This document shows, piece after piece, positions 1-64,000 of a DNA stretch of 64,000 nt; position 1 is the first letter of the stretch; each line of letters starts with the position of its first letter. The stretch lies in contig JAIWNF010000040.1 of NCBI GenBank assembly GCA_025093555.1, positions 455,365 through 519,364 of the forward strand, in the 5' to 3' direction. The notes under the pieces are model-generated. The model was not told the DNA's origin. It did no database searches and saw only the letters and a list, made by a program, of their open reading frames with translations. The position numbers were made by a program, and so were the translations under genes. The stretch comes from Circinella umbellata. Taxonomy: Eukaryota > Mucoromycota > Mucoromycetes > Mucorales > Lichtheimiaceae.

Positions 1-2
1 AG

Positions 3-803
3 TTATATAAGAAAATTAGCGAGACAGATTGTTTAGGTATGGATGGTGGTTATAACTTGTTCATACAAAAGTTTAAAGATAATGCAACAGATGCTGGTTA
101 TGGTTTTTATGACCGAAATTTCTTATATCCTATAAGAAAAGAACCCGGACAAAAATTAACACTAAATGAGACACACTTCAATAATAAGTTTGGGTCATTC
201 CGTTCATCAATTGAAGCACAATTCTCTATGCTTGGCTCTAAGTTTGAACGATTTAATAACAATCGTGCAGCATTACAAATATCTGATATAAAATACTATA
301 ATATTCAGTTTCGCGTTGCATGCATTCTTACTAACATCTGGCGATTTGTAGATAAGTATGATATAGAGGTACAGCCACACCATAAGTTATGGTATGGAAA
401 AGGTTTCGAATTTCCAAGTAAGAAAAACAAACTCGACTTGGTATTTTCAAATGAGCAAAAGGTAAATACTGAGTATAACGAAATGGTTGAAATGCAACAG
501 AAGTTTTTACAGCTTAATATGAATCAGTCGATAGATATGGTTATTGATAGTGAGGAAGATGCTGATGACAATTTATCAAAACGAAGAAGAAAGGCCACAA
601 GAGGAGGACAAAGAAATAGACAGTATGATAACTCATATGAAATTGAGATAATTGTAGGGCATGTATATACTAACAACAAATATATATTTGAGGTTAAGTG
701 GGTTGGATACGATGCAATGGATAATAGCTGGTTAACAATTGATAAGTTTAATGATCGGGAAATGTTACATGAATATATGGCGCCACATGATATTCAGCTC
801 TAA
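3..803 (+). CDS. DDE transposase (PIF/Harbinger/DDE_4-like) with C-terminal chromodomain, 5' truncated by window
   Basis: The frame is open from the window edge; the first ATG is at 39 but the protein clearly starts upstream. The segment around MDGGY (39-53) fits a central catalytic-Asp region. The stretch FNNKFGSFRSSIEAQF, followed about 40 residues later by FRVACILTNIW, matches the C-terminal half of DDE_4/Harbinger transposases, where a Glu lies in an 'S.R..IE..F' context. A basic patch (KRRRKATRGGQR) leads into a chromodomain of about 50 residues containing YEIEIIVGH, FEVKWVGY and NSWL, the aromatic-cage type that binds methylated histone tails. The stop is nine bases from the stop of the convergent rep gene, suggesting both belong to one element. 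The first catalytic Asp lies outside the window, so activity cannot be judged. The family call is from motif recognition; the chromodomain is the firmer half. Confidence 0.75.
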   Translation, partial: LYKKISETDCLGMDGGYNLFIQKFKDNATDAGYGFYDRNFLYPIRKEPGQKLTLNETHFNNKFGSFRSSIEAQFSMLGSKFERFNNNRAALQISDIKYYNIQFRVACILTNIWRFVDKYDIEVQPHHKLWYGKGFEFPSKKNKLDLVFSNEQKVNTEYNEMVEMQQKFLQLNMNQSIDMVIDSEEDADDNLSKRRRKATRGGQRNRQYDNSYEIEIIVGHVYTNNKYIFEVKWVGYDAMDNSWLTIDKFNDREMLHEYMAPHDIQL

Positions 804-812
804 ATTATTTTC

Positions 813-2912
813 TTACTTATTTTGCTTATTGAAAAACCTCATATTAAAACCAATTGTATCAACCTTTTGTTTATTAGCCCAACTATATTCATGCTTTACA
901 TATTCATTAGTTATACTTATGCTTGGTTTTGTATCCACTATTTCTTTTTTTATCTCAGACTCTTTTGTTACATCTTTATCACCTATTATGACCTGTTTGA
1001 TAGCCTTTTGCCTTTTAAAATAGTCTTTAGGCTGTATTTCTTCTATGATTTGCTTATTCTTTCGTTTATTTTTATTACGTCTTCTTTTCTTTTTATGCTT
1101 TGGTATATTACTTTGTATGCTACAGTCACTGCTTTGTTCTGATTCAGATGTACTGACATCTATATATTTATGTTTCTCTGTATCCTCTGGTGGATTGTCC
1201 CAATTTATGTCTTCAGTTATTAGCTCGTCACACTTTGTTTCATTTAGTACATCTTCCCAGTTTCTACAATCTGTTGGTGCTAGTGACTTCACAGTTGACC
1301 ATCCTCTATTAGTTTGCTTCGGCGGGTCATATTGTTTACTGTCCTGTATATTATGATTATTATACTTTTCCTCTTGTTTTTTCATATATTCTTCTGAATC
1401 AGCTAGTTCCTGAAGCTCTTCTGCTCTTTTATCCATTGGTGTATATTTTTTCACACCATCTTGACCACTATTCTTAGCATATCGTATAAATGTATGCTGA
1501 TCTTGGTATTCATTTTCATATTCATTTTTAAATAGATCCTCATACATATCCATGTTTTCATAATATATAAATTTCTCTTCATAATCCTTTACATTCATTG
1601 TATATGGATTCCATATAATATGTCCTTTACGGTTTTTATCAACATATATTATATATAAACGGTTTAAAGTTGGTTCTAGCTCATATATTGATTTATTCTT
1701 ATATAACATATGAGGCATATAATTACTATTCAATATTATTGGCATATTCTTTTTTTTAGTAATTGACTTAGTAAATTTACCATTTAGTTTTAATCGTGTT
1801 CCTTCTAACATTTGGTTTAGAAATGTTAGTTTGAAATCAGAACCTGTTTCTTCATTATACATGAAGTCATAATCATCATCCTTATAATCTGACCAATCAT
1901 TTTCTTTATTCATCAGATATGCTCGATGACCACCTTGTTCTATCAAATCTATGTTATATGTCTTTCCAACATTAGATGGACCTACTATCCAGTATTGTGG
2001 TATCTTATTTTTCCCACCAAACATCGTTTCAATACCAAACATGGACCACATATATAATTTATTTCCAGGATTATTTTCCATTTGGGTATCATGGAAGTAG
2101 CTATTTAGATTTGATTTTACTGTGTCATATTTCCATAATAATTCTGGATACATCTGTGTTGCTTTGGTCATTGTTATTGTTTTATTTATTAAATTATAAC
2201 CAAGAAGTTGTTGGTGCATTTTTCTGGTCTTAATTTCATAATTTGGGTCCATGTTATAAGCAATATAATCCTTTCCTTTCATACAATAACTAATTGACTT
2301 TTGTGGGTTACCACCTGGTTTAATGTTTGGAGTAACACCATCGATAGTAAAAAATTTACGCGCTGTTTTAGTATCAAATCGTTCATCTAATTGTATCCAT
2401 ATATGCACATGTTTTTCCCCAGTTTCTGGTGCAATTTCATCACATGCAATTGCCTTTTCAATTCGGTAACCAATACATTCATGCTTTGTAAACCATTCCA
2501 TTACCTGTTCTTTCGTTAAATGGAAATCCTTACAAATATATGTGAATAGTCCCTTAGTATTTTGAAACCGGAATTCTTTATCACCCTGTGAGGTAGCCGC
2601 ACTGGAAGTGTTACCATCTAACATTGCATCGGAAAAATGAGGATTTAAGGATTTGAGGAATCTCACAAATGATCGAATTCTTCCAATGATGTTATTGCGT
2701 GATGCATCCTTCGTTGTCTTATCTACTTTAGCCTTCTTAAGGTCCTTTTCAAGTTCTGACCTTAATTGTGTAACAAGAAGATCAGACTCAATATGCTGAT
2801 GATTTTCAGCAAGATGTTTTGCTCTTTCAATCAAGAGCGTCAATGTTATTCCTAAAATAGGAACAAATTCAGCCATAATGGTAATAAATGTGAGCAAATT
2901 GATTTGGTCCAT
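813..2912 (-). CDS. CRESS-DNA-type Rep: HUH endonuclease plus SF3 helicase, 699 aa
   Basis: One intact frame. I take the ATG at 2912 because the 34 codons upstream open only with TTG. About 115 N-terminal residues are family-atypical and partly coiled-coil. Then come rolling-circle motif I (LFTYI, residues 122-126), motif II HVHIW (168-172) and motif III YCMK (209-212, nicking Tyr209). A superfamily-3 helicase follows, with Walker A GPSNVGKT (311-318), an acidic Walker B region (YDFMYNEE) and motif C (MPIILNSN, 390-397). This order and these motifs are those of Rep proteins of circular ssDNA viruses, plasmids and their genomic relatives, which nick and unwind DNA for rolling-circle replication. 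The C-terminal ~200 residues are acidic, then strongly basic (KHKKKRRRNKNKRKNK), probably a nuclear localisation signal. The frame has no stop over 2.1 kb, unlike the relics nearby. It converges on the transposase gene. Whether it is an element gene or a domesticated viral gene is inference. Confidence 0.88.
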   Translation of the reverse strand: MDQINLLTFITIMAEFVPILGITLTLLIERAKHLAENHQHIESDLLVTQLRSELEKDLKKAKVDKTTKDASRNNIIGRIRSFVRFLKSLNPHFSDAMLDGNTSSAATSQGDKEFRFQNTKGLFTYICKDFHLTKEQVMEWFTKHECIGYRIEKAIACDEIAPETGEKHVHIWIQLDERFDTKTARKFFTIDGVTPNIKPGGNPQKSISYCMKGKDYIAYNMDPNYEIKTRKMHQQLLGYNLINKTITMTKATQMYPELLWKYDTVKSNLNSYFHDTQMENNPGNKLYMWSMFGIETMFGGKNKIPQYWIVGPSNVGKTYNIDLIEQGGHRAYLMNKENDWSDYKDDDYDFMYNEETGSDFKLTFLNQMLEGTRLKLNGKFTKSITKKKNMPIILNSNYMPHMLYKNKSIYELEPTLNRLYIIYVDKNRKGHIIWNPYTMNVKDYEEKFIYYENMDMYEDLFKNEYENEYQDQHTFIRYAKNSGQDGVKKYTPMDKRAEELQELADSEEYMKKQEEKYNNHNIQDSKQYDPPKQTNRGWSTVKSLAPTDCRNWEDVLNETKCDELITEDINWDNPPEDTEKHKYIDVSTSESEQSSDCSIQSNIPKHKKKRRRNKNKRKNKQIIEEIQPKDYFKRQKAIKQVIIGDKDVTKESEIKKEIVDTKPSISITNEYVKHEYSWANKQKVDTIGFNMRFFNKQNK

Positions 2913-3046
2913 ATTGTGTTGATAGTGTTGTGTATGTGTAGTATTAAAAAATATAACAAATAAATTTGACTTTATATTTTGAGAAGTTATTTTATATAAT
3001 AAAATAAAATTCAATTTTTATTTTCAAAATTTTTAAAAGTATGCAT

Positions 3047-3114
3047 GCCAAGACATTCATACATAAATTAATTTAATAAAAATTAATTTGGCTATACCGT
3101 TTTGCCTTGGCTAT
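3047..3114. promoter_or_regulatory. Candidate Rep origin: AT hairpin and iteron-like repeats
   Basis: Upstream of rep lies a perfect 10-bp stem (AAATTAATTT at 3065-3074 and again at 3080-3089, self-complementary) around a 5-nt AATAA loop. TTGGCTAT occurs at 3088-3095 and 3107-3114 in direct orientation. GCCAAG (3047-3052) is matched by CTTGGC (3106-3111), bracketing the hairpin. CRESS replicons carry a nicked stem-loop next to iterons that bind Rep, so the layout is suggestive. The loop is not the canonical nonanucleotide, and AT-rich DNA makes chance palindromes common. Confidence 0.35.
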
Positions 3115-3289
3115 CCATCCGACTAGTGCCAATAGATCAGAGCATAATCACTATAACCTTGACTGGTCCCCTACTCAGGTATATAACTTTATTTTTGTTT
3201 ATAATCTATGATCAAATTGAAACATGCATTATTAATAATGTATCAATCTTAGTGGAGAAAAATCAAGCAGTGCTTCAAGTAATCGAAAG

Positions 3290-3856
3290 AATGAAAATCG
3301 GTCAGTTTCTGGGGTCACCCTATTAGTACGTAAAGAAATGGGGACAAAGCTGATATTCTTATCAAATACTTGGATGATGATTTTGGCGTTGGAAAAGCTA
3401 ATTTGAGTGGGGGGGCTACCTCGACGAGGTATGTCAGTGAAGCTAGCATTAAACTCCTTAAAACTATAAAAGATGTCTTCTGGAATCTCTTAAAAATGTC
3501 GAACGACAGTGCTCAAGAAATCTGTATTCTAGGATTCATCATAAATGGTAATAGCTTTTTTTATGGAATCGAAGGTCATGAAAATTGGATCCAATTTTTT
3601 TTATGTATTATATTTTTTATCATAAGGCACAGAATTGACAGTGAAGCTAGTAGATATTCCATCAGGGAATGCTTGTAGGTTATACACATTGGGTCCTAAG
3701 GCTTTTCCATGTACTGCTGCCACCTTTTACAAGTATTTTATACCATTGATTACAGTAGTTTGGCAATGTAAAAGTTTGTTGAAACAGATGCTGCAAAATT
3801 TGAATGATGAGAATGTTCTTTTTGTTCCAACTATTGAAAACCCTGCACCAAAATAA
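3290..3856 (+). pseudogene. Decayed gene fragment, unknown fungal family
   Basis: Two overlapping frames give protein-like sequence: DDDFGVGKANLSGGATSTRY, followed by SIKLLKTIKDVFWNLLKMSN and a strand-like region at 3370-3600, then VKLVDIPSGNACRL onward at 3635-3856. The switch of frame near 3600-3640, next to T-runs, and the absence of a convincing start point to a degenerate copy. The pattern 'RYV.E.SIKLLKTIKDVF' resembles a multi-copy hypothetical family I associate with Mucorales genomes, but I cannot assign a function. It lies just beyond the Rep element's upstream region and might be the locus into which that element inserted. Confidence 0.4.
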
Positions 3857-3974
3857 ACTATACCACCCTGTATCCATTCACCAAAAAAACGAGAAGTATC
3901 TACTACTACTACCACGACTACCACTACTTCATAATGGAACTCATATATACCTTTTCTATATCATCAATTTGTAT

Positions 3975-4795
3975 TAAGGTGCATTCTGACTTAAACCGTC
4001 AAAATATGGGGTGGAATAAGAATTGACAAAAAATTGTCATAAATGCAGCTATGAACTTTTTGAGCCGTAATATATGTTAACTTGGGTATTCTGAAGAGAT
4101 GTTACGGAACAGTTTTTAGAGAAGATTATTTCCCTTTGAGATTTGTCGCTTCAAAGTTTTGTCAAAATATGGTATTTTACTAAGTAATGCCAATATTTCG
4201 AGAAAGAGATAAGCAGTGTGTAACCTATAAAAGTGGATGGTTTATAGTTACACAAGGTTCATACTCTAGATTATATGTAGCTCCTATCTATTTTTCTTCA
4301 CTCAATAAAAAACAAATAGATATAAGAACAACAATAAAACTCGAAAAATAGTTGTTTTTAAATATTCATTGCATGTAAATACTATCATCTATACCAAAAA
4401 AGATTCCAATCTTTTCCAGGCTCTTGTTGAATAGCAACCAAGTAAAGTTATAAGCCCATCCACCATTTTTAATAAAAAGAAATAGAACCAGGTTCTGACA
4501 GAAAATATTGGGGAAATACCAGAAATATCAAACGGTACTATGAAACCAAGCAACAGGAAAAAGGAAAAAGAGTAGGGAAATTACTGCATATTTCTCAACA
4601 TTATACACACATGCACTATCATCTCTTTTTATCCTATTTTTTATAAAATATATAATAAATTTCTATAGTATTTCACAGACTTATCTATGGCCAGCATAAT
4701 TTTGATAGTCTCATTGGTGGCAATATGATTACCCGTCGGGTGTTTAAAATATCTCAATTTTCGAAAAATGATGGTTTAAGTCAGGATGCACCTTA
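3975..4795. mobile_element. TIR element (~820 bp), non-autonomous
   Basis: The left end reads AGGTGCATTCTGACTTAAAC after a TA, and the right end is its inverted complement (GTTTAAGTCAGGATGCACCT then TA), with about one mismatch in the first 20 bases. TA flanks at both ends fit a Tc1/mariner/pogo-type target duplication. No coding frame of note is inside, so it is probably a MITE or deleted derivative. The superfamily is an inference from the TA duplication only. Confidence 0.6.
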
Positions 4796-6837
4796 TTTTT
4801 ACTTAAATCTTGTTTACATATTTACCTCGCGAATATATTTTATGTTATTGACACAGTTTTTTCTATAATTATTCCATAGAAAACCTTGATCATCGTTATT
4901 ATGGATAGTGCTAAATTATTTCAATACATGAGGTTAAGCATTTATTTTTAGGTACTACAAAAATTCATTACTCGATCTAATAAGGTATCTTTAGATGACT
5001 TTTATTTTTCATGCTGTTAGTATGGCGAGCAAGCCATATAGCATAGCAGATAAGTATATGGATTACAAATGTGCACGAACTCGAAGAATCATAGTATATG
5101 TTCAATGAGAAATATGAAAAATCAAATAAATGTACCATATGGATCATAACCTATAAAAAAGATAATATTGTGGGTTACATGTGTTCAAAATGTACAAAAA
5201 AAAAGATTATATTATATTATATTATATTATATATAGAGTGAGAATTATTATTTATTTGAGACTAATGTTCTTGATATCATCATTCATAAAAGAATATTGT
5301 AGATGATGGGGGTAACGATTCATTGGTATCTATATAAATTAAAGAATTCAGCAAGTTTATAAGCAAACCTTCAATAAAAAGAGTTCTGACACTTATACAT
5401 ATTGATAATTAAAGCACCTTCGTGACCAATCACTGCACCTGATAAATTAGTGCCATAAAAAAATGTGTTCAAGATTTTCGAGAACCACCCGAGACACATA
5501 AGATAAACAACCATGATTTCTCTCATCCAAACCATTATTTTTCTTTTTTAGTATTATCTTATATAATGGTGGATTATCCATCTGAACACTTGGCTATTTA
5601 CTACTAGTCACATAATTTTCATTATACGTAAGCAAAATATCATAGCTTTATTCAAACCACTAAAAGGGATAAACGTAGCACATTGATCAAGTCGATAAAG
5701 TCGAAGACGAAAATAACTAGGACTAAATATTTGATTTAAGGAATTGGTATTGACAGCAATATATTCAATATTGTTAGGGAATTCATTATAGGGATGACAA
5801 TGAGACTACAATACAGGTGAATCCGTCATATACCATGTATAAACTAAGAGCTTTTTTAATAGAATGAGTCTCAAATAATACACCTGTTGTGATAATAGAG
5901 AGCTAGACAGAACGAAATTTATACTTACTAGAGTACCAAAGTCGCTTTTTTTTCTAAATTCATCTATAATGCATAGGGCTTCATCCGCTGTAAAAATTAC
6001 TAACAGATATTAAAAGTTATTAACAAAACTAACTATACATATACATCTTTTTTTTTGTTGTCATGAAAAAAGAACGTACAATACACTGATATCAAACATG
6101 GGTGATGATTGTATTAAAAAAACTCCCCGCATGACCTTGATCTATAGTCTCTCCACATTATATACATCCAGCCAAGTCCAATCGAACAATGGTATATTGC
6201 GTCTGTGATCAGTTCAATAACAGAGTAAGTAAAATGCATTCTTGCACGAAATAATGTTAGTTTAATAAAAATTACACTAATTACTGTAATCATTATCATA
6301 TTCGTTTACCAAGTTGCGAGCATATGCCAATGATAGAGTCATGCGTATAAATATATGCAGCCAGGTTGTTACTTGATTTTTTAGATAGCCTTGCATAATC
6401 ATTATAATACACATTCTGTTATATGCATAACTTACCAAGCTCCTCTTTTGACTATTTGAAAGAGAAAAAATAAATATACCAAACCCAAATGATAATCGCA
6501 AAAGGACACAAGTCCCACACTAATTCTATCAGATAAATCTAAAAGATTAGAACAAGGGTTTGACAATAAAGTCGTAGCTGTCTAATAATTGTTTGAATAA
6601 ATTGCAAACTGCTACTTTGGAAAGTTGCTAAGTCTACTCGAACAACGGATCCATCAATATACTCTGTCGATCTCGCAAGTTTCTACTACACTTTCAAGAT
6701 GAAGCCTACACACTGTGAGCGAACTCGCAGATGCAGCTTTATCTCGTAATGCAGCGTACCCTATGAGGCTCCTGGTATACCAAATTGTCATCCTTTGAAT
6801 GTAAGAATTTGAAGATTCTGAGAGCTCGGGTGTCACT
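4796..6837. other. AT-rich intergenic DNA without recognisable genes
   Basis: About 2 kb with short random frames only, T- and A-runs, and a short ATATT-type repeat near 5210-5232. I see no tRNA, coding relic or paired terminal repeats here. It may hold old, fully decayed insertions. Confidence 0.5.
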
Positions 6838-7746
6838 AAAAAAGGTGTACAATCAAAAAGTTGTACTTTTTAAAAGAGCGACATAACAAACAGAGTCAAT
6901 GTATGAATAGCAAAAAAAAAAGTACCTTTTTTTATCTCTTTCCTATAACACTCGAACCTCAATTATCTATAAGATTACACAAATTATGTAACAGATCCTA
7001 TCAGTGTCAGGAAGTGGTAGTGTGGATACTGAGTTCGACAACGAAAAGAAAAAGTAATATTCAATCCATCCAAAACACAACCTACGGAACAACTTGTTAT
7101 CATAAAGCTAGATGGAATTTTTTTGGCCTCGCTGTCAACTATAAAACTACATGAAGATATCTTCACAGAAACATCTTACTCTAGAAGCTATTCTACATTA
7201 TTTTTGAGGCAATTGGTATATACGAGTGTCATAGAAATTTATAAAATACAAATTAGATAGGAATATAATATACTAAATAGCACCAAATGTTATAAAACAA
7301 AAAGATAAAAACTAATCAAAAAGATTTACAGCCAAGGCTCTGTAATAATCAATATAACTCTAAAATTAGAAAAAGGTCACTATAAAAATCGGCAATATTT
7401 TATTAAATATAAAAGCTACGTAGTAGATTATAAAGTACAATGTATGATTTTATGTTTGGTATAAAAATAACTGATTTGGTTTCTGTTTTTGTTATATTAC
7501 AAAAATCACATAACACTATTTTTCATTATATGAAAGATAAATACGTAATATTTCTTTTGAATAACTTTTATAGAATTATTACTATTTGATTCAGTAAATA
7601 TTTGGTTTTGAAAAATTATTTTGAGATATTGTGTGGAAAGATCCATCAGGTCTACGATGAAGCCATAGAACCCAATTGTACACCTTTTTTATGACTAGAA
7701 TTGCGGAACTTCAAAAAGTACACCTTTTTGATTGTACACTTTTTTT
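6838..7746. mobile_element. TIR element with GTACACC-type subterminal repeats (~0.9 kb)
   Basis: The left end (6838-6873) contains AAAAAGGTGTACAATCAAAA followed by a TTGTACTTTTT block. The right end (7710-7746) is its imperfect inverted complement over about 35 bp. The right end adds another ATTGTACACC unit near 7676, giving three spaced copies of the motif. The same right-end arrangement recurs at 46145-46250. Internal frames are short and unassigned. I infer a non-autonomous DNA transposon; no clear target duplication is visible. Confidence 0.55.
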
Positions 7747-7929
7747 CGTGGTTTTGCATAAACAACATATAATAAGATATTTAAAAAAACTAACGCTTAT
7801 GTTTTGTTTCGTTTTATTTTGGCAGTATGATGAGGAATATAAATTAACTACTTATTCACCTTATTGAAATTATATGCCAAATTAAAAATAACTGTGTTGT
7901 ACATGTATATTATATATCTATATCATAGA

Positions 7930-9010
7930 AAGAATAATTACAACAGGATTAGAATAAAAATTATAAATAATGCGAAAGTTGATTATAAATTACTATTCAT
8001 TTTCCAAGAGAAAAAAAGTAAAAATAACATAAGTGTTAGTAGAAAAAAAAAGCCATACAATACAACTATTATCAGAAAAGAGAAAAGATCAAGTAAAGAT
8101 ATAATACAAAATGTGTATTTTAAGATAAGCTATTTTCAAATCATATTCAGAACCGTAACAATGTATAAGTCAAAGTAGTACATATATATATTGTGTGTTT
8201 GTTATTTATGGTGGTTTCGTTAACCAAAAGTGCTACGTACGTACATACTTATTTAGGTAAAGAGGATTTAAGTAAACGATTCTCATTATTATAGCTTCCT
8301 GATAAACAAGAATAATATGTTGAGCTATACACATATATGATTTTCCTATTATGAAAACCTTGTATCGAATTATCAAGTACCAAAAGTTTTTAAAAGAAAG
8401 TACCAGTACATGTTTAAGGCCCTTTTTATGATCTATAGTGCGGTAATTTTAAAACATAGACAGGATAGTAAGGCAGGATCAATGACACGACTCCAGTATG
8501 GCACTACTTTTGGTTACTGTCAATATGTATTTTATCTTTAAGACACTTACAGTATTTTTGATTCAGCAGTGTTTCCCTAAAAACGATTTCACATACAGCT
8601 GTGTAATATCACAGTCAATCACTAAAAGCGGCCCTAGTGATAAGCTACGTGAAATTTTTAGTATATGCATTTATCAAATAAAGGCTGGATTCGGTTCACT
8701 AACTATTGTTTGCTTTTATGCATAAAAATATTTACTTTTCAATTTACAAACACGTCAAGAATTGTTTCGCCACTATATAATCAAGATCTATATTAAGAAC
8801 TTGTTGAATTCAATATTATGAAGAAGCACAACAAACATTCTGCCACAGCTAACTACATAATAGAGAAAGAGCTTCTGCTGGTCATTAGTTTATTCTATGG
8901 CTACCTTATTATATGGAAGGTTTCGGTAACTTATGTTAATGAGAATGATTCTTTTTTACAAGAATTCCTACTTCTTTCTTCAATAGATCACTTTGAAACC
9001 TTTGATACAT
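7930..9010. repeat. Dispersed repeat unit (~1.1 kb)
   Basis: The left half is related to 51115-51720: shared blocks include TTTAAGATAAGCTATTTTCA, the TATGTGTGTTTG-like stretch and a TTTTGGTT.CTGTCA end. The right half is related to 11040-11470: shared blocks include CATAGTCAATCA-like, ACTTGTTGAATT, GGTTTC and AGAAAATAGA-like stretches. The copies are diverged and in the same orientation. The two partial copies imply an older composite unit; its class is unknown. Confidence 0.55.
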
Positions 9011-9076
9011 AAAAATAAGAAAGTTATTTTGATTAAAAAGAACTATTTACACTACTACATTTAAGAAAAAATGTTT

Positions 9077-9640
9077 TTATTTATAAAATGAATAATTATA
9101 TCGGTTGAGGATGTAAATTATGGCATTCGGGAACCGGGCATAGATGATTTGTTCGGTATTGGGATTTATGAGCCGAGGGCGAGCATGAAGAAGAAATATT
9201 TCGGTCAGTTGGTTGAAAGAAATGTTTTGGAAAAAGGTTCGTAATGAGTGCGTGAGTCGGGGTGAATGGCGGTGATGGTAGAGATCCAAATGAATGATTT
9301 GTAAGTGACGTAGCTCAGCTAAAGCAGCCAAAATTACCTCTGTTATATGCTGTTCCCAGTATACAACACGTAGTTATCGGCATTGGGAAATGAGAGAAGC
9401 AAGAACGTTTATTACATTAATGTTTTGACGCCAGTTTCTTGATCTACCCCAAGGTACACGTATGTGGAGGAATTGGAGGGTGTTGGCGACGTAGAAAGAT
9501 ATTCCATTTAAGTCGTTTATGCTGATTGAAGGTGCCTGGGGAGGAGTGTGTATATCGTAGTCGAGCGAGAGCATTTGGATGGGATGGTGTGTTTGATGAT
9601 GGAGGTGGGGGAGTCAAGTTATAATATTTTCAGCTACGTA
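9077..9640 (-). pseudogene. F-box/LRR-like gene relic
   Basis: On the minus strand one frame continues from about 9574 to 9077, broken by a single in-frame stop at 9374-9376. It encodes leucine-rich segments such as LAELRHLQIIHLDLYHHRH and a C-terminal ARPRLINPNTEQIIYARFP. The spacing and 'L..L..L.L' periodicity resemble the C-terminal LRR part of the F-box proteins abundant in Mucoromycota. No F-box or start is present, and sequence above 9574 continues in another frame, so this is a 5'-deleted relic. Family assignment is tentative. Confidence 0.4.
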
Positions 9641-9959
9641 CAAAGAATAGTTGGTATAAATAATGAAAAAATGTACAAGAAAAACAGTGCTTCGAGATTC
9701 ATTAGAAGCAATTGCTCAAAATCAATAATTTCATATTACAAGTATTAACAAGATATAAATTCATGGTTTTTCTTAAATATCAAGTGTAACAAAATAGATC
9801 AGCCAACACCACCACCAGCAGCATCCACAAAAATACATTACACCACTTTACGAGTAAAAAAAAAAAAAAATTCATAATAACATTTTATTCATTATAATAA
9901 ACAATAAGCCTTCTCTTAGTTCTCAAGAAATAATAACATAACTTGATTAACGAGAATAA

Positions 9960-10950
9960 CCACGAGAAGGTGGAAGGCTAGCTATTCCCAAAAATGTGTG
10001 TTTGGTTTCTCCACAACCCAAAACTTTAGTGAAATTGCTCCCAACGTTCTGGAACAATACGCGCGCCAAGGCCTCTTTGTGCAAGGGAAAGGCTGTACTA
10101 TCCATTGGAAAAACCAAATTAGGTAAATGCGCCGTAAAGTCCAGAACGCGAGCGCCGCGTCGTCTTGAAGGTCGCCAACCGACCGGCTCAAACAGTTCCC
10201 ATGGAGATTTAAAACATTAACAGTAAAAAATATTGATTAGTAAAATATTATTATTACTTTTACTTGACATTCATTCAACACGCACTTGTTCCCTCTCCTC
10301 ATTAAAAGCTTTAAAAAAACTTGCCTTTTTGCTAATAAACCAAGGGGTGCCACTTTGGAAAAAAAAACCTCTCAATAACGAGGTAAAGTTATGAAACAAA
10401 AGACAAGAAACCACTTCTGCCTCGTAACCATGGCAGCAGTTAGGGCTACATTGAGGGACGCAAGTCGAAGATCCGAAGAGACGAGATCTTACAATGCAGT
10501 GGTTTACCCAGTTAAGCTGCAGAATTAACTACATAATACCCTGGAAAAGTTATGTCCTTTGTAGTTTGTGTGCTTGCCCGATTTCGAAAGGCGCGTCCAG
10601 CATCGAGCACATCCAAAAGTCCTAGGGGTGGTACGTCCCAAGCTCCGGCAAGAGTTACGTTGTTGTATCAGAAATGGCTCTCTCCGTTCTGACACGGGTT
10701 AACTCCATTCGTCCAGGAATGTTGAATTCTGAAGCGCTCTGATAAAGTCAAAAAAAACTCTATCCCCTCCGCATTCAGGAACTTCACCCACGCACCTGGG
10801 GTACATCGCTTCCAAGGACAATAGCCAGTTTAGCATGCACAAACAAGAAAAAAATAAAACAGGAACAACACAAGTGGCAATGAAGTCCTGAGTTCCGTCA
10901 AATTCCTTTGGCCACCTAAAGCCTGGAGGGAGGTGTTAAAGAAGAAAAGA
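9960..10950 (-). pseudogene. Heavily decayed coding relic, unknown product
   Basis: This is the most GC-rich stretch of the gene-poor region. Reading the minus strand with frame changes gives protein-like pieces: PPGFRWPKEFDGTQDFIA near 10900, VTLAGAWDVPPLGLLDVLDA near 10620, and HLPNLVFPMDSTAFPLHKEA near 10110, ending close to 9970. Frameshifts and stops interrupt every piece. I considered an antisense rRNA fragment because of a TTCCGTCAAATTCC stretch, but the neighbouring sequence does not follow rRNA. It may be a retroelement or cellular pseudogene; I cannot name it. Confidence 0.35.
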
Positions 10951-11039
10951 GAAAAGAAAGGAAAAAACAATTTTGGCACGCTGCGGCCATTTTTAATATC
11001 CCAGCAACTCAGCAAAATTTGTCTCACAGCAATATGCAT

Positions 11040-11470
11040 AAATGCATTGTACTTGTTTTTGCTTCAAGACTGTCTCCCTAGAATAATTGTCAGTTGTTCC
11101 AATATCATAGTCAATCATTTAAAATATTTCTACTGATAGGCTAATTGGTTTTTGTAACTCTGAAATAATAATCTGAATTGATTTCTCTAAATTATACTTT
11201 TGCTTTTAGGCATAAAAACACTTCTCAATTTATGAACCCGACAACCTCACGGTGTCATAATAATGTGGACTTGTTGAATTTAACATTACGGAGGGAAAAC
11301 ATTCTGGGACGGTTAATCAGAAAATAGACAAAGAACTGATGCTGCTCATTGGTTTATAACGTTTTTCTATGTCTACATTATTATATAGACGGTTTCAAGC
11401 AATTTGTGTAAAGAACTATATTTTCTTTCACAAGAAAAATTCCAACACTGCAGCAATCCATTGTGACTGG
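11040..11470. repeat. Dispersed repeat, partial copy
   Basis: Diverged copy of the right half of the 7930-9010 unit, same orientation. Matching landmarks include TTTTGCTTTTAGGCATAAAA versus TTTGCTTTTATGCATAAAAA, and ACTTGTTGAATTTAACATTA versus ACTTGTTGAATTCAATATTA. No coding potential is seen. Confidence 0.55.
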
Positions 11471-12382
11471 CACGCTTAACAATACAATAACTTCAATGTT
11501 AGGCCATGTTTGATATTATGCTAATTTGATAATAAATAATGTTGGTAATCATTTTTGAAACGTGTGAATAAGCTATTGAGCTCTTTATTCTTTTAGTGTT
11601 ATGGGCTTAGTGGGTGTTAACGAGTTATATTACATAATATAGATAATGATATGTTCTTGCTTAATAATTCGTATTTATATGTTGACATGATGCCGAAATA
11701 CCTGTATTACCCGAGTTGATTTTTGCAGTAATAACTGGGGATGTTTTCTTCAATAGGTCCATAAAGTGGAATAGCTACCTGAGAAATGTTATTGGAAATG
11801 GTAACGTCATTATGGTCAACAGGTAAAAAAAAGCAAATATGAAAATGATGGGCTCGGATCACAAAACTCAAAAAACAATTGTGAGGTATGATTAAAAAGA
11901 AGCAGCAGTACCTTAAAAAGAGGTAATGACCAATAAATTCTTGAGAAGCTAGTTTTGCATTTGTTTATCATTACATATAAATGTACACTACTTTGTTACT
12001 GGTCTGGAATTGTACGACTCAATTTGCATTATTCGCTTCTTACATTAGTTTAATAGTGGTGATTGTGCTTTTTTCCATTGGTATGATGGTGTTCCGAATA
12101 AAAAAAAAATATAAGAGTAATTTAATTGTTATACATGTTGTATTATATCGAAAAAATATTTTATACTTTGTTTTTTAATAATATTATATATGTACATATA
12201 AAGTGTGTGTGTGTTGTTCCTGATGTATATATTAATAATCATATAAGATCGTGAAGGAAATAGGTAAATGGTGAGAGATGTATATAAAAACAATAATTCT
12301 AAACAATCTATATATCATTTGTCACTGATAGTAATAGTAGCAATAGTAATAGTAATACAAATAGATACGTAAGGTCATTATT
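11471..12382. other. Intergenic DNA, nothing recognised
   Basis: AT-rich sequence downstream of the ligase gene. It includes the probable 3' UTR of that gene (about 12200-12382) and short random frames. No repeat pair, RNA gene or coding relic was seen. Confidence 0.5.
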
Positions 12383-14674
12383 TTATAACTTGGCCTTCAC
12401 TTGGGCATCTTCCTTCTTTGCAATTTCACGAATTTGTCGACGCATGATTTTACCACTTGCGTTCTTCGGAATAGCATCAAGGAAACGAACACCACCACGT
12501 AATTGTTTATAGTTGGTAAGATTCTTGGCAACATAATCAGTAATCTTTTTTGCGAGTACATTATCCGGTTCAAAGCCAGCTTGAGGGACAACATAAGCTC
12601 TTGGTAATTCAGTAGCTTGAGCAGTATCATAAATCCCAACAACACCACAATCAGCAACCTCAGTCATACCCATCAATAATGCTTCAACTTCTGCTGGTGC
12701 AACTTGGAAACCTTTGAACTTGATCAATTCCTTCAAACGATCAACGATGAAGAATTCTTGTACTTTACTATCAAAAACAGCAACATCACCAGTACACATC
12801 CAATCTCCTTGGAATGTTTCAGCATTTGCTTTATCGTTGTTCAAATAACCTTTCATAATGGATGGGCCTCTATTTTTTTTAGGTTAATTTCGGTTAATAA
12901 TTCAAGTTCCGTTCCAGATAAATATTGTCCCGAGATTTTCACAAATAAATTCTTACCTCATTAAAAGTTCACCTTCTTGATCAGGACCAAGCTCTAATGA
13001 GAAAGAAAAAAAAATAAATCAATAAGAATCTCGATTGAGCTTTTAACAGAATTCATTCCCTCCATCGTCCCTTTTTTCTAATCTCTTTTTAGATAAGTTG
13101 ATTCCACATAAAATATATATTTACCCTTTCTAGTGACAACATCGACAATAATACATTCATGGTTAGGGCAAAGAACACCAATGGAACCAGGGGCACCACC
13201 TGTACTCTTTTGAGTAATAACACCACTTGTAGTTTCTGTCATACCGTAACTATTTGTATACAAAAAAAGAGATATTCATGTCAATTAAATAGTTTTCCGT
13301 GTTTTTTTAGGGGGGTATTCATGTTTCCATAGCAGCTAATTATATAATATATACGTTACCCTTGTTTCAAAAGTGCAGGCATACGAAGAGCAAGTGCATC
13401 AATATGTTCCTTTCCAAGTGGAGCAGCCCCACATCCTAAAAGACGGACACTTGTTAAATCATACTTGCTGACAATAGGATGTTTGGCTAATGCAACAGCT
13501 AAAAAAAAAATATGAAAATTTATATCATCAGATCCACAACTGGGAAATCGATTGGGAAAAAAGTGTGCGATTCAAAAATAATATAATGTAATTTCTTACC
13601 AACTGGAGGAACAATGCTAACAAGTGTAATTTTGTATTTTTCAATTAATTCACAAAACATTTGAATTTCGAACCGAGGAATAACAACAACAGGAACCATC
13701 TTGTAAAAGGTGTTAAAACACAAAACAGTCAAACCAAAAATGTGGAAGAAAGGTAAGAAACCCAAAACAACATCTTCCACTTCTTCTTTCTCTTCTTCGT
13801 CGTCCATACCATTCATGAGAAGGGTTTGAGAAATAAAGTTACGATGAGTCAATTGAACACCTTTTGCTAAACCAGTTGTGCCACTAGAATAACAAATGAA
13901 TGCAACATCTTCATTGGAGTTGATGCCAGTAAGCGGAGGAAGAATTTGACGATCACCAACAAGGGTATAGACTGATTTGTAACCATCAACATCCTTTTCA
14001 CCATATAAAAAGATACGATCCTTGGGAATGCCTACTTTAGCACAGACTTTGGTAAGGATGGGTAACAATGCAGGAACGGTTACAAGTGCTTTGGCACCTG
14101 AATTGGAAATTTGATGAAGAAATTCAGCTAATTAACAGAAAAGAGCCAAAACGTCAGTTTTCTCTCCTGTGGTTTTTTTTGAACTTTGCAACAAAAAAAA
14201 AATAGATAAGAAGAAAGTTTTTTCTAGAATTTTCACATACCTTCAGTGTAGGATGGATTACTAAAATTAGATGAAAGAAAAATAGGGTTATTACTGTTAG
14301 AATGCAATTCCATGCTTTTTTTTTCTTTGTTCTCGTATTTTATGAAATAATAAAAAAATGGCTTACCCAGGGGTAACAGTAACATTAGCACCGAGCAATG
14401 AAAGGTATACCAAGATATGATCGTATTGATTGGGGGCAAAAGAAGCCACAATATCACCCTTCTTTAAACCCACCTTATCTTGCCAACCAGCAGCCATACG
14501 AGTAGAAAGATTGCGTACTTGATCATATGTTAAAGCACGACCTGTAGGTCCATCAATGACTACTTTACGATCGTGAGGGTATTGTGTATTAAATTCGTTA
14601 TTCGAAAGAAGAAATGTGTAAAGGTCAACGTCAGGTAATGGAATAGCAGGATAATTAGATTTGAATACGACCAT
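12383..14674 (-). CDS. Peroxisomal 4-coumarate-CoA ligase-like acyl-CoA synthetase
   Basis: Seven exons (14674-14367, 14260-14241, 14127-13600, 13498-13360, 13249-13125, 12993-12957, 12869-12383) join in frame at GT-AG sites into 547 residues. The protein is an adenylate-forming enzyme of the ANL superfamily. Exon 3 has the AMP-binding loop ([18 protein letters not shown]), exon 5 the GYGMTET motif, and exon 7 the hinge [16 protein letters not shown] and the catalytic-lysine motif [11 protein letters not shown]. It would activate a carboxylic acid to acyl-AMP and then acyl-CoA. The C-terminus is AKL, a type-1 peroxisomal targeting signal, so medium/long-chain fatty acids or phenylpropanoid-like acids entering beta-oxidation are likely substrates; which one cannot be read from the sequence. 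Exon 2 is only 20 nt. The length is typical of the family. Confidence 0.92.
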
Positions 14675-16319
14675 TTTGATGTGTTGTGTGATGATATATA
14701 TGTAAAAGAAAATGAGAAAGAAGAGAGAAAAAAAAAGGGACGGTAAAAAGTAAAGTGACACATTTTTAAATGTTTTTTTTTTCTGTAGAGTAAAAAATAC
14801 ATTATAATTTCTTATAATCCCAAAAGGTGGAGTGGGAATATGAGTTACATAATTTTCTTCATAATCATTGGCTATTGTCTAACGGTAAATAGCTTTTCCG
14901 AAGCTGCTTACCTGATCGCCTTTGTCAATTTCTTAAAGCCTTAACCCATTATTGAGGTACATTGTAATACAAGGTCTATTTATCTTTTCCTGAAAAAAAT
15001 TGATTTGATGCATAATTTTATTCCCAGGAAAAAAAATTAAGCTTTTAATCGAGATTGTGTATTTGTATAATAAGTTTTTATATTTGAAAAGATTGATAAT
15101 CAATCAGGGGGGTGGTAATATACTGGAAAAAAAAAAAAAAACTGTCTCAGTTTCATAATAAACGAGCCAAATGGCTTTTTCCCTCTCCGTTTTCCGCGAT
15201 AAAGCAAACCCGTTTAAAAACGTATTATTAATGAATTAGCGGACCCCACACTTTAAAGGACTACCTATGACGTATAAATAACTCTTAATATAACTTCCCG
15301 CCTCATACGCGAACTGCCTTAAACACTAAAAAATAGTATTCCTTCGGGGAGTGGGGGAAGAGTAGGTGACTAAAAAAAATATAAATTTTCTTTTTTTGTC
15401 AAGTCGTAGCTTTTTTTTATACAAGAAAAAAGAATGATGAACTATGAACCATGTTTTAATTTCAAACTACAAACAGTTAAAACAAATCTTGATTTTTGCT
15501 TGCGCTGGACGGACATAGAAGTGGCTTAATTCTTTTTGGTATATAAGAATTACGCCTATACACACACCACATGGTTCTGACATATTATATATATATATAT
15601 ATATCAAAAAAATGAAAAAGGCAAGATTTTAATTGATCGTAGTCAATGAACACAATGCTTAAAAAAAAGATCAAATGTTTTCACGGTGATCCATAATCAC
15701 TACTTGCATAAAAAAAAATTTCAAGCTGTCGTCATAGAAACACCCTATTTTTTTTATTAAGCATCACCCCTTCTCGTACCTGATTTAAATAAAAAAGAAT
15801 ATGATAGACAACCAATATGCGAAAGAGAACAAAAAAAGCTATCGAGTGTGTAAAAAACTGGTACTTATCTTTTAACATATTGGATCTATCATCAAACTTA
15901 ATGGAATTGTAGTACTGAGTATATGAAAAAATAATAATTGTACACACGCATAATGGTTTTTACAAAAATCTTTGAGACTCCTACGCTTCTTCTAATCTTT
16001 GTATTTCTATGTGTAACATATTCAAAAAAAATGTTTATTGAGTTGGCAGGGTTCGTTCAAATCCAAATCAAGTATGCAAAATTCATGCATACCAAAGACA
16101 TCTTTGAACGAGCGAACATATCAATGTTGTTATCATTATAACTATTATTTAATTTTCATCTTCTCTCGAAAATAACAAATAAACCCTTTCCCCCCTTTTT
16201 TTTGTTCTCTTTTTCAATTTTGTAAAATATTTTCTCTCTTTTTCTTTTTTGATAAGTTGAAGAAAAAAAAATTTTTTTTTTGAAAACAGTTTCTTCTTTA
16301 TTGTTCTATAATATCCATC
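14675..16319. other. Divergent intergenic region
   Basis: Lies between the ligase gene (-) and the GDP-mannose transporter gene (+), so it must hold both promoters. It contains an AT dinucleotide run near 15580-15604 and a pyrimidine-rich tract (about 16185-16310) just before the transporter start. Otherwise only random short frames are present. Confidence 0.5.
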
Positions 16320-17924
16320 ATGGCACAATCTACAGAAAAGAAGGATATATGCTTATTGACTGTCAATACATCAGATGACACGTCTGACACAAATAACAAC
16401 ACTATTTCACCTATCAACACATCTCCGAACATGAATCCTTCTGTTGTTTCCTCACGTCATGTCAGTTTGCCACCTTTTGTACAATCTGCCTTACCTATTT
16501 TCAGTTATTGTACTGCCAGTATAGTCATGACGGTAACCAATAAGTATGTTGTCAGTGGTAACTTTAACATGGTCTTTTTGCTGCTTACAATTCAGGTAAA
16601 TAAAAAAAAAAAAAAAAAGAGGGAAATATCATGGAAGATTTTCTTTTTATTTTATTTTGTTTTTTGTCTCATGTAAATATTCAACGTTGTGTATAGAGCG
16701 TTGTTACTGTTGGCTTTTTACAAGTATTCAAATTTCTTAATTTGATCAAGTTTCGTGAATTTAATACGGAAGAAGCCAAAAAATGGTTCCCTATCACCAT
16801 TTTTTTAGTAGCCATGATCTATACTGGTTCTAAAGCTTTACAATTCTTACCTATCCCTGTATATACAATCTTCAAGAATTTAACTATTATTTTAATCGCC
16901 TATGGAGAAGTACTTTGGTTTGGTGGAAATGTTACTAAATTAATGATGACTTCTTTTACTTTAATGGTAAAAACATATATTTAATTTCTTTTTCTGCCTT
17001 TTTTTGCGTACTTGACTAAATCGATATCTTTTTTCTTTTTCTCGTTTTGTCACTTATAGACATTATCTTCGGTGATTGCAGGTTGGAGTGATGTAGCAGT
17101 TGCCATTACATCCATGACTAATGCGTATAACTATACTCAACAAGTAGCAACAACAGCAACAAGTGTACCACTGTTAGGATATTTTTGGATGATTTTCAAT
17201 TGTATTTCATCGGCATCTTTTGTTTTGTACATGCGTAAACGTATCAAGCTGACAAATTTCAAAGATTTTGATACCGTCTACTATAACAATTTACTTTCAA
17301 TTCCACTTTTATTGGTACCTAGTTTATTACTTGAAGATTGGTCTACAAGTAACTTTCAAATGAACTTGTAAGTTATTGTTTTTTTTTTGTTTCTTCACTC
17401 ACTAATATCTTATATATTGATTTTATGCAATCTATATTTGTTTGTTTACTTATTTTCTTATTGTTGATTTAAGCCCTGAAGAACAGCGTAATGCACGTAT
17501 TTGGGCCATGATATTCTCTGGTGCATCCGCTTTTGGAATGTCCTATGCATCTGCTTGGTGTGTTCGAACAACTTCCTCTACAACTTATTCTATGGTTGGA
17601 TCACTTAACAAACTTCCAATTGCTATCTCTGGTATTGTCTTTTTTGGTGATCCAGCAACATTTTCTAACGTTACCGCTATTATGATTGGTAAGTATTTTT
17701 TTTTTCTTTCCTTCTTATCAGATGAATATTCTCTCAGTCTTACATAATAATTTTGATTATGTATGTTATGCATATATGAATATAAAATAGGATTTTCGGC
17801 TGGTCTTGTTTATTCATATGCCAAAGCATTCCCTACTAAGTCATTGGACCTGAAGGTTTCTTCTGCTTCAAGTCAAAGTTATTCGGATGCTACAAAATAT
17901 GATGAAAAGAAGGATAGATTGTGA
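16320..17924 (+). CDS. VRG4: GDP-mannose transporter (Golgi nucleotide-sugar antiporter)
   Basis: Five exons (16320-16595, 16697-16966, 17060-17367, 17474-17688, 17791-17924) join in frame to give 400 residues. After a hydrophilic N-terminus of about 60 residues there are roughly ten hydrophobic segments. YYNNLLS (exon 3) corresponds to the FYNN motif and [12 protein letters not shown] (exon 4) to the GALNK motif, both used for GDP-mannose recognition in Vrg4. The family exchanges cytosolic GDP-mannose for luminal GMP in the Golgi, supplying mannosylation of proteins and sphingolipids. The C-terminal tail ends with lysines (DEKKDRL), which could support COPI retrieval. The gene converges with the Rab gene, the stops lying 434 bp apart. 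Confidence 0.92.
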
Positions 17925-18358
17925 TCAATTTTGTTCCCGTTCTCTATTCTACGCCAATAGACTGAACACATTTCTACACTGTATTTCAAAATAGAAATTT
18001 ATACTTACTTATAAAACACACACGATATATATATAACAAGAGAATTGTTGATAAAATATTTAATAGTAGCATAGAACCTCTAAAATAAGAATAATAATAT
18101 AAACATACTCATTTTTTCTCTCTTATATATCCAAAAAAAGGCCTTGCCCCAACACATTCTGATATCAAAAATTTTGTTTAAATGAATGGTATCAATGACA
18201 ATATGGTTATTGATGATATATTTATATTTACTCGTATATACTCGCTAATGAGTTTCTTACAAGAAAAAGACAAACTTATACAACTTTAAATATAGAATAA
18301 AAATAAACAAATAAAAAACCGATATACTATATATATATATATATATATATTTGATGAT

Positions 18359-19806
<1,448 letters not shown>

Positions 19807-20800
19807 AAGTTTTGTAAAGAACAGTTAAAAAAAAAGAGAGAGAGAAAGAGCGCAATAAAAATATAATTTGGGGATCACGAGAATTCTCAGCATATATAAA
19901 AGTTACAAATGCCGCACAAATTTGTGTGCCTTGCAATGCAACTCATGTTTCACCATTTTAAATGATTTGAATCGATTCGCATGGTTTACCTAGTCAATTT
20001 GAATATTTTAACCTTCAAAGTGTATACATTTTCGATCCATTGATCAAACATGTACGTAGTATATATTAAATAATTAATTGTTCAGAGAGTTTATTATTTA
20101 TATCCTACTTATGCATGTATTTATGATGCATAAAGAAACTTTATAAATAATCTTGTATCTACTATTAATATGCGTATTATTAATAATGGTTTCAACTCGT
20201 CATAATAGTATGATCAATTATTAATTATTTAATTACGTAACATGAATTTTAACCATCAGACTCCATATTTATTTGCTAATAATTCTTATTTAATAAACGA
20301 AAAAGTAGTACTAGTCAGTGTACCGGGGAACTATATATATATTATTACAGCTGCTTGTTCAATTTGTGTTTGTGATTTAGCACGTATCATATTACGTATA
20401 TCATTCTTAACAACTTTAAAATAATATTTTTGTTTTATCAATGAACCAAAAATCGCGGCTTCTGTTTGTTGCTAGGATAAACTTGATTTAATATCCATCA
20501 AAATATTAAGATCCTTGACACTCACACCTTGCGTATATATATTATACTCTGGAATTGTCTTCTCATTACATAATAGAAGTCAGAAATCAGCACGCACACA
20601 AATGTATATATATTGGTGCTGTTATGATACAAGATACTCCCAATTAAATGAAATATATTTGTTATACTACACTTTTGTTACGTATTTTTGTTTTATAAAG
20701 ATGACTTGTATACAATACGTAATAATTAATATATATATTTATATAGGTACATACAGAAGAGAAAAAGAAAAATAAATCATGTTTTTATGTACATATATAA
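19807..20800. other. Intergenic, promoter side of the Rab2 gene
   Basis: AT-rich DNA between the Rab2 start and the stop of the Atg22-like gene. Contains a GA-rich run (19830-19855) close to the Rab start and several short AT runs. No gene, RNA or mobile-element relic seen. Confidence 0.5.
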
Positions 20801-22726
20801 TTAAGGTTCAACTTTTTCATTTATACTGGTAATACTTTTTGTAGCCGCTGTGGTACTATTGATAGAATTTTCATAATCAGCCAATTCCTGCTTGGCTGCA
20901 TCCACATCAATAAATAAGACTATAATTGTAGCTACTACAAATAATGCTAAAACAAATGGCCAACCCATCCAAACATTAGAAGTAGATTGTGAAATAGCGC
21001 CCACTACAACTGGTCCAATCCAACTATAATGATTTAAAATAAAGATATTTGTTATATTAAAATATTATTATTATTTGTTATAATAAATATATAAAAAAAA
21101 TAAACATAAAAATGACGTACGAAGAAGCTTTGTTGACAATACCAAATAAACCAAAAAATAGATTTTCTTTTCCTTTTGGAGTTAATTCTGCCAACATGGT
21201 TTGTTGCCATGCCCAAATAGGTGCTGTAAATAATCCCGACCAAGCAGCTTGAGCCCAAAGTTCCCAAGTTGTCTAATAAATCATGAATTAATTTTTAACT
21301 ATAATTGACAACAGCTTGTTAAATATAAATATATTTTACCTTGAATCCAAAGTTATTTAAACTAATACCAAGACAACCCCACAATGGAATAATAGAAGTT
21401 AAAGCAACAATAATCAATAAATTTGTTTTTGTTGAGATACCAAAAGTCTTGGAAAGGAATAAAAATAAAAGACAACCCAAAATAGAAGTTACAGCAGTAA
21501 TAAGACCGAAAAGTGTTGACTGTAATGCTGAAAAGTTAGTTACTTCACCAGTAATAATAGTCATCATTGTACCGATAGTGGAGACCGCATCTGAAAACAT
21601 AAAATAAGAAAAAATATACATAAAAAGATATCGTAATTTTTTTGCTTCTCTAATTGTAAAATTATTTTAGTAAGCTCTTTTATATATACATATATATATA
21701 TATAATATGATTATTAGTTACCTGAGTGCTTGAAAGATTGATTTCCAACCAATAGTTAGGTGGCTTTCGCCTGGAGGTAAAGGTAATCCTTGTCTACCTC
21801 TTGGTTGAAATACAAAATAAGGAATTGCATTCAATATCCAAAAACCACCTGCTACAACTGTACAAATAAAATTATAAATCGGAGCATCCCCTAACATGGA
21901 TTGAGGATTCCAAGCAATATAACCTGGACCAGCTAATACAGCTGTCAATATTAAAAACCCAATATTGGACCATGTAGTAGAAATAGCGGATACATGATTA
22001 CGCCATTTTTCAATGACATTTTCAATTTCTTTAAATGATAATTGATTACTTGATCTTGCTTTACGTACAACAGGTAAGTTGTCACTTAATGTAGGAAAGG
22101 CAGCACCATAGAAAACCAAAGTAGTACCATAAGAAATTAAAGCAATAATAAAAATAGCCATCATGATACCCCAATGACTTCCATCATCATTTACAAGAAC
22201 GATAGGAATAATTTGAGTTGTACATGCAATAATAGTTGCTGTTAATAAAATATAACGATTCCATCGACCATAATCTGCCAAACTACCAAATGTAGTAAAT
22301 AATAAAAATTGAACTGAAAAAGCAATGGATTGAACATAAAGCATCATTGTTGAAACAGGAATTGAAGTATTATTCATCCACTTGACATTACATGGTAATA
22401 AAGCATTTTGTACATCACAAGAACCTCCTGTTTCTGGATTAGTTCCAGATAATGTAGCTAAATACTGTAAAATATTTGGCATAAAACTAAAGATAGTAAA
22501 TCCATTGTTCTATTCAAGAAGAAGAGTCAATTTCATATAATCCAAAGTAAATATTATTATTTTTGCTACTTACACCATTATAATATAAATAATAACCCCA
22601 AAGTTCCATTTTTGTAGCAGGAGGTTGTTGATTAACTATATTTGCTTTTGTAATATCTTCTTGTTCATTCTCATCTTTTGAATGAACCTTAAAAGGATCA
22701 GCAAATAAATGATCCCGTAATGACAT
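20801..22726 (-). CDS. Atg22-like vacuolar amino-acid effluxer (MFS)
   Basis: Five exons (22726-22574, 22509-21722, 21649-21340, 21272-21121, 21023-20801) join in frame into 541 residues. After a hydrophilic N-terminus comes WGYYLYYNGNNGFTIFSFMP, the Atg22-family signature. A large non-membrane insertion with repeated charged residues follows, then GWKSIF..REAKKL, YFMFSDAVSTIGTM and WAWQQTMLAELTPKGKENLF. About 11-12 hydrophobic segments fit a major-facilitator transporter. In yeast, Atg22 exports amino acids from the vacuole after autophagic breakdown. Exon 3 must begin at 21649; the nearer AG at about 21594 would break the frame and delete the conserved segment before FSDAV. The neighbouring gene (-) encodes a sorting nexin also tied to autophagy, perhaps by chance. 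Confidence 0.9.
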
Positions 22727-23234
22727 TTTATTTATAATTGAAAAAAGAGATAGAAAATAAAATAAAAGAAACAATGAAAGATATGCTTATTTATTTATTT
22801 ATATAACAACAAAGAAAAAGGAATATATACCGGCTTAATAGTTTTAGTTAAAAAGGGGTTTATGTAATATGTATGTGAATGGGGTGTATGTATGGGGGGA
22901 GGAGAGAGAATAAGGATTATTGGGGGGGTAGAAGAAGTACGTCAGGCAAAGTATCCCTCCCCTCTTTTTATGAAATCATTTTAATTCTCCCTAATTAACA
23001 AATTAGGATAAAATCTGATTATTTTACATTGATGCATTGAATCAATTATTATTACTTCTTCATTATCTTAATTACTTTGATAATTAATGAATTGATACCT
23101 TTTTATTTTATTTTGATGATAATGATAATGATATATGAAATGTTTTCTTTTGTTTAAAAAAAATGCAATGAGATTGGTTTGATAATGATAATGATAATGA
23201 TGATATATGGATATAAATGTATATATAAATAATG

Positions 23235-25474
23235 TTAAAAATATGTATTATTGTTATCATAATAGTGTTGTTGTTGTTGTTGTTCTTGTTCTTCAACTTC
23301 TTGTTCCACTGCTTGGTCTTCTTCTTCACTCTTACTATTATCATCTAATTGAATGTTTTCTAATACAGGTAATATACTTTCCCATAATTTAATACTCTAT
23401 AAAGTATATATAATTTCATTAGACCTACAGATGGATTTACATAATATAATTTACATTTATATATCACTTTATATACCTTATCATAAAATGATATATGACT
23501 ATCAGCATAAGCTGTTAAACCTTGTTTAAGCTCAATAGTTTTTGTATCCTGGAAAGTTTCAAATTCTTCTGACATTTGTTCAGAAAAACTGGTTGTTAGA
23601 TCACCTGTTCTTGTTACTTCACCCTCTAACTAGAATTTATATTAGTTACGTATTTTAAAACATTTAAAGTAAGATTATTATTATTGTCATTAATATACCT
23701 CTTTAATCTTTTGTTCAATTTCAACAAGTTTTGATGGTGAATTATGAACAATTTTATCTCTTTCTTCAATTGCACGTTGTAAATAAGTTGATAATTCTTC
23801 AAAATCAATTTGACTTTCATCTCTTTTTTTAAGTATATCCTTTTTTTTAAAAGAATAATCATTAATAATAATTCATATTATATATAAAAGTTAAAGAGAA
23901 GCGGGAGTTACCTTGACAGCATGACAATAAGCTAATAATTCATGTAAATCATTCATAAATAATAATTCTTCTGTTGAATTCATTTCTTTCATATATTTTC
24001 CATACGTTTCTGTAATTTCAGCAAACTGTCTCAATGGCATTGCAATACTTGATTCCATAGATGATATTTCTCTTATACTCCATGCAAAATTAGTATAATC
24101 ATGTATTAAACCTATATATTTAATTAATATTTAAATCGTCAAGTCCCTTATCTATCTTAATAATATATATATTTTACCTGTTTGTCTTTGACTGATTCGA
24201 GAATAAAGTTTTTCAATAGTAAGAATATTATCTTCTAGTTTATCAACATAATCTTGCATATCAATGAATCGTTGATCAGGCTTTTTAATAGCTGCAAATG
24301 CATTCATTAAAACATCTCCTAATGTATCAAAAAATGAAGGTTTTTCAATTGTTTTATTGGATAATTGTATAGCTCGTTTATCATTTTTCTATATAAAAAT
24401 AATAGTAATTAATACATTGAATACTAATAATAATAGTTACGTCTATTGACAACAACAACAACAAAAATAACTTACAAAATCATCTGATTCAAGAAATATT
24501 CGTGTACATTGAGCTTTTTGTAAAAGAGGATGGTTGGCCACGCGATTTAAAAACCATTGTAACCTATTATTAGATAATAAAAGATGAGAAAATAAAGTAT
24601 ATTTTTTTCACTTGATCATTTTTTATTTATATAAATTGATGTACCCCCATCTTCTTCTTTCAAGAAATTCTGGACTAAATCGTTCACCATTAATATATCC
24701 TATATATACATATATTATATATGTTAGTCATGTTTTATATAGTTATTAATATATATATATATGTATATATTTACCCAATCGATGTTTTTCTGGTAAGGGA
24801 GGAACAATACAAATAGGAAATTCAAGTTCTAAAGCATCATGTAACCAAATGAAATCTTGATAACGTCTTCTTACAGAACGTGGACGTGAACTATTAAATG
24901 TTTCAACATTTGTCTAAATAAATAAAATATAATTTCATTTTCATCCCCACCCGGAATCATCCCCATATATTACACCATCATTATCATCATCATATTCCAA
25001 CCATAATCCAATCCTTACAATCAGTTAAAGTTTCAATATAAAATATATTCATAAAATGTAAAAAGGTAAAGGAAAAGATAAAGACTCACTTCAGTTGTAA
25101 CTAGATAAGAAATAAACCCTTGAACAACAGTTGCTGATTGTTTTTGAGGATCTTCAACACGTATAGTCATTGACTTTATTTTTGAATCAGGAGTTATTGC
25201 TTCGTTTCTTGACATTGATGAACTTGCTGGTTCCTCAAAAGTACTAGTAGTAGTATTATTTGTTGTTGTTGTATATGATTGCTTAAAAAGTGAAAATAAC
25301 CTTTAATAAACTTCTCATTTTATTTTATTTTTTTTGCATAAATAAAAGTTATTCACCTACTCCATAAGTTTGAAATGGATCGAAACTTGGTACTGATGAT
25401 CTATGTTCATAAGTAGAAAACCCATTGGTTGAACTAGCCCAATCAGGTTCATCAAATATATTTTCATTCAACAT
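23235..25474 (-). CDS. PX-BAR sorting nexin, Snx4/Atg24 type
   Basis: Ten exons (25474-25361, 25281-25090, 24913-24775, 24699-24645, 24563-24476, 24388-24178, 24111-23912, 23839-23699, 23629-23477, 23396-23235) give 484 residues in one frame. A low-complexity N-terminus of about 75 residues precedes a PX domain with [14 protein letters not shown], the proline-rich IVPPLPEKH loop and [20 protein letters not shown]; the arginines fit binding of phosphatidylinositol 3-phosphate. The C-terminal ~290 residues are long charged helices typical of a BAR domain, ending in an acidic, glutamine-rich tail (EEQEQQQQQ). Snx4/Atg24 proteins sort endosomal cargo back to the Golgi and act in selective autophagy. 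Snx41/Snx42-type paralogues are the main alternative. Confidence 0.88.
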
Positions 25475-25726
25475 TGTTTTTTAAAAAAAAAAGTAAAACA
25501 AATAAAAAGAAAGAGAAAAAGAAAAAAAGAAAAAGTTGTTTGGGCGAAGCCTTTTTTTTTAGGCGCATTGTAAATTACTGTTTTTGGAAAACCATGGTTT
25601 TATTTTATAATAATCCATCTATTGTTGTGCTTGTTAATTCTTATATAAGACTCAGATTATTATGCAATTTATTATGTTTCCCAAATTACTGGGATTATAA
25701 ATTCAGTATAAAGATGATGAACCACC

Positions 25727-25764
<38 letters not shown>

Positions 25765-26327
25765 GTACCATAGTAATAAATTTAAAGCAGATAATGATAA
25801 TGATAATGATCATGAATGGGCTTTGATAATTGTTTTAAACGTCTGAGTAAATAAGATTTTCTAGTAGTAATAATAATTAATTATAAATGAATATTAAATA
25901 TATTAGTGCCATTCGGCGCAAATCAAATAAAACACATGGTAATTATACTTGGTCCGAGAGTTTTTGAGTACCATTTGGTAGTACATATATAAACTGACAC
26001 ATTGTCACCCTCATGTCATACTGTTATCATGATACTTTTAATCATATAACCTCGTAATTCCTAATAACCTTTTTAAACCCTAATCAATCACCCGTTATAA
26101 ACTTTTGTTTTTCGACAATTTTAAATTTATCAACCCTATAAATCTCTCTTGTCCATATACACACACTCAATGACTAACAAGAATGATTAAGAATGTCCTT
26201 CATTTATATAGCTAATGTCTTTTTTTTGATTTCTTTTTTTTTTCATTATTATTATTTTATTTTTTTTCGAGAAAGAGTAACGAATCTGCTGCAAGATCAA
26301 TTTTTTTAATTAGGTGATTGTTGTTAT

Positions 26328-27171
26328 TTAGACGACAGTACCGGAAGCAGAGGCAATACGGGGCCATAAATCAGCACATTCCTTAGCAACAGGACCAGTG
26401 ATAGCAGAACCCTTCATTTCACCCTTGGGCTATATTATTATAATTATAAAAACAAAATGGTTAAATATTTTTATAAGATATAGAAAAACTTTTCATCCCC
26501 CCCTTATACCCCACCCAAACTTTTGGATTCACTAATTAATGTTAAGACTTACGTTGACAATGACACCAGCGTTATCCTCAAAGTAAAGGAAAACACCGTC
26601 TCTACGGCGCCAGGCCTTACGTTGACGAACAACAACAGCAGCCATAACTAAATTTAAATAATTAATTATTTTTAATTCCTCATTAAAAGCATTAAAAAAA
26701 CTATATAAAATAAAATAATATTTACCCTTCTTTCTCAATTCAGGTTTACCCTTCTTGACGGTAGCGACAACCATGTCACCGGCACCGGCAGCGGGAAGTC
26801 TGTTCAAACGACCCTTGATGTTACGGACAGCAATGACATACAAGTTCTTAGCGCCACTGTTGTCAGCGCAGTTCATAACAGCGCCAACGGGCAAACCGAG
26901 CGTCATACGGTACTTGGTACCCGAAATGCTAACTGTTGTTGTTGTTTTTTATAAAATTAAAAAGTATGAATGGGTTAATTAACTGAATTTGATTCCATGC
27001 TGAGAATTCAACATTTTATATATATATCCATCGTTTGTCGTTTTTTTTTCGTTTTCTTTTTGTTCCCATCCATCCATCTATTTTATATATCCATCCATCC
27101 GATCTATCTATTCTGTCCAATCCCCCTTTTCTTGTTCATAATATGAATATTTAATACTTGCCCTTAGGCAT
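26328..27171 (-). CDS. RPL23: 60S ribosomal protein uL14 (L23)
   Basis: Four exons (27171-27158, 26928-26726, 26647-26553, 26429-26328) give 137 residues, the usual length. The first exon carries only MPKG and part of a codon, a common layout for ribosomal protein genes. [40 protein letters not shown] and [20 protein letters not shown] are near-invariant in eukaryotic uL14. The protein sits at the subunit interface near the sarcin-ricin loop and binds eIF6. Codon use is richer in C/G-ending codons than in neighbouring genes, as expected for a highly expressed gene. Confidence 0.96.
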
Positions 27172-27493
27172 GACGATTAATTAGGAAGAAAGGGACCTTA
27201 CAAACGGATTGTTCCACTGTTTTTGGGACACCAACCCCGACGATTTAGGAATTTCCTCAAATCTAATAATAAAATGCTTCCCGCATGAATTCGTGGGACC
27301 TGATTTTAAAATAATATTTCATATGATTTTATATGTAAAATGTTTAAGATTAAAAAATAAAATATCATTTTTTTTTATTTTTATATAGGTAGTAATAGTA
27401 TGTAATAATATAATCAAAAAAAAAGGGTAAGTGTATAACAGTATAATAATATTACAAGTAATAGTAATAATGAAGATCCCAACTTTATTTTTC

Positions 27494-29327
27494 TTATTCT
27501 AATTCGACATAATTGGCAGGGAACTAAATAAATTAATTATAATTTTCATGATTAGACCATTGTTAAAACTATCTTGCCAATAGAAAATAAAAACTTACTA
27601 ATCCTTGTTCTTTTCCAATCTTTCCTGTCCACCAATCATCTTGACTATCCGTTTTTTCAATAATTGTAATAATTTGTCCTTCTTGAAAACTTAAGTCACC
27701 TGGTTGATCTCCTTTGAATGCATATAATGCTCTTGCTACAGGTTCTCTTGAAGTAGGAGGAGGTCTACGTGGTGTAACAGGTGGTGAAGGTGAAGGTACT
27801 TGTGTTTCTTGAAATAATTGAGGGGGTGGAGGTGAATGATAACTAGGTGGAGGCGGTGAATGATAATTAGATGCTGGTTGTTGATATTGATAAGATGATG
27901 GTTTTTGTACATTATGTGTTGTTGAAGATGGACCAAATGTTTTTGGAGCAGGCGGTAAATTGATTTGTCTAGTTACTGGAGGTGTACGTAATGTACCTGG
28001 TTTTGAAATGGTAGTGGATCGATATACATGACTTGTTGAACTATTTTCATCTCCTTCTCCCTCTTCACCATTCATACCACGATTTCGATTATAAACAGTA
28101 GAATGAATATTTCCAAGAGAATTAAATTTAGCACCTAAAGCACGATATAAAGGATCTGCTTCAGGAGGTGGTGTAACACTTCCATTTAATAATTCTTTTG
28201 CTGTAACTCTTTTTCCATAAAATTTTTCATTAGCATCATTACGAGTTAAAATAATAGATCCTTCCAATGAAACACCTAATATATATATATAGAAATATTG
28301 AGTTAAAAAAATCCCATTTTATTCCAATCCATCAAATAATAATAATAATAATAATAATAATACTATTATTATTATTTTTACCTGCAAATAAACCTCGTGT
28401 TTTACTATAAGAATAAACAGCAGCGATATGTTTCAATGAAGCAGAACCTGAAGCTTCTGCATTACGGCCAATAGGACCCGCAGCAAGAGAAACATTTCCG
28501 CCAAGAGTGATGTTGCCAAATTGGCTAAAAGTCTTGACAGCCTCCTTGGTATTAAGTACCAGAACAAAGTCCGTCAGCTCAGCACCGATCTGTCCTCCTG
28601 CACCAGCCCCCGCTGTACCAATCGCTGATGGTGCGGACCATGCTACATATAAAATATAGAAGATAAAAGAAAAAAAGTTATATTTTTACTTATTCTAACA
28701 TGATTTTTTTTTCTTAAAGAAAAAAACAGAATTTTACAATTATCAGGTAATCTAGAATGGTAACAACAAAAAGAAAAATCAGAAATTAATTATTCTAGAA
28801 CATTAAATTGTAATAAAAAGGGGACAGTAATAAACTCATATAGCATAAAATTAAAATATTCATTACCTAGCAACAACAAGACCACTACCAGCTCTTCCAC
28901 TAAATAAGAAACCAGCTTTCAAGACGGTAAAAATAGCTAAACCTTGAGCATTTTGTAAAACACTTTCTGGAATAACTTTATCAACTATTCCTGTTCCAAG
29001 ATCTATTTTTATAAAAGAGGTAAAGTTAGTAATAAGACCAATAAATAAATAAATAAAAGGGGGGGTACGTAGGGGGGGTGATTGAAGAAAGAAAGAAAGA
29101 AAGAGAATTTGTTGACAACAATTAACGTACCAATAAAAGAATTCAAAATCTTGGCTGCTTTTTTACATTCCCCTAAAGAGATGACAGGTAAAGGTGAATG
29201 TATTATTAATATATATTTATACATGCCACAACGATCCAAAAAAAAAAGAGAGAGATTTCCATGACTTACCTCCTAATTTAGCAGGAAGAGGTGAGTTAAG
29301 GGAAAGTGAGTTAACTCTTTTTTTCAT
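27494..29327 (-). CDS. SYLF-SH3 actin-patch protein, Ysc84/Lsb3 type
   Basis: Seven exons (29327-29270, 29172-29131, 29002-28867, 28751-28738, 28642-28382, 28275-27599, 27523-27494) sum to 1218 nt, or 405 residues. The N-terminal SYLF domain shows LPAKLGGECKKAAKILNSF, GLAIFTVLKAGFLFSGRAGS, TDFVLVLNTKEAV and SKTRGLFAGVSLEGSI; it binds phosphoinositides and actin. A proline-rich linker follows (PSPPVTPRRPPPTSREP). The C-terminal SH3 has ARALYAFKGDQPGDLSF, DDWWTG and FPANYVELE. Homologues act at endocytic actin patches. The 14-nt exon at 28738-28751 restores the conserved ARLPDNSWSAP junction and would be missed by most gene finders. Confidence 0.93.
28335..28378. repeat. AAT/ATT microsatellite in an intron
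   Basis: A run of about nine AAT units is followed by ATT units, so the two halves can pair as a hairpin. It lies within the intron between the fifth and sixth coding exons of the SYLF-SH3 gene, close to the donor side. Confidence 0.8.
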
Positions 29328-29929
29328 ATTTATTTAAAGAAAAAAAAAAGAAGAAAAGAGAAAAAGGAAAAACGGGTGGAAAAAGAATGAAAAATGAAAC
29401 ACAGATAATGCAAGAAGAACTTCTTTTATAAACACCTCCTGGTCTTGCTCTCGGAGGTAGATAAAATTATTGTTCTCAATTAGGAAATAGCCCTAATAGC
29501 GAAATGAAAGGAAGATTATTCCATTGTAAAATGACTTATTATATTTTATATATGGATAGGAACTTATAAATATTTGAAAGAAAATGATGATAATACGTAT
29601 TGGATATGTAATATTTAGGCATTTAACAATTGAAGTAATCAAATGGTTTTGTTCGAGAACATGTATTTTGTTTTCTTGTTGTTTCCTTTACACAAATAGT
29701 ACATGATTTCGATTCTTTTTACAGATGACTTTAAGAAGGTTATTATTGCTGCTATCTGTAAATATTTGCAGTGCTATAATAGAATTTGGATCTGTTAACA
29801 CTAAATTATATTGCAACCACAGTTAACACTTTTGAAGACATACTTATCACTTTAAATAAACGCGATTCCATAGCGCTGGATTGATTGGCAGTAGTTCGAC
29901 TATTGATAGATTCTTTATTAATGGTACGG

Positions 29930-32345
29930 TTTGTCGACAATGTTCTTGGGATCACTAATATCAGTAGGATTTTCAGCTCCACACGCAATCATGAACTCTC
30001 CAGTAGATAATGCTTTTGTTCCACTAGATTTTCTCCCACTTCCTTCTCTTTTTTCTTCCACGTCTTTTATTATTAAAGTTATATTTCATTGTAAAACTAT
30101 TGATGCAGTCCTTGACAACAATAACTTTTTTTTTCATATTGACGCTAATAGAGTATGAACTTTTTTCTCTCTTATGCTTTATGCTACCTGTTTAAGTCTC
30201 GGCAACATGTCATAGTCAAAATCAATTGGCTAAATCCAAAATGTCATAATCTTTTTTTCACTTTAGCCGTGCCCTTTTTTTTCGTTGTGATTTTTTTGTA
30301 AAAATGATACTGTGAAGTTTCAGCATGGTTGATAACTCCAGTTGGTTTGCAAATCTTTTCAACTCGACCTCAGTTCGAGGAAGATTTATCTACAAGTTAA
30401 AAGAATTGATTTTAAGTGATAATGAATAATTAATAAATAATAAATTAATGAAACAGAAAAGCTGTACCTGCATTAAGTTCTTCTTTATGTACTTGACTTT
30501 TTTCTTCAATCAAAATATCCATACTCAAAGTCATATCTACGTAGCAGTGTGTTACTCTTATTGATTAGCATGATATCTTTTTATAGAAACAGCCGACGGA
30601 GAAATAAAACGATATTTGCGTACCATATTACAAAAGGCAATATACCTCGGCATGATCATGTTTTTATAGAACGTAGCATTCTGGTCAATTGCTTTGCTAG
30701 CATTTGTTGTCATTTTCATTTCATCACTAAATTTTTTTTGGGAATTGCTACGGACACCCCACAAATAAAAAGTTGTCGAACAAGTTCTTAGACCATGTAA
30801 ACTACAGTACCAGCGTTATCAACACCAATAACGCTTATTTGACCGCCCGTATATCCCATTAAAAGTATACATTATTCCTTGTTTGTCTTGTCTTCATGTG
30901 AATACAGCTCCTACTTGTGTACATAGCGATATAGTGAGATAGATAAAAAATATTGAACGATATTCATAAAAGGTTAAGCTGCTAATATAAGTTTCATAAA
31001 CATTTTAAAGTTATATAACAATAATAACTGTATATATAGTATATAAATGGCTGGATACGACGTAATTATATCATATTGTTATGTATTTTTAAAAAAATAT
31101 AAAAGTGGGATGTCCGTAATAATTGAAATTACCTCATATAGTATGTTTTTGGGGTGTTCGTAGCAACTCCCAATTTTTTCTATCCAATGTACCAACGTTG
31201 ATACGTACCGCCAGCAAATTCGCTTACAACACTTGCAGCTAGATTATTACGGACAGGTAATCCAAGACCATCCCACTTTATGTATCTGTAGAGAGATGAG
31301 ATATCTCCATCCTAAATGATTTCAATTCTATATGATCAATACCATCTCGATATATACTAAATGTAATAATATATAGTACCATTTAAACTCGATTGCATCA
31401 TTCTTCGATGTAAATAAGGTGTTATCTATATAAACTGTTGTTAACGAAGCTGCAGTGCGTTCTAAACATTTTGAAGTCTGCAACACTTTCTGAGGAGCTT
31501 GTATAAAATCAATACTATCATAAATTTAGCCATGCTTAGTAAAATACACATATGCTACACACCGAACTAATACATCATTTTAACATAGCCAAGGACTTAC
31601 AAATGACCGAGCAGTTTTCTGAAATACGAAAGTCTTCATGTAAGTAACCAAGTTGCTTGAAAAACAAAAGTCTAGCCCTACTTTTCATGCTCGTGTACGT
31701 GAACCTGACACGTACCATGAAAATCGTGGATTGGATGCTGCTACCAGCTGGTTGAGATCTGTTGAAAGATATTTAGAAATGGCGAATTTGAGAAAACATA
31801 ATAACCAAATTTATATGGTGCTATAGGGGACGTACGTATTGCTGTTTGTAGGGCATGTAACGATGGTGATGCATTTGATATATTCCTTATAATTTCTTTG
31901 AACACATATGACCTCTTTGCTTCTACTAAATCAAACTTCTTCTTCAATGTCTTTCGTCCACGCTTCTTCACTTCTTTCTGAGCAACCTTATCATCAAAAT
32001 TAAAAACATCCGTCATGGATCTAGACATTGTTCAGTAAAATTTCAAATTAGTAAAGATATACGCGTTATGATTGGGTTAGCTTCGTTTAGAAGACAGCAC
32101 TCGCCAGGAAGATGTTGGCAGGATAGATACGAAGTCTGCAGCTTCTACATATTTCATCTATGATGAAACGCCTGTGTTAGTTCAGTAAAAAGCATTTTTG
32201 CATCGGCTTCTAGCTGGTCTAGCAATGTATTATTTAATCTTTCAAGAACTACAAAACGTCTTTTCCTCATCCTCGTTATAGACCCTTCAACTTCGCTACA
32301 GTTCGTTTTTGTTTCACTTCCATGGTTGTCTTGCTCAGTGGCATA
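29930..32345 (-). pseudogene. Coding relic of unknown family, split by a MITE
   Basis: Minus-strand pieces look protein-coding but do not join into one frame. They include MRKRRFVVLERLNNTLLDQL near 32250, KEVKKRGRKTLKKKFDLVEA near 31950, KWDGLGLPVRNNLAASVVSE near 31250, FSDEMKMTTNASKAIDQNAT near 30700 and GAENPTDISDPKNIVDKPYH near 29960. Removing the 436-bp MITE at 30738-31173 places ...TLDRKK directly before KFSDEMKM, so the MITE interrupted an older frame. Some pieces could be true exons of a divergent gene, but stops and frame changes between them argue for decay. I could not assign a family. Confidence 0.35.
30738..31173. mobile_element. MITE, 436 bp, 23-bp TIRs
   Basis: The left terminus begins TTGGGAATTGCTACGGACAC and the right terminus is its inverted complement, matching at 21 of 23 positions. 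A partial internal copy of the terminal motif (GGGATGTCCGTAATAATTG) lies near 31108. A-run/T-run flanks hide any target duplication. There is no coding capacity. It lies inside the relic described above. Confidence 0.7.
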
Positions 32346-33142
32346 TTTTCAACGTTATAGACAAGATTTTCTTTTAGTAAAAACATATCTTTAACTCACT
32401 TGCACTGATAAATGTGTGAAACAGTGAATATCAATACACTAAGATACGTGCTAATAATTCTTCTACATACGTAAAAGAATTCGTTAGAGTCTATGATGGA
32501 TTGTGGCTATGAAATACTGACAAACTGTGCTAAACAAGCTTTCTATCAAAGTAATTACTCGAGAGAGTCATAATATGGAATAAATAAATCAATTATTATG
32601 GTCTATCTTTTTTTTTACTAGTCAACAGTAAAAATGTGTGCTGCTGCCATATGAATTTTTTTATTCTGCCAACTAATTATACCACCATCATAAGTCTCAC
32701 TCTTGCCAATCACGAGAAATACACTGCCCGTCAAAAGACCCTCAACTCCTAAATGAAAAGAATGCCTCACCATCATCGGAAAAAAGTCCTGCCGATCATT
32801 AGAGAAAATCCAGTATAGTATAAAAACTTAATATTGTTTGCATACACATAAAGTGAAGAAAAAATTATTACGTAGCCCTTTTTTCTTAAAAGAAACAGTA
32901 GAGAAAGAAGGAATGATATGAAATGTCTTGGAATAAAGTCTTGAGTGAATTGGATGAAATAAAGGGTTGAGGGAATAAAAAGTAATAAAAAACTATACAT
33001 TTTTTCTTTGTCATTATTGTTGATTGATTGATTGATTGATTATTTGTATATATGAAAGAGATAATATATAGATATAATCAAGAGATATAGAATAGTTATA
33101 GATATATGCGCATGAAAAAAAAATTAGGTATAAGAAAAATTA
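32346..33142. other. Intergenic DNA with a short ATTG microsatellite
   Basis: Contains GATTGATTGATTGATTGATT near 33022-33042 and the probable 3' UTR of the LRR gene. No further gene or repeat pair seen. Confidence 0.5.
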
Positions 33143-35562
33143 TTATGGATTATTACTATCGACTGTTGTTGTTGTTGTTGTATTATTGTTTTTAGTTTTA
33201 CCAAGATCCATTTCTTGTAAAACTCGTAGCCATTCCGTTCCAGCTTCACGTCGCATAGATTCAATTTTACGTCGAAAGTTTTCCGTTGCTGGAGAAACAG
33301 ATCGATGACGTTCTTTCTTTTCATCACTAGGTGATCGACTACGTCTTACTTTAGATCTTGATCTTCGTTTTTTGGATGATGAAGATGATATCGATGCTCT
33401 ACGGGCCAATTGATCTTGTTCTAATTCAGCAACACGATGAACTGCTTTTCTATCCCCATCTTCTTCAATTTCTTCTTCTTCTCCATTCATTTTCTTTTCT
33501 GTTTGTTCTGGATCATCATGAATCACTTGTTCTTGTTGTTCTTGTTGTCCCAATTTTATAATTCGTTTGGCCTTTTTACTTTTTGCTCTTGCTATTTTTA
33601 CTTTGGATAATGGTTTATGTTGTTCTGTCTTTGTTGAATCAGATTCTAATCCTCCTTCCTTTTTAGTTTCTTGTGCTACAATGGCTGCTGTTGGTTCTGC
33701 TGTTGGCCATTGAGGTGTAATAACAGATGCTGCAGGTGCTTTATAATTATCTGTTGTAATAATAGATGCATTCACACGTCGTCTTTCAGAAAATGTAGGT
33801 CCTGATCCATCTAATTGTATATCAGTAGCATTGGCTTGTTTGAATAAAGTAAATATATCAACACGATAATCAGGCTAAAACAAAAGGATGAAACAAAAGA
33901 GGTTAAAATAATGTTTTATATACATATTTGAGGCACACAATTCCATAAATTAAATTCCCATAATACAAACAATATATGTGAAAAAAAAAGGTTAACGCAA
34001 CACAACATAATAATAAGTAAACAAATAACAAATAAACGTACTTGTAAAATAGTAAATGGGTTACCCTGAACCCATACATCTTCTAAATTCGGAAGTGAAG
34101 TCAATCGCCCAATTTCTGCGGCATCCTCGATCCGATTATCACGTAAATCCACTCTTTCCAACGCCCATAATCGATCCAATCCTGCCAACATAGTTAATCG
34201 ATTACCTCGTAAATCTAATTCTTGTATATTACCCAAAACCGTATTGATTCCATTGACAAATGAAATCATATTGTATGCCAATTGAAGTGATTGTAAATTA
34301 TACAAATTAGATAAGGCAGATGGTACATCAATTAATAAATTACTTGACAAGTTGAGATGAGTTACAGATTGTATTTGTTGTAAAGGTTCATTATCGAGTG
34401 TAGTCAAATTATTATCTGCAAGTGAAAGCATTTTTAAACATTTCCAATCAGTAGATCCTTGTTCTTTTTGTCCTTGCCTTGCTTCTTGTTCATCCGAATT
34501 ATTATTGTTGATGTTGTCATCATCATCATCGTTATTACTAATCACATCCGCTGCATCTTCCACATTTGCACCTTTCACCACCAAACTTATTAATTGATTT
34601 CGTAGTTGAGTTGTCCATCCTCTAATAAATCTTGGATGTATTCCTGATAATTCCAAAAAGGATAATGTTTTAAACGGTAATAAAGAAAGTAAAACAGAAC
34701 CATCTTGGATTAAAGGCTGTTCATAATGTAAAATAGGTCGTTGACTACTTTTCGTTGTTGCATGATGTGGATCCACCATCAAATTCATTTGAAGTTTAAG
34801 TGCTGATACGCGCGCAAAAAAATTATAAATATGAACAATATCTTCATGTAATGGTTTTTGTTGTTCACTTTGTTGATTTGATCTTTTTTGCCAAAAATTC
34901 CATCCAGTAGAAAGAGATAGAGTGGACATGGTAGAAGCAATAGAACCTACTGACATGATAGAAGAAGCTCTTGTTTCATCATCTACTGATGTTTCTGTTT
35001 CAACGATACCATGTTCTGGTATTTCTCCTAAAAGAGATGGATCACCAATATCCAATCCTAAATTTTCAAATTGAACTAAAAGGAAATAGTAATGGTGAAT
35101 ATCAAGAGCTAGTGTACATCGTGGTGGCATATAAGGTGTATTAGATAAAGCAGATTGTGGTGGTGACGCGGCCATTAATAAGGACATATAAGGGACTTGA
35201 ACCCCATAAAGGGATGTCGGTGTATTACTATTATTTGTTGTTGTTGTTGTTTTAAAACTTTGACTTCTGGTTGGAATGTCATTGACCTTTTTATTATTAT
35301 TATTATTATAGGATCCTCCTGTAAATAACGATGTCATTGCTGTTGTTATACTTGACGATGTTGTTGTTGTATCATTTTCAATAATACTATCAATTCCGTT
35401 CTTGTGGTTATTGCTGATACTATTACGTTTTGTTGTTGTTGAATAGTCTTCTGACCTCTTCTTTTGTAACGAAGGATTACCACTTGTGAGTCTGATTTCA
35501 TTGGAGTTTAGATAATGATTAAATGTTCGTATAAATCGGTCTCCTGGAATAGGTGTTGCCAT
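33143..35562 (-). CDS. Leucine-rich-repeat protein, fungal conserved type
   Basis: Two exons (35562-34042 and 33874-33143) give 750 residues. The N-terminus begins MATPIPGDRFIRTFNHYLNS, followed by low-complexity Asn/Thr/Ser stretches and a conserved stretch around PRCTLALDIHHYYFL. About five to six LRRs lie at roughly residues 375-505 (e.g. VTHLNLSSNLLIDVPSALSN, ALERVDLRDNRIEDAAEIGR), capped by VWVQGNPFT..PDYRVDIFTLF. After the intron, SGPTFSERRRV is also conserved in this family. The C-terminal ~200 residues are charged and rich in Ser/Arg (KKRRSRSKVRRSRSPS). The layout recalls the uncharacterised LRR proteins of fission yeast and Aspergillus and, more distantly, STK11-interacting protein. 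Function is unknown; a scaffold role is plausible. Confidence 0.8.
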
Positions 35563-37795
35563 TGTGCATATGGGAGATTATATATGTGTGTTTCGTGTGG
35601 ATATGTATGGGTATGTAATATAATATATATAAAAAAAAGAAGAAAAAAAAAAGAGAGGCAAAAATATAGAAGGGGACGGGGCAAAACTTTAGTTATTAGT
35701 AGTTCTCTTCTCTTCTTCTGTAGATGCGGCACTTGAAAAAAAATGGGGGTGCGATTTCCTAATTCATGGCGGCTAGTTAGTGCCTCAGGGTTTTTGGAGC
35801 AAATCACAACCACTCGTTAATGTGCGGAATTAAAGAATTTGGCTATTATCATTGGTTGAAGTTGTTGGTTATAATTTGCATAAGAAGCATCAAGCAAACA
35901 AAAACTACTTTTGGTATTTGATTTATTTTAAAATAATAAAAGAAATAATATTTTAAAAAAATATATTTACAAAAAAAAAAGGATTATACATTAAAAGGAG
36001 GTAGCTCCATGTGAAGTATATCATTATTATTATTGGAGTTGTTGAAACCACGTCATAAGTGATTTTTAAGATCACTTTCACTACCTGCCATGATGATGCT
36101 CTTATTCTACATATTAAGCATGACAGGTCTATTAGTATGTCTTGATGGATTGCTGGTTGACGATGGGTCATGAAAATAATTCTTTGGTGGAGAGGAAAAT
36201 ACGAATCTCTCTATTTATCTAGCGAAGCAGTAAGATTTATTTATCTTTTCGTGTATTGGCAATAACGAGTATTTACTCATGGGTACTTATTAGTTGTTTG
36301 TATTCCCACGCCCAGCAACAGTATAATCTTCATAATGACAATCAAATACTGTCATGTTCTCATTTTTCTTTCACTAATTCGTGTCTCAATATACAGAACA
36401 ATAATATTACGATTGACGATCCTTTTTTTCATTATTACTATTAATATTATGTTCTATTTTTATAATCACAAGAAAGAATAACTTTTTAATGGTAATTTTT
36501 TCTAATTGATATTAATCGATGTACCTGTGATTATGCGTGCACCATTAAAAAAACAATCTATCTTTGTTCCTAGCAAAAATACGGAAACTAATGTAATGAT
36601 GTGAACGTTTCTTACTTAACATAAAAAATGTTTTACTTTTTCCCAAGTATTGTTTATGCACCATCATTCAAGGAGTAGGAAGCAGAAAAAAGGTGTCATG
36701 CCTCCTCTATATTCATTATGCTCAAGTAATATTCTGTGCAACAATTGGCAATCATGCCTTCATCAATATAAAGGATGTGTTCTCTTTACTACAACTCAAT
36801 GCTATAAGAAACAAAAATAATCTAGAACCTACGTATAAAAAAAGAATTGATTACACCATTGACTGTATGTTTATCTATTATTAACCAATTCTTATCTGCG
36901 TTTATGCTTATAGATAGTAATAGTATCTTGATATAACGTCATGTCAAATATTTTTCTGTCATCTTTATTTTAAAATGAATAACCATTAAACTATTAAACA
37001 AAGAATAATATAATAACTATACTACACGAAAGATCAAGTCTTTCCCATTCAAATGATACCCATCATCATAATAATAATAATAATTGTGGAATATAATGAA
37101 TAGAGTAATCATCACTTCATTCATTTAATAGAAAAAAACACTGTCCTTTTTTATTTATTCAATATATGCGTTCCGATTAATTCATTGTTATAAAGTGCAC
37201 GGACTTAATAATAGTAAAATGGAACAACAGTCTTTCCCTATCACAAAAAAAAATATACTTATACGTATGCACCCGCTGTTAAAAACATCTTCTTCACACA
37301 CTCTCTCTCTTCTTTACGGAAGCAAAGCGCTCTGTTTGATAAATGTGATGAAGTTGAAATACTACGTGGAATGTAAATTTATGCATATTGAATTGTAAAA
37401 AAATAATTGATTCTCCCCTTGAGAATATTTTTTTCGCTGACCTGCAGGTATAGTTACGTACACTACCTAATTCATTATAAACTTATATTAATGATGCAAC
37501 ATAGTATCAACGTACTTTTCGACTTTTATTATCATCCCCGTTTACGAGGTTATTTCCTTGTTAAATGGATGTATATGTAAATATATAAAAAATAATTATT
37601 TAAATGATTCTATAATATATTATTTTCTTTTTCTTCCTTCAAAAATAACAAAAGAAGCATGTTGATGAATAACAAGTATTTTTCTTTAAAAAAAATGGAA
37701 TGTTATATTTAAGAGATGGTGAGATTTAATGATAAATTAATAAAATACATCAGAGTTTATTATAAAATTTTAAATATACACATATATTATTATTT
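35563..37795. other. 2.2-kb intergenic region without a recognised gene
   Basis: Holds the upstream region of the LRR gene and the downstream region of the aminopeptidase gene. Frames of 60-70 codons occur but none has recognisable motifs or supporting splice sites. AT-rich, with short ATA/AAT runs near 37070. Confidence 0.5.
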
Positions 37796-40500
37796 TTAAA
37801 GAGGTTCTGTTTCTTCTTCTACCCATTTTAATGTTTGATTATCATTCACCAATTGAGGTTCGAGTACACGACGACATTCTTGATGATAATTATTAATCCA
37901 TTGACGATCCGATTCACTTAATAATTTTGTATCAAAAAGTCTTTTCCCAAAAGGTACAAAAGTAATATGTTCAAATCCAAGATAATCACGATCACCGAAA
38001 CAGTATGGAATATTTTTAGGTCGTGTAACAATCAAGACATTTTCAAGTCGTATGCCAAATTCACCATCTTGATAATATCCAGGTTCTTTTTAATTTTAAA
38101 TTATAATGTTGGTTAGTAAAAAGTAAAAGTGAAAAAAAAGTAGGGGAGAAGGACGGGGGGAGGTGTTTATACACAGAGAAAATAATAGTTACCATTGGTT
38201 ACAACCATTCCTTCTTGAAATGGAACTTGAGAATATGCTTGACGACCACCAATACCGTGAGGACCTTCATGGACATTTAAATAAGCACCTACACCATGTC
38301 CTGTACCATGACGAAAGTCAAGCCCGTCTTGCCATAATGGTTGCCTAGCAATAGAATCCAACTGATACCCTGAATATATATCAGTCGTTCAATGTTGTTA
38401 GTCTCTTTCAAATTGAACCCTGTTTTATTTTCAAAGATTATAATACTTTAATATTGCTATTATTAAGCTTTACCTGTGACACCTGTAGGAAATATAGCTT
38501 TATCCACTGCAATATGAGATTGCATCACACGAGTAAATGCTCGTTTCTGAAATTCAGTAGGTTGACCATCAAATAAATAAGTCCGTGTAATATCTGTTGT
38601 TCCATCCAAATAATGAGCACCTGAATCACAAAGATAAATTTGTTTTGGATCAATAATGGCTGAATGATCCGGTGAGGGTTGATAATGAATAATAGCACCA
38701 TTCGACCCAGTGGCAGCTACTGTATCAAAAGACATCCCAACATAATTCTTGAATTGACAACGTATATCTTCTAAATGTTGTGCCGCATCGACTTCATGTA
38801 AACGTTGTTGTTTATTATTTCGTAATTGATTGGATAACCACGCAAAATGTTTGGATACAGCGACAGCATCACGCTTATGGGCTTCTCGAAGACCGTTTAA
38901 TTCGGCTTCATTTTTTATTGCTTTGGCTATAGTAATTGGTGAGGATTCAAAAACCAGTTTATCCTAGAATTATGTACCTTTTTGTTTTAATATTATATAT
39001 ATATATATATAGAATAATCTATCTATTTTTTTTTGTTATCCTTACCTTTCCACCTAATGCTTGTACAATAGAAAGATTTGTTAATTCAGGGTCAACCATA
39101 AACCGTTTATTATTATCAGATGATTTTTTATTATAACTCTGGAGATCATCCAAAATAGAATCATAAGATTTGATTTGTACATAATCATCTAATTCGGAAC
39201 GTAATTGAGCTGATAATCGTTCATCCGCATTGGCAACATACAATACTGCATGATCTCTTGTTACCACACAATAAGCGAAAAATATGGGACAACAATGAAT
39301 GTCTGAACCACGCAAATTTAAAAGCCATGCAATTTCGTCCAATGCTGAAACAACAGTACCTTCATAGCCTTTTTGTGCTAAAACCAATCTCAAATCATGT
39401 AATTTGGCTTCACGACTTTGACCAGCATATTTTACATCATGATCGACAACAGGGAGAGTAGGTCTTACAGGTCTGTCTTTTCGGATTTGATCTATAGGGT
39501 TTTCACCTTGAACAGGTACCAATTTTGATCCAACGGATGCTAAATCTTTTTCAAGTGCAATTGCATCACCTATATATATTAGATGAGATATAAAAGAGAT
39601 CAAATATTTTTAGTTTTCCTCCTTTTTTTATTCAAGAATAAAATAGCTAATATACTATATTCACTATTTATAAATGTTTGTTTACCAACAGTAATAATAG
39701 AAGGATCAATCCCAATTCGAGAACCTTGAGGTAAATCCTGTATATATGAATAAACAGAGTATTAATTAAAATTACATACATGTATATACAGCATATTTAA
39801 CTACATACTTTTATGATATATTCCTTCCAATCAGGTACTCCTGGCATCCCTTGTTTCATAAGTGTCCAGTCATCACTGAGTTCCTGAGATGCTTGAAGAA
39901 AGTATCTTCCATCCGTAAATAAAGCAGCAACATCTTGACTTACAACGGCACAACCTGAAAATACATAGATTTATATCTGTTATGTCCAGTGCATAAATAG
40001 ATATATATTTATATTCACTATTTAAATAGAAAACTCACCTGCTGAACCTGTAAAACCCGAGATCCATGCGCGTCTATTATCACACTCAGCTGTATACTCG
40101 CTCTGTATATAATATAAGATTGGACAAAAAAACAGTTAATATTTATACTCTTTGTACACATTTATAGAATAGCCGAAATAAATAATAAACAAGTGTATAT
40201 TCTTCAAACCTGATGAGCATCTTCAGAAGGAATGACACTAAATAAAAAGTAAAAAAAAAAAAAGAAAAAAATATCATTACCACTACCATTATTATTATTG
40301 CTATTCATATAGTTCATTGGTCTTTTTTATTATTCCATAAATAAAAGAATGAAAACTTACAAAGCGTCAATCTTTTCAGGCGAAGAAGCCATAGTTTCCC
40401 GTAATGCATTTAATCGATTGTTCAAAGCATGACTATTGTTAGTACTACTACTAACAAACGATCGTTGAAAAGATCGCAGTACGTTGGTGGAACGATGCAT
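37796..40500 (-). CDS. Xaa-Pro aminopeptidase (M24B, APP1/XPNPEP1 type)
   Basis: Nine exons (40500-40361, 40237-40210, 40102-40039, 39954-39809, 39737-39686, 39569-39046, 38963-38474, 38369-38193, 38085-37796) give 636 residues in one frame. The first ~35 residues ([15 protein letters not shown]...) look like a mitochondrial presequence; an internal Met (MASSPEKID) could give a cytosolic form. A creatinase-like N-terminal domain ([21 protein letters not shown]) is followed by the pita-bread peptidase domain. Metal ligands are visible: two Asp in [17 protein letters not shown], His in HGTGHGVG, Glu in NEPGYY and Glu in RLENV. The family removes an N-terminal residue next to proline using Mn2+. 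The fungus-typical C-terminus ([19 protein letters not shown]) is intact. The second exon uses a GTTTGA donor, weaker than the others. Confidence 0.93.
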
Positions 40501-40862
40501 AATTTTTTTTTTATTTTGTGTGTAGGTTTAATGAAAAGTACGCCTAAATTGGGTATCGGGACTCTTTTGTTGTTTGGTTGAAATTATAATATCGTAGCAC
40601 ATAGCTAAAAAAAACCCCCAACAATTAGGCATTATAAAATACAACTAAAAAGGATGATGATAACAACACTGTTAGTTTATGCTTCTATATATAGAAAGAT
40701 CAATTAAAAAACGAGAAAAAAAACGTTGTTAGGCAACATTGTCGCGGTGACGAAGCTTCTGTTTTTATCTTGTAGAAAATAATTTATTTTCCCAAAAGGA
40801 GGAATTTTATGAAAGATATAAAAAAAGGGACAAATAAGGAAATGAAAAAAGGAAATGTGCTA

Positions 40863-41600
40863 AGTTAGTAAGGGACAAAACACGTGAAATTTACGTAACT
40901 AAGCATCCAGGCTGATTGCATGCTGCTGTTCCAAATGCATTTTGTATAGATGAAGAAGTGTTTTAGTTGCCACACCATTTGATTAGAAAGTAGTTTCGTG
41001 AACGACAAATTGCCAATATGCAGACCAAATTTGGAACAAAGGGGTGGGAATAAAGTCAAAATGTGCAAGTTTAAATTCAAGATGTACTAATAAAACAGTC
41101 AGAGGAAAGGATCAATAGTGGGATCACTAGGGGAGACCAAATAACAGCATGCAATACTTTACTAGACCGATTGTTTAAGGGGACACGCCCACACAAAGTG
41201 TTTGGATGTATCAAGCGCGTAACAAAAGACACATGTAGGCGTTGTAAATATGTGCAATATGAGTTGATGAAGTCGTCGTTTATAAGATGAGTTTTTGCAC
41301 CACCACTGTATAAAGATAATGGTTCCGCTCAACTAGATCAGGGGGAAACAGATTATTGAGAGGCGGAAATATAGATTATTGAAATCCTCGTAGCACCGGA
41401 ATATCAATGGGGTACCACAACTGTACATTATTGCCCTTTTTTTCGCCATGATCAGAAATGTGACATCTCAGCTGTGTGTCAAATAATGGACAATCAAAAG
41501 CAGCATAATAATTAAACCTTAACACCGTTACATCCAAACCACCAAAAAATAGGTAGATTGTAGCATCGTGAGAAAAAATGCTCATTTAAGAAGGTATATA
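40863..41600 (-). pseudogene. Non-LTR retrotransposon (LINE) 3' relic
   Basis: Minus-strand frames around 41200 give CVFCYALDTSKHFVWACPLK, which matches the CxxC...HxxxxC zinc-binding segment after the reverse transcriptase in many LINE ORF2 proteins. It is preceded by an LHQLILHIFTTP stretch and followed by an LSNQMVWQLKHFFIYTKCIW stretch ending near 40863. Stops and frameshifts interrupt it. No endonuclease or reverse-transcriptase core is present, consistent with a 5'-truncated, decayed insertion. Confidence 0.5.
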
Positions 41601-41768
41601 TGGATTAAAAATATTTTACATATAATTATTTATATGTAAAGTCTTTTCTAACAAACTTCTATGTGGTGTATACAAATCAGAGAACAAAGAAAAAATGGAA
41701 TAATAATATAATAGATGAAAAAATGATGATGAGGGGGAAAAGAAAGAAGTGATAGTAAATGCTAATTT

Positions 41769-42549
41769 CTAGTTTTTATAATGTTCAATTGCCATATTTG
41801 CAAAATAACCGTGGAGTCGGTTATCATATGTCAATTCAGGATGGAATGCAGTAGCAAAAAGATGGTTTTGACGGACAGCAATAATAGTTTCTGCTTCTGT
41901 TTGACCAACCTTTTGTTCCAAACGACCAACTACCTTAACATCGTCTGATAAAATATCGCTAATTACGGGTGCACGAATAAAGATAGCATGGAAAGGCGTT
42001 TCCCCTACAATTTCAGGCATGTGCAACTTGGTTTCAAAAGATTCTTTTTGAGTACCGAATTGATTACGGTTGACACGGATAGCAAGGCCACCAATCAATT
42101 GTTGACCTCCCTTCTTTGCACTTGTAGCTTCATTGGCCAACATGATCATACCTGCACAAGTACCCCAGGTAGGTTTGGTCTTAGCGAATTCTCGAAGAGG
42201 TTCCAAGATACCACAACGCTCAGCAATTAAGGCCATGGAGGTTGATTCACCACCGGGAATAATGAGTGCATCGACCGATTGCAATTGTTCTGTTGTACGA
42301 ATCGGAATGGCGTCGGAAACAACGGGTAAATTCTGCAACATATGAATATGTTCGAGGAAAGCACCTTGTAAGGCTTTAATTATAAATGGGGAAAAAAGAA
42401 AAAAAAAGGTTCGATCAATACCTTATCAAAAAATAGACATATATCCTCTCTTCTCGCTTTTCCCTCCGTTCTGAATATAACTATATCAAACGTATATATT
42501 ACTTACCGAGAACACCAACTTTCAAAGTAGTTTTATTGGCTGTAGTCAT
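41769..42549 (-). CDS. SNO1: PLP synthase glutaminase subunit (PdxT/Sno)
   Basis: Two exons (42549-42507 and 42373-41769) give 215 residues. VGVLALQGAFLEHI and IIPGGESTSM are the N-terminal signatures. The class-I glutamine amidotransferase triad is present: Cys87 in WGTCAGMI, and His192 and Glu194 in FHPELTYD. The enzyme releases ammonia from glutamine and passes it to the PdxS/Snz synthase to build pyridoxal 5'-phosphate. No synthase gene is in this window, so the two subunits are unlinked here. Cytosolic; no targeting signal is seen. Confidence 0.95.
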
Positions 42550-42732
42550 TTCTTCTTGTTTTGTTTTTTTTTTGTGTGGTGGAATAATTTTAGGGGAAAG
42601 GAAAAAGAGAAGGTACCCCACTTTGGAAGAATTTACTCCATCAAAAAAAAAATTACAGCGAAACCAAAAATCAAAGATCGTTTTAATCTCCGCTTCATGA
42701 AAGTTTGAACTGTATTCAATATTGATTTATTA

Positions 42733-42822
42733 CTAGCAACTGTTTCTCGCTTCGCTCGGATAAATGAGCTCCTTCCCTTCGCTTCGGGTCATTTAACGGA
42801 TTGCGTCGCAAAAGGGGGAGGG
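42733..42822 (-). mobile_element. Helitron 3'-end fragment, reverse orientation
   Basis: The minus strand reads ...TTAAATGACCCGAAGCGAAG, then CTCATTTATCCGAGCGAAGC, ending GTTGCTAG at 42733, followed by T. This matches the 3' ends at 55175-55178 and 60600-60603. It is GC-rich in an AT-rich setting and carries no 5' end or coding sequence. Confidence 0.75.
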
Positions 42823-43344
42823 ATACACCCAAGACCATCACATCCAGTGCTTTAACGAATTTGCTAATAATAAATCTAAATCATATTTATATTTTATCAT
42901 TGTCTCTATCGTTGAGTTATATATCTGCTAAAAAATGAAAACAACTCGCTTTACAAGTTGTCTTTTTTTTTTCTTTACGTATCAATTTACAAATCACTGG
43001 AAAAAAATCAAGACAACATGCTTCACATGTTGTTTAACTCTTTATTTTTGACTTATCTACTTACCTAAACCTGAAATATACAACAAGCCGTAAATTAATT
43101 TCAATGACAATAAAATTAGAAGAAGCAGATAAGAAAGGAATAAGGAAAATAAGATGATATACAATAAATAATGATGTAAAGACTTTTGTGTCAAAATGTT
43201 ATTATAAGGTAATATCTTTATATGGTTGATGATTGCTTGAATATTTGTGGATTTGTGTATAGGTATCTTTAATGAAAGTATGTAAAATAAAAAATGAATA
43301 AGTGAAAAACAGAATCATACACTACAGTTAGCCAGGAGGCTAAT

Positions 43345-43590
43345 CAAAATGTTGCTGAAGCGAAGGCTGAAATATGGTAAATACTTTCACGAGCTGTGCT
43401 TTATATTTTATATAAATATAATAATAGTTTTCTTTCTTATATCTTTCAAAGTAGCTAATTCAATTTTTTTTATAAGGGTGGTGTATTGAATTAGAATACA
43501 TAAGTTTCGAATATTATGAAACCAAGAAGTAGAGTGGTGGTTATTTACCATATTTTCAGCCTGCGTTTCGGCAACATTTTGATCTTTAGT
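43345..43590. repeat. Inverted repeat of a coding-like segment
   Basis: About 43 bp at 43345-43388 (containing AATCAAAATGTTGCTGAAGC) are repeated in inverted orientation near 43547-43588. Both arms encode the same short peptide (QNVAEAKAE on the plus strand, QNVAETQAE on the minus). The arms are ~160 bp apart and could form a hairpin. Confidence 0.65.
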
Positions 43591-43960
43591 CGTTCCTAGA
43601 ACAGTCTCAGTTGCCTCCGCTCTGGTTTTCAATGATGTGATAAGGTTTTCTGAAGAAAAAATTGAGCTTGTAATTTGTGATCCCAAAGGAGGTGTTGTTG
43701 TAAGTTTATAATAAAAACGTTTAAAAGTTTGCGTATTTCTACTTCAATTTGCATGTTCTTTAACTTATTCAATGCTGTGTCCTTTTTCTACTGCGTTCGT
43801 GCTGGCTGTTGAACATATCGGGTGTGGTGGGTATTTTGCTGTGTCAATACCGGCTTGACCCAATTTGCTGTTGTTTTTTTCTTTGCTAAACAAGCCATGG
43901 TATTATCTTCAATACATGCAAGAAATAATTTATGCTCCACTGATGATTCAATTCGTAAAT
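43540..43960 (-). pseudogene. Coding-like relic, unknown
   Basis: The minus strand from about 43960 gives LRIESSVEHKLFLACIEDN, then LAKKKTTANWVKPVLTQQNT, and in another frame MGSQITSSIFSSENLITSLK followed by RAEATETVLGTTKDQNVAET. Frame changes lie between. Alanine/threonine-rich helices of the last part resemble hydrophilic stress proteins, but this is weak. Its end is duplicated in inverted form nearby. Confidence 0.3.
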
Positions 43961-44473
43961 TAAACACCCTTTAAATGAATTAGCTTAATGTATATACAAA
44001 ACAAGTTTTAGAATCTTGGGCAATTCCAATGGTACATGCTTTTAATTGAGCTTCTTAAGGTAGTAGAAAATGTATTCTGGCTCCTAGCAATGTGCCCTGA
44101 CTGTTATATTCTAATCTTGCATCACTGTATTGTATATTGCCGATGTCTGATCTTGGTCTAGCCATGGTCGTACTGCAAAGTAAAATAATTGTTCTTTGTT
44201 GTAGCCTTGTTAGAGTGATGGTTTGATTGGTTATTACCCAAGTAAATCTTAATATATTGAAGAGCTATGTTAATATCTGTTATATCAGTCAAAATTAATA
44301 AAAGAAAAGAGGCGTTAAAAAGTCAACGAGACCCAAAACAACAATAATTGAACTGAAGTTTATTAAAATAAAATATTATCTCTATTTATATAATCGTATT
44401 ATTGGTGAGATATATTAATATGTATATGGGGATACGTGAGACTTATATTTGTTATGACTGTGTGAATTATAAA
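43961..44473. other. Intergenic spacer before the GGCGCGCC element
   Basis: AT-rich DNA with no recognised gene or repeat. Confidence 0.4.
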
Positions 44474-46133
44474 GGGAATGACTACGGGCGCGCCAAAAAT
44501 TGATAGTCAGACGAGGGGCGCGCCAATTCTGAGCCGGCACTTTAGTAACATGGCGCGCCCTTCGTCTGTTTTACTTTGCTTCCTCTTGTTCAAGTTTGTT
44601 ATATGAAACATATCTTATTTAAACTGAATTTTCTCTACTTTAAATAAAAGAATTACGAATAAAAATATGACAGTCCGGTTGAATCATCATCATTCTTCAG
44701 TTGAATACTTTTTGATAATAAAAATATCAAGCCATTTGAAAAACTATCAAAGATATACATATTAATTTCTTTTTAATCTATTATATCCAATGGGTCAAAT
44801 TAAATTAAGAATGAATTCATATAAAGTAAAAAATCATATTCAATTTTTATTTTTACTTTCAAAGGCTTTAGTAATAACATATTGAAATATTTATGCAATG
44901 GAAATATTGTACAAATATTAATAATAGAAGGTGTTGTACATATTAATATAAGCTTGCTATTATGGGATCCATGGACCAGCAGGATTCTTTAACATAGGTT
45001 CATTACAAAAAACAATAACATTTGAAGACTATGCCGCTATCTTTCATACAAAGTGTTCTTGTTCTTGACTCATTCAACAAGACTACACCAATATTTCATA
45101 TGAGGATGCAATAGAATTCTTGTTTAAGAATCAAAATCTTGACTCTAGAGTTCACGATCAGCCACAAGACGAAAATTATACCTTTAAGAGAGATTTCTAG
45201 AAGCTATTGTTATTCATATTTAAGGGCAACCCCAGCAGTGGAGGTATAATCGTTTCTATTTTAGAATCAAAATAAACTCGTTTTAGCAACGCAGATGATT
45301 TTTCTCCATCAGTGAGTTGCTATTTGGAGGAGCTAAAAAAATCAAGTAAAAGAAGGGGAAAATTTTTTTTACATCCCCCGAGTGCGCGTATACAATTTAC
45401 AAACGATTGTCAATTTTTTTCCAGTAGATCCATTTTGCCTCCCCGTTTACAACCGCTGCTGGGGTTGCCCTAATATGATTGATTTGATTTTTTTTTATCG
45501 CTTTGTATTATTATGTATATTTATGTCATCTTTTTTTTTTCGTTATACTACGTATGACCCAATTTCTTTCTTCTTCCCTATTTATATGGTACTCTCTTAT
45601 TTGGTAATTTATATTATACAGATTATTCCTTTATCCTACGTAATAAATGTTGATACGTGATCTTTTTTTGAGCTGCTCCTATAGCCCACCCATTCTTCTA
45701 TATTATAATTCATATGTCCTTTTCTTATAATTTCGTTTATTTATAGCACAAGCATTATATAGTACGTATTATAGTTATATGCCTACAATTGGTGCCATTT
45801 TTGATCTATGTCATACTGCTTCGCTCCTTTGCTATTGGCTTCTTTGTATAGTTACAGAAGTATACGTATTGCATTCTTTTATAACTTTTTGCTTCAGTGA
45901 TTTTTGAATATATTTTATAGCGTAGAAATAGAAAGAAACTCTATGTTTAATTGGCACAATACGTTAAATATATTGTTAATAAATATTGTAGAGACTGTGA
46001 ATATTTTGAATAAGTGAAGAAAAAGGGTAGATGAAGGGTAGACGAAGGGCGCGCCATGTTACTAAGATGTCTGTTCAAAATTGGCGCGCCCCTCATCTGA
46101 TGGTAAAATTTTGGTGCGCCCGTAGTCAATCCC
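44474..46133 (+). mobile_element. GGCGCGCC-TIR element, complete copy (1.66 kb)
   Basis: Terminal inverted repeats of about 95 bp begin GGGAATGACTACGGGCGCGC at the left and end with the near-complement GCGCCCGTAGTCAATCCC at 46133. Each TIR carries the 8-bp palindrome GGCGCGCC two or three times at regular spacing, in otherwise AT-rich DNA. The interior has no transposase frame, so the element is non-autonomous. Long TIRs are typical of MULE-type elements, but no target-site duplication is clear. A smaller MITE is nested at 45224-45470. Confidence 0.75.
45224..45470. mobile_element. PIF/Harbinger-like MITE (247 bp), nested
   Basis: TIRs GGGCAACCCCAGCAGTGG and CCGCTGCTGGGGTTGCCC are 18 bp long and match at 17 positions. 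They are flanked on both sides by TAA, the 3-bp target duplication typical of PIF/Harbinger elements. It is non-coding. The same insertion is in the second, inverted copy of the host element, so it predates that element's duplication. Confidence 0.75.
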
Positions 46134-46144
46134 TAGCAAAATGC

Positions 46145-46250
46145 ATCAGGTATACGATCAAGCTCTCCAACCCAATTGTACACCTTTTCCATGACTGCTA
46201 TTGCGGGATTTAAAAAAGTACACCTTTTTAATTGTACACCTTTTTTCGTG
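46145..46250. repeat. Copy of the GTACACC-type element end
   Basis: Collinear with 7646-7750: CATCAGGT.TACGAT, then CCCAATTGTACACCTTTT, then the AAAAAGTACACCTTTTT and ATTGTACACCTTTTTTCGTG units. No matching left end was found nearby, so it is a solo end or truncated copy, wedged between the GGCGCGCC element and the pogo element. Confidence 0.65.
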
Positions 46251-46259
46251 TTTCTCCTA

Positions 46260-47079
46260 CAGAGGATCCCTGTTAATTTCATATCCATTAATTTTCACAC
46301 CTCAATAACTTCACCAAAAATCAAGGAATGGTAAAAATAACATAAGAAAATTTTCACATCCCCCTTAATTTCACTTTCACAGCACTTGGCGGCATTGAAT
46401 CCTTAATGGATATGTAAATCAAAAAAAAAAAAAAAGGATTGTAATTAAATTAGTATACAGAATGGGTTACTTTTTTTATTACATCATTTGCATGTTTTTT
46501 TTTGAAGAGTTTATTTAATGTTTATTCTCTTCTTGTTTTTCTCGCTTCAAGTCTTTGCATATAGTACTAATATCAGGTGTCTTAAACAGCTTGAATTCAT
46601 TTTTAGCCCATCATGCTAGCGATCGGTTTGTTATGGTTCGTGGGTCAAGTTTTTTTTTCTCAGTCAAAATACTACACTGTCCAGCTGTCAAGCCAACGTT
46701 AGATTCGGCTACTGTTATTTTGTTTTGGTATATATAAAGCAAAAATATAGAAAGATGAAATGTAATAATATAAAGAATAAATTATCTCGGCACTATATTA
46801 CTATATATAACTTTTTTTCAAAAGAAAAAAAATGTGTTATAGATGTGCTCAAATAAAAAAAAGAAATAGTTACAAAAATGTATCAAGAACAATCATATAA
46901 AAATAATTTATTAATCAACACGTATTTTGATACAATAAAAGATATACAGTAGTGAGCTAAAGTATTCAATATATGCACATTCTTGGAAAAAAATTTCATA
47001 GTATCCGTTAATTTTCACACCCCTTTATTTTCACAAAAAAAATGAAAAATGGCTCTATGAAATTAACGGGGATCCTCTG
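46260..47079 (-). mobile_element. Decayed pogo/Tigger-family element (820 bp)
   Basis: TIRs of 24 bp begin CAGAGGATCCCTGTTAATTT and match at 23 of 24 positions; both ends are flanked by TA. CAG termini with a TA duplication are typical of pogo elements. On the minus strand at 46500-46700 a broken frame encodes GLTAGQCSILTEKK, then after a stop WAKNEFKLFKTPDISTICKD. That matches the helix-turn-helix N-terminus of pogo/CENP-B-like transposases. The DDE catalytic part is deleted. Subterminal ATTAATTTTCACACC-like repeats lie near both ends. Confidence 0.8.
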
Positions 47080-47121
47080 TATCCTGTCTCCCAACTAAAC
47101 GTTTCTATTAATTTCTAAAAA

Positions 47122-50100
47122 ATGACAACAAAAATTGTAACTTATTTCAAAACACAATTCCCTAATGGCGATGTTACTGAAACATGTAATGATGTTGTAT
47201 TTGATGAAGAACATGATCGTTATTATAAATTTAATCTTGATATTGGATGGGCTATGAAAGGTGGTCATAGCAATCGTAGAGCAGACAAGAATGTTGATTG
47301 CATCCACATTCGCAAGTATGACCGTGTTTGCTGTGGCTACTTTACTTGGGAAAATGAAAATTGTAAAGTATACAATCTTCCAAGGCGCCCCCCAGCTAGA
47401 AAGAATGCGGTCTGTAAAGAACTTAATGAAGGCTGTAAATCTTGTAATGGAACACTCGCTCATAAACCTTGTCCAGCAAGAGTTGTATATATCTTTTCTA
47501 AGAAAGGGTGTACAATGACTCATATTAATATGCATTCGCATGGCCAATATAGTCGAAAACATTTATCTATGGAACAGAATAATGCAATGGATAATTATGT
47601 GGAAAAGAATCTGACTTTGCAACCAAAAGGAGCTACTGTTGGTATTTTGAATCTCGAAGACATATTGGGATATTTCAGGCGATTCTTGATAAATTAACAG
47701 AAGCATCATATCAGTATTATTTTACAACAATCTTTTCTGTTTATAAAATAGACTTTAACGACGATAATAAGCAACTCGGATTTATTCAAGACTGTAGTCT
47801 CAGTCAGTTGAATGGTTTTTTAAAAGGTTTTTGGATTTATTCATTAAGAGAAGAGCACGAAGGTCTTAGATATCTCAAGGGCTGCTATATGCACTGGATG
47901 CAAAGTGTTAAGCGCATCAGTAGCAATCATAATGTTGTCTTACCAGAAAACCGACAACGTTTTTTAAATTTGACCTATACCATTCGCGTGACACGTAGTA
48001 ATGCTTCTTTAAATCAATGCATAACTATCATGATTAACGAATTTCCAGGATCAAGACGCTGGATTAGATAGTGGTTACAACCAAAAATTCGTAGTATGAT
48101 TTTCAATACTCAATCATTGATGAAGCCAGCACTATGATCCCACTCTATTAGGACAAGAAATGCATATGAGAACTACCATAGTATTCTTTACTGCAATATG
48201 CCTAAAAAGCTGCCTTTAATACCTGCACTCAATTGTTTATTAAAGTTCGCTGCCAATGATGAAGAAGATATTAGACAGTTTTATGAACACGGTATACTCC
48301 TCCCTACACACAATCGTACTCGGCGTATACAGCCAAATAGTCATCTTGGGTCTACATACTATCAAGCAAGTGATAGTAGACCCCCAGATCATAATGCTGT
48401 TCTTTTTGCTGAGGAAAGTGAAAATGAAAGAGAAAATGATGAACCGCAACATATTCAACAATTAGAACTTCCAGTCGCTCATCTCATGGTGCCTAATAAT
48501 GATGATTTGGAGGATGTATGTGACAATGAGATAGGCATGGCTCATATTGTTGAAAATTACTGCCTTACTTTGCAAGCTGATGATCCAATTGTTGTAAATA
48601 TATTGGATTCACTTGATGATAATGAACTTGAGGAAATTCTGTCCAAACTCATGTCAATCTTCAATGGGAATAATCAATATAATTTTCATAATGATGTTCT
48701 CGAGGAATGCTCCGTACAACAACAAGATGATAATAGTAGTAAATTATCGGAACGTGGTGCAATTTCTAGTGGTGAAGATCAAGGTACCATCTATAATAAA
48801 GTTGAAGAGGAATTGCGATCACATCAAGATAATGAGAATGATCATATAGTTGAAGGACGTGATAATAGTATGATTATCAATAATAATAATGATAACCTAT
48901 ATAGTCCACAATCAATAGTTGAACAGTTGCCACCATCACCGGCAGATAGCATTGATTTTGTTATTAATAGAGTAAATAGACTAATCTAAGAAGCAGACGA
49001 GCTCCTCCCTCCACGGGGCGGCGATGATCAGGAATCTACATTTGTTCCTCCTCTTGCAAGAGACATTTATGATTTGCGTTTAAATCCTTGGAATAGTAAT
49101 TCATGTTACATTGATGCAGCTGTTGAACTATTATGGCATTCCGTCATTCCAGTGATTAATATTTACAACCCAACATCTTTTAAAATTGAAACAGAACACG
49201 AACCTGGAAATCCTCTTGATATATTAATGAAAGAAACCTACAATATGTCTCAAAATTGGGCACAACGCTTTGATGGTTCTAATCGAATGCGAAATTATGT
49301 ATGGTCCAGATTTTCAGAACAATGGGCATTTCATAAAAATCATACGGCAGATGTAGCTTCATTCCTAAGCATTTTGCTGTCAAATATGTCACAAGACTTT
49401 AACTCTAACTTCCGAATTGAGACAGAACGTGTACATATGTGCAACAAGGACCCTACTCATTGTCGATTTTTTTCCAAGAAGTTTGATGGTTTGACTGGAG
49501 AAGTTGAACCAAGAGAAAGCGTACTTTTTTGGTCAGTACGACATATCGATCACTATAACTTGACAAAATCTTCCAAGCAGTTCGTTGATGCATTGGTATC
49601 ATCCATTGTAAATCATAAAGTGAGCAAATGCGAGGTTTGTAACAGTCCGTGCACCAAATACAATTTAATATTGAAAAAAATGCCATTGTTTCTATTTATC
49701 CATGATCCAAGTTCAAATCGTTCTCCAGATGATGAAACATATGACACGCGAGTATTATTTCCATATGAATTTCGCCTGATTGATGGTTCAGTTTACCAGC
49801 TACACGGTATTATTTCGTCGACCAGAAGAGATGGGTTTCATTTTATAACAACAGGATTAATACCAGGTGGCAGGCCTTTTATAGGTGAAATCGACAATAT
49901 GAGGCAAGAAATAAATATGCTTCATGAACCATTATCCTATAATGATAGTGATGCTGCAAAAACATTTGCAAATATAAAATACCCCGTTATTACATGCTAT
50001 CAGAAGGTAATCAGAAAGCTCGTTGATGCTGACATGACAGGTGTTGTGTTTGATGATATTGAAATGATGGAAGTAGCTGAGGAGAAGCTTGAAGATCATC

Positions 50101-50141
50101 TACTTAGAAGTGACGTATATGTAAAAAATCATAGTATGTAA
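47122..50141 (+). pseudogene. Zinc finger-MULE transposase-USP-like peptidase fusion, broken
   Basis: Segment 1 (47122-47697, ATG start) has a Cys/His-rich GCM/WRKY-type finger: CCGYFTWENENC, CKSCNGTLAHKPC and a terminal MTHINMHSHG. The frame then shifts once, and a single frame runs from ~47700 to 50141, broken by stops at 48069, 48135 and 48987. It first encodes a transposase C-terminus (YLKGCYMHWMQSVKRI, then AYENYHSILYCNMPKKLPLI), typical of MULE-type transposases. After an acidic linker comes a papain-fold, USP-like domain: Cys box NPWNSNSCYIDAAVELLW, a Cys cluster CEVCNSPC and a His box YQLHGII...DGFHFITTG. The central DDE catalytic region is missing between 47650 and 47700. The parts thus derive from one large polypeptide. 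The deubiquitinase assignment rests on motifs; activity is inference. Confidence 0.7.
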
Positions 50142-51114
50142 AACATAGATATAGTATAATATATTGTTATCCATCTTTTCGGATTTTACACTCTTCTTTC
50201 CCTTTCTCTATTTTATTCATTTTTTTTATCTTATATTTCTTATCTTTTAGTATCATACGTCCTTATTATTATCATTATTATCAGTTTTATCACAATTATT
50301 TTCTTAACTTAAATAAATATCAGAAGTTTTACAATAAATAATACGTAATTGAGTTTACCTCTATCCAATAAGATTTATCTTTATTTTCTATTAAGAATGA
50401 ATAAAGATATTGACACCCTTTTTCCGCATTAGCCTATTTACATCTTTTTTTTATGATATCTATCTCCGAATAAATCAGATTCATACTAACTTTCTTATAT
50501 TTTTTACTTTCGTTGCCTTTTTTTAAATAAGTATACTGTAGAAATAAAAAAAAAAAATGCCAAGCACCAATTATTAATAGCTGATGTGGTAGATTTTTAA
50601 TAATTAAATGTTTATATATAATAGTGCAAAATATTTGTTAATATTGTTGGCAAATTACTAAAATTTTTTAGGAAACTTTTACATGCAATCATCTTAATGG
50701 CTAGGTATCAGATATATATGTAGGATATCTTACTCAGTTCGGTTTTGGACTATAGTGAGTGAAATTAGATAATAATTTCAAAAGTTCAGTTAGTAGAAAG
50801 AAAAATAAAGATAGCTGAAATCATAAGGAAATAAAGAATATAAAGAGAATTACCAATATTGTAATCAGATATTACGTATCTAATCTATAAAAAGTAAATA
50901 AGTACAGAAAAAATAAAATTGTTACGTAAAACAGAAATGAGTTAAAAGCTGGACAGGAATGATAGGCTATTATATATAAAATATGAAAGTAGTGTGATAA
51001 TTTAAGCAAATGATAGAATTTAGTAGTATAAATGATCACGAATTAACTTCAATAATCTATTAAAATTATATGAAGATTAAAATAATCATCGTACATTTCA
51101 TTATAAATAGAGTA
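50142..51114. other. AT-rich spacer, nothing recognised
   Basis: Downstream of the transposase-peptidase relic. No paired terminal repeats belonging to that gene could be identified here, and no RNA gene or frame of note. Confidence 0.45.
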
Positions 51115-51720
51115 TTTATTACAGGATTTAATTCAAAATTATACGTAAATAATGTGGAAAGCTTATTATAAGCTAATATATTTTCATTTCCCAAAGAAAA
51201 AGTAATGATAAAAATATAAATACTATCAGTAGTAAAAGAAAGCCATAAAATGATATGCAGGCTGACTATTAGAAACGAAAAAAGATGGATACAATGTATG
51301 TACTTTAAGATAAGCTATTTTCAAATTATATTTAGAACTGTAGCAAAGTATAAGTCAACATAACATATATTGTGTGTCTGCTCTTCATGGTACTGTACCT
51401 CCATTAATTAAAAGTATTACATATTTAGATAAATAGATTTTGAATAAAGATAGTCATTGTTCGCTCTCTGGTACATAAGATTAACAACAGGTATATGCAT
51501 ATATAGTCTATTATTATTAAATTTTTATATGTCAAAATTATTAAAAAAAAAAAACACCAGTACATTTTTATCTTTTTTATGATCCATAATATGGTAGATT
51601 TAACACAGAGGATGGCAGAATAGTAAGGCACGACCAAAGACCGCGGAGTCAAATTAAAAGCAGTCATGGGGGGATGGCACGACGGTAGGATGGCGCGACT
51701 TTTGGTTGCTGTCATTTGAT
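51115..51720. repeat. Dispersed repeat, partial copy
   Basis: Diverged copy of the left half of the 7930-9010 unit, same orientation: TTTAAGATAAGCTATTTTCA, TATATTGTGTGTCTGC, ACACCAGTACATTTTTATC and CGACTTTTGGTTGCTGTCA match their counterparts in order. Similarity stops near 51715. Confidence 0.6.
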
Positions 51721-51905
51721 GATATGTTTAACTGCGGTTTGCAGTCGCTTAAATATCCTGAACCGCACTCAGCATACGCCAGTAATCAAGAGCTGGTTGA
51801 AGGGATGTCACGAGCTGACTGTTATTAAAGATATATAACAAAGTCTCAAAGGATTGATGCCTTGCCTGTTTTTATTTCCTACTCTTATTAGAATACATTT
51901 ATAAT

Positions 51906-53255
51906 GGGAATGACTATGGGCGCGCCAAAATTTTACAGTCAGACGAGGGGCGCGCCAATTTTGAACAGGCATCTTAGTAACATGGCGCGCCCTTCGTCTA
52001 CCCTTCATCTACCCTTTTTCTTCACTTATTCAAAATATTCACAGTCTCTACAATATTTATTAACAATATATTTAATGTATTGTGCCAATTGAACATAGAG
52101 TTTCTTTCTATTTCTATGCCATAAAATATACTCAAAAATCACTGAAGCAAAAAGTTATAAAAGAATGCAATACGTATACTTCTGTAACTATACAAAGAAG
52201 CCAATAGCAAAGGAGCGAAGCAGTATGACATAGATCAAAAATGGCACCAATTGTAGGCATATAACTATAATACGTACTATATAATGCTTGTGCTATAAAT
52301 AAACGAAATTATAAGAAAAGGACATATGAATTATAATATAGAAGAATGGGTGGGCTATAGGAGCAGCTCAAAAAAAGATCACGTATCAACATTTATTACG
52401 TAGGATAAAGGAATAATCTGTATAATATAAATTACCAAATAAGAGAGTACCATATAAATAGGGAAGAAGAAAGAAATTGGGTCATACGTAGTATAACGAA
52501 AAAAAAAGATGACATAAATATACATAATAATACAAAGCGATAAAAAAAAATCAAATCAATCATATTAGGGCAACCCCAGCAGCGGTTGTAAACGGGGAGG
52601 CAAAATGGATCTACTGGAAAAAAATTGACAATCGTTTGTAAATTGTATACGCGCACTCGGGGGATGTAAAAAAAATTTTCCCCTTCTTTTACTTGATTTT
52701 TTTAGCTCCTCCAAATAGCAACTCACTGATGGAGAAAAATCATCTGCGTTGCTAAAACGAGTTTATTTTGATTCTAAAATAGAAACGATTATACCTCCAC
52801 TGCTGGGGTTGCCCTTAAATATGAATAACAATAGCTTCTAGAAATCTCTCTTAAAGGTATAATTTTCGTCTTGTGGCTGATCGTGAACTCTAGAGTCAAG
52901 ATTTTGATTCTTAAACAAGAATTCTATTGCATCCTCATATGAAATATTGGTGTAGTCTTGTTGAATGAGTCAAGAACAAGAACACTTTGTATGAAAGATA
53001 GCGGCATAGTCTTCAAATGTTATTGTTTTTTGTAATGAACCTATGTTAAAGAATCCTGCTGGTCCATGGATCCCATAATAGCAAGCTTATATTAATATGT
53101 ACAACACCTTCTATTATTAATATTTGTACAATATTTCCATTGCATAAATATTTCAATATGTTATTACTAAAGCCTTTGAAAGTAAAAATAAAAATTGAAT
53201 ATGATTTTTTACTTTATATGAATTCATTCTTAATTTAATTTGACCCATTGGATAT
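51906..53255 (-). mobile_element. GGCGCGCC-TIR element, inverted truncated copy
   Basis: Reverse complement of 44783-46133, almost identical over 1.35 kb, including the nested MITE (here 52568-52814 with TTA flanks). It begins GGGAATGACTATGGGCGCGC. The outer end, about 310 bp including the second TIR, is missing; similarity stops exactly at GGATAT (53250-53255), where unrelated DNA begins. Confidence 0.8.
52568..52814. mobile_element. PIF/Harbinger-like MITE, second copy
   Basis: Same 247-bp insertion as at 45224-45470, in inverse orientation, with TTA on both sides. Confidence 0.75.
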
Positions 53256-55178
53256 CCAAAAACTAGTATATTAAGATAGTTGAGCCTCAAAATTTCCTTT
53301 TTTGTAAGATAGTCTGTCTTTGAATTCCTATTTTTTCGCTTTTCATTTGCTCACTGTATTTTAAAGATAATTGTCAGCTATTCCGATATAAAAACATTGG
53401 TTGCTGGAAATTAATACAAAAAAGTTGTCTGCGGAATGGGTTTTTGTTTCAACCTATTGCTACTATGAAAATTGTAATGATTTTACTATCAATCGAAAGG
53501 CAAAGTTTGTCTTTGGTTATATTTTTATTTTGTTGCAAAAATCTATTACATGTGTCTCTCCACATCCATATTTGTAGTTTTTTTATCATAGTAAAAAGTC
53601 TTTTCCACAACTATGATATTCTATATCATCATTGGACATCGGTTCCGTAATAAGTCTCACTCCGTAGCTTCGGACTATATTTTGTTCTTGATTGGCAACG
53701 TTGCTGTATGAGAGGATAAAACATAAACTCAAAATTTAAAATAACAGTTAATCTGCAATATTTTGCTGAAGAACAATATTTTAAGCAAATACTGCTATGG
53801 TCAATTTTATTAATGGTGCCATCAAAGACTTATTTCCAGGTTAAATGTCGTGAATATTTGAGTGCAGATACAAATCCTACTGAAGGACATACCAATCAAA
53901 TTTCTGCCCACTATAATGTCTATTTTACGTAGCTAATAGATATATCTGTTAAAAAGAGAAGACAGCTTTCGTAATTAATGCAAATATTTACAAGTTAATT
54001 TGCTACGTTTCTGTTATATTATATAATTATTACAAGTTATTTATTCAGCATAGCCGCTTTTCTTTTATATTTTGTTTAAATTTGATAGAATTTCCACCCC
54101 ATTGATATCATCCCAAATTTAACCAGCCTGTTATTCTTGAAACCAGCAGAAGGTCTTTGTAACAAAACAAAAATAATTTCCAGAAACCTGCTTTCACACT
54201 TCATAGGAGCCAGAATTATAACTTGAATACATGCTGGTAATCGCGTGCATCTACCGTGTATTAAGCTTATCAGCTCTTCACAATCTTCAGGGTTACCATG
54301 TGAAGTATATCGAGAATAATTTCCACTTAAACTTGCTTTCTGTCTTAGTATAAATTAATCGCAAGGTCAACCATTAACACATGTTGATGTATATCTTCCT
54401 GGTCAAATGTTTTCGCATGATCAGTTATACATTGCATTTTCACGCGTTACAGATTACAGAATTTGTTTATAACGGCTAATTAGAATAGACAAGCTCATCA
54501 CCTTATTACAAAACATATTGGCTATCATGAAATATTCTCTCTCTCTCTTCTCTTCCACGTTCTCCTTCATTTTCATAATGACTTTTTACACATTAAATCC
54601 ATTATCTTAAGTTATTAATGTTTCTTTCAACAATAACCCTTACGTACTTTTGTAAAAATTCGATAAGACCAACCCTACTTTTATTAACTTTTATATATTT
54701 TGTTCCTTTTTTATTAAATTCCAGAAATTCCTTGAACAACCTGTTAATGTATTAGTAAATAATATTATACTCTCTGATCGATGAATAATAACCTACTCCC
54801 TTTTAATTTTCTTTTTCTATCAAACACAGTAATTATTACAAAACTAAAGTACGTAATTCTCACCATATTATTACCACAGTAGTAAATTATACAGTCATGG
54901 CATTAATATTATTTAATTTTTTTGCTTTTCGTTTAATAAAATGCCATTATTCAACTGTAAAGACATCTTATTGCTATACTATCACACTTTATTTCTTTAT
55001 TTGACTGGATCCACAAACCAATTATACAGCCTTGGGCATCGTCGCTACCAGGCGCGAAGTGCCTTTTTGGGGGGTCAAGGGGGGTTTCCCCCCCTTGCGA
55101 CGTGTTTTCCGTTGAATGACCCGAAGCGAAGCGTAGGGGCTCATTCAGCCGAAGCGAAGCGAGGCAGGCAAATGCTAG
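53255..55178 (+). mobile_element. Helitron 1, relic
   Basis: The 3' end is clear: a GC-rich terminus with a CAAGGGGGG/CCCCCCCTTG hairpin (near 55080), GACCCGAAGCGAAGC repeats and a final CTAG at 55175-55178. The 5' end is inferred at the TC of GATATC (53255), exactly where the inverted element copy breaks off, as if this Helitron inserted between A and T there. It contains a decayed PIF1-like helicase segment. About 1.9 kb, so heavily deleted. Confidence 0.55.
53820..54475 (+). pseudogene. PIF1/Helitron helicase C-terminal relic
   Basis: Pieces in order match the C-terminal part of the helicase encoded at 59600-60110: CREYLSADTNPTEGH (near 53840), VILLKPAEGLCNKTK-like (near 54130, with a frame change), FPLKLAFCLSIN (near 54330) and GQPLTHVDVYLPGQMFSHDQ followed by LYIAFSRVTDY (54370-54465). 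These are helicase motifs V and VI of the Rep-helicase. Stops and frameshifts show the copy is dead. Confidence 0.7.
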
Positions 55179-55342
55179 TCTATTATATTAAAATCACACA
55201 GAAGTTATAGCTAATTCACAAAAAAGGAAATTTTTCAAGCTGCGCCCCCTTTTTTCTTTTTTTTTCTTTTTTATTTGAACATTGAATATTACTCTTCGTT
55301 TACCCAAGAAACTTTTTTTTGTTCACTTACTTAAATCTTAAC

Positions 55343-55750
55343 ATGTCTATGTCTACTGTCATCTGCCCATCTTGCAATCAACCCGGCCATCTTCGTCGGA
55401 GTCACAGAGACTGTTTGAATAATCCACGTCGACTTGCTACCAGAGCCCAAAATGAAGCTGTTTTTGTTGAGGAGCATGAACGACATGCCAATATTGAAGT
55501 TGAATCTGAGAGCATGAATTCTGTTGAGGAATCTGCTGTTCAATCTAATGAGCCACGTTGCCATTCCTGTGGTGAGTATGGACATTCGCGTCACTCTAAT
55601 CGTGCTTGCCGTTTGAATCCTGCTAACAATGGGAATGAGTTGGATAATGAAAACACTAATATAAATGTCAATGTAAGTGTCCAAGTGTCTCATGGTCCAC
55701 AATATATTTCTTTACCAGAATTTCAGATAGCAATAAAATTTGAGCTATAA
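55343..55750 (+). CDS. Helitron-encoded zinc-knuckle protein or 5' exon
   Basis: The ATG at 55343 opens an AT-biased frame with two CCHC-like knuckles: CPSCNQPGHLRRSHRDC and CHSCGEYGHSRHSNRAC, spaced by an acidic linker. Such knuckles bind nucleic acid and often precede the Helitron Rep domain. The same frame resumes after a stop at 55748 with RMDQQCSYCHAYMWIEERAS, so this may be the N-terminal exon of the RepHel protein, not a separate gene. Confidence 0.65.
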   Translation: MSMSTVICPSCNQPGHLRRSHRDCLNNPRRLATRAQNEAVFVEEHERHANIEVESESMNSVEESAVQSNEPRCHSCGEYGHSRHSNRACRLNPANNGNELDNENTNINVNVSVQVSHGPQYISLPEFQIAIKFEL

Positions 55751-55799
55751 CTCCTATCTATGTAATATAAATAGAAAAATTGTGCAAGAGTTAGTCGCA

Positions 55800-58700
55800 A
55801 TGTAATTCCTGAGAGACATTCACTCGGTAGGATGGATCAGCAATGTTCTTATTGCCATGCATATATGTGGATTGAGGAACGTGCTTCTCACAGCTCCGTT
55901 AGAAACCCTGTATTCAATCTTTGCTGCCATTAGGGTCGTGTACAGCTTCCGCAACTTAGAAGAACACCTGTAGAAATTTCTACTTTGCTGCACGGTTCTG
56001 GTGATAGATCCAATGAGTTTCGTAAAAATATTCGTGCTTATAACAGCGCTTTAAGTTTTACGTCACTTGGCGTCAACGTTGACCAATCTGTGGCGAATTC
56101 TCGAAACGGTGCTTATAACTTTCGTATTCATGGTGCTGTTCATCATCGCATAGAATCACTCTTTCCAAATAATAACACAGCCACACCAGCATTCGCTCAA
56201 ATTTATGTTCATGATCCTACTACTGAACTTCAAAATCACCAAGCCATTGCAAGTACCTCATTAAACGCTGAGACACTGCAACAACTTCAAAATATAATGC
56301 ACCGAGTGAATCCCTTTGTCCAATCGTTTAAGCAAATGGCAGAAATTTCTCGCAATGGAGAGTTGGGATCAGTGCAAATGATCATCAGAGCGGAAGGTAC
56401 TCCAGATGCATGTAGATACAATAGACCTACTGAATCAGAGATTGGTGTTCTTATCATAGAAAATAATGGCGAAAGTGTTAGTAATCGTGATATTGTTGTG
56501 AGGACCAGATCTGATTCGCTTCAACACATTAATGAGGCACACCGCCATTATAATGCACTCCATTATATATTGATTTTTCCTGAAGGTATGATGCAGCAAA
56601 ATTTGTATGTGAAATGTTTACTCTGTGCATTATATTAACTGTTAAAATGAGTTGATGAAGGTTGGACTATTACGTCCCGTTCTAATAATGAAACCATCAC
56701 AGTAATGCAATGGTATAAGTACCGTTTTATGTTCAGGGGAAATAACGATGAAAATGAGTTACACTACTTTGGAAAACTTTTCCAGCAATATATTGTGGAT
56801 ATGTATGCAAAAGTGGAGTCTAATCGCCTGCTGTATATTCGCTTAAACCAATCACGATTACGTTCTGACCTCTATAGCAATGTTGCTGATGCTGTTCTTT
56901 TGGGTGATAATGATATGAGTAATGTTGGTCGTAGATACATTTTACCTTCTTCTTTTACTGGCTCTCCTCGACACATGCAACAATTATATCAAGATGCAAT
57001 GAGCATAGTTCGTCGATTTGGAAGTCTGATTTATTCATCACATTTACCTGTAATCCAACCTGGCCAGAAATCCAAGATGCTCTTTTGCCAGGCCAATCAG
57101 CTCCCGACCAGCCTGATATTACTTCTCGAATCTTCCGCCTAAAACTTAAACAATTGATGCATGATCTCACAAAGGATATGGTACTTGGTACTGTTGTAGG
57201 ACATGTGCATACTGTCGAGTTTCAAAAACGAGGTTTACCACATGCTCACATTCTTTTAATTCTTGCTTCAGAGGATAAACCACTTACACAGGAACAGTAT
57301 GATGATATTGTTTCAGCCGGTTACCTGATGCTCAACTTTATCCTTCTGCACAGGCTACTGTTGTGCGTCATATGATACATGGTCCTTGCAGTCTTCTTAA
57401 TCCCACGTCAGTGTGCATGGATGCTGGCACGTGTAAAAAGCGTTATCCTAAGCAATTTACTCCTGAAACTGTGTTGAATGAAGATGGATATCCTGCATAC
57501 CGTAGACGAAATAATCAAGATACTATAGTAAAACAAAGAGTCACTCTTGATAATCGTTGGGTTGTCCCACATAATTTATATCTCTGTGCGAAGTATGATG
57601 CCCATATCAATGTTGAAATATGCACATCAATTCATTCAGTTAAATATGTATATAAATATGTATATAAAGGGCATGATCGTGCTTCTTTGGAAATGACTCA
57701 GCATCATCTACGACAAAACAGTGATAATGCAAGAAATAACAATGATGAGTTTGATGAGATTCGTTCATATCTGGATGCTCGATATGTATCGGCATCAGAA
57801 GGATGCTGGCGTTTCTTCTCTTTCAACTTACATCAAGAATTTCCAAATCATCAACGTTTAGCTGCTCACCTTCCAGATGAGCAATATGTGCAGTTTAACG
57901 AGGAAGAAAATCCTGTTATTGTTGCAGGCCGTGCACATGAAACAACACTAACTGCTTGGTTTTTAATCAATGCTGAAGACGCTGCTGCAAGAGCCGTTTT
58001 ATACCCAGATTTTCCTGAGAATTATGTGTTTGTTAAGTCCACTCGACGTTGGAAAATTCGTGAGCGTGGCCATGGTGGTACCATAGGTCGCATTTATGCA
58101 GTTTCTCCACGTGATGTTGAAAAGTATCATCTTCGAATGCTTTTGTATCATGTTCCAGGTGCAACCCGCTTTGAAGATTTGCGTACAGTTGACGGTGAGC
58201 TTTTACCAACATTCCAGGCTGCTGCTCGCCGACGTGGAATTGTTACTAACCAAGAAGAGTGGGATATATGCTTACAACAAGCCTCACTTTATGAAATGCC
58301 TTCTGCTCTGCGCCAATTATTTGCCATCATACTTGCTTTTTGTAATCCTTCTGACCCATATTTATTATGGGAAACTTATCGAAATGTACTCTCCGAAGAT
58401 TTTCTTCATGCAGCACGGAATGAATTAAGCAATCCTGACTTAGAACCAAGTGATGCCATTTATAATCAAGTGCTTCTTGCAATTGAGAATATTATGGTTG
58501 AACTCTCTTCATCCCTGGTGCAATTTGATGGTTTTGTTTTACCTCAGGATCCACAAACAGATGCAACAAACAATACTGCACAACCTGAACCTTGAGTTTT
58601 CCGCTTGCATAGACAAATTGCAAGACAACTTGAATTAACTCCTATTACTCCACGGGCTTTCAACAATGATCAACAGGCAACATATAATGGAATCATTGCC

Positions 58701-60112
58701 TCTTTATCAATGCCATCAACTGAACCAAAGCTCCATTTCATTGATGGTCCTGGTGGCACTGGTAAAACGTATGTTTTTAATGCAATTCTCGAACATGTAC
58801 GAAGACAAGGCAATATTGCCCTTGCTGTTGCGACCAGTGGAACAGCTGCGCTTTTGTTGGATGGTGGACGTACAGCGCACAGCACATTTGCAATTCCCCT
58901 TGATGTTCATGAAGATACATACTGCTCATTCACACCAAGATCAGACAAAGGAAGGCTACTTCTTGAGGCTCAACTTATTGTTTGGGATGAGGCATCAATG
59001 GTCAGTAAAGACACCATTCATGCTGTTGATCGTACTTTAAGGGATTTAATGCGCCATCAAGATACAGCATTAGAACATGTTCCATTTGGCGGTAAAATCG
59101 TTGTATTCGGTGCGACTTTCGTCAGGTAGCCATTTTAAATATTATTATCAATATAGTTGGAGCTTTCTTTACACAAACTTATATACTAATGGGGAATATA
59201 TCATATGCATTAGGTTTTACCTGTAATTCAAATGGTACTAGAGCTCAAATTGTAAACCAATCTTTAAATCGAGCAAATTTCTGGAATCAAGTTACAATAC
59301 ATCATTTACGAACAAATATGCGAGTACAACAAGCAAGCAATGTAAATGATGCTAATACATTATGTGAATTTTCCGAGTATTTGTTACGCATTGGTGATGG
59401 TAGTGAGCCTGTTGCAACGGATACTGAAGATAGAGTGCATGTTCAAGATGGTATGATATTACCTGGGTTTAATCTCTATACCTTGATCAACACTGTCTAT
59501 GGGGATATGTTATCAACACCACCTACAAATAATCATCTAACAAGTCGTGCAATTCTTACACCAAAAAACAAAGATGTCACTGATATCAATAATTTGATTA
59601 TTGAGCAGTTATTCCCTGGTGAAAATATTGAAGAGTTCTTAAGTGCAGATACTATGGCTGATCCCGAGGATCAGCTTAGTTATCCTGCCGAACTATTAAA
59701 CGAGCTAAATCCGTCCAGCTTACCACCACACAGACTAAGATTGAAACCAGGATGCCCAGTTATGCTCCTTCGCAACCTAAACCCTTCTAAAGGGCTATGT
59801 AATGGTACACGGTTGATTTGCAGGTCATTTCGCCAGTATGTTATTGAAGCCGAAATAGTAACTGGGTCACATGCTGGTGACATTGTTCTTATCCCACGTA
59901 TTACTCTTACACCTACAAACTCTGAATCTCCAATTCAATTTTCAAGAACACAATTTCCAATTCGTTTAGCCTTTGCAATGACTATCAACAAAGCACAAGG
60001 GCAAACAATGGATCAAGTTGGATTATATTTACCAGAGCATCCCTTCACACATGGTTTGCTTTATGTTGCAATGTCACGCGTCCGTACCCCAACATCTATT
60101 CATATCATTTAG
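55800..60112 (+). pseudogene. Helitron RepHel (HUH nuclease-PIF1 helicase), disabled
   Basis: The order is a Helitron_like_N region (RNIRAYNSALSFTSLGVNVD-like, LIFPEG), Rep motif 1 (DLFITFTCNP), the HUH motif KRGLPHAHILLIL, a two-tyrosine motif KYVYKYVYKGHD, then a PIF1 helicase with Walker A GPGGTGKT, WDEASM, and C-terminal FAMTINKAQGQT and LYVAMSRVRTP. Lesions are a TAG at 55931, a one-base loss near 57028, a frame change near 57320, a TGA at 58593 and a frame change near 59230. Two stretches can be removed as GT-AG introns to restore sense: about 56588-56666 (restoring FPEGWTITS) and about 59128-59212 (restoring FRQVLPVIQ). RepHel would nick, unwind and roll-replicate the element. The lesions are few and local. 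Confidence 0.85.
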
Positions 60113-60603
60113 ATCGCGATACCTCATCAATCAATGGATTACCGGGATTCTATACATGTAACATAGTTTATCGTGAAGTTCTACTTTAACATTTTTCATA
60201 AATACACACACACATAAATTGTTTCTATCTATAAAAGACTGTCGAAGCTTCATATTCTTATCTTCAATTCCCTTATAATCTATTTTCTCTTAAACACATT
60301 TCATTCAGTTATTCCGTTATTACTTATAAAACATTATTATAGCTCATTTCAATTTTTTTTACATAAATAATTGATTCAATGTTTTTTCAAACTATCTACA
60401 CAATACATTTTTTTTCTATTGATATCTGATATATTTTTTGACTCAAAAAGTATTATACAGCTTTGAATATCGTTGCTACCAGGCGCGAAGCGCCTTTTGG
60501 GGGTCAAAGGGGGGGAACCCCCCTTTGCGACGCGAACCGCTAAATGACCCGAAGCGAAGCGAAGGGGCTCATTTATCCGAGCGAAGCGAGGAAGGGTTGC
60601 TAG

Positions 60604-61601
60604 TTGTTTATTAAGATTTCTCAAGTTCTTTTGAGATAATATATGTTAAGCGATAATGATTTTAATATAATCAAATCTAGTACAGAGATATTATGTCTGT
60701 ATGTATTGAGTCTTTATAATGTAAATTTAGTTGTTATCAAATTCAAATACTACGTTTAATATGTAGTCAACAAATAAATATATAAAATAAGTAAGATAAT
60801 GATCTTAAGCTAATCCCTTGGATAAATAAAATAATTAAAACAACCCAATATATGGTGTTGAGTGATCAATAGAAAATAATTTTAAAATAAAGTCAAATTG
60901 ACTGAATAACAGATTGATGATTTTTATTTGGTTTAAAAAAGTTGGGGTTTATATATCTTTTACAATTGTTCCGCAGTAACTTTCTAATGTTACGCAGTTA
61001 AATCCGCAGCAACTGTTTAATGTCGCGCAGTTATTACATGTGATTGTTTAATTAATTAATTGGGGTGATATTTATATTAAGTTGTTGTACAATAGATTGA
61101 TTCGTGTAAAGGTAAAAGAAATGAGAATATTCTTATATGAATAATTATTCTGAATATTCGTGTATAAAAATAGAAAATAAGAAAAGTTGTTTATGTAAGG
61201 GTTACACACACTCCTGTGGTCGTTTTAAAGTGGTCCCTCACTTTACATTGTTGATATATAAATAAACAATTGTATTTATTTTGACAATCTTAATGAATTA
61301 AGATTTATATTGAATAAGATAATAAATAAAAAAAAGGTAAGATAGAGATAATGTAATAAGTTATAATGATATGAGGAATTTAAGGATATATATAGATATA
61401 TATAATAATAATTGTTTATAGGGATTATATATGAAAATGGAGAATGGATAATGAATAGTGAATAGTGAATAATAATATAAGTATTGTAATAATAAAGATT
61501 TTGTAATATTTTTTTTAAGTTATTTTAACTATTGATCCGATAATTTATATTGATAAATTTTTAATAAAAGTATTGATAATTATTTAATATAGTAATAATA
61601 A
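60604..61601. other. AT-rich spacer, possible LTR remains
   Basis: No gene recognised. GCAGTTAAATCCGCAGCAAC-type repeated GCGCAGTTA motifs (60990-61035) and TGTGTAAGGGTTACACA (61191-61208 region) could belong to the 3' LTR of the reverse-oriented gypsy element, but the other LTR is outside the window, so this cannot be settled. Confidence 0.35.
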
Positions 61602-62177
61602 TTATGGTAACGGTTCTTGCTTGATCCATTCTTCTTGTTGTTGTTGTCCTTGTTGTTGTTGAATCCAACATTCTAGTTCTTGTTGTTGTTGTTTTCTTTC
61701 TGCCTCATATGCGGCTTCTTGTCTTGGAATCCACGTCTTGGGGTTGTAAAAAATTCCTTCCTTAGCACCATTCGCCACTAATGTTCCATTGCAGCTTATA
61801 CAAAAAGGGGTTACTGGTGAGGCCAGATATGCGTCTTGTACGATCGCTTCGATCATACCTGAACGGTACCAACGATCAAGGTGCGAATACTCAGTATGTC
61901 TTAGTTCGGCTTGATTCACTACAGCTATAGTTTCTTGAACCAGTTTACTTAAGCTCTCTTGTATTTGGTCTCTTGTTTTGATTAATTCCTTGATACTTGA
62001 TTGTAGTTTAATTAAATGCGCTTCCTCGTAGGTTGTCAACACAAAATCATTGTCCATGTGTGTATAAAGATCGACAATGTCTCGTTCTGGATATACCGTT
62101 TGGACCTCCATTTCTTGTTCTTGACCAGTTGACCAGGTGTATTGAGCAGTATTTTGTTTTTCTTGGTGGGCTTGCAT
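61602..62177 (-). CDS. Hypothetical 191-aa Gln-rich protein
   Basis: Intact frame from the ATG at 62177. The middle (residues ~50-95) is a likely coiled coil (LIKLQSSIKELIKTRDQIQE). A single FCISC pair follows PVTPF, then NPKTWIPRQEA and a glutamine-rich C-terminus (IQQQQGQQQQEEW). No family is recognised. It lies downstream, on the same strand, of the gypsy integrase relic, so it could be an extra ORF of that element or an independent small gene. The intact frame is notable among broken neighbours. Confidence 0.5.
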   Translation of the reverse strand: MQAHQEKQNTAQYTWSTGQEQEMEVQTVYPERDIVDLYTHMDNDFVLTTYEEAHLIKLQSSIKELIKTRDQIQESLSKLVQETIAVVNQAELRHTEYSHLDRWYRSGMIEAIVQDAYLASPVTPFCISCNGTLVANGAKEGIFYNPKTWIPRQEAAYEAERKQQQQELECWIQQQQGQQQQEEWIKQEPLP

Positions 62178-62607
62178 TTTAAGTAATTGATTTACGTATT
62201 GAGTTGTGTAAGAGTAAAATTGTTGGTGATGAGAATTTGTTTTTGTTTGTGTTTTGTTGCCTTTATATATCTTTTTTTTTTCTGGTTATTGTAATTTATT
62301 TATGTTGATTTGTGTCGTTGAATTATTCCTTTGTTGGATATTGATATTGTAATGTTGTGACACTGAATAGTTGTTTGATTGATTGATGATGTAATTTTTG
62401 TGTTTGATGTTGTGTATATTAAGATCGTGTTGATTAATGTATTACTGTATATTTTGTTTGGTGATTTTTGTATTGTATTTTTGTGTTGTGTTGTATTTTT
62501 GTATTTTATTTTTGTATTGTAATTTAGTGTTGCATTTTTGTATTGTATTTTTTTTTTATATTGATGTATGTGTTGTGTAATTGTATTGTTGATTAATTTA
62601 TGTTGTG
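62178..62607. repeat. T/G-rich low-complexity tract
   Basis: Dominated by irregular repeats of TTGTATTTTTGTATT type, strongest at 62440-62570. It separates the small ORF from the integrase relic. It could be promoter DNA of the ORF or internal LTR sequence. Confidence 0.5.
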
Positions 62608-64000
62608 TTATTCGTAAAAGATGCGTTTTACTGGTATTTGTATATATGGTGTAACTTGTCGTAATTTGATGTTTTTTCTGCTTTGATGTACAAGATCTTG
62701 TTGATCATTTCTTGTATTGTATTTTCTGTCAACTCGTGTTTGTCTTGTGTTGTGATTTTTGTATGTTGGATCTTCATCATGTGAATTTGTTGTACTTGTA
62801 TCATCTTCTTCATTAGATTTATTGAGGTTGTTGCTGGAATTTTCATCTTTTAAATTTGATGCATGTTCTTTTTGTTTAGTGTGGGTTCCTTGGTCATTCG
62901 TAATCATAGATGATAATGCTTAATAACTTGGCATTCTATACTCCGTGTTTGGCATTCGATAAATTCGTAATCGGTTCCCGTGAATACTTTGGTTCAGTAT
63001 TTGGCCATTTAATTGTTTTAGTTTGTAAGTTCCTCGTTTATTGATCTTTGTGTATCAGAAAGATACCGGTCCATCGGTCAATGATTTTTCCACTCCAGGT
63101 GTTTGCTACCCATGATTGGAACATTTCGACATGATCTCCAATCTTGAATGGTCGTTTGAGTTCTTGTCCTTTCTTGAGAATTTTTTGGTCTATTTGTTTC
63201 TTTTGTTTTTCTTGTGCGTGTTTAATTTCTACTGCGGCTTCATTTCGTACGTTTTGTAATTTTTCAACATGTTTTAAGAATTCTTCTTGTACTGCTTGAT
63301 CGAATTTTAATTCTGACATTGGTATTTCCGGTCGATAATTGTTGTCAAATGGTATATATGGATGTCGTCCGTAATCATGAAAAATGGTGATTGTTTTGTA
63401 CTAGCTTGTTTAATAGTTCTGTAAGCAAATAATAATGCATCCAAGTATAGGTCCCAGTCTTGTTTTTCTTCGTTTGGTAATCGTTTGATCATCATGTTTA
63501 AACTTCTGTGCCACCTTTCGATTCCTCCTTGTGAACGGCTGTTATATGGACTTCCTTTTCGAAGTTCGATGTTGTATTGTTTACAAATAGATTTTACTAT
63601 TGCATTTATGTTTTCGCCTCCTCTGTCTACGTGTATTATTTTTGGTACTGAGTGATTTGCTATTATCTTGTTAAGAATAAACATTGAAACTTCAGCTCCA
63701 TTTAGATAACAAACTGCTTTGCTTTCTACCTATTTTGAAAATAGATCAAAACATGATAATATATATCGATAGCCTCCTCTTGATCGTTTCACAAATTTAG
63801 CATCAATCTGGACATGATGAAATATTTTTGCGGTTACAGGAATAGGGTTTAGAGGTTCTAAATTGTTTTTAGATGCTTGTCTCTGACATCTGTCACATTG
63901 ATTGATATAATCGCGAATCATTTTTGTTAAACCTGGCACATAATATTTTTGTTTAATTTTATAATATGTATTGTCAAATGCGTAATGTCCTCCTAAGCGG
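62608..64000 (-). pseudogene. Ty3/gypsy integrase relic, 5' part outside window
   Basis: On the minus strand from the right edge: the integrase zinc finger (end of an H2C2 motif, CDRCQRQA), the first catalytic Asp in VQIDAKF, a stop at 63730-63732, the second Asp in IHVDRGGE, and the Glu in GGIERWHRSLN. A frameshift follows near 63380. The next frame has HPYIPFDN, a coiled linker and the C-terminal FKIGDHVEMF..WSGKIIDRWTG (63038-63300). After another stop the tail includes RGTYKLKQLNGQILNQSIHG and a hydrophilic region ending at 62608. Reverse transcriptase, protease and gag would lie beyond position 64000. The element is inactive in this copy. Confidence 0.8.

What the first reader, a model, noticed from the sequence alone, without database searches (positions are those of the whole stretch)
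1..3114. Hybrid element: DDE-chromodomain transposase convergent with a CRESS-DNA Rep
Two mobility enzymes of unrelated chemistry, a cut-and-paste DDE transposase with a chromodomain and a rolling-circle HUH-SF3 Rep, sit tail to tail with a 9-bp gap, and the Rep frame is fully intact. The ambisense layout mimics the rep/capsid arrangement of many circular ssDNA viruses, with the transposase in place of the capsid gene. One possibility is an element that replicates as an episome and inserts by DDE chemistry, with the chromodomain guiding insertion to marked chromatin. I know of Rep-like genes in fungal genomes but not of this pairing as a defined transposon class.
Basis: partly seen in the sequence, partly recalled or inferred. 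Interest (0 to 1): 0.92.

Follow-up and report, generated by a model that had tools for sequence, protein, structure and literature searches.

The report
Transposon carrying a virus-type replication gene
In a mould genome, a 4-kb jumping gene carries, besides its cut-and-paste enzyme, a replication-starting protein of the kind used by small circular DNA viruses, in the place where many of its relatives keep a different helper gene.

Summary
The two genes form one 4,036-bp transposon (window -864..3171). Four copies are full length and 99.4-99.6% identical; a fifth is split by another insert. All five have 3-bp target duplications, and paralogous empty sites cross all five insertion points. The transposase is a DDE_Tnp_4 (Harbinger-type) enzyme with a weak chromodomain; the other gene is a CRESS-type HUH-SF3 Rep with its catalytic motifs.

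Of 90 merged transposase-family loci, 34 have a different small Cys/His-rich partner gene tail to tail, 7 have the Rep in that slot, none has both, 49 have neither. So the Rep stands in for the second gene, and the ambisense layout belongs to the transposon family. Codon-position bias indicates that Rep was kept under selection. What it does (replicate the element, or only bind its ends) is inferred; no head-to-tail junction was found.

Precedent: a truffle element with a broken Rep and two transposase ORFs (PMC3198968, 2011). New here are the partner swap, exact ends and open frames.

The parts
1..3171 (.). part of the 4,036-bp transposon that lies in the window (the whole element is G000:C146:454500-458535, i.e. 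window -864 to 3171)
   Evidence: shared ends with three other full-length copies and one split copy; 3-bp duplications; empty sites
3..803 (+). 3' part (266 codons) of the DDE_Tnp_4 transposase gene with C-terminal chromodomain
   Evidence: Pfam; full 492-aa frame in another copy
636..776 (+). chromodomain of the transposase
   Evidence: Pfam 23.7 bits, below cutoff 25.1; aligned with solved chromodomains at E 0.05-0.09
813..2912 (-). Rep gene, 699 aa: helical N-terminal region, HUH endonuclease, SF3 helicase, basic C-terminal stretch
2265..2573 (-). HUH endonuclease domain (motifs HVH and YCMK)
   Evidence: PDB sequence match to residues 114-216; motifs
1638..2015 (-). SF3 helicase domain (Walker A GPSNVGKT)
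   Evidence: alignment; weaker structure matches to AAV Rep40 (1e-3) and a circovirus Rep ATPase domain (8e-3); borders approximate
2584..2653 (-). linker block of Rep that recurs inside the otherwise unrelated 298-aa ORF of short elements with the same ends
   Evidence: 96% DNA identity over 70 bp to L034; protein match
3041..3171 (.). right end, conserved in Rep elements and in at least one short derivative; candidate (unproven) Rep site with inverted GCCAAG-type motifs at 3047-3054 and 3104-3111 and an AT-rich inverted repeat at 3065-3089
3172..3174 (.). 3-bp target site duplication TAC (the other copy lies left of the window)

Best explanation
This is a two-gene DNA transposon of the Harbinger-like (DDE_Tnp_4) kind in a mould of the Mucorales, probably near Circinella. 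Its usual second gene has been replaced by a Rep gene of CRESS-DNA-virus type. Shown: both genes lie between one pair of ends, the whole unit has inserted repeatedly with 3-bp duplications, and both genes were conserved as coding sequence between lineages. Inferred: the DDE enzyme cuts and inserts the element, and the Rep is its working partner. The Rep probably binds the conserved right end, nicks there and unwinds the DNA with its helicase, so that the element (in place or as a short-lived excised circle) is copied before or during reinsertion. The chromodomain may bias insertion towards silenced repeats; this is also inferred.
For: Shared ends in four full-length copies and one split copy. 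Duplications TAC, ATA, AAT, ATG and ACA, 5 of 5. Paralogous DNA runs across all 5 insertion points; three were read base by base. Rep sits in the partner slot in 7 of 90 transposase loci, the other partner in 34, both in 0. Differences from the C68 lineage by codon position 1/2/3 are 78/56/141 for Rep and 55/44/148 for the transposase. Among the ten homologues aligned that hold each region, HxH is kept in 8 of 9, YxxK in 9 of 9 and Walker A in 10 of 10. The right end is kept in a short derivative that has neither gene.
Against: No direct evidence of replication by Rep: no head-to-tail joined ends in the assembly, and Rep elements are fewer than partner-type elements (13 against 68 merged loci), so no copy-number gain shows. 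The right end folds only modestly better than shuffles in two copies (z -1.9 and -2.0) and no better in three diverged copies, while the left end does about as well (z -1.75). One homologue (P0002) lacks the second HUH histidine, and one Circinella minor gene model (P0066) lacks YxxK. Between the near-identical copies, changes are spread over all codon positions, as expected for copies no longer selected. Six of 13 Rep loci have no transposase within 3 kb.
Confidence: 0.6

Rival explanations
1. Rep as a DNA-binding partner only: it replaced the ordinary partner in recognising the ends and helping the transposase, and its nicking and helicase activities play no part in mobility.
For: It sits where the other partner sits and in no locus together with it. 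In Harbinger elements the second protein binds the ends and aids nuclear import (PMC9179366, passages), and movement needs both proteins (PMC2836001, start of abstract in the listing). Rep has a basic C-terminal stretch.
Against: YxxK and Walker A are kept in every one of the ten homologues that hold the region, and HxH in 8 of 9. That would be odd if only binding mattered.
Confidence: 0.2
2. Persistent episome: the element lives partly as an autonomously replicating circle, in effect a capsid-less ssDNA replicon that inserts by DDE chemistry.
For: Full HUH-SF3 Rep with closest structural matches to CRESS Reps; a conserved right end with inverted motifs.
Against: No joined ends in the assembly; no relatives of Rep or transposase found among viral contigs with the patterns used; weak hairpin.
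Confidence: 0.1
3. Passenger: a virus-derived Rep was captured by chance next to a transposase and merely hitch-hikes.
For: Rep insertions from ssDNA viruses into fungal genomes are known (PMC3198968, passages and section 8); several copies are broken.
Against: Selection on codon positions over the divergence between lineages; no locus with both Rep and the normal partner; constant 14-16-bp gap between the two protein matches in all 7 Rep-transposase loci.
Confidence: 0.1

Closest known systems
PIF/Harbinger DNA transposons
   Same: DDE_Tnp_4 transposase, two genes, 3-bp target duplication (features from PMC9179366, passages; that DDE_Tnp_4 is their transposase family is recalled)
   Different: second gene is a Rep, not a Myb/SANT-like protein; terminal inverted repeats short and imperfect; C-terminal chromodomain
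ISL2EU (Harbinger-like) elements
   Same: DDE transposase paired with a nuclease gene as second ORF (PMC9179366, passages)
   Different: their nuclease is a YqaJ-type exonuclease; here it is an HUH nickase fused to an SF3 helicase
Geminivirus-like transposon of Tuber melanosporum (Liu et al. 2011, PMC3198968; section 8 read whole)
   Same: fungal repeat element with a geminivirus-like Rep ORF and transposase ORFs
   Different: there: Rep interrupted, two transposase ORFs (one interrupted, one truncated), 37-bp inverted repeats, no obvious target duplication, described from a reconstructed copy. Here: both frames open in natural copies, 3-bp duplications, empty sites, and a documented ordinary partner whose slot Rep fills. 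Homology of the two elements was not tested
CRESS-DNA viruses (geminiviruses, redondoviruses, genomoviruses)
   Same: HUH+SF3 Rep; best PDB matches are Vientovirus FB Rep and a geminivirus (TYLCV) Rep domain (that Vientovirus is a redondovirus is recalled). Genomoviridae is the only CRESS family recognised in fungi according to PMC9603141 (passages)
   Different: no capsid gene recognised; inserted with 3-bp duplications; Rep is 699 aa with extra N- and C-terminal regions

Membership tests
PIF/Harbinger | DDE transposase of the DDE_Tnp_4 type | tested here: met
   39.1 bits, cutoff 24.8; the presumed catalytic D164 and E297 are invariant and D240 is kept in at least 90% of 16 aligned transposases
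PIF/Harbinger | 3-bp target site duplication | tested here: met
   5 of 5 copies, plus the short element on C4 (CTT, read)
PIF/Harbinger | terminal inverted repeats of 25-50 bp | tested here: inconclusive
   GGrGrCC ends and one inner block; over 45 bp 12 of 2000 shuffles and 58 of 2000 random internal pairs do as well, over 60 bp 169 of 2000 shuffles
PIF/Harbinger | second gene encodes a Myb/SANT-like protein | tested here: not met
   second gene is a Rep; the partner of the relatives has no Pfam match above noise in the two examples scanned
ISL2EU | YqaJ-type exonuclease as second gene | tested here: not met
   Pfam finds Gemini_AL1 only in the second gene
Tuber-type geminivirus-like transposon | Rep-like ORF together with transposase ORFs between common ends | tested here: met
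Tuber-type geminivirus-like transposon | 37-bp inverted repeats, no target duplication, two transposase ORFs | tested here: not met
   ends and duplications differ and one transposase is present
Tuber-type geminivirus-like transposon | homologous Rep and transposases | not tested
   no Tuber sequence was at hand
CRESS-DNA virus | HUH endonuclease plus SF3 helicase Rep | tested here: met
CRESS-DNA virus | capsid gene | tested here: not met
   beside the two genes no ORF above 106 aa within 1-3171 and none of 200 aa or more from an ATG in the left part; the small ORFs were not compared with capsids
CRESS-DNA virus | circular ssDNA genome | not testable with these tools
   no reads at hand; no joined ends in the assembly
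Helitron | no target duplication; Rep fused to a Pif1-type helicase (recalled) | tested here: not met
   3-bp duplications; SF3-type helicase matches

The most novel reading that the evidence does not exclude
A replicate-then-paste transposon class: the DDE enzyme excises and inserts, while a captured virus-type Rep copies the excised circle by rolling-circle replication. Partner genes are exchangeable modules, so fungal DDE elements have recruited Reps more than once. This is hinted at by the truffle element and by a Rep and a transposase, the latter from a separate transposase branch, that are each recorded on a 4,459-bp contig.
Probability: 0.35. Interest if true: 0.88.

Novelty: new variant of a known kind. 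Interest (0 to 1): 0.72.

Why it matters
Cut-and-paste elements gain copies only indirectly. An element that pairs a DDE integrase with its own replication initiator could gain copies directly, and would blur the line between transposons and small circular DNA viruses. Because relatives with the ordinary partner sit in the same genome, the swap offers a natural comparison of what a second gene does for a Harbinger-type element, and a concrete route by which virus replication genes become transposon parts or the reverse.

Tried and rejected
Rejected: chance neighbours (shared ends and empty sites); an element end between the genes (none; the 14-16-bp gap between the protein matches is constant in 7 of 7 Rep-transposase loci); provirus or virus contig (no capsid ORF recognised; viral contig scans with the Rep alignment, with P0002 and with the transposase alignment found no relatives under the patterns used); Helitron (3-bp duplications).

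Led nowhere: the Rep tree of 11 proteins is poorly resolved. A whole-genome search with the Gemini_AL1 family found nothing, not even the known copies, so it is insensitive. The first structure model of the full Rep was poor (pLDDT 50). A hairpin in the right end is not supported across lineages. A clear inverted-repeat claim for the ends did not hold. PMC4112212 (passages) was irrelevant. Script errors: one search was redone.

Rows dropped: of 137 transposase matches I used 119 (the 18 weakest, E 5.9e-5 and up, were left out; 15 of them match only the chromodomain part). Of 25 Rep matches I used 22 (the three left out match only the N-terminal/linker part). All 95 partner matches were used. 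In one search, of 54 transposase homologues I used the 44 that came out with at least 360 aa, plus 5 proteins of this genome. In one search, 10 of the 16 Rep homologues were aligned (the other six were found later and aligned). Of the loci fetched, four hold a transposase; two of them (C18, C133) have the partner and two (C13, C3:95934) have none found.
Full report
What is there. The window is G000:C146:455365-519364 of an unnamed 50.8-Mb genome in 210 contigs. At its left edge lie the last 266 codons of a transposase (3-803, +) and, 9 bp further and on the other strand, a complete 699-aa Rep gene (813-2912, -). The full transposase, read in the C162 copy, has 492 aa: DDE_Tnp_4 at 39.1 bits and a chromodomain at 22.3 bits, the latter under Pfam's cutoff; a relative in the same genome (L035) scores 40 bits for the chromodomain. 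In alignments with solved chromodomains (E 0.05-0.09) the aromatic residues that I recall as the methyl-lysine cage (Y, W, Y) are present.

Element boundaries. Comparison with other loci gives a unit of 4,036 bp, window -864 to 3171, in four full-length copies that differ at 15-23 positions pairwise and a fifth copy (C94) whose Rep is split by another insert. Each of the five is flanked by a 3-bp duplication: TAC, ATA, AAT, ATG, ACA. Joined host flanks found paralogues that cross all five insertion points. For C146, C162 and C94 I read the bases in 6 paralogues: the empty site carries the 3-bp target once (in the C94 case the paralogue reads ACG instead of ACA). For C66 the paralogues reach only 19-23 bp beyond the junction on the left, and for C75 one does so by 19 bp while another covers both flanks at 80% identity; these two sites were not read base by base. 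So both genes entered each site together. All five insertion points lie in DNA that itself recurs in the genome. That fits guidance to repeats by the chromodomain, but the background was not measured.

The partner swap. In two related loci, C18 (L035) and C133 (L037), the transposase is followed, tail to tail, by a small Cys/His-rich ORF of about 160 aa instead; in two others that I read (L036, L038) no partner was found. Genome-wide this partner has 95 matches. After merging, 90 transposase loci divide into 34 with this partner directly 3', 7 with Rep, none with both, and 49 with neither; all 41 partners are tail to tail. The 49 include truncated copies, and the searches give lower bounds. 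Conversely 30 of 68 partner loci and 6 of 13 Rep loci have no transposase within 3 kb. Rep shows no similarity to the small partner. The ambisense layout is therefore a property of the transposon family, and Rep fills the slot of its second gene. In the transposase tree one partner-bearing element (L037) branches outside the group of 36 (99/97) that holds the Rep-bearing one, so the small partner is probably the older state (the root is only a midpoint).

What the Rep is. By sequence it matches a PDB Rep chain at 5.7e-7, and as an 11-sequence profile four Rep entries at 1.6e-9 to 2e-8; Gemini_AL1 is found in 8 of 11 family members, though below Pfam's cutoff in the window's own (19.6 bits against 24). 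A model of residues 108-470 (pLDDT 77) matches Vientovirus FB Rep and the TYLCV Rep domain (TM 0.86 by the target's length) among the best in the PDB; matches of the helicase half are weaker (AAV Rep40 1e-3, circovirus Rep ATPase domain 8e-3). It matches 563 viral proteins at E <= 0.001; the 50 best were shown, and those with a name are Reps. Among the ten homologues aligned, of those that hold each region, HxH is kept in 8 of 9, YxxK in 9 of 9 and Walker A in 10 of 10 (motif names recalled; they agree with passages of PMC6668415). Of six found later, mostly fragments from Circinella minor, one (P0066) covers the region without YxxK. In all 16 homologues were found in 5.8 billion proteins, from unnamed jgi or lgn contigs or from Mucorales (Circinella minor, Rhizopus stolonifer); the search needs shared words, so more distant kin are missed. 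None was found in viral contigs. The window's host is probably a Circinella or close kin: its transposase is 91% identical to a C. minor protein, and C. minor is in the Mucorales. This is inference.

Was Rep kept? Against the diverged C68 copy, itself now broken, the Rep differs at 78, 56 and 141 sites in codon positions 1, 2 and 3, the transposase at 55, 44 and 148. The C3 copy gives 20, 10 and 37 for Rep; the partial copies C167, C175, C203 and C160 show the same order less strongly (48/30/96, 37/16/54, 43/26/56, 41/28/55). That excess in third positions is the mark of selection on both proteins before the copies decayed. Among the four recent copies the changes are spread over all positions. 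In the window copy and in C66 the Rep frame is open; C162 carries a stop, C75 a frameshift, and C94 is split.

Other species. P0002 (Rep, jgi) and P0028 (transposase, jgi and lgn) are each recorded with a longest contig of 4,459 bp. I think this is one contig, but could not read it; no other pair of the listed proteins shares a contig length in this way. In the transposase tree P0028 lies outside a group of 13 (98/96) that holds the Rep-bearing element and the partner-bearing C18 element of this genome. If the contig is shared, Reps were gained or exchanged more than once, or are older than that split.

Ends. A query of the last 142 bp has 25 matches, five of them the near-identical copies. 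They include short elements without transposase or Rep; one of these (L034, 1,247 bp, duplication CTT) was read and holds a 298-aa ORF in Rep's position that includes a block of Rep's linker. From the left end that element keeps 27 bp of clear similarity. The right end contains GCCAAG-type motifs in both orientations around an AT-rich inverted repeat. Folding is only modestly better than shuffles in two copies and not in three others, and the left end does about as well. It is a candidate Rep site, no more.

Mechanism. Shown: insertion as a unit with 3-bp duplications; conservation of both genes; no locus with both Rep and the usual partner. Inferred: the DDE enzyme does cutting and joining; Rep works at the right end and, since its nicking and helicase motifs are kept, probably replicates or unwinds the element. 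The simplest footprint of circles or rolling-circle concatemers, exact right end joined to left end within 25 bp, is absent from the assembly. This neither proves nor excludes short-lived circles.

Novelty. A fungal element with a geminivirus-like Rep and transposase ORFs was reported in Tuber melanosporum in 2011 (PMC3198968, section 8 read whole). I found no other printed account of the pairing in these searches, of which I saw listings and, for the papers named here, passages: (open-licence papers only). Harbinger-like elements with a nuclease as second gene are known (ISL2EU; PMC9179366, passages). The present element is therefore a new variant: it has an exchangeable second gene, exact ends and open frames. 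I do not file it as a Harbinger element proper, because the Myb-like second gene is absent and long inverted repeats were not shown.

Noticed in passing
L034:511-1757 (G000:C4), related matches on C112, C46, C124, C129, C161, C166 and others: Short elements with the same two ends (read in the C4 copy), no transposase and no Rep, carrying a 298-aa ORF without known domains that includes the Rep linker block; open in C4 and in a C112 copy 98% identical; 44 matches genome-wide, some of them only the linker block inside Rep genes. The C4 copy sits in what looks like the gag region of a retroelement.
   Followed up: partly
L035:2739-3230, L037:2964-3437: The ordinary partner gene of this transposase family, a small Cys/His-rich (possibly zinc-binding) protein with no Pfam match above noise; 95 matches in the genome.
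   Followed up: partly
L022:4897-8927 (G000:C94): The Rep gene of the C94 copy is split by a roughly 4-kb insert with two ORFs, one of 504 aa with a SWIM-like Cys/His motif, Mutator-like by recollection; the flanking matches overlap by 10 bp, as a target duplication of that size would give.
   Followed up: no
G000:C146:450508-451229: A second, distant member of the transposase family lies about 3.3 kb left of the element.
   Followed up: no
G000:C162:259353-260688: Another partial relative of the element (right end plus pieces of transposase, 74-83% identical) lies 2.5 kb from the C162 copy.
   Followed up: no
P0002: The Rep recorded on the 4,459-bp contig has HYY instead of HxH in the second HUH motif while its YxxK and Walker A motifs are present.
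   Followed up: no
62446-62603: Low-complexity T/G-rich imperfect tandem repeats coincide with a strong strand skew at 62-63 kb.
   Followed up: no
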